Origin: a virus
Reading direction: 5' to 3' (one strand)
Length of the DNA stretch: 51,058 bases
IMG/VR virus record: IMGVR_UViG_3300022592_000007
Span: 1-51,058 of that record
The notes under the pieces: model-generated
Told to the model about the DNA's origin: nothing
Databases searched by the model: none
The model's input: only the letters and a program-made list of their open reading frames with translations
Shown here: in pieces, positions 1-51,058 of the stretch
Layout of the letters: each line of letters starts with the position of its first letter
Position numbering within the stretch: the first letter of the stretch is position 1
Translations under genes and position numbers: made by a program

Positions 1-143
1 TCATACATCTGCGCGGACGCGCCTGCGAGGTTGTCTGCCAGTGTGAGCAGGTCTGAGACTGCGCCCTCCAGGTCAACGATCCGGGCCGCGATGCCTTTGA
101 TGGTCAGGTATCCAGTTGCTTTGATTTCTGTCTGTATGGTCAT
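1..143 (-). CDS. Hypothetical protein, N-terminal part, cut by window edge
   Basis: The frame opens at ATG 143-141 and stays open to base 1, giving 47 codons with no stop. Its start overlaps the stop of the next gene upstream (positions 140-143, ATGA), the junction type used throughout this arm, so it is very likely translated by coupling. The visible protein begins MTIQTEIKATGYLTIKGIAA and continues as a Leu/Asp/Ala-rich amphipathic helix. No family is recognised. If the contig were circular, the frame would end eight codons into the other end, but the right end looks chimeric, so this is not relied on. Confidence 0.6.
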   Translation of the reverse strand, partial: MTIQTEIKATGYLTIKGIAARIVDLEGAVSDLLTLADNLAGASAQMY

Positions 144-397
144 TTCTGCGCCTCGCTTTCTTTGATTGCGTCTTGAGCCATGTCAATAGACAAGCGTGCG
201 TTCTCGCTGGTTTCGGATGCCCATTTTGCGCGTCGGTCAACCGGAATTTGTACGGTTGCGTCAATGAGACTTTTCAACGCGCTGACAAGCCGCGCGTTCT
301 GCTCCTTCAGTGTGTCAATCTCGTCGCGTAGGTCGGTTTCAAGAGATTGTTTTATGGGAAGTTTGTACTCGGGGGAAAAGAAGTTTACGGGTATCAT
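140..397 (-). CDS. Small coiled-coil hypothetical protein
   Basis: An 85-residue protein starting MIPVNFFSPEYK. Residues 20 to 46 form a charged heptad-like helix with the core LKEQNARLVSALK, and the C-terminal end reads AQDAIKESEAQK. The gene upstream ends in the same ATGA that starts this one, with GAGGATAA just before as ribosome site. The helix and tail echo the upstream neighbour (LKEQN..., then AIKENEDK), so the two may be paralogues. This resembles the many small phage helical proteins with a Leu-rich N half and a closing AI..AE motif, but I cannot name a function. Confidence 0.7.
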   Translation of the reverse strand: MIPVNFFSPEYKLPIKQSLETDLRDEIDTLKEQNARLVSALKSLIDATVQIPVDRRAKWASETSENARLSIDMAQDAIKESEAQK

Positions 398-717
398 TTA
401 TCCTCGTTTTCTTTGATTGCATAATCGAGAGAGTCGATTAGGGAAGGGTCAATCTCAACATAACCGCCACCTGCGCGGGACTTGATAAGACAGTTCTTGT
501 CAAAGAAGTTAAGTTCCCGCCGCGCTTCTTTAAGTACCGCGATGGTCTTTGTGTTCTGCTCCTTCAGTTGTTTGATCTTGTTGAAGTCCAGGAGCTGGGA
601 GTACACGCCTTCGGGGATGGGCTGCCACCCCTGCGCTTTTAGTTCGTGTTCTTCGTGCGGAGTGCCTACGGTCCTGACTTCGTTTGTCTTTGGGTTGATT
701 AAAAATGATTCGTACAT
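394..717 (-). CDS. Small hypothetical protein with helical C-terminal half
   Basis: A longer frame exists upstream, but the start chosen is ATG 717-715 (MYESFLINPKTNEVR) because AAAGGAGAAT lies a suitable distance before it and the extra N-terminal sequence is only the shadow of the next gene. The product is 107 residues. The N half has a short beta-type segment with a conserved-looking GTPHEEHELKAQGW stretch; residues 50 to 75 hold the LKEQNTKTIAVLKEARREL helix, and the C end reads IDSLDYAIKENEDK. It shares this helix and tail with the next gene downstream. Function unknown. Confidence 0.7.
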   Translation of the reverse strand: MYESFLINPKTNEVRTVGTPHEEHELKAQGWQPIPEGVYSQLLDFNKIKQLKEQNTKTIAVLKEARRELNFFDKNCLIKSRAGGGYVEIDPSLIDSLDYAIKENEDK

Positions 718-721
718 TTTA

Positions 722-1237
722 TTATTCTCCTTTGATATATTGAAGCAGTCGTTCTGCCTGCCATTTTTTAGCCGCATCCCGAGCCGCAGCCATTTCCTCT
801 CTGGTTGTCCGTCCATTGGCAAACTTTCGTGCAGTTTCAATGGATACGCGCGGGCGACTGTCGTTTGGATATGCCTTCTCGAAAATGGGCAATACCCGCT
901 CTGCGCAGTCACAAGCGAACAGGCGCAACTTTCGGTTGTTCAGCTTTGAATGTTCGTAAAAATGGTCTGGCAGGATTCCAGACGCAAGGTACTGAACAAT
1001 TAACTTGTCAATCATCTTTTGGCGCGTCTTATAGGTCTTTTTGACAAACGCCTCCAATTCCGCTTTCACATTATCGGATGTTTCTAGGGGGATGCGTATG
1101 TCAAGGGTGCCATATTTGCCCCATTCGCCTTCATGGCCGTTGCCGGGAATTTTGTCATGGTTTTCCAGATCAGGGGCGGTGATGATTTTCAATCCTTCCG
1201 GGGATTTCTCGATTTTGAAACTGATAAATTCACACAT
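722..1237 (-). CDS. Hypothetical protein with Imm5-like C-terminal motif
   Basis: A 171-residue soluble protein. The start is set by AAAGGAGAAT, which lies inside the last codons of the upstream gene. The C-terminal third carries LRLFACDCAERVLPIFEK, then a YPNDSRPR segment and an Ala-rich helix (REEMAAARDAAKKW). That combination recalls the domain annotated as putative immunity protein (Imm5-like) in bacteria and phages; recognition is from memory of the motif, and the usual longer Ala-rich tail is short here. The N half (residues 1 to 60) resembles nothing I know. It sits in the left-arm accessory operon. Confidence 0.7.
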   Translation of the reverse strand: MCEFISFKIEKSPEGLKIITAPDLENHDKIPGNGHEGEWGKYGTLDIRIPLETSDNVKAELEAFVKKTYKTRQKMIDKLIVQYLASGILPDHFYEHSKLNNRKLRLFACDCAERVLPIFEKAYPNDSRPRVSIETARKFANGRTTREEMAAARDAAKKWQAERLLQYIKGE

Positions 1238-1238
1238 A

Positions 1239-1637
1239 TTATTCTCCTTTCAGAACATAGCATTGAGAGTGATTACTCCAAAGATAGGAGCTTGAGTCTG
1301 GGCATGGTTCGCCCTCTGGCCGGTTGATCTTGCGCGCTGTTACTGGGTCACTGGATTGCGAAATAAAGCCTTGGATATTCCCAATCGAAATATAGTACTT
1401 TGCGCGGTTGATTGTAAACGCGTCTATCGGCTTTCCGTCTGCGTCCAAGGCGGTGATGTAAGATAAAACATGCCTGGTTTTATTGCTGACACGCTCCCCG
1501 GTGTACTCAAAGGACTGCGCCGGGGTCAGTGGGTGCAGGGCATTGAAGCCGCGTAGTAATGTCGGTTCCTCGCGCTTCAATGCTGCCATGGCTTCAACCC
1601 ATTGCTTCATGCTGATAATGTTTGGGTTATTTGTCAT
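1239..1637 (-). CDS. Hypothetical protein
   Basis: A 132-residue soluble protein starting MTNNPNIISMKQW. The start follows GAAAGGATGAA, at good ribosome-site spacing, and the stop lies one base from the start of the next gene. The middle (HVLSYITALDADGKPIDAFT) looks like two beta strands with a turn, and the C end has two Cys residues (PCPDSSSYLWSNHSQCYV) that could form a small metal or disulfide unit. I do not recognise the family. Gene order suggests co-transcription with the genes on both sides. Confidence 0.65.
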   Translation of the reverse strand: MTNNPNIISMKQWVEAMAALKREEPTLLRGFNALHPLTPAQSFEYTGERVSNKTRHVLSYITALDADGKPIDAFTINRAKYYISIGNIQGFISQSSDPVTARKINRPEGEPCPDSSSYLWSNHSQCYVLKGE

Positions 1638-1638
1638 T

Positions 1639-1752
1639 TCATCCTTTCTTCATGGCGTGTATTATCTGATGCTTGCGGCATATTTTCAGATACCATCCAA
1701 TAAATGATCCTCTGCCTTTTGTCCAGCGTGGTTGACATTCTTTGGTACACAT
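1639..1752 (-). CDS. Micro protein, 37 residues, basic and Cys-containing
   Basis: A short frame of 37 codons starting MCTKECQPRWTKGRG and ending HAMKKG, with stop TGA one base before the next start. It has three Cys (2, 6 and 25) and ten Lys or Arg residues, so a small nucleic-acid-binding or zinc peptide is possible. The ribosome site is weak (AAAAGATAAAAC). Support comes from tight packing against the next gene and because it fills an otherwise empty 156-base gap. It could be chance. Confidence 0.35.
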   Translation of the reverse strand: MCTKECQPRWTKGRGSFIGWYLKICRKHQIIHAMKKG

Positions 1753-1793
1753 AGTTTTATCTTTTCATTTTAGGTTACGATACAACACGGACT

Positions 1794-2540
1794 TTACGGC
1801 TTGTCGATTACAACAAGTTTGGCGATGACATTTGTACCACTTGCCTTGAAGGTTCCCGCGGGCAAGTCCTCCGTGGTTCCCGTGAACCATTCCCGGAAGG
1901 CTACAGACTTTTTGTCATTTGCGAAGAAAGCGTGAGGGGACATAATCGCCACTATCCGCCCGCCTGGGTTCAGTAATGTATAGGCCATTCTTACGTGTGC
2001 CATGTCTTGCCCGTCCTCGAAGGGGGGATTCATTATGATCTTGTTGTATCCGGGGGTTAGGGGCAGCGTGATAAAATCGCCCTCCCATACCTTCGCAAGC
2101 GGAAACGTTTTTCTTAATTCACAAATGCGCTGATGGTTCTTCTCCACCATGTAAACATTCTCAAAAAATGGGAAGTGCCGCGCAATTGCACCGAGTCCGG
2201 CAGAGGGTTCAAGTACAAAATCTCCGGGCTGAATATCTGCGCGCTGTACCATAAGCTGCGCCAGTTCTTCCGGGGTCTCAAAAAAACCATCCCGGTCTAC
2301 CGTCAGGCTACCAGAATCGAGCAGTCCTTCAACTTGTGGGCGGGGATCTGTTGGGAATACATGGCCGCCTGCGCCGCGGTTCCACTTGCCGCCCATTGCC
2401 TCAAGTGCTTTGTTTATTGCGACATAGGCGGGGCGGTCAAGCTGGGCGGTAATCTTGCCTAGTTTCCCGTCATTCTCCCATTGCATAGCTTTGAGAGTGT
2501 CGAGGGTTGCAACGTCAAATTTCAAAGTTTTAGTTAACAT
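1794..2540 (-). CDS. SAM-dependent adenine-type DNA methyltransferase
   Basis: A 248-residue class I methyltransferase. Motif I is LEPSAGLGAIA near residues 110 to 120, the ribose-binding acidic residue is Glu133 (MVEKN), an acidic GDF follows near 155, and motif IV is NPPF at 171 to 174, the signature of enzymes that methylate an exocyclic amino group, usually N6 of adenine. The first 80 residues are a phage-type N-terminal region with GGKWNRGAGGHVF. No cognate nuclease or specificity subunit is nearby, so it is an orphan enzyme; protection of phage DNA from host restriction is the usual explanation (inference). Start ATG 2540 follows AAAGGAAAAT. Confidence 0.9.
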   Translation of the reverse strand: MLTKTLKFDVATLDTLKAMQWENDGKLGKITAQLDRPAYVAINKALEAMGGKWNRGAGGHVFPTDPRPQVEGLLDSGSLTVDRDGFFETPEELAQLMVQRADIQPGDFVLEPSAGLGAIARHFPFFENVYMVEKNHQRICELRKTFPLAKVWEGDFITLPLTPGYNKIIMNPPFEDGQDMAHVRMAYTLLNPGGRIVAIMSPHAFFANDKKSVAFREWFTGTTEDLPAGTFKASGTNVIAKLVVIDKP

Positions 2541-2555
2541 ATTTTCCTTTCGCGG

Positions 2556-2705
2556 TTACGCTTCCATGATGGTTATATCCAGCTTCCAGCCTTTACCGAG
2601 ATAAAAGTACAGGCTGAGGATATGCCGCCAGTAGTGCTTCCAGGTGTGATAAAAGCCGATGGATTGACGCGGGACTTTGTACAGGTGTATTTCAGGCTTA
2701 ATCAT
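2556..2705 (-). CDS. Small basic, aromatic-rich hypothetical protein
   Basis: A 49-residue protein, MIKPEIHLYKVPRQSIGFYH at its start. Its ATG overlaps the stop of the upstream gene as ATGA (2702-2705) and its stop sits just before the ribosome site of the methyltransferase gene. It is rich in Lys, His, Trp and Tyr (HTWKHYWRHILSLYFYLGKGW), which suggests a compact helix with an aromatic face. Function unknown. Confidence 0.6.
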   Translation of the reverse strand: MIKPEIHLYKVPRQSIGFYHTWKHYWRHILSLYFYLGKGWKLDITIMEA

Positions 2706-2950
2706 TTGATCGCCTTTCCTTCCTCGATACCCCGGATGAAAGCGTGCATTTTCTCATACAGTTCGCGCTTTGTGCAGAAGCCGCTGCCAAGGGGCTGCGA
2801 TACTCCGCCGCTCTCGTTGCAAACGCGCTGAAGGTTGACGCCGCTGTATGCCCAGTCCAGGCAATAATGCCCCACGTGGGAGCGGAATTTCCCAGTATCC
2901 TGATCCGAATATTCCGCCGGGCTGTTGGTGATTTTGTTGATGTAATCCAC
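2702..2950 (-). CDS. Hypothetical protein, start uncertain (GTG)
   Basis: The conserved-looking part runs from GTG 2950 (VDYINKITNSPAEY) for 82 residues and ends with FCTKRELYEKMHAFIRGIEE. The same frame is open 13 codons further upstream to a TAG at 2990-2992 and would add SITEKQLKSL, which reads like genuine protein (compare the common phage helix SEKQ..L). No good start codon lies in that extension, so either GTG 2950 is the start or the N-terminal part has been lost (see the region 2951-3101). Two Cys and a GGVSQPLGSG loop are visible. Family not recognised. Confidence 0.6.
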   Translation of the reverse strand: MDYINKITNSPAEYSDQDTGKFRSHVGHYCLDWAYSGVNLQRVCNESGGVSQPLGSGFCTKRELYEKMHAFIRGIEEGKAIK

Positions 2951-3101
2951 CAGTGACTTGAGTTGTTTTTCCGTGATACTGCGTTGTCTCTATTGCTCCG
3001 CGCTGTGGGAAGGATGGAAAGAGCGGTATATCTTGACGGACAAACCGCGCGGGCCGTTCATGGTCTGGGGTCAAAAGTTTGTGCATATCTTGACGGGTCA
3101 T
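2951..3101 (-). pseudogene. Possible disrupted 5' part of the 2702-2950 gene
   Basis: ATG 3101 overlaps the stop of the 43-residue gene as ATGA and starts MTRQDMHKLLTPDHE, an apparently well-placed start, but its frame then runs into Pro/Gln/Arg-rich sequence that looks like a shadow of the 2702-2950 gene. That gene is in the +1 frame, which here reads GLSVKIYRSFHPSHSAEQ, TAG at 2992-2990, then RQRSITEKQLKSLVDYI. One inserted base plus one nonsense change would explain the picture. Sequencing error, true decay or unusual decoding cannot be told apart. TAG is used as an ordinary stop elsewhere in the window. Confidence 0.35.
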
Positions 3102-3229
3102 TTTTTCACCTTTGGGAATGTTTTATTAATCATCTTGTCAATCTCTGCCAGATTGCGCATGATCTGAGTTTGTGATCTGCGAATCTCTTGTGTGCGCATG
3201 AATTCGACTAGCCTCTCTTTGTTTGTCAT
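3098..3229 (-). CDS. Small helical hypothetical protein
   Basis: A 43-residue, highly charged protein (MTNKERLVEFMRTQEIRRSQ at the start, ending TFPKVKK). The start is strongly supported by GGAGGTGCTATT directly upstream, the best ribosome site in this arm. The stop overlaps ATG 3101. It is probably a single amphipathic helix. Function unknown. Confidence 0.6.
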   Translation of the reverse strand: MTNKERLVEFMRTQEIRRSQTQIMRNLAEIDKMINKTFPKVKK

Positions 3230-3251
3230 AATAGCACCTCCTCAAGTGCTG

Positions 3252-3485
3252 TTAATGTACTCTGGTTACATCCGGGCTGTAAGAATCCCGTTTGAAGTCA
3301 AGTACATAGGTCCGGTTGACAATCATCTTATAGCCGCGGGATGGTTTAATCTCTTGCGCCACTACTTTATATTCCCTACACCACTTTCCCGCTTGATATG
3401 CCATGCCATTAATCGAAGAGGCATAGGGCGGCTCTTCTGACGTTCTCCCGTGATACCCTGCCATGAAACAATCAAATGTATTCAT
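3252..3485 (-). CDS. Hypothetical protein
   Basis: The frame is open further upstream, but ATG 3485 is chosen because GAGGATAAAGAT precedes it and the upstream extension covers the hairpin-rich spacer. The product is 77 residues: MNTFDCFMAGYHGRTSEEPP, then YQAGKWCREYK and a beta-rich end with MIVNRTYVLDF. The pattern Y..G...... GK..R with a C-terminal strand pair is seen in small phage proteins of unknown role. No catalytic motif. Confidence 0.65.
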   Translation of the reverse strand: MNTFDCFMAGYHGRTSEEPPYASSINGMAYQAGKWCREYKVVAQEIKPSRGYKMIVNRTYVLDFKRDSYSPDVTRVH

Positions 3486-3527
3486 TATCTTTATCCTCTT
3501 GTCCTGGTGAATTGCTAGGGCATTAAC

Positions 3528-3552
3528 CGCCAGTAAAATCATCTTACTGGCG
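3528..3552 (-). promoter_or_regulatory. Junction hairpin between two left-arm genes
   Basis: CGCCAGTAA at 3528-3536 and TTACTGGCG at 3544-3552 form a perfect 9-bp stem with a 7-base loop. A second weaker stem (CGGAT and ATCCG) lies beside it at about 3553-3573. On the minus strand it follows the stop of the gene at 3592 and precedes the ribosome site of the gene at 3485. It has no clear U-run, so it may be a processing or stability element rather than a terminator. Confidence 0.5.
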
Positions 3553-3591
3553 ACGGATGCCCGGACAATATCCGTAGTTATAGGCCGTCAT

Positions 3592-3789
3592 TTACTGTTC
3601 GTCGTATTCTGCTTTATGGCTTAACTTACCTGGTTTGTGTGTTGCGTTGTATTGCTTGCATATCCGCCGCGCTTCTTCTTCTGTGCGGAGATTGCGGTAT
3701 AGCGTATACTTCCGCCCCGCTCCCGGCTCACGTCCTCCGGGCCATGCTGAGTTAGACTTCCACCAATTGCGAGTAAAGACAGTGTACAT
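3592..3789 (-). CDS. Conserved small phage protein (WWK...TEEEAR type)
   Basis: A 65-residue protein starting MYTVFTRNWWKSN, with GGREPGAGRKYTLYR, then LRTEEEARRICKQYNATHKP and KAEYDE. This arrangement (FTR.WWK, GR, TEEEAR..C..YN..H.PG.LS.KAEYE) matches a small family I have often seen in phage genomes, always of unknown function. The start is fixed by GGAGG seven bases upstream. Immediately upstream is a paired-hairpin leader (3803-3861). Confidence 0.75.
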   Translation of the reverse strand: MYTVFTRNWWKSNSAWPGGREPGAGRKYTLYRNLRTEEEARRICKQYNATHKPGKLSHKAEYDEQ

Positions 3790-3802
3790 TTTAGCCTCCG
3801 AT

Positions 3803-3861
3803 TAGAGCACATTACCGAATTGTAGTGTGCTCTATAAGAGGGGGGAGGTCCACGCCTCCCC
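3803..3861 (-). promoter_or_regulatory. Paired-hairpin leader with CTACAATTCGGTA loop (copy 1)
   Basis: Two stems stand one after the other. On the minus strand the first met is GGGGAGG/CCTCCCC (3842-3848 with 3855-3861). The second is TAGAGCACA with TGTGCTCTA (3803-3811 with 3826-3834), whose loop region reads CACTACAATTCGGTA on the minus strand. The same 15 bases recur in the leader at 4700-4714. The ribosome site and start of the 65-residue gene follow at once. The GC stem could end the upstream transcript; the second could be a 5' stabiliser or a protein-binding translational operator (inference). Confidence 0.65.
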
Positions 3862-3939
3862 ATTCTACAGATTAGATTTTAGCGGGCTTTGTGTATCCCG
3901 CGCATATCGCGCCTCCTATCAGAATTCAGAATATGAACG

Positions 3940-3962
3940 TTATTGATAATCGTTATCAATAA
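3940..3962. promoter_or_regulatory. Perfect 10-3-10 palindrome resembling a Fur box
   Basis: TTATTGATAA, TCG, TTATCAATAA: a perfect inverted repeat centred on C3951. The inner 15 bases TGATAATCGTTATCA differ at one position from the 7-1-7 Fur consensus TGATAATnATTATCA. It lies four bases beyond the stop of the minus-strand gene 3966-4118 and about 150 bases upstream of the next minus-strand start (3789), so it could be an operator for that gene or an AT-rich 3' hairpin. A link to the phage ferritin gene is tempting but unproven. Confidence 0.5.
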
Positions 3963-3965
3963 GCC

Positions 3966-4118
3966 TTAGTCCTCGTTTAGCCGCTGCTTAAGTTCTCGTT
4001 GTAGCTTGCGGTACATAGCCGCGGCTTTATCCGCATTAACCTGATCTCCGGCTAGTCTGTACTCGCGTTCCAGCTTGCGGTATATCTTGGCTGTGGTTAC
4101 TATCTGGTGTGTGGTCAT
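3966..4118 (-). CDS. Small helical hypothetical protein
   Basis: ATG 4118 is preferred over a longer upstream start because it overlaps the stop of the upstream gene (ATGA, 4115-4118) and has GAGGTAACCCA before it. The product has 50 residues, MTTHQIVTTAKIYRKLEREY at its start and two matching helices containing AKIYRKLERE and AAMYRKLQRE, a short internal repeat suggesting a helical hairpin or coiled coil. Function unknown. Confidence 0.65.
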   Translation of the reverse strand: MTTHQIVTTAKIYRKLEREYRLAGDQVNADKAAAMYRKLQRELKQRLNED

Positions 4119-4303
4119 TGGGTTACCTCGATTAATACCCCGTCCTTGATCCATGATACAACCTCGTAATAACCGAAAGTTGTAACGGCCCCGTCTGATA
4201 GACGGACCTTGACTTCGGCAGTCAAGTCAACCTGGCTTATAACCTCGCCCCATTTATTGCCATTCGCCAACTTGTATACTTTACCGACTAGGTTTTTGTT
4301 CAT
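4115..4303 (-). CDS. Small beta-rich hypothetical protein
   Basis: A 62-residue protein starting MNKNLVGKVYKLANGNKWGE, with alternating hydrophobic strands (EVKVRLSDGAVTTFGYYEVV) that look like a small SH3-like or OB-like barrel. The start follows GAGGATACCA. It is coupled to the next gene by ATGA and preceded by the multi-hairpin spacer 4326-4458. I do not recognise a named family. Confidence 0.65.
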   Translation of the reverse strand: MNKNLVGKVYKLANGNKWGEVISQVDLTAEVKVRLSDGAVTTFGYYEVVSWIKDGVLIEVTQ

Positions 4304-4325
4304 TGGTATCCTCTCATTCTACTTG

Positions 4326-4458
4326 CCCCACAACCGCGTTATGGGGTCTGATAGACTGGTAAGCGGCTTATGGGAGGTATTGAGCGGCTACATGGTAGAC
4401 TTATGCTCTACTCGCGTTGCGCTTGCCAGTCTATCAGAGAGGCGGTATCAGCCGCCTC
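4326..4458 (-). promoter_or_regulatory. Multi-hairpin spacer with a 19-base inverted repeat
   Basis: Three nested or serial stems fill the 162-base gap. On the minus strand, in order: GAGGCGG/CCGCCTC (4439-4445 with 4452-4458), a GC stem just after the upstream stop; then a 19-base inverted repeat (4347-4365 with 4420-4438) with one mismatch that becomes G-U in RNA, enclosing a 54-base loop with its own GTAGA/TCTAC hairpin; then a 9-bp stem with 3-base loop (4326-4334 with 4338-4346). The ribosome site for the gene at 4303 follows. No coding frame is evident. It could be a structured leader or a processed small RNA. Confidence 0.6.
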
Positions 4459-4465
4459 CGGGATG

Positions 4466-4672
4466 CTATGATTGTAATTCCTTGACGGTTTCCGCTGCAC
4501 TTAGAAGCGCTTCCGATAATGTATGAAAGCCTTCTAGGTGGCGAAGTGTATACCATGCCCCTGTCTTTATCGTGGTGTCAATAGCATACCCGTTATTAAT
4601 GTGGGATTGCTTGACAATAATCTTTCGTTTATACTTACCACCAAGGGATCTAAACTCAATCGTTGCTTCCAT
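4466..4672 (-). CDS. Small hypothetical protein
   Basis: A longer start exists five codons upstream, but GGAGGCAGTAAAG stands correctly before ATG 4672 (MEATIEFRSLGGKYKRKIIV). The 68-residue product has a beta-strand N half, a WYTLRHLEGFHTLSEALLSA helix and ends in AAETVKELQS, which suggests an alpha/beta mini-domain. Leader hairpins at 4693-4750 and trailer hairpins at 4439-4458 isolate it. Function unknown. Confidence 0.65.
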   Translation of the reverse strand: MEATIEFRSLGGKYKRKIIVKQSHINNGYAIDTTIKTGAWYTLRHLEGFHTLSEALLSAAETVKELQS

Positions 4673-4692
4673 CTTTACTGCCTCCATAACAC

Positions 4693-4750
4693 ACAGTACT
4701 ACCGAATTGTAGTGCTGTCTGGTTTGGAGGGGAGGCCGTCAAGCCTCCCC
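4693..4750 (-). promoter_or_regulatory. Paired-hairpin leader with CTACAATTCGGTA loop (copy 2)
   Basis: Same design as 3803-3861. The GC stem is GGGGAGGC/GCCTCCCC (4729-4736 with 4743-4750). The second stem is ACAGTACTA with TAGTGCTGT (4693-4701 with 4710-4718), with CACTACAATTCGGTA on the minus strand at 4714-4700. The gene it precedes is unrelated to the gene behind copy 1, so the shared part is a portable leader and not part of a duplicated gene. Confidence 0.65.
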
Positions 4751-4755
4751 TTACT

Positions 4756-4938
4756 TTACAGTACCTTGATGCTTGTCACTTGACAATACCCTCGCTCTTT
4801 GTCAGTACCCCTGTCAAGCGTGATATGTAATCCAATTGGATGGGCGGATGTAGCCGCTCTAATGGACGACGCCATTGTCTTGCATGTTTCCTGGATAACG
4901 TCGTGATGCCATTTGGTAGTAATCTCCAGCTTTATCAT
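4756..4938 (-). CDS. Small hypothetical protein
   Basis: ATG 4938 is chosen for GAGAGGTACAACA directly upstream; a start eight codons earlier has no ribosome site. The 60-residue product begins MIKLEITTKWHHDVIQETCK, has a mid helix with TMASSIRAATSAHP and ends in two strands (GLHITLDRG, YCQVTSIKVL). It looks like a small alpha/beta protein. Family not recognised. Confidence 0.65.
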   Translation of the reverse strand: MIKLEITTKWHHDVIQETCKTMASSIRAATSAHPIGLHITLDRGTDKERGYCQVTSIKVL

Positions 4939-4965
4939 TGTTGTACCTCTCTCTACTCTCATCAG

Positions 4966-5015
4966 GTATGGCCACTACCATACTACCCAGAGGGTGATCT
5001 TCCGTCACTCTGGGT
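4966..5015 (-). promoter_or_regulatory. Paired-hairpin leader (copy 3, different sequence)
   Basis: ACCCAGAG (4985-4992) pairs with CTCTGGGT (5008-5015), extended by TGA/TCA past a two-base bulge. Next to it GTATGG (4966-4971) pairs with CCATAC (4978-4983) with a 6-base loop. The order (strong stem, small stem, ribosome site, start) repeats that of the leaders at 3803-3861 and 4693-4750, although the bases differ. Confidence 0.55.
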
Positions 5016-5022
5016 TTCGAGT

Positions 5023-5214
5023 TCAATAGCTGTTCATGCTAGACGTGTACCCATCCAAGTATCGGACCTCCCTAGGGCGCTCATCACACCCATGCCCTAC
5101 CCTGCCTATACACGTACTATAGCCGTACACAGCCCCGCCAACCGGGAGTAATACGTTATCCAGTTGGTCGTGTCGTTGCCTAGCGCCTGGACGGTTGCCC
5201 CGGTGGTTGGTCAT
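5023..5214 (-). CDS. Possible small hypothetical protein
   Basis: A 63-codon frame from ATG 5214, the only long open frame here. TAGGAGG touches the ATG directly, so ribosome spacing is poor. The product is Arg/Gly rich (MTNHRGNRPGARQRHDQLDN) and ends VRYLDGYTSSMNSY. Position fits the first gene of the leftward operon and hairpins follow its stop, but composition is not convincing; it may be leader sequence without coding function. Confidence 0.35.
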   Translation of the reverse strand: MTNHRGNRPGARQRHDQLDNVLLPVGGAVYGYSTCIGRVGHGCDERPREVRYLDGYTSSMNSY

Positions 5215-5334
5215 CCTCCTACCCAGCCTCCCCGGTTTCTCCGTTGCCCGTTGCCCCCCTTGCCCGCTTCGGTGTAAGAAGCTCTTTATTTATTGCCTCC
5301 TACCCTTTAACGATACGACTTTTTGACCGGGAGC

Positions 5335-5392
5335 ACATAGTCACATTTGACTGGATTATTACGACATACGTCACATTCAATATTCCGAATAT
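5335..5392. repeat. Direct repeat pair and adjacent AT palindrome
   Basis: ACATAGTCACATT (5335-5347) and ACATACGTCACATT (5364-5377) are a near-perfect direct repeat 29 bases apart, close to three helical turns. Directly after lies ATATTC, C, GAATAT (5380-5392). Repeats on one helix face in an AT-rich divergent region are typical of repressor or initiator binding sites; which protein binds is unknown. Confidence 0.45.
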
Positions 5393-5466
5393 GAATTATG
5401 AATACCCGGTAAGTAGAGCGTATAACCCAGCGATCCATCATGGGCGCATATCATAGGACCTGGCTA

Positions 5467-5498
5467 CATCCATCCACCATCCACCATCCAGCATCCAG
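5467..5498. repeat. Heptamer tandem array CATCCAC/CATCCAG
   Basis: Four head-to-tail heptamers: CATCCAC, CATCCAC, CATCCAG, CATCCAG (5471-5498), preceded by a partial CATC (5467-5470). It lies in the non-coding divergent region, so a role as a small iteron array is possible. It may also be replication slippage. Confidence 0.5.
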
Positions 5499-5616
5499 CA
5501 CACACAACCCAAGCCAGAATTGGGCAACGCTGGCGGCGGATGAAACACAGCACCGTGCTCAGAAATTACGGTTCTCGAATTCCACAAAATCCCCCTGCTA
5601 TGCGAACAAATTGGGG

Positions 5617-5622
5617 TATAAT
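5617..5622 (+). promoter_or_regulatory. -10 box (GTATAAT) for the rightward leader and operon
   Basis: TATAAT preceded by GGGG. A start seven to eight bases further would begin the transcript at 5629-5630, exactly at the 5' strand of the closing helix of the leader. The -35 side (CTGCTA at 16-base spacing) is weak, 3 of 6 to consensus. Confidence 0.5.
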
Positions 5623-5629
5623 AGAGAAC

Positions 5630-5765
5630 GAGACGGGCGGCGTGGAAGGACACGCGATAGGTGTAGAAGGTCTCAAAACAAGACGACAATTAGACCTCAG
5701 TCGTCCACCTATTAGGAATCTACCGGCAAAGATTAATAGCGGGTACTCAAGCCCCGCCCCGTCTC
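5630..5765 (+). ncRNA. Structured 136-nt 5' leader with crossing helices
   Basis: Closing helix: GAGACGGG plus CGG (5630-5640) with CCGCCCCGTCTC (5754-5765). Inside: hairpin GCGTG/CACGC (5640-5655); ATAGGTG/CACCTAT (5657-5663 with 5706-5712); within this AGGTCT (5668-5673) pairs AGACCT (5692-5697) and GACGAC (5682-5687) pairs GTCGTC (5700-5705), two helices that cross; and TACC-GC/GC-GGTA (5721-5727 with 5739-5745). The connecting loop of two bases is tight for a standing pseudoknot, so the two inner helices may be alternatives, as in a switch. The ribosome site (AAAGGAGAAGG) follows at 5772. I cannot match it to a known riboswitch. Confidence 0.6.
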
Positions 5766-5784
5766 AATAACAAAGGAGAAGGAT

Positions 5785-5973
5785 ATGACCAAATGGAATC
5801 CGATAAGTCGAAGTCCTAAAGAGAATGGGGAGTATCTTGTCTGTTATGCTTCTAAAAAAGACAGGAGTAGGAAGTATGTATCCGTAAGTACATGGGTGGG
5901 GATATGGGAGAGGAATGAATATCCTATGATAGAGATAAGTCATTGGGCAAAGTTGCCTAAAGTGCCGAAATGA
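5785..5973 (+). CDS. DUF551-like small protein
   Basis: A 62-residue protein, MTKWNPISRSPKENGEYLVC at the start and HWAKLPKVPK at the end. The pattern W.PIS..P.ENGEYLV....... ITHW..LP.PP is that of the DUF551 family, common in phages and of unknown function. AAAGGAGAAGGAT sets the start. It is the first gene behind the folded leader and is coupled to the HNH gene by an ATGA overlap (5970-5973). Confidence 0.8.
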   Translation: MTKWNPISRSPKENGEYLVCYASKKDRSRKYVSVSTWVGIWERNEYPMIEISHWAKLPKVPK

Positions 5974-6326
5974 TAAGATACAAAAGATATGATCCATTGG
6001 CGGCAATTATTACTCTCTTGATAATGGACTGGGTATTTAAGCCAAGGATAGATAGGCACGATGAATATCAAGATTACTTGCAGAGCGACCACTGGAAGAG
6101 GGTTAGAAACGTAGTGGGTCAAGATGCTAATTGGCTATGTGCAGTAAAAGGATGTGGTAAGCATGGGAGACACTTGAATGCCCATCACCTACATTATCGG
6201 AGCCTTGGAGAAGAGAGGGAGGGAGATGTGGTATATGTCTGCCCATATCATCATAAACTTATTCACAAAAACCACGCGTTTAATAGACGGGGCGGCGGAG
6301 TAATTCCAGCCTTTAGTTACAGGTAA
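5970..6326 (+). CDS. HNH endonuclease-like protein
   Basis: A 118-residue protein. A hydrophobic N-terminal stretch (residues 9 to 24) is followed by YLQSDHWKRVRN, then a zinc-HNH module: Cys57 and Cys62, AHHLHY at 71 to 76, a Gly/Glu-rich turn (SLGEEREGD), Cys91, and HH/H at 94, 95 and 99. This is the layout of small phage HNH nucleases. Such proteins can act in DNA nicking, packaging (together with terminase) or homing; location upstream of terminase permits a packaging role, but this is inference. Start overlaps the previous stop. Confidence 0.75.
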   Translation: MIRYKRYDPLAAIITLLIMDWVFKPRIDRHDEYQDYLQSDHWKRVRNVVGQDANWLCAVKGCGKHGRHLNAHHLHYRSLGEEREGDVVYVCPYHHKLIHKNHAFNRRGGGVIPAFSYR

Positions 6327-6329
6327 AAT

Positions 6330-6527
6330 GTGCAGACAAACCCCGTTGACAAATACCTACAAGAAAACTGGGATGGCATTACAATTCCAGTATGTATTTG
6401 GGTTAATATACCATCCAAATATCATCGCCTAGCCAAGTTCTTATTCTGGTTTGGCATGGACGCGTTGGCATATCGGGTAATTACAAAAAAGTCTTATCTT
6501 ACTTTTGGGGATGGTAAGCGTGTATAA
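6330..6527 (+). CDS. Hypothetical protein (GTG start)
   Basis: GTG 6330 lies one codon after the HNH stop in the same frame, with only a short AGG as ribosome site. The 65-residue product (starting VQTNPVDKYLQENWDG, first residue read as Met) has one hydrophobic segment, AKFLFWFGMDALAYRV, which could be a membrane or amphipathic helix. Its TAA stop overlaps the -10 box of the ferritin gene. No family recognised. Confidence 0.5.
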   Translation: MQTNPVDKYLQENWDGITIPVCIWVNIPSKYHRLAKFLFWFGMDALAYRVITKKSYLTFGDGKRV

Positions 6528-6528
6528 T
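6523..6528 (+). promoter_or_regulatory. -10 box (GTATAAT) directly upstream of the ferritin gene
   Basis: TATAAT with TG directly before it, overlapping the stop of the previous gene. Transcription from here would begin near 6535, just before GGAGG at 6536-6540 and ATG 6546, giving a leader of about ten bases. No good -35 is seen. It suggests that the ferritin gene can be transcribed on its own. Confidence 0.45.
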
Positions 6529-6545
6529 TGAACTTGGAGGCTACT

Positions 6546-7013
6546 ATGTTTGTCCTTGTTGAACAGATGCTACAGAACGAAGTTACACTGGAACGAACCA
6601 ATTCGGCCGTTTACAGACAGATGGCGGATGAACTTGATAATATGGGCTGGGGCGGGTCTGCCAAGTTCATGCGTAAGTCTAGTGATGATGAATTGACTCA
6701 CGCAGATAAATTCTGTGGAGTCTTGGTTGATCGGAACATTACCCCAATTTACGATACAATTCGGAAGATCGAAATGGTAAATGGAAGGCTGACGGATTAT
6801 TTCTATTCCGCCTACGCCGCCGAACAAAAGACTACCGCCGCCATTGAAGAAATATATAAGACCGCGCACGATGAGGGCGAGTTCCTTGTTACTCAGTTCT
6901 TACAGTTCTTCCTCGAAGAACAGAGAAATTCTGAGCGCGAGGTTTGGGACATCATTCAAATGTTGGAAGCATCGGATGAGTGGCGCTTGATTGACGAAAA
7001 ACTTGGAGAGTAA
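6546..7013 (+). CDS. Ferritin-like iron storage protein
   Basis: A 155-residue four-helix ferritin. An earlier TTG is open, but GGAGG stands at the right distance before ATG 6546. The ferroxidase ligands of bacterial ferritins are in place: Glu16 and Tyr23 (LERTNSAVYRQM), Glu49 and His52 (DDELTH), Glu93 (YAAEQ) and Gln126 (FLEEQ). The helix order and FLQFFLEEQ...E match FtnA, whose length is similar (about 165). Two of the outer C-site Glu of FtnA appear replaced (Asn128, Ser129), so iron turnover may differ. Ferritins oxidise Fe(II) and store it in 24-mers. A phage copy could protect DNA or hold iron during infection (inference). Confidence 0.85.
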   Translation: MFVLVEQMLQNEVTLERTNSAVYRQMADELDNMGWGGSAKFMRKSSDDELTHADKFCGVLVDRNITPIYDTIRKIEMVNGRLTDYFYSAYAAEQKTTAAIEEIYKTAHDEGEFLVTQFLQFFLEEQRNSEREVWDIIQMLEASDEWRLIDEKLGE

Positions 7014-7031
7014 TAGAAAGTGAGGATAAAA

Positions 7032-7328
7032 ATGGGTATTAGTGAATATCTAAAATCTGTTGAATGTGGTTATATGAGCAAAGATAGAGCAAGAAAGGTG
7101 TTTGGGATAGATGAATATTATCAAATTCTATCCCCATCTGGCTCTAATTATGACTATCCCGGTATTTCTGATTTCATGGACTTAAAGGTGTCCGACATTT
7201 CCATATACAATGATTGGGCATCCAGTGCCAACACATATCGCGACCAAAATAAAGTGAAATGTACTTATTGCGGGAGAAAGAACGATTCTGAGGATGAAAC
7301 CTGTGCAAGTTGTGGAGCGATACTATGA
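7032..7328 (+). CDS. Hypothetical protein with C-terminal zinc ribbon
   Basis: Start ATG 7032 is chosen for GAGGATAAA upstream; a GTG four codons earlier overlaps that site. The 98-residue product begins MGISEYLKSVECGYMSKDRA and has a middle part with MDLKVSDISIYNDWASSANT. The end carries a CTYCGR...CASCGAIL double CxxC zinc ribbon. Likely a nucleic-acid- or protein-binding adaptor. It ends in ATGA with the next gene. Confidence 0.7.
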   Translation: MGISEYLKSVECGYMSKDRARKVFGIDEYYQILSPSGSNYDYPGISDFMDLKVSDISIYNDWASSANTYRDQNKVKCTYCGRKNDSEDETCASCGAIL

Positions 7329-7459
7329 AGATTTTGATTAGGGTTATTTCCATTGCCCTCCTGGGTGGAGGGTTTGTAATCATTGGATTGACAGTAAGTT
7401 GGTGGGCGGTATTAGGACTTGCCATGGTTATCCTTGGGGCATCCATAGGAATTCGATGA
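7325..7459 (+). CDS. Micro membrane protein, 44 residues
   Basis: Starts within the ATGA of the zinc-ribbon gene stop and ends in the ATGA that starts the small terminase gene. It begins MKILIRVISIALLGGGFVII and is hydrophobic throughout, with a second segment WAVLGLAMVILGASIGI, so it forms two membrane helices joined by a WW turn. The double stop-start coupling in an otherwise real operon argues that it is genuine. Role unknown. Confidence 0.6.
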   Translation: MKILIRVISIALLGGGFVIIGLTVSWWAVLGLAMVILGASIGIR

Positions 7460-8007
7460 CCGATAGTCGTAAGCATATAACAAGAGCTTCTTCTTTCTCT
7501 CAAGAGATACATCAGGAAGCCTTTGCTATTTGGTATAAGCTGGAAAGACCACCACTCAAACAAATTGTTAAGCTATTGAAAGAACAATCCAAGGACGGAA
7601 GAGCGCCAACTACTACGACTCTCCAGTGGTGGCATAAGGAAGATTCTTGGGACGACCACGCCGATATGTTAGACGCAGAGGCCGAACAAGCCGGGGATAT
7701 GGAAATCATCAAACAACGCCAGGGCATTATTCAGAAGATGGCCACCGTTGGCGCAGACCTCGTAGACATGGGGATGAATTACCTAAAAAAGAACGGCATT
7801 GAGAACTCCGCCGATGCTATTCGGGCAATTGGAAAAGGTGCAGAGTTGCAGGATAAGTTACTTGGTTGGGCAGCTTACTTCGCAGAATTGAGTACCGCAA
7901 CCAACGAGGAGTTGGAAAAGAAACTAAAGCACTTCATGGGTGAAGAACCCATAGAGGCAACGGCCATTAATGCAAGCGAACAAGACGATTCGAACAGATC
8001 TGAGTGA
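7456..8007 (+). CDS. Terminase small subunit (probable)
   Basis: A 183-residue protein; ATG 7456 overlaps the previous stop. It begins MTDSRKHITRASSFSQEIHQ, followed by a helix-turn-helix-like unit (AFAIWYKLERPPLKQIVKLL, then TTTTLQWWHKE), which reads like the DNA-binding N domain of TerS. A helical central part (EIIKQRQGIIQKMATVGADL) suits the ring-forming oligomerisation domain. Direct position before TerL supports the call. TerS recognises the packaging site and feeds DNA to the motor. Confidence 0.75.
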   Translation: MTDSRKHITRASSFSQEIHQEAFAIWYKLERPPLKQIVKLLKEQSKDGRAPTTTTLQWWHKEDSWDDHADMLDAEAEQAGDMEIIKQRQGIIQKMATVGADLVDMGMNYLKKNGIENSADAIRAIGKGAELQDKLLGWAAYFAELSTATNEELEKKLKHFMGEEPIEATAINASEQDDSNRSE

Positions 8008-9544
8008 TAAGGATAAGAGACAGTTACTTGCCCTACTTACAGAGATGAGGGCAAGGAATCTCGATATACCTAAAGTAGACAAAGCCAACATAGCCTGGTC
8101 AGATAAATGGAATATTGATGAGAATGGCTTCTTTCGCAGAAATGGAGCGGGAAAGCCCTATGACCCGGCGGGGGAACAGTTAAGTTTCATAAATGCACCC
8201 GGAGTTTTTGTAGCCATGCAAGGGGGTAGAGGATCTGGAAAAACTTCTGCCGGCGCACAGAAAGCGCTTCGTAAGATTCGTGAAGGTAGAACAGGGATAG
8301 TCGTCAATCCAGACCTGGAGAACTTCAAGACTTCTACCTGGCCAGAACTCCGAAGCTGGATACCCTGGCAGATGGTAATTCCAAAACACAGAGTCAGAAG
8401 GTCAGAGTCTTGGGATGTAACCAGACCATTTTCAATCGTTTTCATAAATGGAGCCGTTCTTTATTGTCGTGGACTTCGTGACCCCGAGTCTGGCCGTGGA
8501 CATAACGTAAACTGGTTATGGTATGACGAAGCCCGTAGAGATAGAACTGGACTGGCCTGGAAGAACGCTATCGCGGGTGTACGCGTTGGGTCCAATACCC
8601 AACGGTTCTTAACCACTACTCCGGCCGGAAGAGACTCTTGGATAGCCGCTTTATTCGACCGGAAAGAGATTCCTCAAGAAGTCTATGACCTCCTGAAAGA
8701 CATCCCCGATATGCAGGGGCGCGAGTTAATCGAGTCTTTTCACGTTTCCCTGGAAGAGAACCGCAAGAACCTTGACCCCATCTTTTACGCTACACTGGTA
8801 TCATCCTTCCCGTCTGGTTATTTGAGACAGCGCGAGATCGAGGGAATCGCAGCCAACGAAGAAGGTTCTCTTGGTGATAGGACATGGTTTACCCACAATC
8901 CAACTACTGGAGTATCGCACATCTTAGAAAAGGCTCCCGAATGGAGAGGGCGGATTCGATATTATGACCTCGCCGCTTCCGAGAAGAAAGTTGGTACTGA
9001 CCCCGACGAAACAATAGGTGGTTTGGTTTCCTATGACGATAAGAAGGAAAACTTTTGCATCGAAGATCAAACCGGAGGACATTGGTTGTGGGATCAAATT
9101 CTTGAAAACATCAGAAATACCGCCATGGTAGATGGACAACAAGTACCCATCTATATCGAGCAGGAACCCGCCTCGGGCGGTAAGAACCAAGTGGCCGCTA
9201 TTGCCAATTTCTTAAAGCCATTTGGGTTTACCGTGAGAGCGCACGACCCCAAGAAGGATGGAGATAGAGTAGAAGCGGCTAACCACTGGTTCGCGGAGGC
9301 GGCGCAAGGACATTGGTGGGTGGTTCGTGGAAAATGGACGGATAATTTTTTTGGCGAATTGGACACCTTCCCCGCTAAGGATACCCATGACGACCGGATA
9401 ACCGCGACCACCGGGGCCCGTTTGTCTATTGCACCTATTCGTAAATGGAGCAGTATTCGGTTTGCTCATTTAGGCCAGAAAAATCCAGAACAAAAAAAAG
9501 AGGAAGAAGCAAAGGTTGGAGCATGGGGGAAATCTAAGGATTAA
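7970..9544 (+). CDS. terL: Terminase large subunit
   Basis: A 524-residue packaging motor. The ATPase half has the P-loop GGRGSGKT (residues 85 to 92), Walker B WLWYDEA (182 to 188) and coupling motif TTTP (215 to 218). The nuclease half has Asp333 (YYDLA), the acidic pair IEQE (396 to 399) and HDDR (473 to 476), the RNase H-like metal site. Length is normal. The first ATG at 7970 overlaps the small subunit gene by 38 bases and lacks a good ribosome site, so it is probably translated by coupling; a later Met at residue 26 is possible. Its stop overlaps the stop of the convergent HNH gene. Confidence 0.95.
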   Translation: MQANKTIRTDLSDKDKRQLLALLTEMRARNLDIPKVDKANIAWSDKWNIDENGFFRRNGAGKPYDPAGEQLSFINAPGVFVAMQGGRGSGKTSAGAQKALRKIREGRTGIVVNPDLENFKTSTWPELRSWIPWQMVIPKHRVRRSESWDVTRPFSIVFINGAVLYCRGLRDPESGRGHNVNWLWYDEARRDRTGLAWKNAIAGVRVGSNTQRFLTTTPAGRDSWIAALFDRKEIPQEVYDLLKDIPDMQGRELIESFHVSLEENRKNLDPIFYATLVSSFPSGYLRQREIEGIAANEEGSLGDRTWFTHNPTTGVSHILEKAPEWRGRIRYYDLAASEKKVGTDPDETIGGLVSYDDKKENFCIEDQTGGHWLWDQILENIRNTAMVDGQQVPIYIEQEPASGGKNQVAAIANFLKPFGFTVRAHDPKKDGDRVEAANHWFAEAAQGHWWVVRGKWTDNFFGELDTFPAKDTHDDRITATTGARLSIAPIRKWSSIRFAHLGQKNPEQKKEEEAKVGAWGKSKD

Positions 9545-10011
9545 CTTTTTGTATCTATTAAATACTTTATATGCTTTTCCAACAACTCCGTATCGTCTTT
9601 TACCATTCCCAAAAGTTTGTTACAGTTGTAACATAAAAGACCGCGCACTTTTCCGGTTTTGTGGTCGTGGTCAACAAAAAAATTCTTTTGTTTCATAAAA
9701 TATGGGTATGCTGTTTTTGCTCCGCATATTGCACATATTCCATTTTGATCTCTTAACATGATTTCATAAAACTCTAGGGATATTCCATAATTATAATTTA
9801 ATACATAGTCTCTACGCTTTCTTTCAAAGTCCGGGTCACTCTTTTTCTTCTGCCAAATATACTTATTTCTTGCTGAATTTTGTCCTCGAATGCAAGTTTT
9901 ACACCGAGGACATTTTCCATCTTTGTTTCTACTGTTTTTGTGGAACTCGGAAAATGGTTTTATTTCTCCACACTTACAACACTTTTTTTCTGGAACGATC
10001 TTATTTGTCAT
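9541..10011 (-). CDS. Endonuclease VII-like HNH endonuclease
   Basis: A 156-residue protein convergent to terL, with overlapping stop codons (TTAA). N-terminal zinc ribbon CCKCGEIKPFSEF with CPRCKTC, then a basic linker, then CAICGA, VDHDHKTGKVRGLLC and CNKLLG, the signature of recombination endonuclease VII-type HNH enzymes. Free-standing copies on the opposite strand between virion genes are usually homing elements; a Holliday-junction role in packaging is the alternative. GGAGATAGT sets the start. Its base composition (A/T rich, Lys rich) differs from the neighbouring terminase gene, which fits later insertion. Confidence 0.85.
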   Translation of the reverse strand: MTNKIVPEKKCCKCGEIKPFSEFHKNSRNKDGKCPRCKTCIRGQNSARNKYIWQKKKSDPDFERKRRDYVLNYNYGISLEFYEIMLRDQNGICAICGAKTAYPYFMKQKNFFVDHDHKTGKVRGLLCYNCNKLLGMVKDDTELLEKHIKYLIDTKS

Positions 10012-10024
10012 ACTATCTCCAAAT

Positions 10025-10080
10025 AAAAAACCCCGAAAGTTGCGGTCTGTTGTTCAGGCAGATTCCGATAACTTCCGGGG
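10025..10080 (-). terminator. Terminator-like stem upstream of the HNH gene (attenuator)
   Basis: On the minus strand CCCCGGAAGTT (10080-10070) pairs with AACTTTCGGGG (10041-10031), 11 bp including one G-U, followed by TTTTTT. It stands just 14 bases before the HNH start, so readthrough transcripts from the right would be stopped before the gene. The plus-strand version has an A-C mismatch and no U-run. Confidence 0.5.
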
Positions 10081-10122
10081 AATTAATATATTGTATCACA
10101 AACCGCATCGTACTGCCTGAAC
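10041..10122. repeat. Interleaved inverted repeats
   Basis: TGCGGT (10041-10046) pairs with ACCGCA (10102-10107), and GTTCAGGCAG (10052-10061) pairs perfectly with CTGCCTGAAC (10113-10122). The two pairs cross. Read as DNA, the second 21-base block is the reverse complement of the first with its two parts swapped. It could be a binding site, an RNA pseudoknot or a recombination scar near the homing-type gene. Confidence 0.45.
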
Positions 10123-10182
10123 GATATAAGTGTAACTTATGAATCTATTCACGTCAAGTACGAGTTGAAACGTAAATTAAGA

Positions 10183-10188
10183 TATAAT
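10183..10188 (+). promoter_or_regulatory. -10 box for the nucleotidyltransferase gene
   Basis: TATAAT 25 bases before the ATG at 10213, with AGAAAGGATAAAAA as ribosome site after it. No clear -35 at 16 to 18 bases; TTGAAA lies too close (12 bases). Confidence 0.4.
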
Positions 10189-10212
10189 AGAAATATAGAG
10201 AAAGGATAAAAA

Positions 10213-10998
10213 ATGGGTATTCCCAAAGACGTTCTACGTGAAGATTTATGTTTGGGAGATTGGTCAATTTGTATTGCCTACCGAGGTAGTATCGCCCATG
10301 GAATGTATATTCCCTCTACCGACCCAAATTCCATAGACGATAAAGACGTAATGGGGGTATGCGTCCCCCCGATTGATTATTACTTCGGTTTACACGCTGT
10401 TGGGGGAATGTTTCCAACCAATGGAACTAAAGAAATTAAAAAGGATGAATGGGACATTGTTGTTTATGAGGCCAATAAGTTTATTCATCTTTTATCTGTT
10501 GGTAATCCCAATGCATTAACTTTGCTTTATCTTGACCAGAATTATTATATCAAGAAAGAACCGGCGTTTGACCTACTAATTGAAAATAGAGACGCGTTTG
10601 TTGGAAGGCATGTTTATCGTTCATTTACTGGTTATGCTTATGGACAATTACACAAAATGACTCATGGACAGAAACTCGGTCACATGGGCCAAAAGCGGAT
10701 TGAATTGTTTGGAAAGTATGGATATGATTGCAAAAATGCCGCCCATCTTATTCGGCTACTTCGCATGGGTATTGAATATCTAAAAGATGGTTGTCTTTAT
10801 GTACTACGGGAAGACGCTACACAACTTCTTGAAATAAAGCGCGGCGAATGGACTATGGAGCAAGTGGAAAAAGAATCAGACTGTCTTTTCAAGTTGGCGG
10901 AAGAGGCTTATCTAAACTGCAAACTTCCTAAGGGGCCGGATATTGATAAAATTAATAAATTGGCGGTAGAAGTAATCAGAACATCTTTGAAAATATAA
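10213..10998 (+). CDS. Predicted nucleotidyltransferase, RlaP-like
   Basis: A 261-residue protein of the DNA polymerase beta type nucleotidyltransferase fold. The core has RGSIAHGM (Gly25, Ser26) followed by SIDDKDVMGV with the acidic metal residues at about 42 to 45, then a VVYEANKFIHLL helix and SVGNPNALTLLYL, a pattern of the RlaP/PF10127 family. The C half is helical (MGIEYLKDGCLYVLREDATQ). RlaP relatives are linked with RNA repair; phage members may modify tRNA or proteins (inference). AAAGGATAAAAA sets the start. It stands alone behind its own -10 box. Confidence 0.8.
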   Translation: MGIPKDVLREDLCLGDWSICIAYRGSIAHGMYIPSTDPNSIDDKDVMGVCVPPIDYYFGLHAVGGMFPTNGTKEIKKDEWDIVVYEANKFIHLLSVGNPNALTLLYLDQNYYIKKEPAFDLLIENRDAFVGRHVYRSFTGYAYGQLHKMTHGQKLGHMGQKRIELFGKYGYDCKNAAHLIRLLRMGIEYLKDGCLYVLREDATQLLEIKRGEWTMEQVEKESDCLFKLAEEAYLNCKLPKGPDIDKINKLAVEVIRTSLKI

Positions 10999-11014
10999 AC
11001 ACGAACTGATACGG

Positions 11015-11061
11015 AAACTCGCCCGAGGAGGAGGCGAGTTTAGGGAGGGCGGCATACCGCC
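11015..11061 (+). terminator. Two hairpins after the nucleotidyltransferase gene
   Basis: AAACTCGCC (11015-11023) with GGCGAGTTT (11033-11041), 9 bp and a 9-base loop, then GGCGG (11048-11052) with CCGCC (11057-11061) and a 4-base loop. There is no long U-run, so termination would be imperfect. They also face the 3' end of the minus-strand micro gene at 11093. Confidence 0.5.
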
Positions 11062-11092
11062 GTTAGAAAGGAGGAAGAACTAGAGAATTATA

Positions 11093-11227
11093 TCACAAGT
11101 TGGGAGGTTCGCCACTCTGCTCTACTTCTTCCTCGGTCTTTCTGCAACCGCAATAAACGCATCCAAATTTCCCGTGATGGAAACTAAGTCCTAAACATCC
11201 TCCCGAGCAAGAATGACATATATACAT
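11093..11227 (-). CDS. Cys-rich micro protein (zinc-binding)
   Basis: A 44-residue frame, MYICHSCSGGCLGLSFHHGK at its start, then FGCVYCGCRKTEEE. Three CxxC-like units (CHSC, CVYC, YCGC) and two His give a small treble-clef or ribbon-like zinc site. The ribosome site (TTAGGT) is weak and close. It is antisense to the surrounding genes and lies alone between the nucleotidyltransferase and portal genes. The dense Cys spacing is hard to obtain by chance. Confidence 0.5.
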   Translation of the reverse strand: MYICHSCSGGCLGLSFHHGKFGCVYCGCRKTEEEVEQSGEPPNL

Positions 11228-11276
11228 ACCTAATTTTATCATAAACTCACTCTATGAAATGATAGTGAGTAAAGTT

Positions 11277-11282
11277 TATAAT
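11277..11282 (+). promoter_or_regulatory. -10 box for a leaderless portal transcript
   Basis: TATAAT lies seven bases before the portal ATG (11290). With ATGAAA 17 bases upstream as -35 (4 of 6), transcription should begin at or within a base or two of the ATG, so the mRNA would have no ribosome site. An imperfect inverted repeat ACTCACT/AGTGAGT (about 11247-11270) overlaps the -35 side and could be an operator. Confidence 0.5.
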
Positions 11283-11289
11283 CATAGTA

Positions 11290-13317
11290 ATGGCTGCCAA
11301 AACACGAACTAAAGCAAAACAACTTAATCCCACCGATCTTTTGGTACAAACCACCCTTCCATCTCAGCGTTCTGCCCCCGGTGGAAATGTTTTGAATTTC
11401 CTTTATCGCGTTGCCCCCGCGTGGAATTCGCCCAATTGGTGGGAGGCTCAGATATGGCGTAATTTCGTTATGTCTGTCCCCATCGCTACTGTCTGTAGGA
11501 ATACCGCCATCTCTCAACTCACCGCGCTGGATTGGAAGATTGTTGCAAGAGACTCCAATAAGACCGATGAGCTGAAAGCCAAAATAAAATACAACACGCG
11601 ATTAATTGACAATGAGGGGATGTATGACGGAATTGATTTCACGGGTAGACTCGAATGGCTGGGTAAAGACTTGCTCGATCTGCCCTTTGGGATGGCCGCA
11701 GAATTGGGACACGAGAATGATGATCCTAATGGGAAAGTAGTCTGGATACGTTGCCTAGACGCGGGTACTCTAATGCCCTCGCTAAACGCTGATTTTCCTG
11801 TTATTCAGCGCGTTCCCAACATGATTACTGAACCCATTGCGTTTCCAGCATATTCAATAGCACGTCAATATATGAGTCCTCGTTCAGATATTTGGCGTGA
11901 GGGTTGGGGTATGGCTCCCCCCGAACAGATTTACCTAGCCTTTGAATTGATGAAGCGTGGTGATAAGTATTACGCTGAACTACTTTTGAATACCCCTCAG
12001 GTTGGTATCCTCGACCTCGGAGATACTACCAAGGAAACCGCACAGGAGTGGATGAAAGAGGCGCAGGACTTATTTACTGGTACTGACCCGATGAAGATTC
12101 CCGTCCTCTACGAACACACAACCAAGGTGGAGTGGATTCCATTCCAGATGAATCCGAATGAATTGATGTTCGACCGAATCACCGCGCGCTATGCCAACCT
12201 AATCTGTGCTGGGTATGGAATGAGTCCTTCAGACATCGGGATGGGTGGTTCTTCCAACGGCGGGGAAACTCTCTCTGGAACCATCCGGGATGAGCGTAAG
12301 ACCAAGAAGAACATTCTCTCGGTTATGAAAAAGAAGTTCAAATCATTCTACGACCACATTCTTCCCGAAGAACTTGAGTTTACCTGGATCGACTTTGACT
12401 CCGACCAAAACGTTGCACAGGGACGCGCAAGATTGGCAAATGGACAGGCAGACGAAATCCTGATTCGCAATCACGTCTTTACTCCACAGGAAATGCGCGC
12501 ACAGGCCCTTGTGGATGGGCTTGTTACCGTGTCTGTTCCCGAGACTTTAGATGACAAGAGTATCGAATGGCCCCAGTCTGGGAACACTACTCGCCCCGGA
12601 CTTATCGGAGAAAAGGTATCCGCCGATAACGGTGGACGCGGTGAAGTCAGTTCTGTCCAGGCTTCGTTGGCCGATAGTGGAATTATTGACCTAAAAAAAC
12701 AGGCCGACAAATCAGTAAAGCAAGCCTATTCCCCAATCCATGACTTTATCACAACAATAAAGAACATGAAGCCAGAAGAAGTCGAGGCATGGAAAAAACA
12801 CATTGCCGATGCTCTATGGTGGCGCGACCCAGAAGCCCGAATGATTGAGGACGTTGAAAAGAGACGCAGAACTATTCAGGGTTCGCTAAAGCGCAACGGG
12901 CTTGGCGAAGTACGATTCAACTCGGAAGATGCGCCGAAAGTCGAGCAGGCTCTTCGGGATAAGGTCTATCTAAAAATGTCTGAGTCGGACGACGCGTATG
13001 AAAATGGGTACGATGAAATCGAAGCCGAACAGAAAATCCATTCAGTAGATATACCGAATTGCATGGAAAAAGCCTCCACTGAAGCCACCGAGATAGCGCG
13101 TTCCATCATGGCGACCACAATATTCTCGGATTTACTTGATGAACTCACTATTGACCCTACGGTTGAAAAAAGTGATAATAAAGCTACAATTGTTGCTTCT
13201 GTGGTAAATAAGTTTGTTGAAGCCTATCCGCAGTTGATGACCGCCGCAGAAACAGCAGGTCAGCAAATCTTAGAGAAGATACTTGATAAGGAGATTGAAA
13301 ATGTCAAAGATTTATAA
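11290..13317 (+). CDS. Portal protein
   Basis: A 675-residue protein placed after terminase. It shows the phage portal pattern: N-terminal WWEAQIWRNFVMSVPIATVC, a wing region with PEQIYLAFELMKRGDKYYAE, the stem region with DRITARYANLICAGYGMSPS, and GGETLSGTIRDERKTKKNI. Residues 1 to 480 are portal; the last 190 residues are an extra helical domain (GEVSSVQASLADSGIIDLKK, then charged helices) of the kind sometimes fused to portals. Portals form the 12-mer DNA channel at one capsid vertex. The ATG is not preceded by a ribosome site (see the promoter at 11277). Confidence 0.85.
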   Translation: MAAKTRTKAKQLNPTDLLVQTTLPSQRSAPGGNVLNFLYRVAPAWNSPNWWEAQIWRNFVMSVPIATVCRNTAISQLTALDWKIVARDSNKTDELKAKIKYNTRLIDNEGMYDGIDFTGRLEWLGKDLLDLPFGMAAELGHENDDPNGKVVWIRCLDAGTLMPSLNADFPVIQRVPNMITEPIAFPAYSIARQYMSPRSDIWREGWGMAPPEQIYLAFELMKRGDKYYAELLLNTPQVGILDLGDTTKETAQEWMKEAQDLFTGTDPMKIPVLYEHTTKVEWIPFQMNPNELMFDRITARYANLICAGYGMSPSDIGMGGSSNGGETLSGTIRDERKTKKNILSVMKKKFKSFYDHILPEELEFTWIDFDSDQNVAQGRARLANGQADEILIRNHVFTPQEMRAQALVDGLVTVSVPETLDDKSIEWPQSGNTTRPGLIGEKVSADNGGRGEVSSVQASLADSGIIDLKKQADKSVKQAYSPIHDFITTIKNMKPEEVEAWKKHIADALWWRDPEARMIEDVEKRRRTIQGSLKRNGLGEVRFNSEDAPKVEQALRDKVYLKMSESDDAYENGYDEIEAEQKIHSVDIPNCMEKASTEATEIARSIMATTIFSDLLDELTIDPTVEKSDNKATIVASVVNKFVEAYPQLMTAAETAGQQILEKILDKEIENVKDL

Positions 13318-13540
13318 TATGGTTCGTACAATTGGTTCGCCCGGAAGTTCGCCGGAAGTTGAATTGCCGGTTGGCTGGAAACTGTCCAGTGTCGTTTATC
13401 TAGGACCAACCAACGACCAGGAAAAAATGGCTGGCTTCTTCAAGGTGCTGTATATCCTTGAACCAGTAGTTGCCGAAGTTCGGAATGTTGTACCAAACGT
13501 TTCGACAGAAGTACGAAAGGCCGGTCGCCCTAAAGCATGA
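13301..13540 (+). CDS. Small hypothetical head-region protein
   Basis: 79 residues from ATG 13301, which has AAGGAGATTGAAA before it and overlaps the portal end by 17 bases. It begins MSKIYNMVRTIGSPGSSPEV, continues with GWKLSSVVYLGPTN and a hydrophobic strand (FFKVLYILEPV) and ends KAGRPKA. It is small and beta-rich. It may be a minor head or accessory protein by position; no family recognised. Confidence 0.6.
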   Translation: MSKIYNMVRTIGSPGSSPEVELPVGWKLSSVVYLGPTNDQEKMAGFFKVLYILEPVVAEVRNVVPNVSTEVRKAGRPKA

Positions 13541-13842
13541 GCGACATACAATTAGTTTTATTGATGCTGATCGGCAAGGTCTGCATCTACACAATCCAGA
13601 AGTTCCCGCTGGTTCAGAAGATAAAGATACCCTTTCTGAACCAGCTTTTTTTATGTAACTTCTGCCTTGGGGTTTGGGTTTACTTCTTTCTTGCCGCGGT
13701 TTTTCATGTTGCCCTGTTCAAATCGGTGTTTTACTTCCCGGTAGTAAGTGAACTGGCAACGGGAGCGATAATCTCGCTCGTGGTGTATCTGTTTTCGATA
13801 GGTTTTCAGGAAGTCTTTGGAACTTTGGTAGTGAGTAGCTAA
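13537..13842 (+). CDS. Membrane protein with CNFCLGVW motif
   Basis: 101 residues with three hydrophobic segments (residues 4 to 18, 42 to 62 and 72 to 95) and CNFCLGVWVYFFLA, which recalls the CxFCxGxW motif of DUF1360-type and related phage/bacterial membrane proteins. The start overlaps the previous stop (ATGA). A membrane protein within the head cluster is unusual but is seen in phages with host-envelope or exclusion genes there. Function unknown. Confidence 0.65.
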   Translation: MSDIQLVLLMLIGKVCIYTIQKFPLVQKIKIPFLNQLFLCNFCLGVWVYFFLAAVFHVALFKSVFYFPVVSELATGAIISLVVYLFSIGFQEVFGTLVVSS

Positions 13843-13843
13843 C

Positions 13844-15808
13844 ATGCCTTTTTCGAGTTTACCAGCAGGTTCTCCCGGTTTTAAGTTGTGGGAAAAAGTC
13901 CACGACGCTTCTAAGAAAGCCGGGGACAATGACGAAACCGCCGCAAAGAAAAGTTGGGGCGCGCTCGCCAATGCAGGCTATAAAAAAGTAGACGGCAAGT
14001 GGATCAAGGAAAAGGCGCTTGTCGAGTTCTCCATGGCTATCTCCCCCGGCGCTTCGATGCGCTGGAAGATGACCGCTAGTGATACCAAGAAGGATTTATA
14101 CGACGAGAGGATGACCTTGCCTCTCTATAAGTCGTTCATCTCGAACATTGAAAACAAAATACCTGTCCCCGAAGCCTTCCAAAGCATCGTAACATCTGAA
14201 TATTGGAAGGGTGGAATGCCCTATGTCTCTATTTCGCACTACCCAGACCTGAATGGAGAGGCGGTTCCGGGAATTCCAGAGGCAGTTTACACCGATGGAG
14301 AGGCTCTAAAGTCAAAAGGCAAGTTTTTTGACACAAAATTGGGCAGAAATTGCTACAAATCCCTCTCAAATGATGAAAATTCACCAGATGACAAGAAAAT
14401 TCGTGTTTCAATCGCATTTTTGGATCTCGCCCACCAACACGGGGATGGTCCGGTGTTCAAAAGACAGTCTTTAACCGATTCTTGCCCTCAATGTGAGGAC
14501 GGAGTTGGAGACAAGAAGTATTTGGATGGATATTTGGTTCATTTTGCCCTCACCAGAGTACCAGTCAATCAAAGGGCAAGCGTGGAGGTAGATAAATCTA
14601 TGGCTAAAATCACACGTAAGCAGGACGCCGCTACCATCATCGACCCCGAACTGGCCGAAGAGCTTGAACAGAAGGCTATGCTGGTCGGGAAGTCGGAGGC
14701 GTTGGTTGAATTCTCTGATACCGAAGAAGAAGTACTAGACGTATCGGAATCTCCCGAACAGCCAGAAGGATTCATCGAGGCGACCGAAATTCAGGATTAC
14801 CCCGAAGTTCTGGTTGAGGAAAAGGCTGACCTTGAAAAGAATAAAGCCTCACAGAAAACCCGTGCTGCCAAGTATGGTATCGCCGTTCTCGGACAGGGGC
14901 ATGTTACCAAACCTGGCAAGTGGTCAAGCGTCCCCGATAGTAAATGGGGCGACCCAGTGAATTATCGTTATCCTATGCCGGACAAAGCCCATGCCGCCAA
15001 CGCCGCTTCCCGCTTTGGGCAGGAAAAAGGCAGTTATCGTGGTAAAGGCGTGGTTGGAAAACGTATCGAACGCGGAGAAAAGTCCGCAGGCGTTGAAGCC
15101 AAGAAAGGAAGTGAAGAAGTGACCGAAAAATCAAACGTGCTAGATATTGCTCCACAGGTTCGCGACGACGACCCCTCTCATACTCAGGACATGCCTCCGC
15201 TGGTGCTAAATCCCAAACTATGGCAACGCGGAACCGCTCAAGAGACCCTGGATGCCATGTTCGCAGAACTGAATGGTCTTTTGGACAGTATTTACAATCG
15301 TCCCGAGTTAGAGAGTGCTGCCAAGGGCGAGGCCGTGCATAAGGCTACCGATCTATTGAAGTCCTATGTCTCGGTCAAGTCTCAAGTCTTAATGGAGCCG
15401 ATTGAAGCCCTGGTCAATGCAGTTGTTGCCGCCAAGTCCATGGCCGGGACAGATGAAGAGAAACTAACTTCCATCCAGCCCGTTCTCCAGGCCCTTGGTG
15501 ATGTTATCAAAGCAGAGGTTGCTCCAGTAAAACCAATTGAACCTCTTGATGCGATTGCACAACTCTCACATAAGTTGGATGCGGCTTTGCAGAAACTTGA
15601 CCAGAACCAGAACGATATGGCCATCTTGCGGTCACAGATTGCGCAACCTCGCACTAACGTTCCGCAAACCGTCATTCCAAAGCCTCGCTCTTTGAACCCT
15701 CTCGAAGTACGCACCTTGGTTCAGAAGGCGAATGTTCAACCCAAGGCTAAGAAATCCAGCCTGACCGATATTGTCTTTACGAGGGCCGGTTTAACTCCCC
15801 CTCAGTAA
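13844..15808 (+). CDS. Prohead protease/scaffold-type fusion protein
   Basis: A 654-residue multi-domain protein between portal and major capsid, the normal place of protease and scaffold. Residues 1 to 60 resemble ChaB (Pro-Gly-rich start, then ASKKAGDNDETAAKKSWGAL and GKWIKE). Residues 65 to 250 are a globular part with MPYVSISHYP and IRVSIAFLDLAHQH that could hold a His/Ser protease pair, but catalysis is not proven. Residues 345 to 420 resemble DUF6582 (KYGIAVLGQGHV, then YPMPDKAHAANAASRFGQEK). The last 200 residues are helical and charged as in scaffolds. It probably matures the head; self-cleavage would free the scaffold (inference). Confidence 0.7.
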   Translation: MPFSSLPAGSPGFKLWEKVHDASKKAGDNDETAAKKSWGALANAGYKKVDGKWIKEKALVEFSMAISPGASMRWKMTASDTKKDLYDERMTLPLYKSFISNIENKIPVPEAFQSIVTSEYWKGGMPYVSISHYPDLNGEAVPGIPEAVYTDGEALKSKGKFFDTKLGRNCYKSLSNDENSPDDKKIRVSIAFLDLAHQHGDGPVFKRQSLTDSCPQCEDGVGDKKYLDGYLVHFALTRVPVNQRASVEVDKSMAKITRKQDAATIIDPELAEELEQKAMLVGKSEALVEFSDTEEEVLDVSESPEQPEGFIEATEIQDYPEVLVEEKADLEKNKASQKTRAAKYGIAVLGQGHVTKPGKWSSVPDSKWGDPVNYRYPMPDKAHAANAASRFGQEKGSYRGKGVVGKRIERGEKSAGVEAKKGSEEVTEKSNVLDIAPQVRDDDPSHTQDMPPLVLNPKLWQRGTAQETLDAMFAELNGLLDSIYNRPELESAAKGEAVHKATDLLKSYVSVKSQVLMEPIEALVNAVVAAKSMAGTDEEKLTSIQPVLQALGDVIKAEVAPVKPIEPLDAIAQLSHKLDAALQKLDQNQNDMAILRSQIAQPRTNVPQTVIPKPRSLNPLEVRTLVQKANVQPKAKKSSLTDIVFTRAGLTPPQ

Positions 15809-15820
15809 ACCTCCCGGTAT

Positions 15821-15873
15821 AAGCGAGCGTCGGGCGGTAAAGCGAAAGCGTCGTCCGGTCAAGCAAGCGTCGG
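15821..15873 (+). repeat. Three imperfect direct repeats upstream of the capsid gene
   Basis: Three copies start at 15821, 15840 and 15861, each around AAGCGAGCGTCG, AAGCGAAAGCGTCG or AAGCAAGCGTCG. They fill the gap between the protease/scaffold and capsid genes, just before AAGGAGATTT. They could fold or bind protein to control the very high capsid expression. Confidence 0.55.
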
Positions 15874-15903
15874 CATAAACCTATTCTATAAGGAGATTTT
15901 GCC

Positions 15904-17085
15904 ATGCCCGAAACTGGCTTAGATGTAACCACCGGACAACCCATCCCGGTTTCCGATGCAGTTGTACAGCGCGCTACCGATCCCCTCGCGGTGAATGTAG
16001 TCACCCCAGGAGATTTCGCCGCGCAATTCCCCACACCCCTGGATCATACCGAAATTCTGGACATGTGTGAGGATATTTCCCTTTTCCAGAACATCCCCGA
16101 AATCCGCACCTCTCTGAAGCAAGAGAACTGGCGCGAAATGACCACCCTGGCCTTCGTGTCTGGGTCGAACTATATCGCCTTCACGGATGGGGCTTGCCCT
16201 GAAGAGTATTCTCACGATGGCTCCAATCGCACCGTCGATCTGAAGAATATTGGTGTCAAGAAATCCTTGACCATCTCCGACATCCTGCACTCCATCGCTT
16301 CACAAGCGGCTGGATGGGGTATCTCAGCCCTGATGGGTGGATACTCCGCTGTCGAAGGAATGCCCGGTGGTTCCGATGCCACGACCTTCACCCGCGCTGA
16401 AATCGCCAGCCTGAAAGTCAAGGAAATCCGTCTGGGAATGGCCCTCGTGATGAACGCCTGGGACAGACTTCTGGCCGAAGGTAACGCCACCGCTCGTCCG
16501 TTGGAATTCGACGGAATGGAAGCTCTGGTAGTCCCCGCCAATGGCGCGCATACCAACACCGGCTCAAGCGTTTCCGGTATGACGGTATCAGGTTCCTACT
16601 CCGCCATCGGGTTCGACCGCTTCCTCTCTGAAACCTGTGCCAAACCGACTCACGTATTCGGTCATCCTCAAGCTATTCAAGAGATGTTGTCCGCTTACTT
16701 CCAGTTGGGCTTCCAAGGTTCTCAGGTTGTATTCCAACAGAGTGGTGACCGGATGATTCCTGGCTTCAATTTCGCCGGATTCGTCAATACTTCCATCGGT
16801 CGCCTGACCGTCGTGTCTGATGTGAACTTCGCCCGAACCGACATGGGCAACGGTGCTTTCGCCTCTACAGTGTACGCTCTCCGTATGCAGCATAACGGCC
16901 TCCCGCTGGTCTATCGAAGCACACAGATTCCTCTCGCGCTCGTGGACCTGGTCCCAATGTGCACGTCTGTGGCATTTGAAATATGGGCTAAGACAGCTTT
17001 AGTTATCAAGCAGTATTGCGCTCAAAGTGCCTATCGTTCAGTGTTCTCTGGTCGTACTTACTCCGGCTGCACGGCTCTCGGCTAA
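15904..17085 (+). CDS. Major capsid protein
   Basis: 393 residues, the expected size for an HK97-fold capsid subunit. It follows the scaffold gene, has a strong ribosome site (AAGGAGATTTTGCC) and is followed by a strong terminator, all typical of the most expressed virion gene. It starts MPETGLDVTTGQPIPVSDAV. A short N arm is followed by a spine-helix-like region (VKKSLTISDILHSIA), a substrate-like A-domain core (FDRFLSETCAKPTHVFGHPQ) and a C-terminal strand set (GLPLVYRSTQIPLALVDLVP). Assignment rests on context and pattern, not a diagnostic motif. Confidence 0.8.
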   Translation: MPETGLDVTTGQPIPVSDAVVQRATDPLAVNVVTPGDFAAQFPTPLDHTEILDMCEDISLFQNIPEIRTSLKQENWREMTTLAFVSGSNYIAFTDGACPEEYSHDGSNRTVDLKNIGVKKSLTISDILHSIASQAAGWGISALMGGYSAVEGMPGGSDATTFTRAEIASLKVKEIRLGMALVMNAWDRLLAEGNATARPLEFDGMEALVVPANGAHTNTGSSVSGMTVSGSYSAIGFDRFLSETCAKPTHVFGHPQAIQEMLSAYFQLGFQGSQVVFQQSGDRMIPGFNFAGFVNTSIGRLTVVSDVNFARTDMGNGAFASTVYALRMQHNGLPLVYRSTQIPLALVDLVPMCTSVAFEIWAKTALVIKQYCAQSAYRSVFSGRTYSGCTALG

Positions 17086-17110
17086 AACGACCCAAAATCA
17101 CAATTAGACT

Positions 17111-17134
17111 AGCCCTCGGAAGCGAGGGCTTTTT
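17111..17134 (+). terminator. Intrinsic terminator after the capsid gene
   Basis: AGCCCTCG, GAAG, CGAGGGCT, then TTTT: a perfect 8-bp stem with a tetraloop and U-run, 26 bases after the capsid stop. It ends the head operon. Confidence 0.9.
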
Positions 17135-17144
17135 ACATTCGGTA

Positions 17145-17174
17145 TTGCGTATCGTTATTCCCATCTGCTAGAAT
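17145..17174 (+). promoter_or_regulatory. Promoter opening the accessory island
   Basis: TTGCGT (17145-17150), an 18-base spacer and TAGAAT (17169-17174), followed by AATAGGAGAATAAATAC and ATG 17196. It stands directly behind the capsid terminator, so the island has its own transcription. Confidence 0.55.
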
Positions 17175-17195
17175 TAGGAATAGGAGAATAAATAC

Positions 17196-17435
17196 ATGGA
17201 TACCGACACCAGAAATTTCTACCTCGCCGCCGCCTATATGACGCTAGGGGCTAAATATATCGAGATGTCCACGGACGATGTTAACAGTCCCGGAAGAAAG
17301 ACGTTTCACTTCACAGGGGAGATTGACTTCACTCAAGTCAAGAAAGACTTTTCAAATTGCACGTTGACGATAAACGCTTCGCGATATGCAGATTGCATAA
17401 GAAATCTCAAGTCTATTCTTCATGGATCAGAATAA
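17196..17435 (+). CDS. DUF5659-like small protein
   Basis: 79 residues: MDTDTRNFYLAAAYMTLGAK at the start, then GRKTFHFTGEIDFTQVKKDF and a C-terminal YADCIRNLKSIL helix. The pattern FYLAA......G......... F.F.G......F.......V....... A..LK.L matches the small phage domain DUF5659 as I recall it. Function unknown. First gene of the island behind a promoter and AGGAG. Confidence 0.65.
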   Translation: MDTDTRNFYLAAAYMTLGAKYIEMSTDDVNSPGRKTFHFTGEIDFTQVKKDFSNCTLTINASRYADCIRNLKSILHGSE

Positions 17436-17655
17436 AGTCGCGCTTTGTTACTACCAGCCTATTCCAAAATACATTATTGTGAACGGGCATGAGTATGTTT
17501 TTGGTTGTGAACACTCTATTTCATTGTGCTGGGTGGACGAAGGGGATGTACAGACCTTATTGTCTTTGAAGGGAGGCTGTTGTGGGATGAATACACCTCT
17601 CTGTCATAAAGCGGGAGAAATGGAGATAAAAGTGTTTGAAACGGGTCATTATTAG
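17422..17655 (+). CDS. Conserved small phage protein with GGCCG motif
   Basis: 77 residues; the ATG lies inside the end of the previous gene (14-base overlap) and lacks its own ribosome site. NGHEYVFGCEHSISLCWVDE followed by DVQTLLSLKGGCCGMN is a pattern found in many phages (a Trp-Val strand, then LL..KGGCCG), of unknown role; the Cys cluster with a later CHKAGE may bind metal. Its TAG stop lies in the loop of the following terminator. Confidence 0.65.
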   Translation: MDQNKVALCYYQPIPKYIIVNGHEYVFGCEHSISLCWVDEGDVQTLLSLKGGCCGMNTPLCHKAGEMEIKVFETGHY

Positions 17656-17665
17656 ACCCGTTTTT
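17639..17665 (+). terminator. Intrinsic terminator overlapping the stop codon
   Basis: AAACGGGTC (17639-17647), ATTATTA, GACCCGTTT (17655-17663), TT: a 9-bp stem and U-run containing the TAG stop of the 77-residue gene. It separates the first two small genes from the glycosyltransferase operon. Confidence 0.8.
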
Positions 17666-17669
17666 GATG

Positions 17670-17675
17670 TATAAT
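17670..17675 (+). promoter_or_regulatory. -10 box (GTATAAT) behind the terminator
   Basis: TATAAT directly preceded by TG and followed by GGGGTAAGGAG and the ATG at 17698. It would restart transcription right behind the terminator. The -35 region lies within the terminator stem and is not recognisable. Confidence 0.45.
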
Positions 17676-17697
17676 GGGGTAAGGAGAAAAGATAAAT

Positions 17698-17868
17698 ATG
17701 AGAAAAATAAAATGGTGGAGGGTTACAATTAATGGGGTGCTGGCTGTATTATTTTTGCAGACCGTCGGAATAGAACCATTTAGTTTAGTGTGGTGGGTGG
17801 GAGTCGTCACAATAAATGCCGTTTTGTCTCTATTGGGTTCAATCGAGGATGACAACAAAAATGATTAG
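17698..17868 (+). CDS. Small membrane protein, 56 residues
   Basis: MRKIKWWRVTINGVLAVLFL at the start, then a second hydrophobic stretch (LVWWVGVVTINAVLSLLGSI) and an acidic tail (EDDNKND). Two membrane helices, N-terminus positive inside. AAGGAGAAAAGATAAAT precedes it. It overlaps the start of the glycosyltransferase gene by eight bases. It could anchor or partner the glycosyltransferase (inference). Confidence 0.65.
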   Translation: MRKIKWWRVTINGVLAVLFLQTVGIEPFSLVWWVGVVTINAVLSLLGSIEDDNKND

Positions 17869-18484
17869 CGTAATCATTCCCCACTTTGAAAAAACAGAAC
17901 TTACGAATCAACTCGTACTTTCGCTACGAAAATACTGTGGCAAAGAACCTGAGATACTTGTCTTCGACGATGGGTCGAAAGTACCCTATCAAAATCCGTC
18001 CATTGTTGTTTGTCGGGTTAATGAGAACATGGGCTTTTTGTTCGCTTCGAGGGCCGGACTGGTAGTGGCCAAGGGCGACATAAAAATCCTGATGAATAAC
18101 GATGTCTTGGTAACAGGGGACTTCATTCCCTTGGTAGAGAAACAGATTAGGTCCTCCCCGCTCTCTCTGGTTGGGAATACACTTCTCTCCCACAATACAG
18201 GCTGGAACACGTTCAATGGTAAGGTGTTTCCCTATCTGGAGGGTTATTTCCTCGCCGCCTCCAAAGAGATATGGAATGACATATCTTTCGATACCCGATT
18301 TGCCCCGAATGACTTCGAGGACGTGGATTTATCGACTCAGGCTTACGCGTTGGGTTATCCAGTATTTGCATTGAACACCCCGTTCTTGAAGCACATGGGG
18401 GCGGGGACGCTTGGTTATAATCCAGCGCGCGAGAATATAACGCGCAGAAACCAGAAGAGATTCGAGGAAAAATGGATGAAGTAA
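17861..18484 (+). CDS. Glycosyltransferase family 2
   Basis: 207 residues from ATG 17861 (MISVIIPHFEKTELTNQLVL), with GAGGATGACAACAAA upstream; the open frame extends further but only across the previous gene. GT-A fold: nucleotide-binding FDDGS, the metal-binding NND of ILMNNDVLV near residues 82 to 90, and the acceptor-site acidic cluster DFEDVDLS. It is slightly shorter than most GT2 enzymes. It transfers a sugar from a nucleotide donor, probably a first step in the island's glycan pathway. Confidence 0.85.
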   Translation: MISVIIPHFEKTELTNQLVLSLRKYCGKEPEILVFDDGSKVPYQNPSIVVCRVNENMGFLFASRAGLVVAKGDIKILMNNDVLVTGDFIPLVEKQIRSSPLSLVGNTLLSHNTGWNTFNGKVFPYLEGYFLAASKEIWNDISFDTRFAPNDFEDVDLSTQAYALGYPVFALNTPFLKHMGAGTLGYNPARENITRRNQKRFEEKWMK

Positions 18485-18891
18485 GAATAGAAATTCCTCA
18501 CGAAGTCGCTATCGAATTGGTAAAAAAGTTTGGTTTTGGTTCATTTACCAAGAACTGTAAAATAGAAATAAAATCCGAACCCACCGGTCAATATGTAGAA
18601 TATAAATCAAAAAAATTATTGGTTGGAATGACACAAAACTTGCATTGTTTTTTAGTGATTGAGGATGATGAAAAAATGGGTAAGATAAAGATTTATGAAT
18701 TTCTGAACGGTCTTACCGTTGCAGAATTGAAAAGGGTTCTTGAAGCTTGGCCGGATACCGATAACTATGGACTTCCAACAGAAGTTTGGATCGAAACCGG
18801 TGAAAACCTATCCAGCCCGGTAAATAGTATTTGGCCTCTCAATGCCCAAGAAAATAGCGCAGATATTTTGTTTAAGAGGACAAATGGATAA
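18472..18891 (+). CDS. Hypothetical protein
   Basis: 139 residues, starting inside the previous gene's last codons (13-base overlap). MDEVRIEIPHEVAIELVKKF opens an alpha/beta part, and the C half has LTVAELKRVLEAWPDTDNYG followed by EVWIETG. The segment T..ELK..L...PD...V.I.. resembles small phage proteins found near tail and accessory genes. It may be a regulatory or structural partner. No named family. Confidence 0.6.
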   Translation: MDEVRIEIPHEVAIELVKKFGFGSFTKNCKIEIKSEPTGQYVEYKSKKLLVGMTQNLHCFLVIEDDEKMGKIKIYEFLNGLTVAELKRVLEAWPDTDNYGLPTEVWIETGENLSSPVNSIWPLNAQENSADILFKRTNG

Positions 18892-19798
18892 AATCAAAAT
18901 CTGCCTAAGTTATTTAATTTACCCCATGTCCATGGCGACCTACGTCCGTCGCGCTCTTGAACGTCGAGATGATGTTGAACTTTTTGTTACCGGCCCCTAC
19001 TTTGGAGACTGGATACCCTGGAGTTCTGGTATGCGCTTGCCAACAAAGTACGTTCAACCCGTAGACTTCGCTCTGCCTACCGCACAATATAGTTATCCTC
19101 CTTGGTCAATCATCAAAGCGCAACTCCCGTGGAAACCAGACCTGGTTTTACAAGTGGACGCCGGATTTCATTTCGCAGATAAACCAGATTGCCTAACCGC
19201 AACGGTAGGGACAGACCCGCACGTTCTGAATTATGATGCGCCTCGTTCTTACTCGGATAAGTTCTTTGGGATGCAGGCAACCTACATGAAACCGGGTGAC
19301 ATCTTCTTGCCTTACGCATTCGACCCTACCGTTCACTTCCCCGATCCTCTCGTAGCCGAAGATACCGATGCCTGTCTTATCGGACTCCACTACGACAATC
19401 GGAATATATGGGTGAGGCGATTGAGGGAACTTGGTCATTCGGTTATCTATGAACTCGGACCCATCTTCGATGAGTATAGGCAGTTGAATTGCCGAGCCTC
19501 TTTAGGATTGAACTGGTCAAGCCTGAACGATGTTTGTGTCAGAGTCTTTGAGATAATGGGGATGCGGAGAGTACCAATAATCAATCGCGTGCCAGATTTG
19601 GAGAAATTGGGCTTCATTGAAAATACTCATTATTACGGATTTACAACGATGGACGAAGCGGTGCAGAAGGTTGAGATTGCACTAAATAACTCAGAAGAGG
19701 CACTTCAGATTGCACAAAACGCGCACGATAAGGTATGGAAAGAAGATACTTGGGATTTACGCGTTGAACAGATTCTAAAGGAGTGTGGGTTATGCTAA
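18884..19798 (+). CDS. CgeB-like GT-B glycosyltransferase
   Basis: 304 residues from ATG 18884 (AAGAGGACAA upstream); the frame is open further but the extension is shadow. GT-B architecture: N domain MDKIKICLSYLIYPMSMATY; a middle with KPDLVLQVDAGFHF and TVGTDPHV; C domain ACLIGLHYDNRNIWVRRLRE, then LNCRASLGLNWSSLNDVCVR and VFEIMGMRRVPIINRVPDLE. That C-terminal order (SLN, VFE...G) is typical of the CgeB/DUF3880 group of GT4-like enzymes. It likely adds a hexose to a glycan. Confidence 0.8.
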   Translation: MDKIKICLSYLIYPMSMATYVRRALERRDDVELFVTGPYFGDWIPWSSGMRLPTKYVQPVDFALPTAQYSYPPWSIIKAQLPWKPDLVLQVDAGFHFADKPDCLTATVGTDPHVLNYDAPRSYSDKFFGMQATYMKPGDIFLPYAFDPTVHFPDPLVAEDTDACLIGLHYDNRNIWVRRLRELGHSVIYELGPIFDEYRQLNCRASLGLNWSSLNDVCVRVFEIMGMRRVPIINRVPDLEKLGFIENTHYYGFTTMDEAVQKVEIALNNSEEALQIAQNAHDKVWKEDTWDLRVEQILKECGLC

Positions 19799-19887
19799 CA
19801 ATGCCAATATTGATGTTTATAGTTTTTTTGCTTGGGATTTGTATTGGATTTATAGAGGGAATGGATTATTGGAACAGACACCTATGA
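19792..19887 (+). CDS. Micro membrane peptide, 31 residues
   Basis: Begins inside the stop of the CgeB-like gene (TTATGCTAA) and ends in an ATGA that begins a 16-codon relic. It reads MLTMPILMFIVFLLGICIGF, then IEGMDYWNRHL: one membrane helix and a short tail. Stop-start coupling on both sides supports translation, but the segment lies between repeated junctions and may be a fragment. Confidence 0.4.
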   Translation: MLTMPILMFIVFLLGICIGFIEGMDYWNRHL

Positions 19888-19931
19888 AAGTCTCTGTCAT
19901 AATGAGTCTAACAAATACTAAAGGAGTGTGA
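19884..19931 (+). pseudogene. Duplicated 5' end of the downstream GT2 gene
   Basis: A 16-codon frame MKVSVIMSLTNTKGV. Its first 24 bases match the start of the glycosyltransferase gene at 20198-20221 at 22 positions. It therefore looks like the original or copied start of that gene, separated from it by the small gene 19938-20201. A 13-base repeat (CTAAAGGAGTGTG at 19775 and 19918) flanks the left side. Confidence 0.6.
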
Positions 19932-19937
19932 ATTAAT

Positions 19938-20201
19938 ATGAGCGAACATGATGAAATGATGAAAATGTTTTGTGAACAACATGGTCAATTATACGAATAC
20001 GGGTCGGCAGAAGAGCGTAATATGTGGCTTGGTTGGTTGGGTAATTTCACATTGGGATGGGATGCGCACAAAAAATATTTGATTAGGTTGCAATTAGAAG
20101 AGGCGCAACGAACGATTGGTATAGTTGCGTGCATACACGGAAAATCAAAGGGCAATTGTGATACGGTTGGATGTCCTCATTATCGTGAGCAAAAAACATG
20201 A
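19938..20201 (+). CDS. Small hypothetical protein, probable insert
   Basis: 87 residues, MSEHDEMMKMFCEQHGQLYE at the start, with a WLGWLGNFTLGWDAHKKYL region and C-terminal CIHGKSKGNCDTVGCPHYRE, a possible His/Cys zinc site. It is preceded by AAGGAGTGTGAATTAAT. It sits between two copies of the glycosyltransferase start, so it appears to be inserted. No family recognised. Confidence 0.6.
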   Translation: MSEHDEMMKMFCEQHGQLYEYGSAEERNMWLGWLGNFTLGWDAHKKYLIRLQLEEAQRTIGIVACIHGKSKGNCDTVGCPHYREQKT

Positions 20202-20950
20202 AAGTATCCGTCATAATGAGTTGTACCGATAGATTGACCAACCTCAAGAGAACCTTGACCTCTTGGTCTAAAGTAACTTATCCCAATTATGAGTTCTTCT
20301 TGATAGACAATGGAAGCAAGAACCATGATGGAGTTGCAGAACTCGCCCAAAGTTTCTTTGGCAAAATTCAAGATTTGAAGTTTGTCCACCAAGGACACGT
20401 TGGAGTTAACAAGATTTGGAATGAATATGGACAATTCTCCAACGGACAGTATGTTGTCTTTGCCATGGCAGACGAGATAGTCACGCCAGATGTTCTTCAA
20501 AAGATGGTCGAATACGGAGAACAACGCTGTACCCTGAATACCTACTTCCTCGGCGCAGCCCTCACAGACGCTCTCGATACGATAGACTGGGAGAATAACC
20601 CGAGATTGATTGAGTCGCTTCCAGGTTTCGGGGAATATGAATATCAGAACAAGCCCAACCGTGATAGAACTGACGCGAGTCTCTTGTCTCATGTAATCGG
20701 ATGGACGAGAGAGAGATGGGATTGGTTTGGATGGTTTAGAAATAATGAGAGAGGACATTTGTGGCTGGATCAGGACGTTGTTATTAGAAGCGGAGTATTG
20801 GGAATAGAATCAAAGACTGTGGAGGGAATTTCATGTTATCATCAGTTTCATTTGACGCCAGTTTACCCGGAATGGTTGGCTCCTGGTTATCATCCTGTCA
20901 ATGAGAGACAAGCAAGACTCTTGGAAGAGTCGGAAAGAGACGCATCGTGA
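20198..20950 (+). CDS. Glycosyltransferase family 2
   Basis: 250 residues, coupled to the previous gene (ATGA at 20198). GT-A fold: MKVSVIMSCTDRLTNLKRTL, donor-binding FLIDNGS, and the DxD position read as FAMADEIVT near residue 89. Downstream, FGEYEYQN and HLWLDQDVVIRSG hold further acidic residues. The C end is a distinct GYHPVNERQARLLEE tail. Substrate unknown; part of the island glycan pathway. Confidence 0.8.
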   Translation: MKVSVIMSCTDRLTNLKRTLTSWSKVTYPNYEFFLIDNGSKNHDGVAELAQSFFGKIQDLKFVHQGHVGVNKIWNEYGQFSNGQYVVFAMADEIVTPDVLQKMVEYGEQRCTLNTYFLGAALTDALDTIDWENNPRLIESLPGFGEYEYQNKPNRDRTDASLLSHVIGWTRERWDWFGWFRNNERGHLWLDQDVVIRSGVLGIESKTVEGISCYHQFHLTPVYPEWLAPGYHPVNERQARLLEESERDAS

Positions 20951-21345
20951 CATTACCAAAACTAAATCCAATCAAGGTTCTTAAATTTACCGGCGATAGA
21001 AAGTCGGGCGTGACCGAGAACGGGAAAACTGTTTACCGCCGCAAACAGATTTACATGGGTAAGGAATATGGAATGGTTCGTACCGCCGATTATGGCTCAA
21101 ATTTTATTTATGTAGACCCGGATATGAACGAGAAAACGGGGGAGTGGCCGAAAGAACCTCGCTTTGTCGGTCGTTGGTCGCCAATGTGTAGCTGTGGGTC
21201 TCCGGCGGCTATTACAGGCTCGAATGTTTATGCCCATGACGCATCCCCAACAACTAAAGAAGATAGCACAACGGCCGGACAAATGGTGGTTTGTATATTC
21301 TCGGCAAGTCATGGGGGGATGCACATGGATGGTTCTCACGATTAA
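20947..21345 (+). CDS. Conserved hypothetical phage protein
   Basis: 132 residues from GTG 20947, which overlaps the previous stop (GTGA). It begins VTLPKLNPIKVLKFTGDRKS and has MCSCGSPAAITGSNVYAHDA, then AGQMVVCIFSASHGGMHMDG at the end. The Cys pair with later His/Met residues could form a metal site, and the SxxHGGxHxDGSH tail is a pattern seen in phage proteins of unknown role. It is embedded in a glycosylation operon without an obvious link. Confidence 0.6.
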   Translation: MTLPKLNPIKVLKFTGDRKSGVTENGKTVYRRKQIYMGKEYGMVRTADYGSNFIYVDPDMNEKTGEWPKEPRFVGRWSPMCSCGSPAAITGSNVYAHDASPTTKEDSTTAGQMVVCIFSASHGGMHMDGSHD

Positions 21346-21347
21346 AC

Positions 21348-22250
21348 ATGAATGATAAAGACGAGTTCGAGAAAGACATAGCCCAGAAAAGCAACCGTGG
21401 GTATGGAATCGCCTGCTCCAATCCAAACTACATGGCTCTTTTATCTGCCATGTCGGATAAGAACAAGAAACGTTTGAAAGCTGGACAAGAGGTTATTCTT
21501 TCCACTATTGGTACAACATTACCGGACATTTTACAACTTGGATTGACTCCGGTTTTCGTGGATGTGGACATACCAACCTACAATGCCAATCCATGCCTGG
21601 TGGAAGAGGCGGTAAACGAGAATACCGGGGCGATCTTGTTACAACACACACTTGGCAATCCGATAGCAATTCAATATATTTCAGATAGGATTTTAGAAGG
21701 TAGTTACATTTGGGGAGTGTTTGACTGTGGTTCGTCTATCGGAGGAACGTGTACAGGGACTTATGAGGGGCAGCCGATTGGAAACTTTGGCAATCTTTCG
21801 ACCTTTTCTTTCAAAAATAACGGCATAGTTTTGACCGATAGTATTCACTTGGAAGAACTTCTAAAGAGTTATTGTCACGGTCATTATTCGATAGAACTCA
21901 TTCCTAATAACATAAAAATTCATCGTGAGAACTGGAAGTACTATCACGATGCTTTTGAGAGTGAACTGAGCGAGCATTTCATCCTGCCAGAACCTCATCA
22001 TATGGCTGACCCGAACTGGCAGGGATTTTGTGTTGTTTGCCGTGGAGACCGCGAAAAGCTGTTACAATACTTGAAGAAACAAGGCATACTTACTCACCAA
22101 TTACCTGTTCAGAATTATCATGGCTACAAGTTGATTGGAACCAACAAGAACACGGAAATTATGAAGAACAAGTCGTTCTGGATTGACGTGGACAAGACAG
22201 AGATAAGAGAGTATGTTATGGATACGATAAAGAAAGGATGTAGACAATGA
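21348..22250 (+). CDS. DegT/DnrJ-family PLP-dependent protein, divergent
   Basis: 300 residues from ATG 21348; the frame is open earlier but that part is shadow of the previous gene. The large-domain pattern of sugar aminotransferases is clear: AGQEVILSTIGTTLPDILQL, TPVFVDVDIPTYNANP, and the pyridine-binding Asp126 in VFDCGSSIGG. At the usual SF..NK..T.GEGG lysine loop it reads FSFKNNGIVLTD: Lys156 may replace the Schiff-base Lys, but the loop is about three residues short and lacks GEGG. It is also shorter than the family (370 to 430). It may be an altered enzyme or a non-catalytic binder. Confidence 0.75.
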   Translation: MNDKDEFEKDIAQKSNRGYGIACSNPNYMALLSAMSDKNKKRLKAGQEVILSTIGTTLPDILQLGLTPVFVDVDIPTYNANPCLVEEAVNENTGAILLQHTLGNPIAIQYISDRILEGSYIWGVFDCGSSIGGTCTGTYEGQPIGNFGNLSTFSFKNNGIVLTDSIHLEELLKSYCHGHYSIELIPNNIKIHRENWKYYHDAFESELSEHFILPEPHHMADPNWQGFCVVCRGDREKLLQYLKKQGILTHQLPVQNYHGYKLIGTNKNTEIMKNKSFWIDVDKTEIREYVMDTIKKGCRQ

Positions 22251-23035
22251 TTAGTATTGGTTCTATTTCTTCCGGCCTATCCTCTGCCGTTATGTGTGAC
22301 CGACTTATCAAAAAATACCCCGCCACCCTATTGGTATTCGAGGATGTAGCATTTGAGGACGAAGATAATTATCGGTTCTTACGAGATTGTGAGAAACGAT
22401 GGAATAAAATAATTATCCAACTCTATGAAGGACGAACTCCCTACGAGGTATCACGCGCTGAGCGCGTGATACCCAACTCACTTCTTGCGCCATGTTCCTT
22501 CCGTTTGAAGGTGGATATATTCAAGGCGTGGCTAGAGACCTTACCAGACCAAGAGATTACGATACACATTGGTTTTGACTATACCGAAATGGAGCGCATG
22601 GATAGATCAAAAAAGGGGTATGAAGAAATGGGTTATAAAGTGGATTTTCCACTTATGTGGAAGCCTTACGAGTTTCGAACTTATTCAAAGGTAGTCAAAG
22701 AAGATTGGGGAATAGAACCGCCCCGAATGTATAAGATGGGCTATACTCACGCGAATTGTGGGGGCAGATGTTGCAAGCAAGGTCAAGGCGACTGGATACG
22801 AACGTTAATAAACTTTCCACAACGATACACAGAAATTGAACAATGGGAAAAAGAGATGCGCCAACTATCCGAGAAACACAGTAAACGCTCTATTCTAAAA
22901 CGCATGAACGGAAAGGAAACAGAATCTTTGACACTTGAGCAACTCCGAAAAGAATACGAGGCGGTAGACGGGCGAATGGATTTGTGTCAAATGGATGAAC
23001 AATCGCCCTGTGTTGTATGTGGAATAGGGTTTTGA
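22247..23035 (+). CDS. PAPS reductase-like PP-loop protein
   Basis: 262 residues, coupled by ATGA. The adenine nucleotide alpha-hydrolase PP-loop reads SISSGLSSAVM near residues 6 to 16, followed by LVFEDVAFEDEDNYRF, where PAPS reductases bind the nucleotide. Cys clusters follow: NCGGRCCKQGQGDW and, at the C end, DLCQMDEQSPCVVC, spaced like an iron-sulfur or zinc site. Phage proteins of this type are common; some take part in DNA phosphorothioation-like or sulfur chemistry, others are unknown. Its place between DegT-like and GT-like genes suggests activation of a nucleotide-linked metabolite (inference). Confidence 0.75.
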   Translation: MISIGSISSGLSSAVMCDRLIKKYPATLLVFEDVAFEDEDNYRFLRDCEKRWNKIIIQLYEGRTPYEVSRAERVIPNSLLAPCSFRLKVDIFKAWLETLPDQEITIHIGFDYTEMERMDRSKKGYEEMGYKVDFPLMWKPYEFRTYSKVVKEDWGIEPPRMYKMGYTHANCGGRCCKQGQGDWIRTLINFPQRYTEIEQWEKEMRQLSEKHSKRSILKRMNGKETESLTLEQLRKEYEAVDGRMDLCQMDEQSPCVVCGIGF

Positions 23036-23054
23036 TAATAAAAGGATGCACACA

Positions 23055-23786
23055 ATGAGAGTAGCCTTTTTACTTACCGGGAACGCGCAGACCTACGAGT
23101 TCTGCTTTCCATCAACCAAGAAACATATCTTGGATGTATACAATCCAGACGTTTTCCTATGCACCAACACGGAATGCGTCAAAACCGTCGAATTGTATCA
23201 TCCAAAAGACTATGCTATTCTATCAAGTGAATTTATTATAGGAGAGGCGATATGGTTTAGAACCGCAAAACACGGTATTCCTAAATATGATCTTCTCAAA
23301 GAAAAAGACCTTGAAGCAAACTGGAAAGTTCTTCATTGTAATATGATGAAACAAAGTTCCGAGCTGAGTAGTAACTTCAAATACGATGTGGTTATTGTCG
23401 GCAGGTTCGATGTCAAATATTGTTATATTCAACCCATCGAAAAAGTGGAAGAAAACGTACTCTATATCCCATTCAAGGATGCCCACCAGCAGTTTCCGGG
23501 GGCGGATGGGCTGACCTATAAAGGATATTCCAATCAACTGTGTTGGATGACCTCCAAAACCGCCGACAACCTGATTGGAGAGACTCTTTTCGGAGACGTT
23601 GATTATGTGAGAGAGTCTGGCTTCAAGGTAAACGACGAACCAGAAAAGCTCTTGAAATATGTCTGTGATGCCAAGGGGATTAGAAGGCAGTTTGTTAACA
23701 TTGGGGCAATGATTATAAAAGGCACTTCCATTGAACCACTTGCCCACGATTTTGGTTCAATGGAACGCTATCCAGAATATCTATGA
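23055..23786 (+). CDS. GT-like protein, paralogue of 27383-28210
   Basis: 243 residues; ATG 23055 is preferred to 23046 because AAAGGATGCACACA stands before it. It begins MRVAFLLTGNAQTYEFCFPS and continues TKKHILDVYNPDVFLCTN, the opening of a family of putative glycosyltransferases (DUF7796-like) with the donor-site RxD motif seen here as VVIVGRFDVKY. The gene at 27383-28210 on the other strand has the same N-terminus (FCFPSLKKHLLDVYHPDVFL) and STRFDAKF. It probably transfers a sugar; substrate unknown. Confidence 0.65.
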   Translation: MRVAFLLTGNAQTYEFCFPSTKKHILDVYNPDVFLCTNTECVKTVELYHPKDYAILSSEFIIGEAIWFRTAKHGIPKYDLLKEKDLEANWKVLHCNMMKQSSELSSNFKYDVVIVGRFDVKYCYIQPIEKVEENVLYIPFKDAHQQFPGADGLTYKGYSNQLCWMTSKTADNLIGETLFGDVDYVRESGFKVNDEPEKLLKYVCDAKGIRRQFVNIGAMIIKGTSIEPLAHDFGSMERYPEYL

Positions 23787-23797
23787 AAGGATAAAAT

Positions 23798-24133
23798 ATG
23801 ACACTGGATAAAATTAACATTCTCGGGATTGAATATTCAATTACCTACGTTGATAAACCGTCAGAAGTTGACATTAATAAGCACGAATCCTTTTGGGGAC
23901 AAATAGATTACTGGACTCGTTCTATTAGAGTATTTGATGATGGCAAACGTCCTTACGAAGACATCTTTGAAACAATTCTCCACGAGATTTTACATGGTAT
24001 AGAAAACGAACTGAAACTTCAAGCGTTCAATATAAAAACAAATGAGCGCGGCCACGATGAACTTGATATATTCTCTTTGGCACTAACAGATGTTTTGTTC
24101 CGCAACGGTATTATAAAGGAAGATAAGAAATGA
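23798..24133 (+). CDS. Small HExxH zinc protein
   Basis: 111 residues. ILHEILHGIENEL gives the HExxH zinc-metalloprotease signature near residues 68 to 72, and a following GHDELDIFSLAL could supply a third ligand. The N half is beta-rich (NILGIEYSITYVDKPSEVD). Similar short phage HEILHG proteins are found in many genomes, perhaps related to ImmA/IrrE-type proteases that cut repressors, but the role here is unknown. AAAGGATAAAAT sets the start; it is coupled to the next gene. Confidence 0.75.
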   Translation: MTLDKINILGIEYSITYVDKPSEVDINKHESFWGQIDYWTRSIRVFDDGKRPYEDIFETILHEILHGIENELKLQAFNIKTNERGHDELDIFSLALTDVLFRNGIIKEDKK

Positions 24134-25128
24134 GAATCTCAATTCTATGCTCGGATGGAAGTCCGCTCGGAGTCACAGTGGCAACACTGAGAGGGGACGA
24201 CCCCCATCAAATAGGGTGTGGAGGAGCCGAACTCGCCCTCTTGACCATGTGTGAGCTTTGGGCGAAAGCGGGACACGATGTCAATCTTTACAACAACCCG
24301 CGCAGTTTTGAACAGTCCCAGTTTCACCAATCCAATATCCAGGACTTCAATGGATCTGAGGATAGGGACGTCCTCATTGTTTTCCGCAGCCCTACCTATC
24401 GTGTAGATGGCGCGAAGGGAAAGAAAATCTGGTGGAGCACGGATCAGTTCACCATCGGTTCCTTCAAAGATTTCGCTCCTCACGTAGATAAAATTGTGAC
24501 AATTTCACAATTTCACGCCGAATACTTCAAAAAAGAGTACGGGATTGATAACACAATCACGATTGACTTACCAGTAAGAACATGGGAGTACGAACAGAAC
24601 ATTCCCAAAGTACCTCATCGTTGCATCTTCACGTCGGTTCCAGACAGAGGACTTGGAGAACTTCTTTCGATGTGGCCAATGATTTTAGCATCGGTTCCAG
24701 GCGCAAGCCTTGTAGTGACCTCGGATTACCGACTTTGGGGCGTTCCATTCGCCGGGACAGAAAGGTATGTAACTCAGGCCATGAGAGTACCGGGAGTGAC
24801 CATGTTGGGGGCGGTGAAGAGACCACGTTTGATTGAAGAACAGTTGAGGGCGGAAGTTTTTGCATATCCATGCAACTACAACGAGTTGGCGTGTTACGCG
24901 GCCATGGAGGCACAGGTGGCCGGGGCGTTTCCAATCACTTATGATATTGGAGCGCTGAACACAACCAATATGGGGTGGTTTGCCTCCCAGGGTGATTTTG
25001 TAGACAGGGTTGTTCACGCTCTTACTTCGCCCATGGATGAACACAGAAGCAATGTGAGAAACTTATCAAGAACGCGCTTTTCCCCAGAAAGGATACTAAA
25101 AGAATGGGACAAAGTTTTCGCATCATAA
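24130..25128 (+). CDS. Glycosyltransferase, GT-B fold
   Basis: 332 residues, overlap ATGA. MRISILCSDGSPLGVTVATL, then GGAELALLTMCELWAKAGHD is the N domain of GT4-like enzymes (the GGAE motif). A linker with KKIWWSTDQFTIGSFKDFAP is followed by VDKIVTISQFHAEYFKKEYG. The C domain has HRCIFTSVPDRGLGELLSMW and near the end a NELACYAAMEAQVAGAFPIT region in place of the usual E(x7)E donor site (E..A.EAQ). Typical size. It adds a sugar in the island pathway. Confidence 0.85.
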   Translation: MRISILCSDGSPLGVTVATLRGDDPHQIGCGGAELALLTMCELWAKAGHDVNLYNNPRSFEQSQFHQSNIQDFNGSEDRDVLIVFRSPTYRVDGAKGKKIWWSTDQFTIGSFKDFAPHVDKIVTISQFHAEYFKKEYGIDNTITIDLPVRTWEYEQNIPKVPHRCIFTSVPDRGLGELLSMWPMILASVPGASLVVTSDYRLWGVPFAGTERYVTQAMRVPGVTMLGAVKRPRLIEEQLRAEVFAYPCNYNELACYAAMEAQVAGAFPITYDIGALNTTNMGWFASQGDFVDRVVHALTSPMDEHRSNVRNLSRTRFSPERILKEWDKVFAS

Positions 25129-25144
25129 AGAAAGGATAAATGAG

Positions 25145-25450
25145 ATGATTACAATTTACGGAGCGAGTGACGACCTAATCGAAGTCGAAGGTGACATTAG
25201 CGAAGAGTTCAATGTCTGCCCAGAAGAAGGCGACCGCTATTTAATTGCCGCGTCAGATGGAACACTTTTGAAGATGTGGTACGACGAAGATGGAATTTGG
25301 CGCATCCAGCACCTTGCAGGTAGCCCCGACCAATTTACCAAAGTCGAAGGCGATGTTATTAAAGACACAGTAGACAAAGCGACTATTGTTGGAAGGATTG
25401 ACTGGTTGGTTCTTGGGGAGAACGTCGCCTATCGAAAAGATACATTATGA
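25145..25450 (+). CDS. Conserved small phage protein (MITIYGASDD type)
   Basis: 101 residues: MITIYGASDDLIEVEGDISE, then SDGTLLKMWYDEDGIWRI and a C-terminal strand with GRIDWLVLGENV. This small beta-rich family (an N-terminal IYG.SDDLIEV.G, then SDGT.L...YD..GIW) is widespread in phages of many hosts, with no known function. AAAGGATAAATGAG sets the start and it is coupled to the next gene (ATGA). Confidence 0.75.
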   Translation: MITIYGASDDLIEVEGDISEEFNVCPEEGDRYLIAASDGTLLKMWYDEDGIWRIQHLAGSPDQFTKVEGDVIKDTVDKATIVGRIDWLVLGENVAYRKDTL

Positions 25451-26583
25451 CATTCAAAATCGTAATCATCTCAGACATGGACGCAACGGGGTCTGGTTAC
25501 GCGTCCATCACTACCGCACTTGGAAGTAGACTTGCCAATCTAGGACACGATGTCAAGATTATCGGTCTTTCCTATCAAGGACAGGAACACAACTTCAAGT
25601 TCTCGCTCTTTCCTTGTGTGGGATTGAACGATGCCTACAACATGCTCTACCAGATGAAAACTCTCTTCAATCCAAATGTGGTAATAGGGTTGGCTGACAT
25701 TCCCAACCAAGAGCCTCTCTGTAAGATGGCAAAAGAATTTCAGATCCCCTATATCTGCATCACCCCCATGGAGAACGGCCCTCTCTGTGCAACCTGGGCA
25801 ATGATTTTGGCTCAAGTCAGTAAATGCTATGTCATGTCTGAGTTTGCAGTAAAAGAATGTGAGAAGATGGGGATAAACGCCGAACATCTGGTTATTGGAG
25901 TAGACACAGAGGCGTGGAGGCAACCCACCAAAGAAGAACGAGATAAGCTCAGGGAGTCTTTGGGTGTAACGAATGAATTTGTCATCCTAACCGTCGCAGA
26001 TAATCAAGAGCGGAAGAACCTGTGGGGCGCATTCGCCTCGCTTGAGATATTCAAGGATAAATGCAAGAAGCCCTTTAAGTACTGGTTGGTTACAAGAGAG
26101 AACCAATTTGTCGGATACAGACTCCGAGATTTATCGCAAATTCATGGAGTGTCGCAGGAGACAATGATATTCGAGCGTGGGATGCCGTTCAAACAACTGT
26201 GGGGTCTGTTTGCTGCCGCAGATGTGTTTCTACTCGTTTCCAAGGCTGAAGGACTGGGACTCCCCGTGTTGGAAGCAATGTCCTGTGGGCTTCCAGTGAT
26301 GGCAGTTCGGACTGGCGTGCTAATCGAACACCTTGACAACGGGCGCGGTATCTTGGTTCCTCCAGAATACTCATTTACGGATACTTGGGGAAACTCTCGC
26401 AGGGATATGATAAACAGGGCGCATTGCGCTTTGTCTCTACTCGATTTTGTCGAAAAGATTACAGTTCCCAACACTGAAGAATCCCGAAAGTACGTGTTGA
26501 ATCGGAATTGGGATAAATCTGTCAATCAACTGCTCAAAGGAATTGAAGATGTCTCGAATAAAGTCCAAGAACCTGTCCAGTAA
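25447..26583 (+). CDS. Glycosyltransferase family 4
   Basis: 378 residues, GT-B fold. MTFKIVIISDMDATGSGYAS gives a Gly-rich donor loop; the middle has LVIGVDTEAWRQPTKEERDK, the typical hinge with IGVD, and TVADNQERKNLWGAF. The donor site reads KAEGLGLPVLEAMSCGLPVM, containing the E(x7)E motif that defines GT4 enzymes. Length is normal. The last 35 bases overlap the next gene. Uses a nucleotide sugar with retention of configuration. Confidence 0.9.
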   Translation: MTFKIVIISDMDATGSGYASITTALGSRLANLGHDVKIIGLSYQGQEHNFKFSLFPCVGLNDAYNMLYQMKTLFNPNVVIGLADIPNQEPLCKMAKEFQIPYICITPMENGPLCATWAMILAQVSKCYVMSEFAVKECEKMGINAEHLVIGVDTEAWRQPTKEERDKLRESLGVTNEFVILTVADNQERKNLWGAFASLEIFKDKCKKPFKYWLVTRENQFVGYRLRDLSQIHGVSQETMIFERGMPFKQLWGLFAAADVFLLVSKAEGLGLPVLEAMSCGLPVMAVRTGVLIEHLDNGRGILVPPEYSFTDTWGNSRRDMINRAHCALSLLDFVEKITVPNTEESRKYVLNRNWDKSVNQLLKGIEDVSNKVQEPVQ

Positions 26584-27382
26584 GTTGTCCAAAGAGTTGT
26601 CTGAAAACTTGGTTGATATTTGCCTTCTGACCTGCTCGATGGTCAAACCAGAAATATTCAGGAAGTGCATTGACGCAATCAAAAGCGAGATGGAGTCCAT
26701 CCCTTCGCGCCTCATCGTTTTCCAGAACGGCCCCATCGTCAATAAGTATAACTATCCAGAACTTCCTCCGCTTTCAAGAATGACTTCATCCGCCCAAAGA
26801 CTTGGGTTCCCCGCCGGCGCGAATAGAGTAATTCGATCTGGACACGCTCCGCTGGTTTTGTTCATCACGGACGATATTATCTTGAAGCCGGGATGTCTGG
26901 ACGCCCTGGTAAGACGTATGGATGATAAGACTGTCGGGATATGTGGACTCAAACTATTGTTCCCGTTGGATTCAAACGAGTCTGGCCCCGCCGGGACAGT
27001 ACAACACGTCGGGCATGGAATCAATATTCGCGGTCAAATCACCCATCCCTTCTTGGGTTGGTCGGCGGACAATCCAAAGTGCTGTGTTTCCAGAGAAGTT
27101 GTCTCGGTAACGGGAGGATGTTTTATGGTACGAAGGGGAGCCTTTGAGAATACTGGTGGCTTCTTCGAGGGCTATGGAACTGGATACTTCGAGGATGTGG
27201 ACTTATGCTTTATGATTAAGAAGTTATGGGGTAGGGTTTTCATTGACACTGACGCACAGGCATTTCATTACGTTGGCCAGTCTATGAAACAGGTTGAAAG
27301 ACCTCCCATGCAATTCAATGAAATGATTTTACATACAAGGTGGCCCGGCGCGTTCACGTGGTCCGAATTCGAGATGCTTTAA
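26549..27382 (+). CDS. Glycosyltransferase family 2, rhamnosyltransferase-like
   Basis: 277 residues from ATG 26549 (AAAGGAATTGAAG before it). After a Lys/Ser-rich start (NLSSKLSKELSE), VDICLLTCSMVKPEIFRKCI is the GT-A start, GFPAGANRVI and LFITDDIIL hold the acceptor and metal (DD) sites, and GYGTGYFEDVDLCFMIKKLW is the conserved ED..L block of rhamnosyltransferases. The stop TAA touches the stop of the convergent gene without any gap. Last gene of the plus-strand half; a terminator lies 26 bases further. Confidence 0.85.
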   Translation: MSRIKSKNLSSKLSKELSENLVDICLLTCSMVKPEIFRKCIDAIKSEMESIPSRLIVFQNGPIVNKYNYPELPPLSRMTSSAQRLGFPAGANRVIRSGHAPLVLFITDDIILKPGCLDALVRRMDDKTVGICGLKLLFPLDSNESGPAGTVQHVGHGINIRGQITHPFLGWSADNPKCCVSREVVSVTGGCFMVRRGAFENTGGFFEGYGTGYFEDVDLCFMIKKLWGRVFIDTDAQAFHYVGQSMKQVERPPMQFNEMILHTRWPGAFTWSEFEML

Positions 27383-28210
27383 TTACCAGAAAAATCCCTT
27401 AGCATGGGGCGGTTCTTTGACCGCCTTTTTGTTTGTCTTTTTCTTTTCCCACTCTTGCGCCATATATTCAGGATGTACCTTTTCAGACAGGGGCAGCCAT
27501 GGCGGAAGTCCCTCAAGAGGTCTCTCGCTTGATCCCCGAATGAGCATGAAGGTAACGTCGGTGTATTGCACGTCTATTTTCATCTTGGCGCAGATATACT
27601 GGGTCATTGCCTCCCCGCACCAATTCCCAGTCTCTTTATAGTAATCATCTGACCAGTTGTAAGAGTTAAGCATGAAACAGGCGGTAGGAGAATCTGCCCA
27701 CCAGATATGGGTACACAATCCCATCCCCCAAAATATCCCATTATTGTCGGCAGACTTTCCAAAGGCATCCACTCTAGGGATGTAAAAGGTATTCTTATTT
27801 GGTTTCTTGATAGGTTGTATTTTAAGGAACTTGGCATCGAAGCGGGTGCTAACAACAATATCATAGGCACCGTGTTTCTGCTCGTAATCTCTCAGCATTT
27901 CCCGGCAACGCCAGCCCTTGTAGAGAAATAATAAATCCCCTTTAGGTTTGAGGGGATGGTCTTTGTAGGGGCCAGGGTTGGGAAGTGTATCCCCATACCA
28001 CTCAAATCTCTTTCCAATAATCTTTATCTGTTCTTCCGGGGAAATGGCCTCCATAGCCGTTGGATGATAGGCTTTTTCCATCTGTTCCTGTTCCCCATCG
28101 GTACATAAAAAAACGTCGGGGTGATAAACGTCCAATAAGTGTTTTTTTAGGGATGGGAAACAAAAACTCCATGTTCTGGGTTGGCCGTAAATGCAGAACG
28201 CCATTTTCAT
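27383..28210 (-). CDS. GT-like protein, paralogue of 23055-23786
   Basis: 275 residues, last gene of the minus-strand operon. MKMAFCIYGQPRTWSFCFPS and LKKHLLDVYHPDVFLCTD, then YDIVVSTRFDAKFLKI with the RFD donor-site motif. It shares these blocks and the C-terminal layout (residues about 200 to 245) with the plus-strand gene at 23055, so the two are diverged copies on opposite strands. The C end is a Lys-rich tail (WEKKKTNKKAVKEPP). The coding sequence near its 3' end doubles as a terminator on the other strand (27408-27430). The start has no good ribosome site and lies just after the previous stop. Confidence 0.65.
   Translation of the reverse strand: MKMAFCIYGQPRTWSFCFPSLKKHLLDVYHPDVFLCTDGEQEQMEKAYHPTAMEAISPEEQIKIIGKRFEWYGDTLPNPGPYKDHPLKPKGDLLFLYKGWRCREMLRDYEQKHGAYDIVVSTRFDAKFLKIQPIKKPNKNTFYIPRVDAFGKSADNNGIFWGMGLCTHIWWADSPTACFMLNSYNWSDDYYKETGNWCGEAMTQYICAKMKIDVQYTDVTFMLIRGSSERPLEGLPPWLPLSEKVHPEYMAQEWEKKKTNKKAVKEPPHAKGFFW
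27408..27430 (+). terminator. Plus-strand terminator inside a minus-strand gene
   Basis: GGCGGT (27408-27413), TCTTTG, ACCGCC (27420-27425), TTTTT. It lies 26 bases after the stop of the plus-strand GT2 gene and within the last codons of the convergent gene, so it ends the plus operon while still coding on the other strand. Confidence 0.75.
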
Positions 28211-28212
28211 TC

Positions 28213-29220
28213 TTACACCACGATAACTTTATTTTTTAGCCCAGCCTTTCGGATACTATCAATCACCAGTTCTCTTTGCATCTGGGCGATAACTACAATG
28301 GGGGCATCGCTTTCACAATGGTCGTAGACCGGAACTCCTCCGATGGTCTGGTCTTTGAAGGCCGGATCAATGTCCACATAATGAACCACATCCAGGGGAA
28401 CTTGTTTTAGGAGTAAAAGGCAAATATCTCCCACCCCCCATACAACCACGGGTCCGGAAATCTTCTTCATCTTTTCGATTTTCGCAGCAATATTACTGTC
28501 ACACCATTCCTTTGACCGATAGTAAGTTCCTACCTCATCCGGCTTTTCATAGAGGATACGAAAGGCCGGGTAGTCGTGACTCGTGACTACATAGTTGTGA
28601 ATGGTCGTTGGGTAATAATCGTATTTTGCAAGCAGGGCATTCAGGGTACGCGTCGAGAAATGATTAATATGCTTCTGTGAGTAATCCATGATGGGCAGGG
28701 TGTTTATTCTGACCATCTGAATTGTATCGGGGATGTCTATGATGAACTTTCCGTTTAGGTGTGAGGTCAGTTTATCCATGACAGACTTCATATCGTAGAC
28801 ATGTTCGAGGACGTGAGAGGCGATCAATAGGTCGATGCCGACAGGAAGTTCATCGCCAACATTCACGGTCGTCACATCTTCATAGCCGAACTTGCGGAGC
28901 TGTCTTTCGACATATCCCTCGGTTCCTCCGAAGTCAACAATCCGGGCATCTTTCCTTTCCTCGGTGTCCATAACGAAGTCAATCAGACCATCTAGTCTGT
29001 CATGGGTTTCTTTACCCGATAGAGTAAGTTCCGAGTCGTATCGGTAATGATAATAGTTGTCGTAATCAGATTGGTTCTTGTCGTTGTAGTAGTAAATCAT
29101 CCCACATTCGCACAGGCAGATGTCATTCTTTATTGGCAGTTCCCATCCATCGGGAACAACGAATTCCATACTCCACGCGACGATTCGTTTATCACTTCCA
29201 CAGGTCGGGCAATTACGCAT
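28213..29220 (-). CDS. NovU/EryBIII-type sugar C-methyltransferase
   Basis: 335 residues with the three parts of deoxysugar C-methyltransferases: N-terminal zinc site (CPTCGSDKR, then ICLCECGMIY), SAM-binding core (RIVDFGGTEGYVERQLRKFG as motif I and LLIASHVLEHVYDM later) and a C-terminal domain that starts at WGVGDICLLLLKQV and reads as Methyltransf_14. In family members the zinc domain and a His/Glu pair (here QKHINHFSTRTLN) bind a 4-keto nucleotide sugar and methylate carbon 3 or a neighbouring carbon. Normal length is about 400, so this is a shorter version. It overlaps the epimerase gene by eight bases. Confidence 0.85.
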   Translation of the reverse strand: MRNCPTCGSDKRIVAWSMEFVVPDGWELPIKNDICLCECGMIYYYNDKNQSDYDNYYHYRYDSELTLSGKETHDRLDGLIDFVMDTEERKDARIVDFGGTEGYVERQLRKFGYEDVTTVNVGDELPVGIDLLIASHVLEHVYDMKSVMDKLTSHLNGKFIIDIPDTIQMVRINTLPIMDYSQKHINHFSTRTLNALLAKYDYYPTTIHNYVVTSHDYPAFRILYEKPDEVGTYYRSKEWCDSNIAAKIEKMKKISGPVVVWGVGDICLLLLKQVPLDVVHYVDIDPAFKDQTIGGVPVYDHCESDAPIVVIAQMQRELVIDSIRKAGLKNKVIVV

Positions 29221-29929
29221 CTTTGGCCATCCTTTTTATAGAATCTTTCAGGGGTATCGTTTCTTTGCAACCCAACTCCAATGCGCGTTGTACATTTTCT
29301 GGGACATAACATCTCGGGGTTGGCGTTTCCTCGTGTTCAACGAATTCTATTTTTGAAGGAATGATTTTAGACACCATTCTCGCGACTTCTCCCATGGAAT
29401 AAGGTAGCATTGAACCAACATCATAAACCCCTTCGCCATCCAATAACATCTTCCAGAACCATGTCGCGACTTCTTCTCCATAAAGGTAACTTCTAACCGT
29501 CAATCCATCTCCCCACACTTCGATAGGCTTTCCCGCCAATGCGCTCTGGATGAAAACGGAAAGAGCCTTGTTCTTTTGGAATGGTAAACCTGAGGTAGCA
29601 AAGAGACGGGCGATAACCACATCCACATTACTATGAACACATTCCGCTTCCCACAGTCTCTTATGATAAGCGTATTCTCCTCGTCCTTCATAGACCGCCC
29701 CTGAAGAAGCAAAGAGAACCTTGCATTTATTCTTCTGGGCATATTTCAGGACGCGCGAGGGAGATATTGGAGCGAGGTGGACAATTATGTCGAAGTTTAG
29801 ATGTTCCCAATTCTCTTGATAAGCAATACTCCCCATTCCAAAGACATTGACATTATCTGGCGCGGTTTTGTTCATCCAGGTACCTACATACCCCGTCGCC
29901 CCTGACATTAATACATTGATATGTTTCAT
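29213..29929 (-). CDS. NAD-dependent sugar epimerase/dehydratase
   Basis: 238 residues of the extended short-chain dehydrogenase type. NAD-binding GATGYVG at residues 10 to 16, LAPISPSRV in place of the usual HLAA segment, active-site Ser (FASSGAVYEGR) and the Tyr-Lys pair in YAYHKRLWE. Shorter than most sugar epimerases (300 to 340), because part of the substrate-binding half is reduced. It probably reduces or epimerises a 4-keto sugar after the methyltransferase. Start overlaps the stop of the micro membrane gene (ATGA). Confidence 0.85.
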   Translation of the reverse strand: MKHINVLMSGATGYVGTWMNKTAPDNVNVFGMGSIAYQENWEHLNFDIIVHLAPISPSRVLKYAQKNKCKVLFASSGAVYEGRGEYAYHKRLWEAECVHSNVDVVIARLFATSGLPFQKNKALSVFIQSALAGKPIEVWGDGLTVRSYLYGEEVATWFWKMLLDGEGVYDVGSMLPYSMGEVARMVSKIIPSKIEFVEHEETPTPRCYVPENVQRALELGCKETIPLKDSIKRMAKDA

Positions 29930-30018
29930 TTTTCATCCTTAGGCAATATTGAATCAAGTATATAGAGAATGACAAGTATTGAAGCCACCCCAATTAACAT
30001 TAAGAGGAATGTACTCAC
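29926..30018 (-). CDS. Micro membrane peptide, 30 residues (GTG start)
   Basis: GTG 30018 begins VSTFLLMLIGVASILVILYI (first residue Met) and the frame ends DSILPKDEK with a TGA that overlaps the epimerase ATG. AAGGATTTACG stands before it. One membrane helix with a charged tail. Size and coupling resemble the 31-residue membrane peptide at 19792, and it too follows a small gene within the island. Confidence 0.45.
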   Translation of the reverse strand: MSTFLLMLIGVASILVILYILDSILPKDEK

Positions 30019-30027
30019 CGTAAATCC

Positions 30028-30216
30028 TTATCCAATATTCGTTCTCCAAAATTGCCACCACGCCGGTTTCAGAACTTGTTGTTGGTATTGTTGACTTCTT
30101 TCATATCTTTCTTTGATTTCCCGTTCTGTCTTTGGTATACACTTTGTTGTGATGTTATCTACATACTCAGCACAACCATAACAGAAACCAGTTTCATCTA
30201 ATTTGTGTTTTCTCAT
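30028..30216 (-). CDS. Small hypothetical protein
   Basis: 62 residues: MRKHKLDETGFCYGCAEYVD with a CxxC, a third Cys at TKCIPKTE, a charged helix (EREIKERYERSQQYQQQ) and an end WWQFWRTNIG. It could be a zinc-binding helical peptide. AAAGGATGATGAG precedes the start and carries the stop of the upstream epimerase gene. No named family. Confidence 0.6.
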   Translation of the reverse strand: MRKHKLDETGFCYGCAEYVDNITTKCIPKTEREIKERYERSQQYQQQVLKPAWWQFWRTNIG

Positions 30217-30220
30217 CTCA

Positions 30221-31189
30221 TCATCCTTTCATTGTCCATCTGAGGTCTTTATCTATTTTACCACTTTCCATCAGGTATTTTAGTCTGGCAAGTCTGACAT
30301 AGCCAGAGAAGTCTTTCATCAGCAGATAGTCAAACTTGAATTTCATTTCTTCAATTCCATCCCATATACTCCAAGAAGGAGTAAAGCCTAAAACCTTTTT
30401 CGCCTTCAAGAAGTCCACTTGATAACTACGCGGGTCAATGTCGCTCATCTCTGAATTAGTTACGATACAATTCGGAAACGACTCTGCCACAGCCCCGGCA
30501 ATTGCCTTCACCCGATAGTTCCTTGTTCCAATATTGAATATCTGGTTATGAACCTTCTCTCTTGGCGCTTCGAGGGCAAGTAAGAACGCTTGACATAAAT
30601 CTTGGACATGAACCAGCGGCCTCCATTGTGTTCCATCTCCAACGATATTGACCTTTCCTTGTGAATAAGCAGAGCAGGTCATGGTATTCAGAACGAGGTC
30701 GGAGCGGAAGTTGGGCGACCAACCGAAGGCGGTGGCATTACGGAGAATGACCGGACTGAAATCATCGCTCCTAATGTGTAGTAAATCCGCTTCAGCTTTC
30801 GCCTTAGAAGTGGCATAGGCTGTCAGAGGATGAAGTTCTGATTGCTCGTCAGCAATCCCATCTGAGCAACCATAAACGCTACACGATGAAGAAAAAAGAA
30901 AACGCCTTACATCTTTTTCCCATGCCAAATATGCAAGTCTTGCGGTTGCCTCATGGTTTATTTTAGCAGTAAGAGTCGGATTAAGTTCTCCCATCGGGTC
31001 ATTCGACAGACCGGCAAGATGAACAACTGCATCACAACCTCCGAAAATAACATCCCGCAACTCTCCCCTTAATCTATTATCTGAAAAATAACATTGGTCT
31101 ACCCCCATAACTTCATGCCCCGCCTTTTCCAACATGGGCTTCATTACACTTCCGATATAACCATCATGTCCGGTCATAAGTATCTTCAT
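30221..31189 (-). CDS. NAD-dependent sugar epimerase/dehydratase
   Basis: 322 residues, full length for the extended SDR family. NAD-binding TGHDGYIG at residues 6 to 13, VVHLAGLSNDP, active-site Ser and Ser-Cys stretch (SSSCSVYG), and the YATSK Tyr-Lys pair. The substrate part (NATAFGWSPNFRSDLVLNTM, GTQWRPLVHVQDLC) matches NDP-sugar epimerases such as those acting on 4-keto-6-deoxy hexoses. Coupled by ATGA to the TPP enzyme C part. Likely an early or middle step in making the island's sugar. Confidence 0.9.
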   Translation of the reverse strand: MKILMTGHDGYIGSVMKPMLEKAGHEVMGVDQCYFSDNRLRGELRDVIFGGCDAVVHLAGLSNDPMGELNPTLTAKINHEATARLAYLAWEKDVRRFLFSSSCSVYGCSDGIADEQSELHPLTAYATSKAKAEADLLHIRSDDFSPVILRNATAFGWSPNFRSDLVLNTMTCSAYSQGKVNIVGDGTQWRPLVHVQDLCQAFLLALEAPREKVHNQIFNIGTRNYRVKAIAGAVAESFPNCIVTNSEMSDIDPRSYQVDFLKAKKVLGFTPSWSIWDGIEEMKFKFDYLLMKDFSGYVRLARLKYLMESGKIDKDLRWTMKG

Positions 31190-32277
31190 TTTTCGTCCTC
31201 ATAGGGTGCCATCAGGTCTAAACGTCCTTTACCATCAAATAGAACACGTGGATAAATCGGCTCTTCTTGGGGGGCGTTAACAATATATACAAACGGCCCA
31301 TTAGTGTTGGACAACCAGTCAAACCAAGTAAGGTCTTGGTCATATAAATTTACCGTACTAATGTCAAACGCCCTAACCACATTCTGAATGTTTGGGAACG
31401 TCCTACCCTCTCCGGTTCTCCCAAACGCCCTCATCTCCGAATTCCGAGTTGATGCGTAACCTCCGTTTTCGATGATAAAAATAACGATGTTCAAATTCAA
31501 ACGGCGCACCACTTCCAATTCTTGCATACACTGGCAGAACGACCCATCTCCCTCGATAAGAATAACCCTCTTTTTACTCGCCAAAGCCACTCCGATGGCC
31601 ACCGGAATTCCCCCTCCCATTGAGCCAAGGCCACAGGAGGATAAGATTACCCTCTGTCCCTTCTTCTGCTTGAAGAAGGCTGGAAATATTGTTCCCCCCT
31701 CATTCCCCGCGGTATCGAACACAATCACGTCCTCGGGAGATAAAACTTCGCTCAAAGTATTACATAGTTGAAAAGTAGTCGAATCCATTTCCGGCCCATA
31801 CTTTGCTTTCCAATCCTGGCATTTCTTTAACCAGTCTGGATATAACCCGAATTCATGTTTGCTCAGTTCTTGGATGAACGCAAGCGAGTCTTGGTGGATA
31901 AACAGATCCAAATTCGGTATCTTCAATGCCTCACTCAAATCAACATCTACCAATATCTTTTTTGCCCTCGGGGACAACTTATCATATTTGAAAGCAATTG
32001 TTCCGGGGTCTAATCGCGCTCCAATGGATAGGAGCAAGTCACAGCCCTGTAAAGCGAAGTTAGCCCCCCGTGTCGCCACAATCCCCGGCCTGCCGATAAA
32101 GAGAGGATGTTCCCATTCAACTAAGTCAATCGCATTCCATGTCGTCAAGATTGGAATTTGCCATTTCTCAGCGAAAGAAATTATCTCGGAAGAGGCTTTC
32201 CTTGCGCCGGCCCCTAATAAAATAATAGGTCGTTGAGACCCCAACCACATATCAAGCAGTTCTGGTACTCCGCTCAT
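31186..32277 (-). CDS. TPP enzyme, central and C-terminal part (separate gene)
   Basis: 363 residues covering the central Rossmann-like domain (RPIILLGAGARKASSE, then GCDLLLSIGARLDPGTIAFK) and the TPP-binding domain, with GDGSF at residues 243 to 247 and IENGGYASTR, the start and end of the thiamin pyrophosphate motif. This is the part of acetolactate-synthase-like enzymes that normally follows the Glu domain in one chain; here the Glu domain is a separate gene directly upstream (ATGA overlap, 32274-32277). Together the two chains equal the usual 550 residues. TPP enzymes in sugar clusters build branched or dicarbon side chains. Confidence 0.85.
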   Translation of the reverse strand: MSGVPELLDMWLGSQRPIILLGAGARKASSEIISFAEKWQIPILTTWNAIDLVEWEHPLFIGRPGIVATRGANFALQGCDLLLSIGARLDPGTIAFKYDKLSPRAKKILVDVDLSEALKIPNLDLFIHQDSLAFIQELSKHEFGLYPDWLKKCQDWKAKYGPEMDSTTFQLCNTLSEVLSPEDVIVFDTAGNEGGTIFPAFFKQKKGQRVILSSCGLGSMGGGIPVAIGVALASKKRVILIEGDGSFCQCMQELEVVRRLNLNIVIFIIENGGYASTRNSEMRAFGRTGEGRTFPNIQNVVRAFDISTVNLYDQDLTWFDWLSNTNGPFVYIVNAPQEEPIYPRVLFDGKGRLDLMAPYEDEK

Positions 32278-32798
32278 ATCTCTGCACCCTGAACGTCAAG
32301 TGGAATAATTACCATCGCCGGCCCTCTCCTATCCTCCAAGGAAAACTTTACCGCATTATTGAATATCCACTTTACCACATTCGCCCCCATAGCACATTCC
32401 ACATATTTTGTAATTGGACGCGCCACTCTTGTCATATCCACGTCTTGCGCGCTACCTTCACGGAGATTGTACTTGTTCTTTACTTCTAATTCTGGTGTGT
32501 TTATCTCCCCGCAGATAGATAGGATGGGAATACTGTCACACCAGGCCGAAGCAATTCCAGTAAGTAAATTAGTAGAACCCGGACCGGCGGTAGTACACGT
32601 CACCCCTAATTGTCCCGTAATTTGTGAATCTCCTATAGCTGCCCACACCGCGCTTGCTTCGTCTAAACACCAGATTACTTGTAATTCTGAATGAGAGAGT
32701 TTATCCACGACCTCCTGAACAAAACCGCCCGGCAAACAGTATACGCGTTCGATTCCAAGTTCGATCAATCTACTCACCAACCATTCCGAAACAAGCAT
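32274..32798 (-). CDS. TPP enzyme, N-terminal PYR-domain part (separate gene)
   Basis: 174 residues: MLVSEWLVSRLIELGIERVY, CLPGG, then the essential TPP-activating Glu47 in CLDEASAVWAAIG and VTCTTAGPGSTNLLTGIASA, all in normal order for the PYR domain of acetolactate-synthase-like enzymes. It ends with PLDVQGAEI, the usual domain boundary, then TGA inside the ATG of the next gene. The cut lies precisely between domains, so this looks like a functional two-gene enzyme and not a frameshift. GGAGAATAGCG sets the start. Confidence 0.85.
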   Translation of the reverse strand: MLVSEWLVSRLIELGIERVYCLPGGFVQEVVDKLSHSELQVIWCLDEASAVWAAIGDSQITGQLGVTCTTAGPGSTNLLTGIASAWCDSIPILSICGEINTPELEVKNKYNLREGSAQDVDMTRVARPITKYVECAMGANVVKWIFNNAVKFSLEDRRGPAMVIIPLDVQGAEI

Positions 32799-32879
32799 CG
32801 CTATTCTCCATCTTGCTACTAGACGCTCGAAACCCTTATAATAATATCACAGAATTGCGTTTACTAAAGGAGATTTTCT
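32799..32879. promoter_or_regulatory. Divergent promoter region between island and tail-side genes
   Basis: Plus strand: TTGCTA (32813-32818), 18-base spacer, TATAAT (32837-32842), then AAAGGAGATTTTCT and ATG 32880. On the minus strand TATTAT lies at about 32845-32840 with GGAGAATAGCG before ATG 32798. The two overlap, so the island's minus operon and the late genes would share a control region. Confidence 0.6.
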
Positions 32880-33875
32880 ATGTCACCTATAATTCAATCT
32901 TTCCCAGATGCCACATTAGTTCCTAACGGGGACGGTACTTTCAGACTGGGTGTGGATGCCCAGATTGACGCAAGCGGACTTACCATTGGAAAGGTGGCTC
33001 AGGGCGCAAAGGGAACCGACCCGTGGTTAGTTTCCGAAAACGCCGCAACAATGCCCTTGCCAACCAACCTGCAAAGCGCCGTGTCTGGAAATGCAACGGG
33101 GTCGAGCATGAATGTGGCTGGTCAAGCTGTAGCCATGCTTCAGATTGTTTCCAGCCCCTCCATGGCAAGCGGTACCTCGGTCAATTTCTATGCCTCAGAG
33201 AATGGGATTAACTATTTCCCCATTCAGGCCCATCAAATTGGGGTGGCGGGAAATCTCTCGGTATCCACTACCGTAGACGGAATTTATCGCATTAGTGTAG
33301 CCGGAATTGCCTTTATCCAAGCTCGTATAGCAAGTTATGGTTATGGAACAGTAACGATTGTCGGATACTCAAGTCCAGTAGCCTCTCATCCAACAACCAT
33401 CTCGGGTCTGGTAGGAGGCTTCTCGGCCGTACCCCCAGTTACGTTATCCTTGACAACCGGATCGAGCTATGTCACCGGAGATTACGTGGGAGTCTCTGGT
33501 GTACCAATGGAGTTCGTCAATGTAGCCCGTAATGCCGGAGGCACGTTCTATCTTCCGGGCGCAACTCTCTTTGATTATGCCAAACAGGGTATTTCTGGTG
33601 AATTGTGGCTGTTCGACCAGACCATAACTCCTCCCGCAGACTCGGCAGCGTGGACTTTGAGCGCGGCAGATATGTCACACTTGATTGCCATAATCCCATT
33701 CAGCACTTACTACACAAGTGGAGTCTCAAGTATTTCTCAGGGACATCCTGATTATGTCGGACCCTATAAATGTTCCGCTGGAGGTACATCTGTCTTTGGA
33801 TGCTATGTAACGCGCGGTTCTCCGGCCTATGCTACCGGAAATATTGCAATCAAACTGGGTTCCGCACAGGATTAG
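32880..33875 (+). CDS. Virion decoration or fibre protein, Ser/Thr/Gly-rich
   Basis: 331 residues without a signal peptide. MSPIIQSFPDATLVPNGDGT, then a beta-rich body with repeated Ser/Ala/Gly strands (SMASGTSVNFYASENGINYF, VDGIYRISVAGIAFIQARIA, GTVTIVGYS) which look like a jelly-roll domain, as in capsid or tail decoration proteins. The C half (SAAWTLSAADMSHLIAIIPF) is a second beta domain. AAAGGAGATTTTCT and a promoter precede it; first of the post-island virion genes. Family not recognised with certainty. Confidence 0.6.
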   Translation: MSPIIQSFPDATLVPNGDGTFRLGVDAQIDASGLTIGKVAQGAKGTDPWLVSENAATMPLPTNLQSAVSGNATGSSMNVAGQAVAMLQIVSSPSMASGTSVNFYASENGINYFPIQAHQIGVAGNLSVSTTVDGIYRISVAGIAFIQARIASYGYGTVTIVGYSSPVASHPTTISGLVGGFSAVPPVTLSLTTGSSYVTGDYVGVSGVPMEFVNVARNAGGTFYLPGATLFDYAKQGISGELWLFDQTITPPADSAAWTLSAADMSHLIAIIPFSTYYTSGVSSISQGHPDYVGPYKCSAGGTSVFGCYVTRGSPAYATGNIAIKLGSAQD

Positions 33876-33878
33876 AGG

Positions 33879-33935
33879 ATGGCCATACCCAATCAAATAA
33901 GCCATTTATTGAGAGGCGACCATGCGAATAAATAG
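33879..33935 (+). CDS. Possible 18-codon coupling peptide
   Basis: ATG 33879 (MAIPNQISHLLRGDHANK) lies three bases after the previous stop and ends 13 bases inside the next gene. ISHLLRGDH recalls linkers before beta-helix tail proteins. It may couple translation or be a relic. Confidence 0.25.
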   Translation: MAIPNQISHLLRGDHANK

Positions 33936-34650
33936 CCCACCGGGAAGAATGTTGCTGATGGGAAATAGTGCTCCCTTTAACCAACCATTCAAAGCATTAC
34001 CTGGTCTGGTTGCATTATGGCCGATGCAAAACAACGCCGCTCTACTGGACATCTCCGGCAATGCGCACAATCTCGCCCAACATGGCAGCGTGACATTCGG
34101 TCAAGCGGTTGGCGGTGGGTTGTACTCTCACAAACTGGCGGCGGCCTACTGGAACGCGGCTGACGATGTGTGGAACTCAATCACTGGCGCGCTGTTTATT
34201 GCGGGTTGGATAAACCACGATGGAAATGCCGCTGCGCAGGAAACCTATCTAGCCAAATGGACTTCGGCAGGCGACCAGCGTTGCTACGCTTTGTATCGTA
34301 CCAATACGGGTTTGTTGCAATGGACTGTAACCGCACTAGGCACTTCCGCAAGTCTAATTGGCATCGCGTCTCTGGGTGCTTTTACGACCGGATGGACATT
34401 TGTAGCGGGTCGTTATATCCCTTCAACCAGCGTTTCAAACTGGATAAATACCACTAAGGCAAACAATACAACCACTATTCCCGCTTCTCTTCCTGACGGA
34501 ACTGGAGCAATCGAAGTCGGTTCATGGAATGGCGGCGCGTCAGGAATGGTTGGAAATATGGGAGTTTTAGGTCTGTATAACATCGCCCCCTCGGATGCGG
34601 CAGTATTGGCGTTATACAATACTACCAAAGGGTTTTATATAAACCCTTAG
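33922..34650 (+). CDS. LamG/concanavalin A-like lectin-domain protein
   Basis: 242 residues. GLVALWPMQNNAALLDISGN is the opening of Laminin G-type (LamG_3) domains, followed by the strand SITGALFIAGWINHDGN, GAFTTGWTFVAGRYI and NWINTTKANN, and ending MVGNMGVLGLYNIAPSDAAV. The final motif (.....I......L...DA..LY......) is typical of LamG in phage and bacterial surface proteins. Likely a sugar-binding decoration or fibre domain. GAGAGGCGACC sets the start. Confidence 0.8.
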   Translation: MRINSPPGRMLLMGNSAPFNQPFKALPGLVALWPMQNNAALLDISGNAHNLAQHGSVTFGQAVGGGLYSHKLAAAYWNAADDVWNSITGALFIAGWINHDGNAAAQETYLAKWTSAGDQRCYALYRTNTGLLQWTVTALGTSASLIGIASLGAFTTGWTFVAGRYIPSTSVSNWINTTKANNTTTIPASLPDGTGAIEVGSWNGGASGMVGNMGVLGLYNIAPSDAAVLALYNTTKGFYINP

Positions 34651-34702
34651 TCGGTGGCGACCAGTCATACGCTTACACAGACAAGTACGGAGACTCATAT
34701 TA

Positions 34703-35824
34703 ATGTTATCAAGCACGCATGTAACAGGCGATACCGGACATTTGAGTGACCATAATATTTTGGCTACTCGCGTTTTGGATGTACGAGATTACGCCGATAT
34801 TTATCATGCCGTGGCCGCCATGCCAAGTGGCGGACAATTGTACGTTCCAGGAATACATGTAATTGGCCCGGCTCCGCTGGTTCTGCCGTCCAATTTTAGA
34901 TTGTTCGGAGACGGCTATAGTTCTCAGATTGTATCATGGGCTAATCAAGGTTTTACTCACATATCAGATGAGACGGTAATTACTACGTTTGTTTCGGGAA
35001 TGATTTATGCTCCGGGAGAAAATGTTGTTATAGATTTACTTAGGGTTTCAGGCGGATGGACACCGACGGGGATTGGAACAATTACGCATAATATTTTATT
35101 TGGAATAAATTCCGTAGATTGCAAGCTCTCGAATTGCTGGTTGGATGGGGCGGGCTGGAGTGGGGTATTGCTCCGGGGTAGCGGACACTCAGCGCATGAC
35201 TGTATCTCCAAAGCAAACGCCGTAGATGGGTTCGAGGTTTGGGGTTCAGATATTGAGATTACCCATAACCGCACCAGAAATAACGGGCTGGCGGGAATTG
35301 AGGTTCTACCGACAGTAGGTGGATTGATAAACCAGGATGGAGTGATTGTTTCCCTCAACAAGTCAAATGGTGACAGTATCGGAATTGCATCCTCACCCGA
35401 TGATGCAAGAAATCTAACCAATCTAATTATCTCTGGCAATATCATGAGAAGTTGTCCGAACAGGGCCATCAATATAAAGAGTGGTGGAACGTGTAAAAAC
35501 GTGGTGGTGAACGGGAACATCATTGACCAGACGCTTGGTGCTGGTTCGTATGGTACAGGAATTAGTGTTGGTGCAGGCGTAGATGGATTTGTCGTATCGG
35601 AAAATATGATAAATGATACCGATACCGCCGATGGACCGTCGGCAATTTCCGTAGAGGGAGATGCCGCCAATGGTGTTATCTCTGCCAACCAAATTAATAA
35701 TTGCTGGCTTGGTATTTATTCTGGCGGAACTGGAACTGGATTATCGTTCTCGGATAATATCGTTGCCAATGCTCGAGGTGCGCAATACGGCATAACCAAC
35801 GGTACGTCCTCAAACAACCTATGA
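34703..35824 (+). CDS. Right-handed beta-helix tail spike protein
   Basis: 373 residues. A short N part with VTGDTGHLSDHN and DVRDYADIYHAVAAMPSGGQ, where pectate-lyase-like spikes begin, then repeating strands of the parallel beta-helix: GMIYAPGENVVIDLLRVSGG, NSVDCKLSNCWLDGAGWSGV, GSDIEITHNRTRNNGLAGIE, NLIISGNIMRSCPNRAINIK, GFVVSENMINDTDTADGPSA, GVISANQINNCWLGIYSGGT. It probably binds or cleaves host surface polysaccharide. No catalytic Asp/Glu pair can be assigned. The GGAG before it is weak. Confidence 0.8.
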   Translation: MLSSTHVTGDTGHLSDHNILATRVLDVRDYADIYHAVAAMPSGGQLYVPGIHVIGPAPLVLPSNFRLFGDGYSSQIVSWANQGFTHISDETVITTFVSGMIYAPGENVVIDLLRVSGGWTPTGIGTITHNILFGINSVDCKLSNCWLDGAGWSGVLLRGSGHSAHDCISKANAVDGFEVWGSDIEITHNRTRNNGLAGIEVLPTVGGLINQDGVIVSLNKSNGDSIGIASSPDDARNLTNLIISGNIMRSCPNRAINIKSGGTCKNVVVNGNIIDQTLGAGSYGTGISVGAGVDGFVVSENMINDTDTADGPSAISVEGDAANGVISANQINNCWLGIYSGGTGTGLSFSDNIVANARGAQYGITNGTSSNNL

Positions 35825-35834
35825 ATGGAGCGTA

Positions 35835-35984
35835 ATGATGAAATGTCCTGTTTGTGGTTTTGATGTAGACGATGATGATTATTGGGCAGGCGATAAATGC
35901 CTGCGATGTGCGCTGGAAGAAGAAAAACGATTTGCCGATCAATCAACGGAACAATTGATGGAAAAGAAATCAGGCAAAATATGA
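35835..35984 (+). CDS. Small zinc-finger protein
   Basis: 49 residues (MMKCPVCGFDVDDDDYWAGD, then KCLRCALEEEKRFAD). CPVC and CLRC form a four-Cys zinc ribbon, and the rest is a charged helix. A second ATG directly follows the first. GGAGCGTA precedes it. It stands between spike and neck genes without a clear role. Confidence 0.65.
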   Translation: MMKCPVCGFDVDDDDYWAGDKCLRCALEEEKRFADQSTEQLMEKKSGKI

Positions 35985-36052
35985 CAAATTCGGTGACGGC
36001 TGCACAGATCTACTGCACGGTGAACGACCTGTTGAACGAAGGAAATAAATGA
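35981..36052 (+). CDS. 23-codon peptide with double stop-start coupling
   Basis: ATG 35981 lies in the previous stop (ATATGA) and its TGA lies in the next start (AAATGA). Sequence MTNSVTAAQIYCTVNDLLNE. It could be a relic of a connector protein or only a coupling peptide. Confidence 0.35.
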   Translation: MTNSVTAAQIYCTVNDLLNEGNK

Positions 36053-36747
36053 ACTATCCATTTAATAATGCGCTTTACCTGACCGATACGGTTTTCACCA
36101 ATTATGGTGGACAAACCGGAACTTCGACATCTTTTTCTCGCGCCGCGGCTTATTTCATAGCAGAGAAAGAGATGTCCTCCCATATCAATACACTATTACA
36201 ACCCACGGACGTTAGCGGGTCGTATAACTGGAACGCGGGAAATCCCTTCGAGATGGACTGGGGATACATCAACGCAATTTACGGTGTTTCTGTTCAGACC
36301 AACTTGAACACCACCTATGTCTACAGCGCGAATGAAATGGCGAGGGCAGTATTTATTCGTGACGCCAAATACGGTATTGTAGATATTCAATCGGGGCCGC
36401 TGTTGTTTCAAATATCTTCTACGGCCTATCCTCTCGCTTCCTTACAGCCTTACAGTATTTTAGTGACCTATAATGCCGGACTTCCTACAGGAACTTCTAC
36501 GCAACCGGATATGCTCTGGTGTCTTGCCATGGCGGCGCAACTTGTTCTGAATGAGATGAGTACGGATGGATTTCTTTCCAACGAAGCACCCGGAGGAATT
36601 GGGATACAAAGTTTTTCAAACGAACTCTATTCTGAGCATAGAACCCCATTGGGACAATCTGTGTTCGGGGCAAGCCCCGTGAGCCAGCAAATAACTAGGC
36701 TTGTCGCTAACCTTAGAGCGAGGGCCATCGGAAGGATGAGGCGGTAA
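36049..36747 (+). CDS. Probable head-tail connector (adaptor)
   Basis: 232 residues at the first position of the neck cassette, where the adaptor that binds the portal is usually encoded. It begins MNYPFNNALYLTDTVFTNYG and has a helical core (FSRAAAYFIAEKEMSSHINT), strands with PQSGP-like loops and a basic C end (RLVANLRARAIGRMRR), fitting adaptors. No sequence motif is diagnostic. The start follows the coupling peptide; the next gene starts in its stop (TAATG). Confidence 0.6.
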   Translation: MNYPFNNALYLTDTVFTNYGGQTGTSTSFSRAAAYFIAEKEMSSHINTLLQPTDVSGSYNWNAGNPFEMDWGYINAIYGVSVQTNLNTTYVYSANEMARAVFIRDAKYGIVDIQSGPLLFQISSTAYPLASLQPYSILVTYNAGLPTGTSTQPDMLWCLAMAAQLVLNEMSTDGFLSNEAPGGIGIQSFSNELYSEHRTPLGQSVFGASPVSQQITRLVANLRARAIGRMRR

Positions 36748-37139
36748 TGCCTGCCGGATTCAATCTTAGGGTAGAGGTTTTTCGGTTTACCTATATTGAT
36801 GACGATGTGGGGGGCAGTGTCCCGTCTGGTACTTCTATTTACCAGAACATTCAAGGACGCCGGATAGACCATCTTGTTCACATCCGCAGAATTCCAATCC
36901 TTGCAGAGGGTGAACAGGGATTGGAGTCTGGTAGATATAATCTTTTTGAACTCTACCCCGCCACAATCGACGTGAGAGAGAATGACGAACTGGAAATCAC
37001 TAATCCTCCCAATAACCAAGATTATCACAAATACTTCCGTGTCATTTCCCCTATGCGCGAAGGCTATCATCCCAATGACAAGAGAGGTATCCTTTTGGTA
37101 TCCTGCAAGCGGAGTGTAATCGCCCATGGCATCCAGTGA
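36747..37139 (+). CDS. Probable head closure (stopper) protein
   Basis: 130 residues, second in the neck cassette. It begins MPAGFNLRVEVFRFTYIDDD and has beta strands with VRENDELEITNPPNNQDYHK and RGILLVSCKRSV, the small beta-barrel pattern of SPP1 gp16-like stoppers (strand with DxLxI, later R.......V..R). Order and size fit. It would close the portal channel after DNA packaging. Confidence 0.55.
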   Translation: MPAGFNLRVEVFRFTYIDDDVGGSVPSGTSIYQNIQGRRIDHLVHIRRIPILAEGEQGLESGRYNLFELYPATIDVRENDELEITNPPNNQDYHKYFRVISPMREGYHPNDKRGILLVSCKRSVIAHGIQ

Positions 37140-37596
37140 TGCGGTTGCCGCTTTACGCGCTCAAGAACGCGGGGTTCTCATTCAGATCGCCAGTATGATA
37201 ATGGAAAAAGCCATCTCTTTATCATCCTGGTCTAAACACATTTCAAGTTCTTTCCATCTGAGTGAAGTAACCGAACTTTCAGATGGAATGATGATTACCA
37301 TCGGAAACTCGGCCCCGGAAGCACTTGCTTTTGAACGCGGTTCTGGTATTCATGGGCCAACCGGAGAAACGTATGATATTGTTCCAAAGAATGCAAACGC
37401 ATTGGCGTTTCTTGGTACGCATGGATATGGTAATCCATGGGTTATAACTCAGCACGTTTCTCATCCCGGCGTTGGAGCGCGTCCTTATATGCACCCAGCA
37501 AACGAGGCAGTCAGACCGGTGGCGATGGAGATGTTGAAACAAGCGGTCGGAAGCGCGGTTAGATTGACGATACAGGAAGCGTGGAAACGTGAGTAA
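37126..37596 (+). CDS. HK97 gp10-like tail completion protein (probable)
   Basis: 156 residues, third neck gene, overlapping the previous by 14 bases. An N-terminal helical part, MASSDAVAALRAQERGVLIQ, is followed by EALAFERGSGIHGPTG, the strand IVPKNANALAF and PGVGARPYMHPANEAVRPVA near the C end, which is the core of HK97 gp10-like proteins (GT..Y....G....I.PKN...L.F, then P..G..P..F/M..A). These join tail to neck. Confidence 0.75.
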   Translation: MASSDAVAALRAQERGVLIQIASMIMEKAISLSSWSKHISSSFHLSEVTELSDGMMITIGNSAPEALAFERGSGIHGPTGETYDIVPKNANALAFLGTHGYGNPWVITQHVSHPGVGARPYMHPANEAVRPVAMEMLKQAVGSAVRLTIQEAWKRE

Positions 37597-38032
37597 CGTA
37601 GTTCCCATCGAAACGGCTCAGGCCGCAATAATCAGTTACCTTAAGTCAATGTCTGCCCTCAACGTTGCCTTGACTACAGCCTCTTCTCCCTCGGGAAGTT
37701 CTTCGCAGGTCAAAGAATATTTCTGGCAGGGCGAGGCATTTACCTATCCCTCTGTCAGACTTCAAATGGGCATAGCGAGGTCTGTTGGCGAACCGGAATG
37801 CGGTAAGTGGCTTTTACCTTTTTATGTCCTCTGTTTCTCGGAACAGAAATCCAGTAAGCAGTGTTCTCAACTAGCAAGTATCGTAGCAACAATTCATGGA
37901 AAGCAACCCGGCGTATTGAATGGAGTGGACTTTGTGAGATTTTATGTAGACCAGATCGTCCCTCCAATCAGACAGGATGAGTTAACATGGCGAAGCGAAG
38001 TAATCGTTCACTCGACAATAAACCTATCGTAG
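37589..38032 (+). CDS. Tail terminator-like protein (probable)
   Basis: 147 residues from GTG 37589, overlapping the previous gene. It begins VSNVVPIETAQAAIISYLKS and has YFWQGEAFTYPSVRLQMGIA and WLLPFYVLCFSEQKSSKQCS, the alpha/beta pattern of tail terminators (an F..Y.VRV strand, then a strand and a SS..C..LA helix). Position after the gp10-like gene fits. It caps the growing tail tube. Confidence 0.6.
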   Translation: MSNVVPIETAQAAIISYLKSMSALNVALTTASSPSGSSSQVKEYFWQGEAFTYPSVRLQMGIARSVGEPECGKWLLPFYVLCFSEQKSSKQCSQLASIVATIHGKQPGVLNGVDFVRFYVDQIVPPIRQDELTWRSEVIVHSTINLS

Positions 38033-38265
38033 AACTCGATATTGACCCTCAGCCTTCAGTAACATACAATTATGTTACCAATCGCTTACCTTCTCGCGTG
38101 ATTCGATACGGAGCGGTCACAAATACAAGGTACGAATGGCAACCAGGGGAATGTATTGCTGTGCAGGCCGAAGATACAAATGCGCTACGAAATTTGATAT
38201 TAGGCGGACGCCCTTGTTGTGCAGGTGGTGACGCCAATCGCATATTTGAAGTATCGGAGGTCTAA
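37987..38265 (+). CDS. Small hypothetical protein in neck/tail region
   Basis: 92 residues; starts within the last codons of the terminator-like gene (46-base overlap) after AGGATGAGTTAAC. It begins MAKRSNRSLDNKPIVELDID, with basic N-terminus, and ends with CCAGGDANRIFEVSEV. The strand pattern with EWQPGECIAVQAEDTNALRN suggests a small barrel. It may be a minor tail or head protein. No family recognised. The next gene starts at its stop (TAATG). Confidence 0.6.
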   Translation: MAKRSNRSLDNKPIVELDIDPQPSVTYNYVTNRLPSRVIRYGAVTNTRYEWQPGECIAVQAEDTNALRNLILGGRPCCAGGDANRIFEVSEV

Positions 38266-38891
38266 TGACTATCGTAACCGGATCACCACTTGGAAATATC
38301 CTGACACAGGAAGAGAAGTACCTTGAAGGTGCTCCCTACCTGTACATTCAGGACTACCGCGCGGGCGCATTGAACCATCCTGACGCGAACGGATATTACT
38401 GGAACCTTTCTGGAACCTCAACGTATCCGATTTACTCGCTTGGTTGCATCCAGGACGTCAAGTTGACGGAAGATGTCACCCTGAATATGATTCGCTGTGA
38501 TACCGTCGGTGACAAGGCCGCTATCCAAAAGCGCAACTTCCTGACAGTTGATTTTAGTTTGATAAGCCTCCTGCCCCTGAGTGTTTCGGCGGTTTTGATG
38601 AACATGTTCAACTCAACCACCGTCTCGGGTAAGGAGTATGTTGGTATCTCGAAGATCAACAACAACATTTACTATCAATTGTATGCGCCGAAGGTCTATG
38701 ATGAGGTCGCCGGGTACTGGATTATGATGCAGTTGCATCGCTGCCAGATTACCGGAAACTTCACTTGGGATATGGCTCTGTCGGGTCATAAATTGACCGG
38801 AATAAAGGTCACTGCCCTGATTGACGAAACCAAGCCCGCTAACCAGATGTTCGGTGTCCTCGCTCGGATGGATGCCAACGCGTTGCCCTAA
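38265..38891 (+). CDS. Major tail tube protein (probable)
   Basis: 208 residues, directly after the neck and before the tail chaperone-like genes, the usual slot of the tube subunit. MTIVTGSPLGNILTQEEKYL, then strands with GCIQDVKLTEDVTLNMIRCD, the tube-fold hairpin AIQKRNFLTVDFSLISLLPL and C-terminal HRCQITGNFTWDMALSGHKL with VTALIDETKPANQMFGV, which resembles the strand pair and loop of tail tube domains. No sheath gene follows. High-expression codon pattern. Confidence 0.65.
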   Translation: MTIVTGSPLGNILTQEEKYLEGAPYLYIQDYRAGALNHPDANGYYWNLSGTSTYPIYSLGCIQDVKLTEDVTLNMIRCDTVGDKAAIQKRNFLTVDFSLISLLPLSVSAVLMNMFNSTTVSGKEYVGISKINNNIYYQLYAPKVYDEVAGYWIMMQLHRCQITGNFTWDMALSGHKLTGIKVTALIDETKPANQMFGVLARMDANALP

Positions 38892-38897
38892 GGATAA

Positions 38898-39512
38898 GTG
38901 AGTGTAATATTTGAAAGAAAACTCCTCAAGGAATGGTTAGCCCTTGAGGAGATACGGACTAAACTCTTAGAAGCGGCAGGAATTAGAAAGGACTACGCGG
39001 AAATTTCCGCCGCCGTCCGAGGCTATATTTCCGCCGCTTCTTCTGTTGAATATAAAGAGTCTGTCTGGTTTGAGACGGTCAACGATTATGAAGCGGCTCT
39101 GAACGCGAACCTCCCGCAACATTCTTTTCCTCTCTTGAAGTCGAAAGAGAAGAACACTAAGATGCCATGGGAGTACGAAGGAAGAACCTGGTACTACTGG
39201 TTACACATCTTTTCAACTGCTTATGGATGGAGTGAAGAACAGATTGCTCGTTTAGACATAGACACGGCTCTTGGGCTTTTACAGGAAATACTTATCCACG
39301 AGCAGTTGAATAGAGAATGGCAATGGTCACTTACCGAGATAGCCTATCCGTATAATAAAGATACGAAGAAGTCTGAGTTCCAAGAACTTCCTAGACCGGA
39401 TTGGATGCAGAAGATAGTACCAGCACCAAAGAAGATGAAAATAAGAAAAGACCTCCTACCGCAAGGATTGGTGTTTGGTGTTGGATATGAAAGCGAAACT
39501 CCTAAATCTTGA
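38898..39512 (+). CDS. Tail assembly chaperone-like protein
   Basis: 204 residues from GTG 38898 (AAGGATAA before it). Helical throughout: MALEEIRTKLLEAAGIRKDY-like N half (here first residue V), middle WYYWLHIFSTAYGWSEEQIA and LDIDTALGLLQEILIHEQLN. It lies between the tail tube and tape measure genes, where gpG-type chaperones lie. A short frame beginning inside its end (39445 on) continues in the +1/-2 frame, which could be the frameshift extension. Function is inferred from position. Confidence 0.6.
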   Translation: MSVIFERKLLKEWLALEEIRTKLLEAAGIRKDYAEISAAVRGYISAASSVEYKESVWFETVNDYEAALNANLPQHSFPLLKSKEKNTKMPWEYEGRTWYYWLHIFSTAYGWSEEQIARLDIDTALGLLQEILIHEQLNREWQWSLTEIAYPYNKDTKKSEFQELPRPDWMQKIVPAPKKMKIRKDLLPQGLVFGVGYESETPKS

Positions 39513-39756
39513 AGAAGCACTCCAAATGTACGAGTTGATACGGAAATTCCTCGATGACCCGAAGGATATTTCTGCATTCCCAAAGATTGTCGGTGGAAAG
39601 AATTATATCGAGTGTCTTGGGTTACTTACCGGAGAAGATAAAGAGACCATCCTGAAAGCCGAACAGAATGATAGATTAACTGCCTTACTGGAAGGTTTTA
39701 CGATGAACCGTTTGGATTTACTGCCCCGCTTGAAAGTGGATGGATTACATGAGTGA
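39487..39756 (+). CDS. Tail assembly chaperone partner or extension
   Basis: 89 residues from ATG 39487 (MKAKLLNLEEALQMYELIRK), overlapping the previous gene by 26 bases in the +1 (equally -2) frame, then IVGGKNYIECLGLLTGEDKE. The frame is open back to 39445. Size and place fit the second chaperone part (T domain) made by frameshift in many phages; but there is no clear slippery heptamer, and the ATG with weak TTGGAT could start it separately. Helical small protein. Confidence 0.6.
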   Translation: MKAKLLNLEEALQMYELIRKFLDDPKDISAFPKIVGGKNYIECLGLLTGEDKETILKAEQNDRLTALLEGFTMNRLDLLPRLKVDGLHE

Positions 39757-42202
39757 TTCCGAAGATACCCTTATCACGAATGTTATCGTAAATGATAGCC
39801 AAGCCCTTGAGGATATACCTAGGTTAAGGAATGAGGTTTCCGATTTAAGTGAACAGTTCCTTATTCTTATGAAGGCTTTGGCGATAATGAATGGGAACTT
39901 GGAGGATATATCTGACAATACTGCAAAAGTTGCAACAACCGAGAAAGAGACAGAAGGGGCTACCGATGCCCTCGCCGGCGCATTCCAGAGAGCCGGTACC
40001 GCCCTCCAGATGGCCTTTGGATTAGGTGTTTACCAGATAGTCAATAACACACTCAATCTAATCAAGGGAGGGATTAAAGACGGTCTGGATTTCGCACAAG
40101 CTATGTTCTTGATTGATTCCGCGGTAAGCCAGATGCGCGAGGCGGGGGTGGATGTTCAGTTCAAAGACCTGTCTAATATCGTTACAGACCTCGGACCAAA
40201 ATTACAGGTATTTTCCAACCTAGACTTAAGTAAGGCGGTTGGACAGGTTGCGGCCCTTGGAGGTCAATTCGGATTGACCGCCCAACAAGTATCTGATTTG
40301 GTGGAATTTTCGGCTGTTGCGGTAGAAAGAGTTGGCGGGGATATTGTGACTAATGCAACACAGATTCAAACAGCCCTGTTGAATATGACCAACATGCAGG
40401 CCAGGCGGATATATCAAATGACCGCTGTAGAAATGAACGCAATAGATATTTACAACAAGGCCGTTCAGCTTGGTCTTGATAATGGAGCAAAGACCTATAC
40501 TCAACTTAGTGATAATTCCAAAGTAATTGCAGGAACAGCCGTTCTTGAAGAGCATTTGGCAGACCTTAGAAAAAACGAATCCGCCTATCTGGATGTAGCG
40601 CCCGGAAAGGTAAAATCACTTGGCGCGGCATGGGATAATTTATGGACTGGTTTTGGAATAGCAGTCACAAACATAATGCCGAAACTTGTCGATTTATTCC
40701 ATGACCTAGTTGGTCAAATATCCGCTGGGGCCGCCGCGCTGGGAACATTTATAGACATAATGACCGGAGGATTTAATAGAACTTGGACTGGCGCAGAAAT
40801 AATGCAAGACTATTTGAGTAAATTTAACCAAGCATATAATCTTTACACAAATCCCCCTCCTACTGCCGTTACTGGATCGCCATCCAGCCCCTCTACAACC
40901 CCTCTTGGGACTGGTGGCGGAAGCAACGTTACCGATGTAACCGGAAAGGCGGTAATTTCTGGACTGACCTCTACTCCTCAACAGGAGTCATCTGTTACTC
41001 TCGCAGCACAAGCCGAGAAGGAAATTATCTCCATTCAGGATGACGAAGCGGCCAAACTTGCAAAAATTGAAACAGACAAGGTAAATAAGATAACGGACAT
41101 TGAGACAAAATACAACGCCTCCATGGAAGCGTTGGCGGTAGATAAAGCTGACAAACTTCAGGCAATTGAAACCAAGTATGCCCGCGACCTTGAGGCTTTG
41201 TATGTAGACGAAGCCAATAAAGCACAGGCAATTCAAGCCAACACCAACGAAACGCTTCTAACGGACTCGGAAAAATATCAATTAGATGAACTCCAGGCCC
41301 AACAAAAGTATCAGGAGGAATTACAGAGTCTCAATGATACATTGAATCTCGATCTGGAAGATGCCCTTCGCGCCCGAGACGCAAAGACCATCATTCGCTT
41401 GATAGAACAGTACGATGCACAAAAGACACAAAAAGCACAACAGTATGCCGACGCGGAAACTATTCGCCAGCAGAATTATCAACAAGAAATCGACCTCGAG
41501 AAACAGCAAGAGGCTTATCAATTACAGCAATTACAGGTAGATACCCAGGTGAGGGCGCAGGCTCTTGCCACTCAACGTACTCAGGAAATTCAAGACCTGA
41601 ACACAGACATAGCCCAGAGACAGGCCGCTCTTGCTACAGAAAGAGACCAGGAAATCGCCGCCGCCAATCTTGCCGCACAGAGAGAGACCGAGGCCGAGAC
41701 TACCGATATTAACAATCGCCTGAAGGCGTGGGCAGACGGATTAATGACTCAATATAATCTGACCTCCCAACAGGTACAGAACATCTATGCTTTACTCAGG
41801 ACTTACTTTGGACCCAATGGATACGTGGATCAGGTTTATGGTTATCTTATCGCTAGAATGGGACAGGTGGCCGCAGAAGCCGCGGCAGTTGCACAGGCGT
41901 ATGGGAATATAGGATTCGGAACACCGGCAGCTAATGTCGCTGTAACGGGCATGGCCTCGGGCGGTTCTCTCTTCGCCAACAAACCTACCTCGGTTACTTT
42001 CGGAGAGGCGGGGCCGGAATTGGCTATGTTCCTACCTTTGGGTACGGGCTTCAAGGGCGCGCCTTCTATTGCAATGGCTGGGCAGAATGGTGGCTCAATA
42101 CAACTCCAGGTCACGCTCGACCCAAACTTACAGGCTCAAATTGTGCAAACGTCCTTGGATAATGTCGCCCTCTCAATAGATCGAATTAACAGGCAGCAAT
42201 GA
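39749..42202 (+). CDS. Tape measure protein
   Basis: 817 residues from ATG 39749 (overlapping the chaperone stop). N-terminal coiled coil with LSEQFLILMKALAIMNGNLE, a membrane-like or hydrophobic part near 320 to 345 (LVGQISAGAAALGTFIDIMT), a Ser/Thr/Pro/Gly linker (about 370 to 410) and from about 415 to 655 a long Gln/Ala/Glu/Lys coiled coil with repeats such as KADKLQAIETKYARDLEALY. A GEAGPELAMFLP motif near 755 is typical of tape measure C ends. It sets tail length, which at this size would be about 120 nm. No peptidase domain is seen. Confidence 0.9.
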   Translation: MSDSEDTLITNVIVNDSQALEDIPRLRNEVSDLSEQFLILMKALAIMNGNLEDISDNTAKVATTEKETEGATDALAGAFQRAGTALQMAFGLGVYQIVNNTLNLIKGGIKDGLDFAQAMFLIDSAVSQMREAGVDVQFKDLSNIVTDLGPKLQVFSNLDLSKAVGQVAALGGQFGLTAQQVSDLVEFSAVAVERVGGDIVTNATQIQTALLNMTNMQARRIYQMTAVEMNAIDIYNKAVQLGLDNGAKTYTQLSDNSKVIAGTAVLEEHLADLRKNESAYLDVAPGKVKSLGAAWDNLWTGFGIAVTNIMPKLVDLFHDLVGQISAGAAALGTFIDIMTGGFNRTWTGAEIMQDYLSKFNQAYNLYTNPPPTAVTGSPSSPSTTPLGTGGGSNVTDVTGKAVISGLTSTPQQESSVTLAAQAEKEIISIQDDEAAKLAKIETDKVNKITDIETKYNASMEALAVDKADKLQAIETKYARDLEALYVDEANKAQAIQANTNETLLTDSEKYQLDELQAQQKYQEELQSLNDTLNLDLEDALRARDAKTIIRLIEQYDAQKTQKAQQYADAETIRQQNYQQEIDLEKQQEAYQLQQLQVDTQVRAQALATQRTQEIQDLNTDIAQRQAALATERDQEIAAANLAAQRETEAETTDINNRLKAWADGLMTQYNLTSQQVQNIYALLRTYFGPNGYVDQVYGYLIARMGQVAAEAAAVAQAYGNIGFGTPAANVAVTGMASGGSLFANKPTSVTFGEAGPELAMFLPLGTGFKGAPSIAMAGQNGGSIQLQVTLDPNLQAQIVQTSLDNVALSIDRINRQQ

Positions 42203-42537
42203 CCTTCGCAATTAATAACACCTCGTTTATCACCCAACCATCCGACCATAAGTGGGTTGCCAGAAACGCACTCGGATACGATGGAAACGCCCATCCGGTG
42301 TACCCAACCCCCAGGCAGTACGAAATGGACTGGGACTGGCTGGAGCCAGATGCTTTTGCCCAACTGGAGGGGTTTTATCTCTCGTGTTCTGGAACCTGTC
42401 AGATAAGTCTACCGTGTTGGGGAAGCGCAACCGGAGGCTTTGCTACCTATTCAGCTACTCTCACCGAACCAACCTACAACAACTCTTTTGAGGGGTTCTA
42501 TGGCTCGGTCAAGTTAATCGCCTTGAACGTCAAATGA
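42199..42537 (+). CDS. Small tail-tip protein (probable distal tail)
   Basis: 112 residues, ATGA-coupled to the tape measure gene. It begins MTFAINNTSFITQPSDHKWV, has YEMDWDWLEPDAFAQLEGFY and ends FEGFYGSVKLIALNVK, compact and beta-rich with aromatic residues. It follows the tape measure and precedes the large hub gene, so it is probably the small distal tail or hub-adaptor protein. No recognised signature. Confidence 0.65.
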   Translation: MTFAINNTSFITQPSDHKWVARNALGYDGNAHPVYPTPRQYEMDWDWLEPDAFAQLEGFYLSCSGTCQISLPCWGSATGGFATYSATLTEPTYNNSFEGFYGSVKLIALNVK

Positions 42538-44855
42538 CCTCTTCTCCCGACCTCGCCCTTCTGAGAAGCCAACCCCACTACGAAGAATTATTTCTTAGTG
42601 TCTATCAGCCTACGACAATTTTCTCAGCGCAGGTTAATGGTGCTATTACACAGGGCGCGCGGGTCATTCCTTACAACAATTCATCCGGTAGCTACTCAAG
42701 TGTTTTCCATAACTCGGTTCTTTTGGTTGGGTCTACTCCGGGAGCTTCGGACGTTGGGAAAGTCCGTATCAGATCGGTAGATGGGTCGAACTTCACCGTC
42801 GCGGAGAACTACGATATCCCCTGGAAAACCGGACTCTATCTCACTGCACTTAACTACATCGACCTCAATCCAATCTACCCTCGAATAATCTCGGGGACAA
42901 GTTCAAACGGCGACCCGGTAATCTTCTACAAAGACTATGACATCGCCTATACTAACCAGAACTCGGTTTTGGGAGCCTTTCCTTGCGCCGGTTCCCACCA
43001 AGCCGCCTTCCTGAACGTCAGTGGCACGGCACAGATTTATTACACCGCCTCGGGGACAAATCATGTGGGCGGGGATTCAATGACCTACGCGTGGGTGTTC
43101 GAGGGCGGAACTCCTTCAACCTATTCTGGAATTACTCCGGGGAACGTCAGCTACTCTACTCCCGGTCATTACAAAACCAAACTGACCGTCAGTGGAAGCA
43201 GAGGTTCGTCCGATGTTACCTATCGTTTTGTATCCATCTATTCAAGATCCGCGAATGGAGACGCGATACCTCCTATCCAAAGATGGTCTACCTCTGAAAT
43301 ACAGGGAAGCAGGTCAGAGGGAGGTTATTCTGTCAGTATCAAAGTGTGGGATCAGATTAGTAACGTCTACGATGGCGCGCTGGTTATTATCTTTGCAGAC
43401 CAGACGAGTTATGGGAATACTAAAACGGTTGTCGGAAGCCCTCTAAAGTTTGTAGGATATATCGAGAAAGGTACGATAGTCTACGACTACCAGACCTCCT
43501 CGGTAGAGTTTACTGCTGTAAGTGTAGCGGAGTTACTGAAAGACATCGAGGGATTTTCTGTCTCCTGTAACGATGCCACCTCTCCGGCAGTCTGGTACGA
43601 AATCCAGAACATGACCGTTTCAAAAGCTCTCTATCACTACCTGAGATGGCACACTACCGTTTTGGACTGTACCGACTTTCAATATCTCGGAGATGCAAGG
43701 GCGCACCAGTATTTCGACACCAACCGAGACTCGATTTACGATGCTCTTAATACGTTCCTGAAGAATGGGATTATCGGAGAGGTCGGTAGTAACCGAATAG
43801 GCCAGATATTCGCAGAAATATCCGCCGGCGCAGTTCACCAATCCGCCTCGAACATTCCTGTCAATATGTCCATCACAAAACAAGACTGGATGGGGGAACC
43901 AAGCATTGAAGAAAACATCACCCCTCAATACTCATCCATGGAACTGGGAGGGGTTGTATTCAATGGGATAGTCAATGGAACCGGGACGAGTACTGCTATT
44001 CTTTGTATCGCCCCCGGAATGGCTCCAGGAGTGAGAGGGAAGATTAACTCTCTCGAAGGGTTTATAGCAACCTCTCAAAGCCAGATTAACCAAGTCGCCG
44101 GCGATTTATGGGCTTATCAAAACGCCAGATACGCGGTGACACTAAAGATGGCTGGGAACTACAACAACATTGACATCTTCCCACTGTCTCAATGCCAGTT
44201 AAATATCTCTGGTTCGGACACAAATAGAGGGATAAGTTTCCTCAACGCACCCTTCCATCCGGTTCAAATGGACTGGCATTATGACTCCGAAAATGGGTCT
44301 ATTTACCCGCAGATTAAGTTTGCACAACTGACTAACGGTATTCAGGGACAGACCGAGGCAATTGTAGGAACTCCCGACGCAACGGCCCAGACTGTGACAA
44401 TCCCCGCCGCCCCGACAGTCCCGGAAATAACCATTCCCAACCCGGTTGTTCCATCTTACCCCAATATGCCGGGAATACCCAGCATCCCTCCTATTCCTCC
44501 GTTTCAAGTGCCTTCGATATGGGGAGGTAAAACTTATACATGGGTGATAAGTAACCCCGCGGTGGGATTAATACCGGGGACGAGATTGCCTTCGACAAAC
44601 ACAGTCTTACGCGTGGACGGAGCAGCCTTTGGAACGTCGGTAACATTCAATATCATCACAGGTCCAGTTCTGTATGGGTCTGGGTCGAATCTATTATCAT
44701 CTGATTTAACTGTGGATTCGGCAACAGAATCATCCATGGCTTTCGCAAATAACATCCTCATACAGAATTATTGGTTCTGGTTGAACATCACCGGAGTGTC
44801 GGCTGGAAGTGGTAGTTCCAATCAATTCGTGGCAACATTGGCAACAACAATATGA
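42534..44855 (+). CDS. Tail hub/baseplate protein with PKD-like domain
   Basis: 773 residues. N part (1 to 160) beta-rich; a PKD-like Ig domain lies at about 160 to 240 (GGDSMTYAWVFEGGTPST, then YSTPGHYKTKLTVSG); residues 290 to 520 hold a helical/strand part with YVWYEIQNMTVSKALYHYLR-like segments that resemble gp27-type hub domains; the end has a Pro-rich linker (NPVVPSYPNMPGIPSIPPIP) and a last beta domain. The hub links tube and fibres. It is a fusion of hub and sugar-/protein-binding modules. Confidence 0.7.
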   Translation: MTSSPDLALLRSQPHYEELFLSVYQPTTIFSAQVNGAITQGARVIPYNNSSGSYSSVFHNSVLLVGSTPGASDVGKVRIRSVDGSNFTVAENYDIPWKTGLYLTALNYIDLNPIYPRIISGTSSNGDPVIFYKDYDIAYTNQNSVLGAFPCAGSHQAAFLNVSGTAQIYYTASGTNHVGGDSMTYAWVFEGGTPSTYSGITPGNVSYSTPGHYKTKLTVSGSRGSSDVTYRFVSIYSRSANGDAIPPIQRWSTSEIQGSRSEGGYSVSIKVWDQISNVYDGALVIIFADQTSYGNTKTVVGSPLKFVGYIEKGTIVYDYQTSSVEFTAVSVAELLKDIEGFSVSCNDATSPAVWYEIQNMTVSKALYHYLRWHTTVLDCTDFQYLGDARAHQYFDTNRDSIYDALNTFLKNGIIGEVGSNRIGQIFAEISAGAVHQSASNIPVNMSITKQDWMGEPSIEENITPQYSSMELGGVVFNGIVNGTGTSTAILCIAPGMAPGVRGKINSLEGFIATSQSQINQVAGDLWAYQNARYAVTLKMAGNYNNIDIFPLSQCQLNISGSDTNRGISFLNAPFHPVQMDWHYDSENGSIYPQIKFAQLTNGIQGQTEAIVGTPDATAQTVTIPAAPTVPEITIPNPVVPSYPNMPGIPSIPPIPPFQVPSIWGGKTYTWVISNPAVGLIPGTRLPSTNTVLRVDGAAFGTSVTFNIITGPVLYGSGSNLLSSDLTVDSATESSMAFANNILIQNYWFWLNITGVSAGSGSSNQFVATLATTI

Positions 44856-45394
44856 CAGTAAACCAAGTCCCAGAAGTCAATGACGTATCACCGTTTATTT
44901 ACTATTACAATACTCATTATGGGTTCTTCCCTGCTGTAAATTGGTCTTTTGAGATAACCATAACGTCCTTGGGCGCGGCGGGGTTTTATGAAGGCTATTA
45001 TACCCCAGAGATACCAGCGAATATAAAATATTCTTGGACGTTTTCGGATAGCGGGAATGACCTAACGTCTGGACCAGGTCCCAATGCCTGGTATCAGGAA
45101 AGGACTTGGTTTTGGAAACCCGAAAATTATAGCAGTATAGATTATCAGTATTATCGAATTGATTTTGTACTCCATGCCGATGACTTTACGGATTATGGTC
45201 ACTCACCTCTGTACATAAAACCAGACATTAGGATGCGAGATGATGGACATATTCTTGAAGATAATACATGGGAAACCCCATACGATGTTACCCAAAGCGG
45301 ACTAAATGATTTTTCTGGTTCTTTTGTGGTTAGAACGCACCCGTATGGTATTGTCCAAACGAATATCATCCAAATGATTTTGGAGCAAAATTGA
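44852..45394 (+). CDS. Hypothetical tail protein
   Basis: 180 residues, coupled by ATGA. MTVNQVPEVNDVSPFIYYYN then a beta-rich aromatic domain (FPAVNWSFEITITSLGAAGF, WYQERTWFWKPENYSSIDYQ) and a C part SFVVRTHPYGIVQTNIIQMI. It is very rich in Tyr, Trp and Asp, as in receptor-binding or fibre-attachment proteins. No known family. Confidence 0.6.
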   Translation: MTVNQVPEVNDVSPFIYYYNTHYGFFPAVNWSFEITITSLGAAGFYEGYYTPEIPANIKYSWTFSDSGNDLTSGPGPNAWYQERTWFWKPENYSSIDYQYYRIDFVLHADDFTDYGHSPLYIKPDIRMRDDGHILEDNTWETPYDVTQSGLNDFSGSFVVRTHPYGIVQTNIIQMILEQN

Positions 45395-45416
45395 AAGTAC
45401 GAGTTGTATCGTAAAT
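45395..45416 (+). repeat. 22-base sequence shared with 10156-10177
   Basis: AAGTACGAGTTGTATCG plus TAAAT, matching 20 of 22 bases of the sequence upstream of the nucleotidyltransferase gene. It overlaps the stop-to-start interval and includes the first bases of the fibre start codon. Related shorter sequences occur near 10999 and 39529. Confidence 0.5.
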
Positions 45417-47019
45417 GCCTAATTTGCAGAAGTCCCTCCGCTCGCTGAAGAACCCCGTAAAACCCTCCATGCTTTCCGGTTCTCTTGGACTATCTGTAAA
45501 TGTAGTCAATGTTCCAACACGTCCCGGATTCTCTTACGTCAGGCTTTTAGGTAATACGAGCGAGGTCATTCAGGCTTATAACGCGACTGTCTCATCCACC
45601 TTCGATGTTCCCGTAACCGTTCAGTGGGATGGGACAAAATACGTTGTCCTCGGAAGAGATATTAATCGCTACAATACCTGGACAAGTTCACCCTATTTAC
45701 CTAACCACGCCTATTCGCACAGTCTGAGAGGCGGAGATACGCTGTGGGTACAATCCGAACAGTTCACACCTTTACTTGTCTTTCCATCGGGAACATCTCT
45801 ACAGATAGCCTCTTATGTCTATAACTGGAACGGCGCTTGGGTGTCTGGTGGAAACACGGGTACTTCAACCATTATCTTACCCTCTGACTCAACCAAGCAA
45901 AGTGTCTTACTACTCTACGTAGATGGGCCTTCTGGTAATCCAGCGTGGCTGCCGGGGACAGAAGCCCCCTCAGGACTGACAGTTAAGAACGACCTGATAC
46001 CCTATCTGCCTGCCTTCTCAGGTGCTTTAGGGCTTCCCGTGGCGATGGTCAGAATACCCTCGGGGACGACTTCGTTCACGTGGGACAATCTGTATGACAT
46101 AAGGCAGTATTTTGGAGGCGTTTCAAACGTATCGGGGAGTTCTGGGGGGGGCATACCAGAAGCCCCCGTAGATAGTAATATTTACGGACGAAAGAATGCG
46201 GGATGGGCTATTGTTTCTGGGTCATCTACTACTGGTTCAAATTATTCACTACCAACCGGGTCGTCCAGCATCCTCGGTGGTTTTAGGGTTGGGGTTGGGC
46301 TTTCGATTTATCCAGACGGGACACTTAATGTAACCGGAAGTTTCTCTACGGGCACTTCTTCTTATTCCTTACCCACCGGCTCTGCAAGTATTCTTGGCGG
46401 CTTCAAGGTCGGGTCTGGGCTTTCCGTTTCCCCGTCTGGCGTTCTAAGTGAGGTTGGAGGAACTGGTTCTTCAAGTAACATACTTGTTTACGATGACTTT
46501 AATCGTGCCAATGGCGCGGGGGTGGGGATGCCTCAGGTTGGAGATATGCCATTGGTAATCAACGGGGCATCTACGGGATGGGGAATAAGTTCTGACCATC
46601 TTGTCCCGTTGGGAACGGCGAGCGAAAAGTACGTTGTCTGGGGAACGGGAACGGCTCGATATATTCTTACCGCAACGATTGTCACCATTCCGGTTGAAGG
46701 GGGAATATTGGTTAGATGTTCAGCGAATGGGCAGGATAATTATCTAATCTATACCAACTATCCGGGAGGGAAGTACACGCTATTTAGGCGCAGCGGAGGA
46801 AGTTATTCATATTTGGTGTCTGGTACAACGCAGGCTCCCACTAATGGAGATGTCGTTGTTGTCTGGGTATCCGAAACCAGGATACAGGTTTTCGTCAACT
46901 CAATTTTAGAGATAGATTACATGGATGCGACATTCTGTGAAAATACATTGGTTGGTTTCCGGGTAGACAATAATGATACAACCCCCGCTTTTGATGACCT
47001 ATCAGTAGTGAGACTCTAG
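45415..47019 (+). CDS. Tail fibre protein with duplicated linker and lectin-like end
   Basis: 534 residues. N part 1 to 240 with an attachment-type beta domain; residues 245 to 275 IPEAPVDSNIYGRKNAGWAI, a common fibre linker; two copies 40 residues apart of YSLPTGSxSILGGFxVGxGL (277 to 306 and 317 to 346), the type of linker seen in phage collar and fibre proteins; C-terminal domain from 355 (VYDDFNRANGAGVGMPQVGD) with strands as in LamG or 3-keto-disaccharide hydrolase folds. Likely binds host sugar. No ribosome site is seen; the start may be reached by coupling over 20 bases. Confidence 0.8.
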   Translation: MPNLQKSLRSLKNPVKPSMLSGSLGLSVNVVNVPTRPGFSYVRLLGNTSEVIQAYNATVSSTFDVPVTVQWDGTKYVVLGRDINRYNTWTSSPYLPNHAYSHSLRGGDTLWVQSEQFTPLLVFPSGTSLQIASYVYNWNGAWVSGGNTGTSTIILPSDSTKQSVLLLYVDGPSGNPAWLPGTEAPSGLTVKNDLIPYLPAFSGALGLPVAMVRIPSGTTSFTWDNLYDIRQYFGGVSNVSGSSGGGIPEAPVDSNIYGRKNAGWAIVSGSSTTGSNYSLPTGSSSILGGFRVGVGLSIYPDGTLNVTGSFSTGTSSYSLPTGSASILGGFKVGSGLSVSPSGVLSEVGGTGSSSNILVYDDFNRANGAGVGMPQVGDMPLVINGASTGWGISSDHLVPLGTASEKYVVWGTGTARYILTATIVTIPVEGGILVRCSANGQDNYLIYTNYPGGKYTLFRRSGGSYSYLVSGTTQAPTNGDVVVVWVSETRIQVFVNSILEIDYMDATFCENTLVGFRVDNNDTTPAFDDLSVVRL

Positions 47020-47022
47020 AAG

Positions 47023-47028
47023 TATAAT
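47023..47028 (+). promoter_or_regulatory. -10 box (GTATAAT) for the lysis cassette
   Basis: TATAAT in GAAGTATAATTGAC, 24 bases before the peptidase start and three after the fibre stop. The 10 bases GTATAATTGA match those upstream of the ferritin gene (6522-6531). -35 not recognised. Confidence 0.4.
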
Positions 47029-47046
47029 TGACTCAAGGAGAATAAT

Positions 47047-47901
47047 ATGCCACTACCTCAGTTTTGTTATGGTCGTAATTTTCCAAAGCGTGCACCCGCC
47101 CTGAAATTCGCCAGCATCGTAAAGGCGATACCGGAGCATCCGTTAGCGGAGGATTATCTAAGCCAGTTATCAAACTGGAAAATCCTTGGCAATGATGCCC
47201 ACGGCGACTGCATGGCTGTAGCCTGGGCAAATGGGAGGCGCTTCACCACCCTTTTGCTCACCGGAAAAGAGTATTACCCCAGCCAACAGGAAGTGTACGA
47301 CCTGTACAAAACGCAGAATCCAAACTTCCCGCAGGACGATGACGGCATGGATATGCAATCGGCGCTTGAATGCCTACACCACAACGGCGGCCCGGACGGG
47401 GTGAAATTGGTAGCCTTCGCGAGCGTGAATGTATCCAACCTCGAAGAAGTCAAAGCAGCATTGTACATTTTCGGCGGCCTGCTCCTGGGTATCGAAGTCC
47501 AGGGAGCCAACCAATATGATTTTGCAAACGGTGTACCCTGGGATTATCACCCCGGAGAACCAGTCATTGGTGGACATGCAGTACTGGCGGGCGGCTATCT
47601 CGGTCAGTCTCGGGATGATGTCCGATTTATCACCTGGGGCGCTGAAACCGGAATGACGGACAACTATTGGGACAACTTGGTGGACAATTGCCGCAGCGGG
47701 GAAGCCTGGGTGTGCCTGTGGCCCGAAAATTTCTTGACCCGGCAGTTTGTCGAGGGGATTGACATGGACGCGCTCGCGGCTGATTATCAGATCCTTACCG
47801 GCCGGGCGCTACCTATCCCGGAGCCGGCTGTCCCTTCGCCTGCTAATCCGGGCTGTAGTTCATTGTTTGCGTTCCTGATGAAGAACGGGATGAAAAAATG
47901 A
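47047..47901 (+). CDS. Papain-like cysteine peptidase
   Basis: 284 residues without a signal peptide. Active-site Cys55 in HGDCMAVAWANG, His177 in IGGHAVLAGGYLG, and a following TWGAETGMTDNYWDN block where papain-like enzymes carry the Asn and Trp residues. The last 40 residues are a Pro-rich linker and tail. Related proteins in phages lie near lysins and may cut peptides of the cell envelope or virion proteins (inference). CAAGGAGAATAAT precedes the start. Coupled to the endolysin gene. Confidence 0.8.
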   Translation: MPLPQFCYGRNFPKRAPALKFASIVKAIPEHPLAEDYLSQLSNWKILGNDAHGDCMAVAWANGRRFTTLLLTGKEYYPSQQEVYDLYKTQNPNFPQDDDGMDMQSALECLHHNGGPDGVKLVAFASVNVSNLEEVKAALYIFGGLLLGIEVQGANQYDFANGVPWDYHPGEPVIGGHAVLAGGYLGQSRDDVRFITWGAETGMTDNYWDNLVDNCRSGEAWVCLWPENFLTRQFVEGIDMDALAADYQILTGRALPIPEPAVPSPANPGCSSLFAFLMKNGMKK

Positions 47902-48818
47902 AAGCGCACGGAGCAGATATTTCATCCTGGCAGACTTCCTATACCCCAGTGGCAAATCCGCCGCGCCCGGTTGATTTTGTCATTCAGAGAACGTCTTATG
48001 GACTGATAAAAGATAGTGGACTGGATTCAATGCAACCCGGAGTTTTGAAAGCAGGCGTTACGGGTGCATTCCATTATCTATCCAGCGCGGTTAATTGGAA
48101 ACCGCAGGCCGATTTCTTTATCGGTTTAATGGCCGGGAAATACAATGTCTTTGCATGGGACGTGGAGAAGAGTTACAACACCAACTCCGGTATTTTTATC
48201 AATGGCATTCTTCCGGCGATAGAGTATATCGCCAAGACAACCAAGAAGGCTGGATTATTCTACATGAACCCAGACATTTGGGGAACATGGTATAAACCCA
48301 TCCAAGAGCAGATTATCAACTTCCTTGCCAGAACAGATATAAATATCGGGTTGTGGATTGCTCATTACTGGTACACACCTGACCCCAACGCACAACCGAA
48401 TTACTGGACAGTCAGTGGCGCGGAGAATATGCCCCGTAACTGGAAGATATGGCAATACGATTGTAATGGACAGGGCGGACTTGGGCATCAATATGGCGTG
48501 GGATCGGCAGGACTTGACCTAAATGTATTCAATGGAACGGTTGACGACTTGCACAAATGGGTAGGAAATGTCCCCCAGCCTGCTCCCACGCCAACGCCTT
48601 CAACGTATCCGCAATACGTGACCGTGGTTATGGTAAACGTGCGTAGCGCCGCCTACAAGCCCGCACAGGGCGAAAAAGACAACCTGATTGGCACATTACC
48701 CAAGGATACGTCTGTTTATGTGGACACATATATCTCCGGCGGGTATAGCCACTTCCAACCCATTCCAGAGTTCACGAATGGCGGGTTTATCGCAACTCAG
48801 TTTTTGAAGAAGGTGTGA
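47898..48818 (+). CDS. Endolysin: GH25 muramidase with SH3-like domain
   Basis: 306 residues. GH25 fold (residues 1 to 215): Asp7 in GADISSWQ, FVIQRTSYG, and the catalytic pair Asp88/Glu90 in FAWDVEK; end of domain KIWQYDCNGQGG, then LDLNVFNG. A Pro/Thr linker (PQPAPTPTPS) leads to an SH3b-like binding domain from about 235 (TVVMVNVRSAAYKPAQGEKD, then DTSVYVDTYISGGY). It cuts the NAM-NAG bond of peptidoglycan at the end of infection. Nothing is missing. Confidence 0.9.
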   Translation: MKAHGADISSWQTSYTPVANPPRPVDFVIQRTSYGLIKDSGLDSMQPGVLKAGVTGAFHYLSSAVNWKPQADFFIGLMAGKYNVFAWDVEKSYNTNSGIFINGILPAIEYIAKTTKKAGLFYMNPDIWGTWYKPIQEQIINFLARTDINIGLWIAHYWYTPDPNAQPNYWTVSGAENMPRNWKIWQYDCNGQGGLGHQYGVGSAGLDLNVFNGTVDDLHKWVGNVPQPAPTPTPSTYPQYVTVVMVNVRSAAYKPAQGEKDNLIGTLPKDTSVYVDTYISGGYSHFQPIPEFTNGGFIATQFLKKV

Positions 48819-48819
48819 T

Positions 48820-48984
48820 ATGAAACCAATGATAAAACATCGTTATACAAGATTTCATATTAGAGGAATGGTTACTCATACATTCTGTGATGGGAAGTTT
48901 CATTTATCTGAAGAAGATAAAAGGATGTATCGAGCTTTTGGGCGACTTTACAGACTGGCCGAACAAGCAAAGAAGAAGGTGTGA
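48820..48984 (+). CDS. Small basic hypothetical protein, between repeated junctions
   Basis: 54 residues, MKPMIKHRYTRFHIRGMVTH at the start and LYRLAEQAKKKV at the end. The start follows GAAGAAGGTGTGAT, and the stop occurs inside a second copy of the same 17 bases (48972-48988). A basic peptide, maybe nucleic-acid binding. No known family. Confidence 0.6.
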   Translation: MKPMIKHRYTRFHIRGMVTHTFCDGKFHLSEEDKRMYRAFGRLYRLAEQAKKKV

Positions 48985-48985
48985 T

Positions 48986-49171
48986 ATGTGTTTAGATATA
49001 TCTGGTCGTCCAACTGGTACATGCGCCTGCTCTATGCCATTGCCGCTTGAAAGAGAATATCAAACCAGCGTAACCTATATCGTACCCATATTGGTAAAGC
49101 ATATCAATGAGATTTGGTATCATTGGGAATATCCCAAAGAGTCGGACGAGAAAGAAGAAGGTACGATATGA
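48986..49171 (+). CDS. Small Cys-containing hypothetical protein
   Basis: 61 residues, MCLDISGRPTGTCACSMPLP at the start, then a helical C half (VTYIVPILVKHINEIWYHWE). The start lies in the second copy of the junction repeat; an earlier start in the same frame is only shadow. The third, degenerate copy of the junction (49154-49170) leads to the next gene. Confidence 0.6.
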   Translation: MCLDISGRPTGTCACSMPLPLEREYQTSVTYIVPILVKHINEIWYHWEYPKESDEKEEGTI

Positions 49172-49512
49172 ACCCAACCGTGCAAACCATTCTCGCAATC
49201 TTTACCCCGCTCCTGACTGTCATTGTCGCAGGCGTCAGCGCGGTGGTTGGCGTGGCAATGTCGCGCTGGCAGGCGCGCGAGCAGGTCAAGACCATGCAGG
49301 CAAATTCCAAGCTGGCGGTACAGGCAATTGAACAGATAGCCGGAAATAAGCCACCCCAAGTAAAAGAGGAGATGGCGTTGCAACTTGCACAGGTCTGGAA
49401 CCAGTCCGCCAAGATAACCGTACCAGACTCATCTGTGACTTTGGCAAACGAGGGGCATGTCCTGACCTTACCGGATACCAAACCGACCCCCACCATTGAG
49501 CCGAAAGGCTAA
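49168..49512 (+). CDS. Holin-like membrane protein
   Basis: 114 residues: one N-terminal membrane helix (TILAIFTPLLTVIVAGVSAV, residues 7 to 30), a short basic WQAREQ turn, and a long helical, then Pro/Thr-rich tail. A stop-start overlap (ATGA) and GAAGAAGGTACG set the start. One-helix proteins with a charged cytoplasmic tail next to endolysin genes are often class III-like holins or spanin-type parts. Role inferred. Confidence 0.65.
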   Translation: MNPTVQTILAIFTPLLTVIVAGVSAVVGVAMSRWQAREQVKTMQANSKLAVQAIEQIAGNKPPQVKEEMALQLAQVWNQSAKITVPDSSVTLANEGHVLTLPDTKPTPTIEPKG

Positions 49513-49535
49513 TCTTAGCAGGGCAGGAGACAAAC

Positions 49536-49997
49536 ATGCCAACCAAAACGCCGACGAAGAACAGCCAATTAGACCGGATCGAACTTGCCGTTATCGGAAA
49601 AAATGGTGAGGGGCTGCTGGTCAGAACTGCCCGCATCGAGGAAAAACTAAACGCGGTTTCCACAAATGCAGAGGTCGCCAGGATGAAGGCGGAGGAAGCG
49701 GTAAAGGTTTCTACCACTACATCCGAGGTTGTCATTGATAGAACAGACCGGACGATTGCAAAGACAGGGGAAATGCTGCAAAGATTAACCATCAGCGTGG
49801 TGGAACTTACCGCCTCGGTGAATACGCATCACAAGACCGAACACTTCTCCGACCTGCTCAAGAAGAAAACTTTCTACATCACTATATTTTTAGGCTTTAT
49901 TATCATGTACACGATAGCCACCTACGTTCCGAATATATGGGATGGAACGATGATTTTATTGGGCATCCCGAAATTCATTCTCCCGATAGCGCCATGA
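49536..49997 (+). CDS. Coiled-coil membrane protein of lysis cassette
   Basis: 153 residues: N coiled coil (LDRIELAVIGKNGEGLLVRT, then a KLNAVSTNAEVARMKAEEAV heptad region to about 100) and one C-terminal membrane helix (FYITIFLGFIIMYTIATYVP). GGCAGGAGACAAAC precedes the start. This tail-anchored form resembles hemolysin XhlA-type proteins that assist holins. Role inferred. Confidence 0.7.
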   Translation: MPTKTPTKNSQLDRIELAVIGKNGEGLLVRTARIEEKLNAVSTNAEVARMKAEEAVKVSTTTSEVVIDRTDRTIAKTGEMLQRLTISVVELTASVNTHHKTEHFSDLLKKKTFYITIFLGFIIMYTIATYVPNIWDGTMILLGIPKFILPIAP

Positions 49998-50137
49998 AAC
50001 ACGAACTCGACGGTTGCCCGCAAGGATGGGGCATCATAGGACTGATACTCTACGCAATCTTCCTCGGGCTGCTCCCGCTTTACCTAGCAATTGGAATTCT
50101 GTTACGTATTAATGCACTAATTTTTGTGATAAAATAG
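49994..50137 (+). CDS. Small membrane protein
   Basis: 47 residues from ATG 49994, in the stop of the previous gene (ATGA). MKHELDGCPQGWGIIGLILY, then AIFLGLLPLYLAIGILLRIN: two close membrane segments. Likely part of the holin set. Confidence 0.6.
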   Translation: MKHELDGCPQGWGIIGLILYAIFLGLLPLYLAIGILLRINALIFVIK

Positions 50138-50184
50138 ATCTATGAATGCGAGTACGCCCTGATTTAGAAGAAAGGAAAAATACA

Positions 50185-50361
50185 ATGTTAATTCTCGTTA
50201 CGCTGTTGGTCTACATACTGATTTTTGCCCTGATCTGGTGGCTCATCAGTATGATTCCGTTCCCGCCTCCAATTGCTCAGGCCAAGTGGGTATTTTACCT
50301 TGTCCTTGTGATTGTGGCGATCATCGTGCTGCTGCCATTAGTCGGCGTACACTTGCCATAA
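50185..50361 (+). CDS. Small membrane protein (Thivi_2564-like)
   Basis: 58 residues from ATG 50185 (AAAGGAAAAATACA before it); a longer upstream start has no site. MLILVTLLVYILIFALIWWL, then the loop SMIPFPPPIAQAK and a second helix to the end (YLVLVIVAIIVLLPLVGVHL). The two-helix form with a Pro-rich loop matches the Thivi_2564-type small membrane proteins common near phage lysis genes, as I recall them. Possible holin. Confidence 0.6.
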   Translation: MLILVTLLVYILIFALIWWLISMIPFPPPIAQAKWVFYLVLVIVAIIVLLPLVGVHLP

Positions 50362-50370
50362 AGGAGAACC

Positions 50371-50586
50371 ATGACAATTCCATCTGTTGTACTGACCTGG
50401 GTTCTGGCCGGACTGACTATCGCCATTGGCATTCTTGGACTGGTGATGAACTTCTTCTCGGTAGGGACTTACACCATCCCGGCTATCATTGCCCTGGTGA
50501 TTGGCTGCCTCACGTTGGTACTGAACTATCTGACCAACAACACGGTCAAGCAGCTTTTCACTCGATTGAAAGGGGTGAAGAAATAG
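50371..50586 (+). CDS. Small membrane protein, holin candidate
   Basis: 71 residues: MTIPSVVLTWVLAGLTIAIG, ILGLVMNFFSVGTYTIPAII and LVIGCLTLVLNYLTNNTVKQ give two membrane helices and a basic tail (LFTRLKGVKK). AAAGGAGAACC precedes it. Size, charge and place before the operon hairpin make it the best class II holin candidate of the cassette. Confidence 0.65.
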   Translation: MTIPSVVLTWVLAGLTIAIGILGLVMNFFSVGTYTIPAIIALVIGCLTLVLNYLTNNTVKQLFTRLKGVKK

Positions 50587-50619
50587 ACATATTTGGCAAG
50601 ACAATCAAATAGGATTTCA

Positions 50620-50650
50620 CAGAGGCGGTTACGTTTTGTAACCGCCTCTG
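50620..50650 (+). terminator. Strong hairpin closing the lysis cassette
   Basis: CAGAGGCGGTTAC (50620-50632), GTTTT, GTAACCGCCTCTG (50638-50650): perfect 13-bp stem with 5-base loop. A U-run is lacking, so it may need a factor or act mainly as a barrier to mRNA decay. Confidence 0.7.
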
Positions 50651-50666
50651 CATGAATGGAGGTTTT

Positions 50667-51058
50667 ATGAAACGAAAAATAGGTTTTGTTCTTGCGGATA
50701 CGCACGGAGGAAATTCGTTCGGTCTTCTTTCTCCCGGAACTTTTGTGAAAATGGAAAAACCCGACGGGGAACAGGTAGATTATGAACTTCCATTAAATCC
50801 CGTACAGGTCTATCTCAATGGAATATTTGAATGGCTTTTGGAGGTGGCAAAGGAATACGCCCAGGGAGATGAAATACTATTTATCCACAATGGCGATTTA
50901 ACCCAAGGTGGGGTACATGGTTCTTTAATATCCCCATCCGAATCAGTCATACTCACATATCTATTCCCAAATTTATCATCCCAACTTTCATCAGGAGTAA
51001 ATTCATTATCCTTCTTCATCAACCATACAACCAACTTTATACATCCAACCAAAACCAT
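50667..51058 (+). CDS. Calcineurin-like metallophosphoesterase, 5' part
   Basis: Open from ATG 50667 (GGAGGTTTT before it) to the window end, 130 codons. MKRKIGFVLADTHGGNSFGL holds the first metal motif (DTH), and about 85 residues on FIHNGDLTQGG holds the GD(x)N-like second motif. After GG (about 50925) the sequence turns into Ser/Leu/Thr-rich residues that look like a shadow of a minus-strand frame, so the real C part is probably missing or lies elsewhere. It would hydrolyse phosphoesters; substrate unknown. Confidence 0.7.
   Translation, partial: MKRKIGFVLADTHGGNSFGLLSPGTFVKMEKPDGEQVDYELPLNPVQVYLNGIFEWLLEVAKEYAQGDEILFIHNGDLTQGGVHGSLISPSESVILTYLFPNLSSQLSSGVNSLSFFINHTTNFIHPTKT
50925..51058 (-). 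CDS. Possible fragment of a minus-strand gene at the contig end
   Basis: On the minus strand from the window edge the frame reads MVLVGCIKLVVWLMKKDNEF, then TPDESWDDKFGNRYVSMTDS and DGDIKEP, which has better protein character than the plus-strand reading of the same bases, and then continues without a stop through the phosphoesterase gene. This suggests that the last 130 bases belong to another piece of sequence joined in the wrong orientation, or a real end of two overlapping genes. Confidence 0.3.

Follow-up and report, generated by a model that had tools for sequence, protein, structure and literature searches.

Candidate RNA leaders between small left-arm genes of an environmental phage

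What are the strong hairpins that stand between small genes in the left arm of this phage, and would they act as RNA or as DNA? The window, i.e. the whole stretch of DNA analyzed (51,058 nt of IMG/VR record IMGVR_UViG_3300022592_000007), comes from an environmental virus; it encodes a rightward terminase and a portal-like protein, the latter assigned by a match below Pfam's cut-off, and has a leftward, minus-strand arm of small genes. All leader features are located on the minus strand, the same strand as the small genes, at five junctions within 3482-5015 (leaders A to E). Pfam returned no known family for the six short genes tested within 3250-4940, nor did PHROGs for five of these six.

The reading that we prefer, with a probability of about 0.57, is that these elements are intercistronic RNA leaders that act in cis to set ribosome access to, and/or processing of, the next small gene. 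The leftward genes would be transcribed as one RNA, in which a strong hairpin of one to three stems separates the stop codon of one gene from the ribosome site of the next. This hairpin would likely set the translation of the next gene through ribosome access and/or mark a site of transcript cutting and protection, by which each small gene would become its own unit.

Architecture and fold strength of the leaders

The earlier note on this DNA described the order stem, second stem, ribosome site and start codon at three junctions, and this layout is present on the minus strand in leaders A, B and C, the last being a weak case. Leader A (4750-4681, ATG at 4672) has a first stem at 4729-4750 (GGGGAGGC/GCCTCCCC, from sequence and fold), a second stem at 4693-4718 and the Shine-Dalgarno (SD) sequence GGAGG at 4681-4685, and precedes gene A (4466-4672, 68 aa). 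Leader B (3861-3795, ATG at 3789) is composed of a first stem GGGGAGG/CCTCCCC at 3842-3861 (sequence and fold), a second stem at 3803-3834 and the SD sequence GGAGG at 3795-3799, followed by a gene of 65 aa (3592-3789) without Pfam or PHROG match. The second stems of A and B, delimited by folding, box search and RNAalifold, hold the 15-base box CACTACAATTCGGTA at 4700-4714 and 3813-3827, respectively. In leader C (5015-4946 including the ribosome site, ATG at 4938), the two stems span 5015-4985 and 4983-4966 (4966-5015 together), and its gene (4756-4938, 60 aa) has no Pfam or PHROG match either.

The two junctions that had been listed as variants of the same paired arrangement do carry stems before ribosome sites, but not as a pair. 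Leader D (3511-3569, ATG at 3485) is a single long interrupted hairpin before a gene of 77 aa (3252-3485, no PHROG match). Leader E (4326-4459, or 4459-4310 with the region to the ribosome site, ATG at 4303) has three stems (4459-4438, 4438-4347 and 4346-4326) and an unpaired CAAGTAGA at 4318-4325, before a gene of 62 aa (4115-4303, no Pfam or PHROG match). Counted on the sequence, 3-14 nt separate the stem end from the SD site in the five leaders of the window.

Four of the five window leaders fold clearly beyond shuffled sequences, and leader C is weak by both measures applied. Against 200 dinucleotide shuffles, folding z-scores are -4.57 (A), -5.55 (B), -2.31 (C), -3.40 (D) and -5.73 (E, computed over 150 b), and for the last 150 nt of the entire gap (60 shuffles) they are -4.0 (A), -3.9 (E), -3.2 (B), -2.6 (D) and -1.9 (C). 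The counterparts of E and D in L003, the relative introduced below, score -6.38 and -5.68, and six of the seven leaders from window and relative are at or below -3.4. When 5098 windows of 80 nt were scanned on both strands, the B junction had the best z among the 197 windows at or below -25 kcal/mol, for which alone z was calculated (15 shuffles).

Phages often have strongly folded gaps, and the window is not enriched over controls. We compared gaps of at least 40 nt, with z calculated over the last 110 nt wherever the fold lies, and hence not specifically at the ribosome site. A z-score of -3 or lower was obtained for 4/27 gaps in the window, 8/24 in the L003 contig, 3/24 in TM4, 6/29 in Wc4 and 5/19 in T7, whose gaps also contain promoters and terminators; at -2 or lower, the window has 8/27 gaps versus 11/19 (T7), 11/24 (TM4) and 14/29 (Wc4). 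The control covered TM4 up to 50,000 of its 52,797 bases and the minus-strand genes of Wc4 up to 38,384 of 92,039, nested or overlapping CDS of T7 and Wc4 being excluded, and genes of the window and L003 were called with a simple purpose-made gene caller. The four window gaps at -3 or lower are those of A and B and those that precede the genes with starts at 5214 and 28081, leader E being lost to the 110-nt cut.

Other strong hairpins of the L003 contig are located just before the ribosome site of the genes at 6126, 15432 and 14906, or contain the ribosome site, at 12397 (replication-initiation-like), 35869 (HNH endonuclease) and 36909 (DUF5659). The hairpin of the replication-initiation-like gene (12361-12480, locus L023, minus strand) has more than 20 pairs spanning the ribosome site. 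Near the right end of the window (~50619-50669, plus strand), a perfect 13-bp hairpin (CAGAGGCGGTTAC/GTAACCGCCTCTG) stands shortly 5' of GGAGG and an ATG; the reading frame tried after this ATG had stops, and what follows is a candidate gene only.

The 15-base box is exact in A and B, occurs nowhere else in the window and covers the loop of the second stem together with the flanking portion of either arm. By itself, a repeated 15-mer is weak evidence in 51 kb, as 11 are seen in the window versus a mean of 1.2 in 30 Markov simulations. Of 300 simulations of the 5.8 kb left arm, 2% had any repeated 15-mer. Both copies occupy the same place in the same fold.

Leader types, exchange and paired base changes

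Among the sequences searched, the leader-bearing region was found in only two distinct phages, namely the window's own phage (L002, identical across the 9.5 kb compared) and one diverged relative (L003), whose terminase is 94% identical and in which the left arm is also present. The terminase alignment comprised nine loci among viral contigs, and the alignments of gene A and of gene 4118-3966 comprised two each (L002 and L003). Left-arm genes had no match in the other terminase loci, but since each of those contigs is short or stops at the region or ahead of it, the absent matches are no evidence of loss. In genome contigs, 95 stretches fitted a pattern and none encoded a relative. BLASTn with 3200-5800 matched no phage record in a database in which all terminase relatives are below 60% identity, and Rfam had no match in the window (best E 0.83 within 3400-5800, far under the gathering score of that family).

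The leaders were classified into three types: A and B (type 1), E and the L003 leader before the gene A homologue, at 6624-6544 (type 2), and D and its L003 homologue at 5610-5554 (type 3). Both type 2 leaders share the first stem GGAGGC/GCCTCT, the second-stem base TCTGAT/ATCAGA, the third stem and, by leader comparison, the unpaired CAAGTAGA.

Gene A, 62% identical to its L003 homologue (6518-6312), follows a type 1 leader in the window and a type 2 leader in L003; the type 2 leader precedes gene 4303-4115 in the window and the gene A homologue in L003, and these two proteins are unrelated. The proteins behind A and B have no similarity, which agrees with the earlier statement that the box occurs twice before unrelated genes. 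Leader type appears not to be tied to the gene behind it, and the leaders look exchangeable. Of the portable module proposed in the earlier note, the separability of leader and gene stands (type 2, L003), whereas its termination function is not supported, as no terminator-like site was detected on the minus strand at these junctions. Gene A is not kept without stems in L003, where it has a leader of the other type. No comparable leader precedes gene 4118-3966 in either phage; in the window this gene and its neighbour overlap, and in L003 the gap before it has a z of 1.4. A 12-mer (E 0.003) shared by the start of leader B's gene and L003 hints weakly that L003 may once have had this gene and then lost it.

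One copy fits less well. Behind the type 3 hairpin of L003 there is only an ORF of six codons, and the hairpin itself falls within an open frame of 106 codons (5772-5452); it is perhaps not a leader and may have another role, and its position within an open frame lowers our confidence in the RNA-leader reading. The loop differs in length by 2 nt between L003 and the window, which would argue against conserved coding at this copy.

With registers fixed, 13 base pairs changed on both sides with pairing kept, i.e. three in type 1, six in type 2 and four in type 3. Double-compensated pairs amount to 4/18 in stem 2 (P 0.0008) and 2/9 in stem 3 (P 0.004) of type 2, 4/26 in type 3 (P 0.0004) and 3/10 in the second stem of type 1 (P 0.005), where each P value comes from our own null, one for each of the four varying helices, and is optimistic because the registers were picked by eye from the same sequences that were compared. 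RNAalifold on A and B gave 5/18 double-compensated pairs. The first stems of types 1 and 2 have no changes and are hence uninformative on pairing, and as only two phages have the region, the covariation rests on pairwise comparisons. Because the paired changes keep complementarity, base pairing in the leaders looks to be under selection.

It had been proposed to look for the box with its stems, and for covariation, in related phages: in the sources searched, the type 1 form was found in L002 only, and covariation was found across all three types. In viral contigs, the type 1 pattern matched the L002 contig only. The type 2 patterns fitted 21 and 9 stretches, with stems on the L002 and L003 contigs only (partly by eye on folds). 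The type 3 pattern fitted four stretches, of which L008 and L010 are chance matches without a hairpin (by eye). Covariance models for types 1 and 3 detected no further copies in nine sources, and the type 1 model no new copy in three whole records; their remaining matches were known sites read on the other strand, or were weak (E 0.08-0.1, with one overlapping the type 2 leader of L003).

Noncanonical pairs in the compared stems, read on the mRNA strand, comprise 10 G.U versus 5 A.C, an excess that suggests a slight lean toward RNA. The second stems of A and B contain C.A mismatches, which are G.U on the opposite strand, and at A and B the plus strand has a lower folding energy than the minus strand.

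Action of the leaders as RNA or DNA

If the leaders act as RNA, they would do so on translation initiation or on processing. In predicted folds, the SD is unpaired with a probability of 0.16 in A and 0.02 in B and is largely unpaired in C, D and E. Shuffled leaders reach the same or a stronger closing of the ribosome site in a fraction of 0.24 (A), 0.067 (B), 0.42 (C), 0.67 (D), 0.89 (E) and 0.10 (L003 leader). On these models, A and B may sequester the ribosome site, with a closing not beyond chance. An anti-Shine-Dalgarno switch, in which the 3' arm of the first stem pairs with the ribosome site (A, B, C, E and L003, by eye), is a reading that we do not adopt, its closing not exceeding that of shuffles.

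The hairpins may instead be RNase III-type processing sites as in T7, where cutting of the hairpin protects the 3' end of the upstream RNA and gives the downstream RNA a short 5' leader. An RNase III substrate is a double-stranded stem of roughly two helical turns. Leader D and its L003 homologue (22 consensus pairs with internal loops between) and stem 2 of type 2 (an unbroken run of 18 pairs in the L003 leader) are of substrate length, and the strongly folded gaps of T7 (5/19) presumably include RNase III sites. The helices of A, B and C are short and single, with ~5-9 pairs, so that, in predicted folds, a stem of substrate form is found in D, E and their L003 homologues but not in A, B and C. 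We regard RNase III cutting as a tentative account of the set, possible but unlikely.

A cassette system would go further than the cis-acting leaders that we prefer: interchangeable structured leaders would be fitted to small genes, and one phage or host factor would read their fixed cores (CACTACAATTCGGTA, CAAGTAGA and GTAAGATGATT) in trans, switching unrelated genes as a set through their translation or processing. This we consider improbable. Somewhat more doubtful still are DNA-level junctions, i.e. palindromes that serve as recombination joints or mobile palindromic elements shuffling the small genes, with the RNA fold being secondary. The presence of one leader type before different genes in two relatives is what such joints would yield, but the arms diverge yet stay complementary outside the conserved spots, which a sequence-matched joint does not need, and neither the type 1 and 3 covariance models (nine sources) nor the patterns in viral contigs found further copies. 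DNA operators for a dimeric protein would account for palindromes 5' of a subset of genes and for the core CACTACAATTCGGTA fixed between A and B; we hold them to be very improbable, as an operator keeps its letters rather than its pairing and here the arms vary between copies by paired changes. Intrinsic terminators ending each small transcript are hardly credible: strong GC stems do follow stop codons, but none is terminator-like on the minus strand at these junctions, and 8 kb on both strands hold 6 terminator-like sites versus 8.1 in shuffles, in a scan that needs a T-run and that unusual terminators could escape.

Known systems and neighboring elements

The cis-acting leaders that we propose would, in our best reading, work like hairpins of T4 and T7 and be laid out like the SAS and ESAS elements of Cluster K phages, i.e. 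be of a kind already known, and the statement in the earlier note that no system of this form has been described was too strong. T7 intergenic hairpins are RNase III sites; the likeness lies in strongly folded gaps before genes, cutting being a possibility for the leaders here, and we know of no sequence relation between the two.

The sections of PMC3203893 on Cluster K phages describe SAS as repeated elements just 5' of start codons, including the ribosome site, before non-structural genes with large gaps. They have a single 13-bp consensus in 11-19 copies per genome, are common to genes of different families, and about half are extended by inverted repeats (ESAS); in these sections, Pope et al. 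find little support for RNA pairing of the inverted repeats and think a DNA operator likelier (PMC3203893). The layout before start codons is similar as far as those sections describe it, but the leaders here comprise three types with one or two copies each, and RNA pairing is supported here. The SAS sequence GGGATAGGAGCCC near the start codon was not found at the leaders (at up to two mismatches, one plus-strand and no minus-strand site in the window), and in place of 17-bp inverted repeats with a genome-wide consensus, only short cores are common within a leader type.

In T4-type phages, the passages of PMC3014915 and PMC2988022 on hairpins at ribosome sites (genes e, soc, 49, I-TevI and mobE) report that the ribosome site is closed and that a late promoter is placed such that late transcripts are without the 5' part. 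These stable hairpins at phage translation starts are functional precedents, but C, D and E leave the site mostly unpaired, and the SD is mostly paired in A and B without exceeding shuffled leaders. The hairpin of the L003 HNH endonuclease (35869) matches the homing-endonuclease pattern of T4 as given in those passages (PMC2988022, PMC3014915). The closest single precedent by analogy would be seg43(25), where a very stable predicted hairpin stands directly before the ribosome site without covering it, its effect being left undetermined in that part of the source (PMC2988022).

A full-text literature search, in which subscription journals are mostly outside coverage, had no paper on this leader set among the matches listed, judged by title and start of abstract, and the passages of PMC4283147 and PMC2864571 containing the search terms hold nothing on it. 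The interest of the leaders lies in the combination of modularity with covariation. If the RNA-leader reading is true, phages of this group would control accessory genes by RNA parts exchanged independently of genes, and an ESAS-like layout would act by RNA pairing rather than DNA binding, a reason to re-examine unexplained SAS and ESAS sites.

Several other elements were observed nearby. The box TTCAYATTCNGAATNYTGA is exact twice in each phage (window 3919-3937 and 5377-5395, L003 6080-6098 and 6909-6927, all on the minus strand), lying between genes of the leftward arm and in the divergent region, and looks like an operator or promoter element. A perfect 10-bp palindrome at 3940-3962 (TTATTGATAA/TTATCAATAA) has one mismatch to the Fur box consensus, TGATAATNATTATCA; the resemblance is weak, as a Fur-box-like match arose in 27/100 shuffles. 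On the minus strand at 2700-3101, two reading frames that overlap (2754-3101 and 2702-2950) may together form a single gene interrupted by a frame change. At the head of the rightward transcript there seems to be a leader with GGCGTGGA near its start in the window (5633-5770, plus strand, no Rfam match), L005 (~265-415) and L020 (~1080-1260), as judged by eye. Finally, an endonuclease VII-like gene (Pfam) is located at 9541-10100 on the minus strand, with a terminator-like hairpin and T-run before its start (by eye).

Follow-up and report, generated by a model that had tools for sequence, protein, structure and literature searches.

The window, by which we mean the whole stretch of DNA analysed, is a virus record of 51,058 bases in which a first-pass annotation had placed a structured leader RNA at 5630-5765 in front of a rightward operon of DUF551 and HNH genes. 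All window features given here lie on the plus strand. The TATAAT box that the annotation had named as a -10 element is present at 5617..5622, within a promoter region (5566..5624) that is 81% identical over 59 nt to phage L002 (blastn) and similar in phage L004 (alignment), and the transcription start predicted from it, at about 5629-5630, falls on the first base of a closing helix. This acceptor-like helix pairs a 5' strand, GAGACGGG (5630..5637), with a 3' strand, CCCGTCTC (5758..5765). The longer helix that had been claimed holds for these 8 bp; its extra pairs fall on the CG linker (5638..5639) and the foot of the hairpin that follows. Between the two strands and after the linker follow a D-arm-like hairpin, GCGTG GAAGGA CACGC (5640..5655), an insert of 83 nt (5656..5738) and a T-arm-like hairpin, GCGGG TACTCAAGC CCCGC (5739..5757), which directly abuts the closing helix.

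Three helices described in the insert are exact complements: 5657..5663 with 5706-5712, which is also present in the minimum free energy (MFE) fold, and two helices that cross in a probable pseudoknot (5668..5673 with 5692-5697, and 5682..5687 with 5700-5705). The MFE fold places a small hairpin at the 3' end of the insert (5717..5734, with 5717-5721 paired to 5730-5734). A further proposed helix at 5721-5745 conflicts with the conserved hairpin at 5739-5757 and finds no support. Overall, a 151-nt stretch folds at -49.9 kcal/mol, against -34.3 +/- 3.9 kcal/mol in dinucleotide shuffles (z -4.0, with 0 of 200 shuffles as good). The ribosome-binding site AAGGAGA (5773..5779) lies outside the RNA, as had been noted, and belongs to the next gene (5785..5973, 62 aa), which the annotation had called DUF551 and which has no Pfam match; an HNH-like protein of 118 aa follows (5970..6326), with no Pfam match at 0.001. 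Elsewhere in the window, a ferritin-like protein (6543-7010, Pfam PF00210) is encoded a few genes upstream of the terminase, and an RlaP-type RNA repair nucleotidyltransferase (10213-10998, Pfam PF10127) occupies a position unusual for a phage late region. RlaP was considered as a partner of the RNA and rejected, being found only in the window phage, a near-identical record and one huge phage.

The scaffold and its distribution

Five related phages were recovered via terminase homologues in IMG/VR; the HNH protein led only to the two relatives of the window phage already known, and blastn of the window leader against annotated phages returned no close homologues. In L004 a similar promoter precedes another structured leader, whose only feature in common with that of the window is the hairpin GGCGTGGAAGGACACGC. 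When viral contigs were searched for GCGTGGAAGGACACGC, at least 120 matches were obtained, and the contexts of the matches listed share a single layout, in which a closing helix that varies in sequence is followed by CG, the hairpin and a long variable stretch, and then by a T-like hairpin of the type GCCGG UAUCAAGC CCGGC set directly against the closing helix's 3' strand. With the D-arm-like hairpin as sole selector, a T-arm and a complementary closing helix were present in 104 of 119 of the matches listed, a figure that counts what passed a first crude filter and includes a few spurious cases. A descriptor script collected 165 distinct copies; a one-strand scan of 2 Mb of shuffled sequence gave no hit. 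Because the D-like hairpin had been imposed in this first search, a second one imposed only the T-like hairpin, AGCCGGTATCAAGCCCGGC, and in this case the D-like hairpin and a complementary closing helix were found at 115 of 143 sites.

A covariance model was built from an alignment of 51 copies (alignment A1) that did not include the window. It matches the window at exactly 5630-5765 (E 5.6e-11), the very interval in which the structured RNA had been proposed, and detects between one and three copies per record in 31 of the 32 records tested, the L002 record having none. Altogether the family numbers over 200 distinct copies, carried by phages and prophages whose hosts are mainly proteobacteria. 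At the place of the window element, and behind the same promoter, L002 carries a different structured RNA (2326-2400, +) with a 10-bp closing helix, CCAGCCATCG/CGGTGGCTGG, a possible GTGC/GCAC pseudoknot inside and no relevant Rfam match; possibly, another type of RNA occupies the same position there.

Covariance analysis over homologous copies, which the first-pass annotation had named as a check, revealed compensatory changes in 15 of the 18 scaffold pairs of A1. Pairing is retained in 97.4% of cells of this alignment, compared to 78.1% when shuffled and 27-43% when slid, and the covariation score is 0.50 against 0.12. Compensatory changes affect all eight pairs of the closing helix in the 51 sequences and four of the five pairs of the T-like stem, while all five pairs of the D-like stem covary in the T-arm-selected set, where variants such as GCGTG/CACGC, GCGCT/AGCGC, GCACG/CGTGC and ACTCG/CGAGT occur; G-U pairs are retained in the stems of A1. 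By this comparative evidence, the conserved scaffold is composed of three helices arranged like the outer half of a tRNA, with the insert in place of the anticodon arm. Its closing helix is most often 7-9 bp long, and its linker is CG in 152, CA in 11 and CC in 2 of the 165 copies in the descriptor set (98 CG, 16 CA and 1 CC of 115 in the T-arm-selected set). The D-like stem is 5 bp long and closes a loop GA-N-GGA, in which N is 1-2 nt and the GG is invariant, and the T-like arm has five pairs, a loop with the consensus UNUCRAGC and no gap to the closing helix, with 1-2 extra loop bases in some copies (e.g., UACUCAAGC in the window). From the invariance of the D- and T-like loops, which cannot covary, and by likeness to tRNA, we infer that these loops may dock as in the tRNA elbow.

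Several copies depart from this plan. A very long closing helix of 12-21 bp is present in L014, L028, L047, L052, L055, L058 and L108, several of these helices starting CCATCA...TGATGG, and the L052 element is fused to a tRNA 3' end. In L282 (minus strand), about 45 nt of additional sequence appear to be inserted within the D-like loop, at the variable position of GA-N-GGA.

The hypervariable insert

The insert varies from 42 to 190 nt in length across the family, and its last base is an A in 156 of 158 copies. Nearly all copies carry unrelated inserts (233 inserts fall into 214 clusters), and that of the window is unrelated to the inserts of all other copies, including its nearest homologue, L004. 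The replacement is evident even between close relatives. For instance, the inserts of L180 and L188 are unrelated, behind nearly identical promoters and within identical scaffolds, L108 and L109 have the scaffold and short homologous flanks in common and the inserts not, and L086 and L185 are 90% identical in their upstream DNA and differ in their inserts.

A helix whose 3' strand ends beside the final A is strong in 54% of inserts, against about 22% of shuffles, and a second helix crosses it in 52% of inserts, compared to 37% of shuffles. This significant family-level excess of crossing helices agrees with the crossing helices that had been proposed for the window, which follow the family plan but sit farther from the T-like arm. 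The signal comes only from this position-specific test: an unconstrained pseudoknot scan of the inserts was uninformative, and pseudoknot-free folding is only weakly better than in shuffles (mean z -0.3). Within small insert lineages, paired changes preserve the 3' helix, as in the L082/L011 group (GTTAC/GTAAC to GTCAC/GTGAC) and in a lineage common to five phages (L058, L256, L278, L354 and L357), GAAGCTGTAG-N5-GGTAGGC..GCCGAACG-AAGC-N5-A, in which the paired changes affect the helix beside the T-like arm.

Some inserts contain tRNA sequence. That of L118 (minus strand) encloses a complete tRNA-Gly(GCC) at 1812-1884, that of L295 a degenerate tRNA, and canonical tRNA T-arms occur in 6 of 233 inserts against 0.15 expected. 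A small reading frame finds no support in the inserts, which have fewer SD-start signals than shuffles and no frame bias in their lengths. An antisense repressor RNA of the C4 type was also considered and rejected, because the inserts have no long complementarity to nearby sequence (the longest match to the flanks averages 9.1, against 8.5 for unrelated inserts).

Exchange of the insert as a cassette, together with the whole or nearly whole tRNA genes in two inserts, could also be explained if the element acted as DNA, for example as a folded single-strand recombination or insertion site with the insert as captured cassette. This is very improbable, as the stems retain G-U pairs, promoters line up with the first base, the T-loop and D-loop features are RNA-like, and the neighbouring genes include no constantly associated recombinase.

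Genomic context and candidate roles

In the family as a whole, -10-like hexamers are most frequent at -11 from 8-bp closing helices (22 against 1.6 per position) and are present at -17 to -10 in 54 of 226 copies, compared to 9-17 in control windows. The start predicted from them falls on the first base of the closing helix, which supports the presence of an own promoter in a fair share of copies. In about three quarters of the copies a -10 box cannot be recognised at the start, and only 3 of 148 elements have an intrinsic terminator directly downstream, no more than upstream; many copies may therefore belong to longer transcripts. No constant neighbour gene was found with PHROGs or Pfam, the commonest PHROG family accounting for 4 of 135 neighbours, as called from simple and rough open reading frames. 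Some copies are antisense to, or between, genes on the opposite strand, others adjoin tRNA genes, and tandem copies occur. As a -10 box often places the start at the closing helix and no neighbour gene is constant, the element is most likely a free-standing noncoding RNA, to judge from its sequence context. It is found in unannotated gaps of the Komagataeibacter phages phiKX1 and phiKX2, Caulobacter phage DMCA (element at 25553-25687), Pseudanabaena phage Pan3 and Acidovorax phage AP1, as well as in one of a Roseomonas plasmid. Among cellular genomes it is sporadic (3 of 190 of one class and 5 of 300 of one order), as expected for prophage-borne sequence.

Taken together, these data suggest that the window element is probably one copy of a family of phage noncoding RNAs that combine a conserved tRNA-like scaffold with a fast-evolving insert. 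If so, it would be a new RNA class, invisible to current annotation, in phages of several proteobacterial orders and one cyanophage.

An unlikely alternative to such a family is that the element processes or stabilises RNA, its tRNA-like arms being a hook that RNase P or RNase Z would cut, so that polycistronic phage transcripts are punctuated or capped, while the insert is neutral. The arms themselves, the adjacent tRNA genes and the position between genes are in keeping with this, as is an occasional CCA after one unpaired base past the closing helix (8 of 153 copies against about 2 expected per position; L103, L085, L106 and L114 are among them). A neutral insert, however, would be expected to shrink or vanish, yet it is never shorter than 42 nt and keeps both its terminal A and the helix beside the T-arm, and a promoter at the first base of the RNA leaves no 5' leader to cut.

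Less probable still is the riboswitch or protein-bound leader of the first-pass annotation, a cis-acting element controlling the gene directly downstream. The ribosome site does lie 8-20 nt past the closing helix in the window and in L004, and about 30 of the 113 downstream starts listed (by crude gene calling) are within 34 nt. However, the same RNA stands before, after or antisense to genes that are unrelated to one another, many copies being antisense to or between opposite-strand genes, and it also occurs beside tRNA genes and in tandem. The part that contains the crossing helices, which should house the ligand pocket or the switch, is swapped wholesale between relatives, and neither of these behaves in that way. 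A regulatory role in the DUF551/HNH operon, as the annotation had suggested, is thus not supported.

Returning to the noncoding RNA family, close relatives have exchanged their inserts and the element is spread sporadically, which suggests that novelty is selected for. We infer from this that the RNA may take part in a conflict with host defence or with other elements, in which the insert would evolve as in an arms race. No direct link of the RNA to any defence system was found. It is possible, and we propose it tentatively and with less than even confidence, that a natural tRNA-like scaffold is loaded with an ever-changing pseudoknotted domain, sometimes a whole tRNA, and serves as a general cassette for displaying RNA effectors when phages are in conflict with hosts and rival elements. 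Within the probable reading as a noncoding RNA family, the D- and T-like loops would dock as a tRNA elbow to form a compact, nuclease-resistant scaffold, possibly trimmed by host tRNA enzymes, and the insert tends to form a helix that ends beside the T-like hairpin, often crossed by another helix. Less certainly, the scaffold would present this fast-evolving domain to act in trans on a quickly changing target, most plausibly host defence or a competing element, for which the insert might be a decoy, an inhibitor or a specificity RNA. In the window, the RNA would head the transcript of the rightward operon and may be released from it or stay in place as a protective leader; as no terminator precedes the ribosome site, this 5' segment may be capped or released. 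Should the noncoding RNA reading be right, insert exchange around a conserved scaffold would be a mark of conflict, and counter-defence or specificity between phages, based on RNA, would become testable in named laboratory phages.

Comparison with known RNA classes

The annotation had been unable to match the window RNA to any known class, and the comparison with Rfam bears this out. At the gathering score there was no family match in the whole window or in 29 loci, apart from a tRNA nested in one insert, and a relaxed search of window positions 5400-5900 (E up to 5) returned nothing relevant. Open-access full-text literature yielded no description of such a family. The family is absent from Rfam and, as far as the open literature shows, previously undescribed. 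In outline it resembles the tRNA mimics (tmRNA, Y RNA and the yjdF fold), yet it fails the membership tests run.

The closest likeness in fold is to tRNA itself (RF00005), with the same order of helices: an acceptor-like helix, a D-like arm with GG in its loop, and a T-like arm (U..UCRA) stacked without a gap on the acceptor-like helix. Unlike tRNA, the element has the hypervariable insert instead of an anticodon arm, a 5-bp D-like stem with a 6-nt loop and a T-like loop of 8-9 nt; the invariant GG and the UCRA-like sequence are accompanied by 1-2 extra loop bases relative to tRNA. Similar arms, tRNA neighbours and the tRNA pieces in some inserts might suggest a degenerate tRNA, tmRNA or bacterial Y RNA, an origin that we consider scarcely credible, given that in none of 153 elements does ARAGORN recognise the whole as a tRNA or tmRNA, the closing helix varies in length instead of keeping to 7 bp, there is no general CCA, and degenerate genes would not retain 97% pairing through compensatory change.

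With tmRNA the element has in common a tRNA-like outer part and a large insert able to hold pseudoknots, whereas its insert is not conserved and shows no signal of a tag reading frame (no excess of start sites). Bacterial Y RNA (YrlA) is a noncoding RNA that mimics tRNA arms and is known from some phages. The element displays similar mimicry but differs in that its carriers lack a Ro60/TROVE gene (0 of 30 records). Engineers have used tRNA scaffolds in which a foreign RNA takes the position of the anticodon arm and is protected by the outer tRNA fold; the element would be a natural counterpart of these RNA-stabilising scaffolds, with the difference that its arms match no known tRNA.

The yjdF riboswitch is a leader RNA of tRNA-like overall shape (PMC9142559), whereas the element has no Rfam match and is not bound to one gene. 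Finally, the VIPR vrRNA is a phage noncoding RNA of about 100 nt that joins a hypervariable part with alternating GGY/NN repeats to a structured constant part (PMC13142463). The inserts studied here have no GG peak at lag 5, as VIPR-type repeats would give, and the constant part of the element encloses the variable part, whereas that of vrRNA follows it. As an idea of a hypervariable phage RNA, the vrRNA is nevertheless the nearest to the family described here.

Follow-up and report, generated by a model that had tools for sequence, protein, structure and literature searches.

A ferritin gene was identified in a stretch of viral DNA of 51,058 nucleotides (positions 1 to 51,058 of the IMG/VR record IMGVR_UViG_3300022592_000007), referred to here as the window. 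As the earlier note on this DNA had described, the gene lies between an HNH endonuclease-like open reading frame (ORF) and the terminase genes (Table 1). Four other phages (L003 to L006) carry close relatives of it and are treated together with the window's own phage as the five close phages. A 49-aa ORF lies between the zinc-ribbon-like ORF and the putative small terminase gene (TerS). Between the large terminase (TerL) and portal genes there is a gene for an RlaP-like nucleotidyltransferase (10213–10998; PF10127, E 9.4e-18), with a possible role in RNA repair. No tRNA genes were found in the window.

Table 1. Features at and around the ferritin gene (window coordinates).
Feature	Coordinates	Strand	Basis and remarks
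HNH endonuclease-like ORF	5970–6326	+	PHROG HNH families, best E 9.4e-07; without Pfam match
65-aa ORF between HNH and ferritin	6330–6527	+	No family match (Pfam, PHROG)
TATAAT, possible -10 element	6523–6528	+	Overlaps stop codon of the 65-aa ORF
GGAGG, Shine-Dalgarno-like	6536–6540	+	Direct reading; before the ferritin ATG in 5/5 close phages
Ferritin gene (P0001)	6546–7013	+	ATG at 6546, stop at 7011–7013; 155 aa; Pfam PF00210
Ser129 codon (FtnA Glu130 position, site B/C ligand)	6930–6932	+	Alignment
Short fifth helix at helix E position, residues 146–154	6981–7007	+	DSSP on models; FtnA overlay 2–160
102-aa ORF, weak zinc-ribbon match	7020–7328	+	Pfam, slightly below curated cut-offs
Putative terminase small subunit (TerS)	7456–8007	+	Position, size, TerL overlap; no family match (longer version 7399–8004)
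Terminase large subunit (TerL)	7970–9544	+	PF17289, PF03237; phrog_979 E 6.2e-30
Portal-like protein	11290–13317	+	phrog_11117 E 4.3e-08; without Pfam match

Mechanical ORF calling gave a longer version of the ferritin gene, of 161 aa and starting at TTG 6528; the ATG was taken as the start because GGAGG precedes it. The gene had been credited in the earlier note with its own -10 box and a 10-base leader. The TATAAT is present, but an independent promoter is only partly supported: a promoter scan found no -35 partner for it, a consensus sigma-70 promoter at the gene was rejected on that scan, and the hexamer is kept in three of the five close phages (the window, L003 and L006) and missing in L004 and L005. 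A leader of 10 bases would follow from the spacing. GTATAAT occurs across the window at chance level (seven times against 6.4 expected). Of the 75 ORFs picked mechanically, 5 have TATAAT itself within 45 nt upstream, where 0.76 would be expected (Poisson P 0.001), and TATAAT ranks first in this upstream enrichment among 20 hexamers of the same composition, the runner-up (TTATAA) overlapping it. A 15-mer from the ferritin leader did not emerge as a repeated promoter-like element (two matches against 0.85 expected). A phage promoter or an extended -10 promoter at the gene is plausible, and transcriptional read-through from upstream is likely. In L003 and L004 the ferritin stop codon and the putative TerS start share 1 nt (TAATG), which makes operon membership no less likely than an independent unit; in phage G013 the stop abuts a mechanically picked GTG start of the putative TerS gene.

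A dispersed 22-base element was also observed, close to AAGTACGAGTTGTATCGTAAAT and containing an internal inverted repeat (TACGA and TCGTA, 6 bases apart), at window positions 1773, 10156, 17899, 26488, 39526, 45395 and others. With up to six mismatches it occurs at 13 places, against 0–1 in each of 10 single-base shuffles, for a query that was itself derived from the window. The copy at 10156 stands just upstream of a TATAAT and the gene at 10213, that at 45395 at the start of the gene at 45415, and one at 6747 inside the ferritin gene. It is possibly a phage operator or promoter.

Family, fold and ferroxidase centre

The protein matches Pfam PF00210 (Ferritin) at 73.9 bits against a cut-off of 24.5 (E 1.6e-20) and misses the NCBIfam FtnA equivalog PRK10304 (51.5 against 178 bits). 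A phmmer search of the PDB returned ferritins, with variants of Thermotoga maritima ferritin at the top (9.7e-15) and the Escherichia coli ferritin 1eum at 2.6e-11. AlphaFold2 models were built from five phage rows (pLDDT 80.6) and from 58 rows (pLDDT 97.0, pTM 0.90), with the same five helices in both (DSSP; residues 3–32, 36–62, 82–109, 113–142 and 146–154), that is, the four-helix bundle with a fifth helix E of the non-haem ferritins. When the second model was overlaid on known structures, T. maritima ferritin (1z4a, Z 25.1) and E. coli FtnA (1eum, Z 24.7) each fitted at 0.9 Å over all 155 residues, helix E included. The fold is thus common to the phage protein, T. maritima ferritin (1z4a, 1vlg) and FtnA (1eum, 4reu), at 25–29% sequence identity and with a shorter D–E turn and a short tail in the phage protein. 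All 50 structural matches listed by Foldseek were ferritins (Z 23.2–25.1), but these are its own top matches and the absence of other families from them proves little.

The residues which the earlier note had named as primary ferroxidase ligands (E16, E49, H52, E93, Q126), together with Y23, are all in place within the one subunit. They correspond to E17, E50, H53, E94, Q127 and Y24 of FtnA (numbering checked on the FtnA sequence), where the set is the same, and in our alignment they are invariant in all 14 viral and all 66 sampled cellular ferritins. The outer site C was correctly described as partly replaced: E125 is kept (E126 in FtnA), while D48 stands for E49, N128 for E129 and S129 for E130. 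The bacterial site C (E49, E126, E129, E130) is thus incomplete in the phage protein. Since a site C is no general requirement for a ferritin, its partial loss marks a variant and leaves membership of the family untouched. Animal H-chain ferritin presumably resembles the phage protein here, sharing a Gln at position 126 and lacking an acidic residue at that of Glu130; the best sequence matches of the phage protein are, however, bacterial.

Membership of another diiron family (rubrerythrin, Dps, bacterioferritin or MiaE-like) was weighed against this and is scarcely credible. A weak Pfam Rubrerythrin match (23.3 bits against a cut-off of 22.8) points towards it, but rubrerythrins have two ExxH motifs in the bundle, whereas the phage protein has a single one (E49–H52) and EQ at residues 125–126 in its second half. 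Bacterioferritins have a haem-ligand Met after the Glu of ExxH and Glu/His instead of Gln127/Glu130; at these diagnostic positions the phage protein has L50 (T or Q in its kin), Q126, where bacterioferritin has Glu, and S129. The Dps ferroxidase site lies between subunits and helix E is lacking in that family, in contrast to the intra-subunit ligand set and helix E of the predicted phage subunit. No Pfam match to MiaE was found at E 0.001, and the 50 top Foldseek matches, all ferritins, also stand against another family. Rubrerythrin, bacterioferritin and Dps were each rejected on these grounds. The earlier note's reading of a true ferritin and not a Dps agrees with family score, fold and ligands alike, and its identity as a ferritin, in descent as in fold, is virtually certain. 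Its subunits would form a 24-subunit cage, oxidise Fe2+ and hold a mineral core.

Among predicted viral structures in BFVD, the best match was A0A8D9C9X5 from an uncultured marine phage, named "Putative bacterial non-heme ferritin" (TM 0.94 on the query), which is only 21% identical to the phage ferritin. Five other BFVD proteins of uncultured Caudovirales phages (A0A6J7WPK9, A0A6J7XDU5, A0A6J7WIS1, A0A6J5N5R9 and A0A6J7WVS4; 333–763 aa), named prohead protease, Dps or Ferritin/DPS, gave weak structural matches (E 0.04–0.3) and may combine a head gene and a ferritin-like domain in one fusion.

At the residue corresponding to FtnA Glu130 most of the viral proteins part from the cellular ones. 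The 14 viral rows have Ser in ten, Gly in one and Glu in three (L048, L049 and L139), against Glu in 66/66 and Ser in 0/66 cellular rows, which were sampled from the best 80 of at least 197 relatives. These 66 rows are 63 of the 80 fetched loci and three plasmid-collection ferritins, 17 loci, some of them near copies, having been dropped by hand; two fetch patterns were used, one of which constrained position 128 and neither of which constrained 129. Since all loci were chosen by likeness to the phage protein, 66/66 should not be read as a count over bacteria at large.

In the diatom ferritin PmFTN of P. multiseries, the accessible text reports that Glu130 binds iron at sites B and C and that its replacement (E130A) raised mineralization about 10-fold, with a slightly slower, near-normal first oxidation (PMC4653698). 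Cooperative iron binding was lost, although some iron still bound at sites B and C (PMC4653698), and the change let about 15% of the centres regenerate (PMC4653698; review PMC4771812). With Ser at this position, the result for E130A leads us to predict a fast iron sink, in which iron should pass quickly into the cage. The effect is carried over by analogy from a distant ferritin, in which Ala, a residue that differs from Ser, was tried.

Relatives, phylogeny and selection

Scans of IMG/VR returned five contigs with close relatives, one of which (L002) is the window's own phage (100% over 15,010 bases compared); the ferritins of the other four are 87, 76, 72 and 68% identical to the window's. 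Alignments of terminases and of a wider set of ferritins added ten further ferritin contigs and one with a copied ferritin, giving 15 distinct phages in total, to which a final scan for further phage ferritins added none. Outside this set such genes are scarce. A tblastn search with the phage protein matched 1 of 50,697 phage records, an unverified scaffold at 22.6% identity, and an FtnA query matched six unannotated records, one of them (MT839617) an unverified 4.2-kb scaffold without annotation. FtnA-type ferritin is therefore rare in phages at the sensitivity of tblastn, as the earlier note had held. The TerL proteins of cultured phages are 22–31% identical to the window's among the matches listed (15 of 531 matching records).

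In a tree of 80 rows, 12 of the 14 viral ferritins formed one clade (support 92/80) with a nine-row core that includes the window protein (96/83, starred), neighbouring ten actinobacterial ferritins with moderate support (83/89). L139 and L048 were placed elsewhere, and the free tree thus implies more than one acquisition; constraining 13 of the 14 viral ferritins together (all except L048) was not rejected (p-AU 0.252). L048, L049 and G012 are long branches of unsure placement, and the bootstrap was incompletely settled (0.988). G013 (a 10-N gap in the gene), L140 (ferritin identical to that of L139) and L002 were left out. The window protein thus falls within a virus-only clade of ferritins. 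Neither this phylogeny nor the structural overlay, the two computational checks named in the earlier note, refuted a ferritin. No account of such a clade was found in the accessible literature on phage or viral ferritin or iron, a body of text that mostly excludes subscription journals and preprints.

Cellular relatives are distant. The closest match over most of the length, among the best 80 of at least 197 relatives in the genome scan, is 35% identical, and a 90-residue cellular segment (L109) from the same set reaches 39%. Of 296 genomes from the phylum of the best match, nine matched at 1e-12, the top one again at 35% over most of its length, and no donor was found in the genome scan or among these genomes. 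An initial scan of genome contigs that used patterns built on the ferritins of the close phages had likewise shown no cellular relative among 96 stretches.

Purifying selection on the gene is strong. Among the five close phages dN/dS is 0.05–0.13 in five of the ten pairs, synonymous sites being saturated in the other five. The most constrained part is the end of helix D with helix E: the last 28 residues show 0.03–0.09 non-synonymous differences per site against 0.12–0.30 in residues 1–127, with synonymous differences of 0.50–1.01 against 0.58–0.87, and all five phages agree at 26 of the last 27 positions. The tail is 29 residues long after Gln126, against 32–48 in 45 cellular rows. A back-translated pattern of the tail matched only the same five ferritin contigs, and a mobile peptide shared with other proteins was rejected. 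Helix E lines the fourfold axis in ferritin cages; this helix can explain the conserved tail, and a partner-binding role, though possible, is unnecessary as an explanation.

These data bear on whether the gene is a recently captured host gene with no function in the phage. Ferritin is common in cells (14/14 control genomes match PF00210, a family that also covers Dps and bacterioferritin), which speaks for capture. A best cellular identity of 35%, the strong purifying selection, the virus-only clade and the use of the same slot in five diverged phages nevertheless make it very improbable, and recent host capture was rejected.

The ferritin gene and the packaging and head genes

The order in the five close phages is an HNH-like ORF, 0–1 ORFs (65–183 aa), ferritin, 0–2 small ORFs, putative TerS and TerL, followed in some by extra ORFs and then by the portal gene. 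The HNH-like ORF is present upstream in four of the five, the contig of L003 beginning inside it, and L003 and L006 have no counterpart of the 65-aa ORF between it and ferritin. G013 and the four other close phages each have a homologue of the putative TerS between ferritin and TerL, and in all six phages in which ferritin precedes putative TerS it is co-directional with the packaging genes.

More distant phages place the gene differently. The TerL proteins of G013 and G012 are 44 and 48% identical to the window's. In G012 ferritin stands 1.5 kb behind a homologue of the window gene at 15904–17085, which has no family match and which we take to be a capsid gene; "behind the capsid gene" thus refers to this homology and to position. 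A 307-aa ORF, prohibitin/band-7-like by eye, adjoins the G012 ferritin (L041 4817–5740, minus strand). The gene comes after TerL, portal and a head-morphogenesis gene in L046, is flanked by portal and major head protein in L047, and directly precedes portal, protease and head protein in L048. In L134 and L138 it closes the TerL–portal block, with sugar or other metabolic genes beyond, and the arrangement of L137, with TerL placed by family search, looks the same. There are two exceptions: in L049 a gene of a "virion structural protein" family precedes it by 1.4 kb and a DNA polymerase gene comes after it, and in the L139/L140 phage it is found among apparent replication genes (judged by eye), about 4 kb from a small terminase. 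Homologues of the sugar and aminosugar genes of the window (28213–32798) were observed shortly behind ferritin in L134, L137 and L138 (about 6.4–12 kb), three phages with different terminases.

In all, 13 of 15 distinct phages and seven of nine lineages have the gene within or next to the packaging/head block (five of seven lineages when only lineages with a contig of at least 20 kb are counted). We attach no probability to these counts, because full independence of the lineages cannot be assumed and head genes are likely over-represented on short contigs; the way in which short viral contigs come to be recognised has probably inflated the nearness. The gene is also accessory in the TerL group. 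Seven of 14 records with related TerL carry it (five close and two distant ferritins), several of the rest being fragments, and none was found in the relatives G008 (68.7 kb) and G010 (30.5 kb). In G008 a 177-aa ORF (L022 4905–5438), with an NPPY motif by eye and without a Pfam match, occupies the slot between HNH and putative TerS, and the slot looks like a variable cargo site.

One explanation for a gene that keeps to this block would be a link to the virion, in which a cage or subunit in or on the particle guards the DNA, delivers iron or aids entry. The counts above and the constraint on the last 28 residues are in line with it, as are weak structural matches in BFVD (E 0.009–0.3; 290–763 aa) to proteins named prohead protease or Dps. 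The accessible text on the Vi01-like phage Sajous1 also describes a hypothetical protein, gp217, given a ferritin model by Phyre2, as detected by mass spectrometry (PMC10892097). The same text, however, reports that TonB- and FeoB-deficient hosts were infected about like the wild type, and its authors state that low peptide counts cannot separate virion proteins from cell debris (PMC10892097). An accessory gene with no match in the 68.7-kb relative, whose place within the block differs between lineages, also fits such a role poorly, and sampling accounts for part of its nearness to head genes, since these are the hallmark genes by which short contigs in a virus collection are likely recognised. 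We regard a virion-linked role as unlikely. Decidedly unlikely is a more specific form, in which a virus-specific branch with mineralization sped by the loss of Glu130 acts in head assembly, the cages at or in the particle protecting it or loading it with iron. Such cages would, by analogy, be the phage-side counterpart of the ferritin-in-a-shell logic of encapsulins, where a ferritin-like cargo ties a member of the superfamily to an HK97-type shell that is thought to be phage-derived (PMC8346489, as far as accessible). Classical encapsulin cargo is loaded by a C-terminal peptide (PMC8346489).

Proposed role of the phage ferritin

Members of the ferritin superfamily have been reported in viruses before. 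In the accessible portions of the sources, gut phages of the Gratiaviridae carry Dps and manganese catalase (PMC8008677) and Lactobacillus phages a Dps-like protein (PMC6669764), proteins which are Dps or catalase and not ferritin, and a ferritin is reported for giant viruses (PMC7136201). Closer in kind is the bacterioferritin of a predicted Bathyarchaeia virus, likewise an iron-oxidising superfamily gene of an uncultivated virus under purifying selection, but reported as derived from Thermoproteota (PMC10904782), in contrast to the non-haem ferritin in a virus-only clade described here. This clade, the Ser at the Glu130 position and the recurrence of the gene at the packaging/head block across phages also go beyond what the earlier note had proposed.

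Taking the evidence together, the explanation we favour, with a probability of roughly 55% for the whole of it, is that the phage makes a fast iron store which keeps free iron scarce, limits Fenton damage and withholds iron from the host. The last two effects had been suggested in the earlier note, next to a supply of iron for virions. A tailed phage would thus carry a working non-haem ferritin as an accessory gene, expressed along with the DNA-packaging genes or shortly before them. Its subunits would assemble into a cage, and Fe2+ would be taken up, oxidised at the two-iron ferroxidase centre and kept as mineral. With Ser in place of the Fe3+-holding Glu130 of FtnA, iron should pass quickly into the core, making the protein a fast sink and not a slow buffer. 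Free iron would be held low during replication and packaging of the phage DNA, reducing Fenton damage, and iron would be withdrawn from a dying host whose metabolism is being dismantled while phage DNA is exposed. The sequence, predicted fold, ligands, purifying selection, virus-only clade and gene position on which this explanation is built are established; the cage, activity, timing and benefit of the ferritin we infer from them. Fenton protection would matter less in an anaerobic host, and the ferritin could matter only for the cell's iron supply.

A virion-linked role and such an iron supply are the main rivals to the fast iron sink. As a supply, the ferritin would act as a host-metabolism gene that buffers iron for the iron-using enzymes of the infected cell, much as was proposed for the ferritin of giant viruses (PMC7136201, accessible part), and the bacterioferritin gene of the Bathyarchaeia virus has also been discussed as a metabolic gene (PMC10904782, accessible part). 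Loss of the Glu130 ligand argues the other way, since in PmFTN it points to fast storage and not buffering (PMC4653698). We consider iron supply unlikely.

The fast iron sink can be approached through its active site, which is complete and carries one virus-typical change: placing Glu at position 129 of the recombinant protein should slow mineralization. Iron is often discussed in phage infection, and to our knowledge few phage genes act directly on it. If the ferritin is active, phages would have adapted an iron store to the phase around packaging, and if it is present in virions, phage heads and ferritin would be joined in one system.
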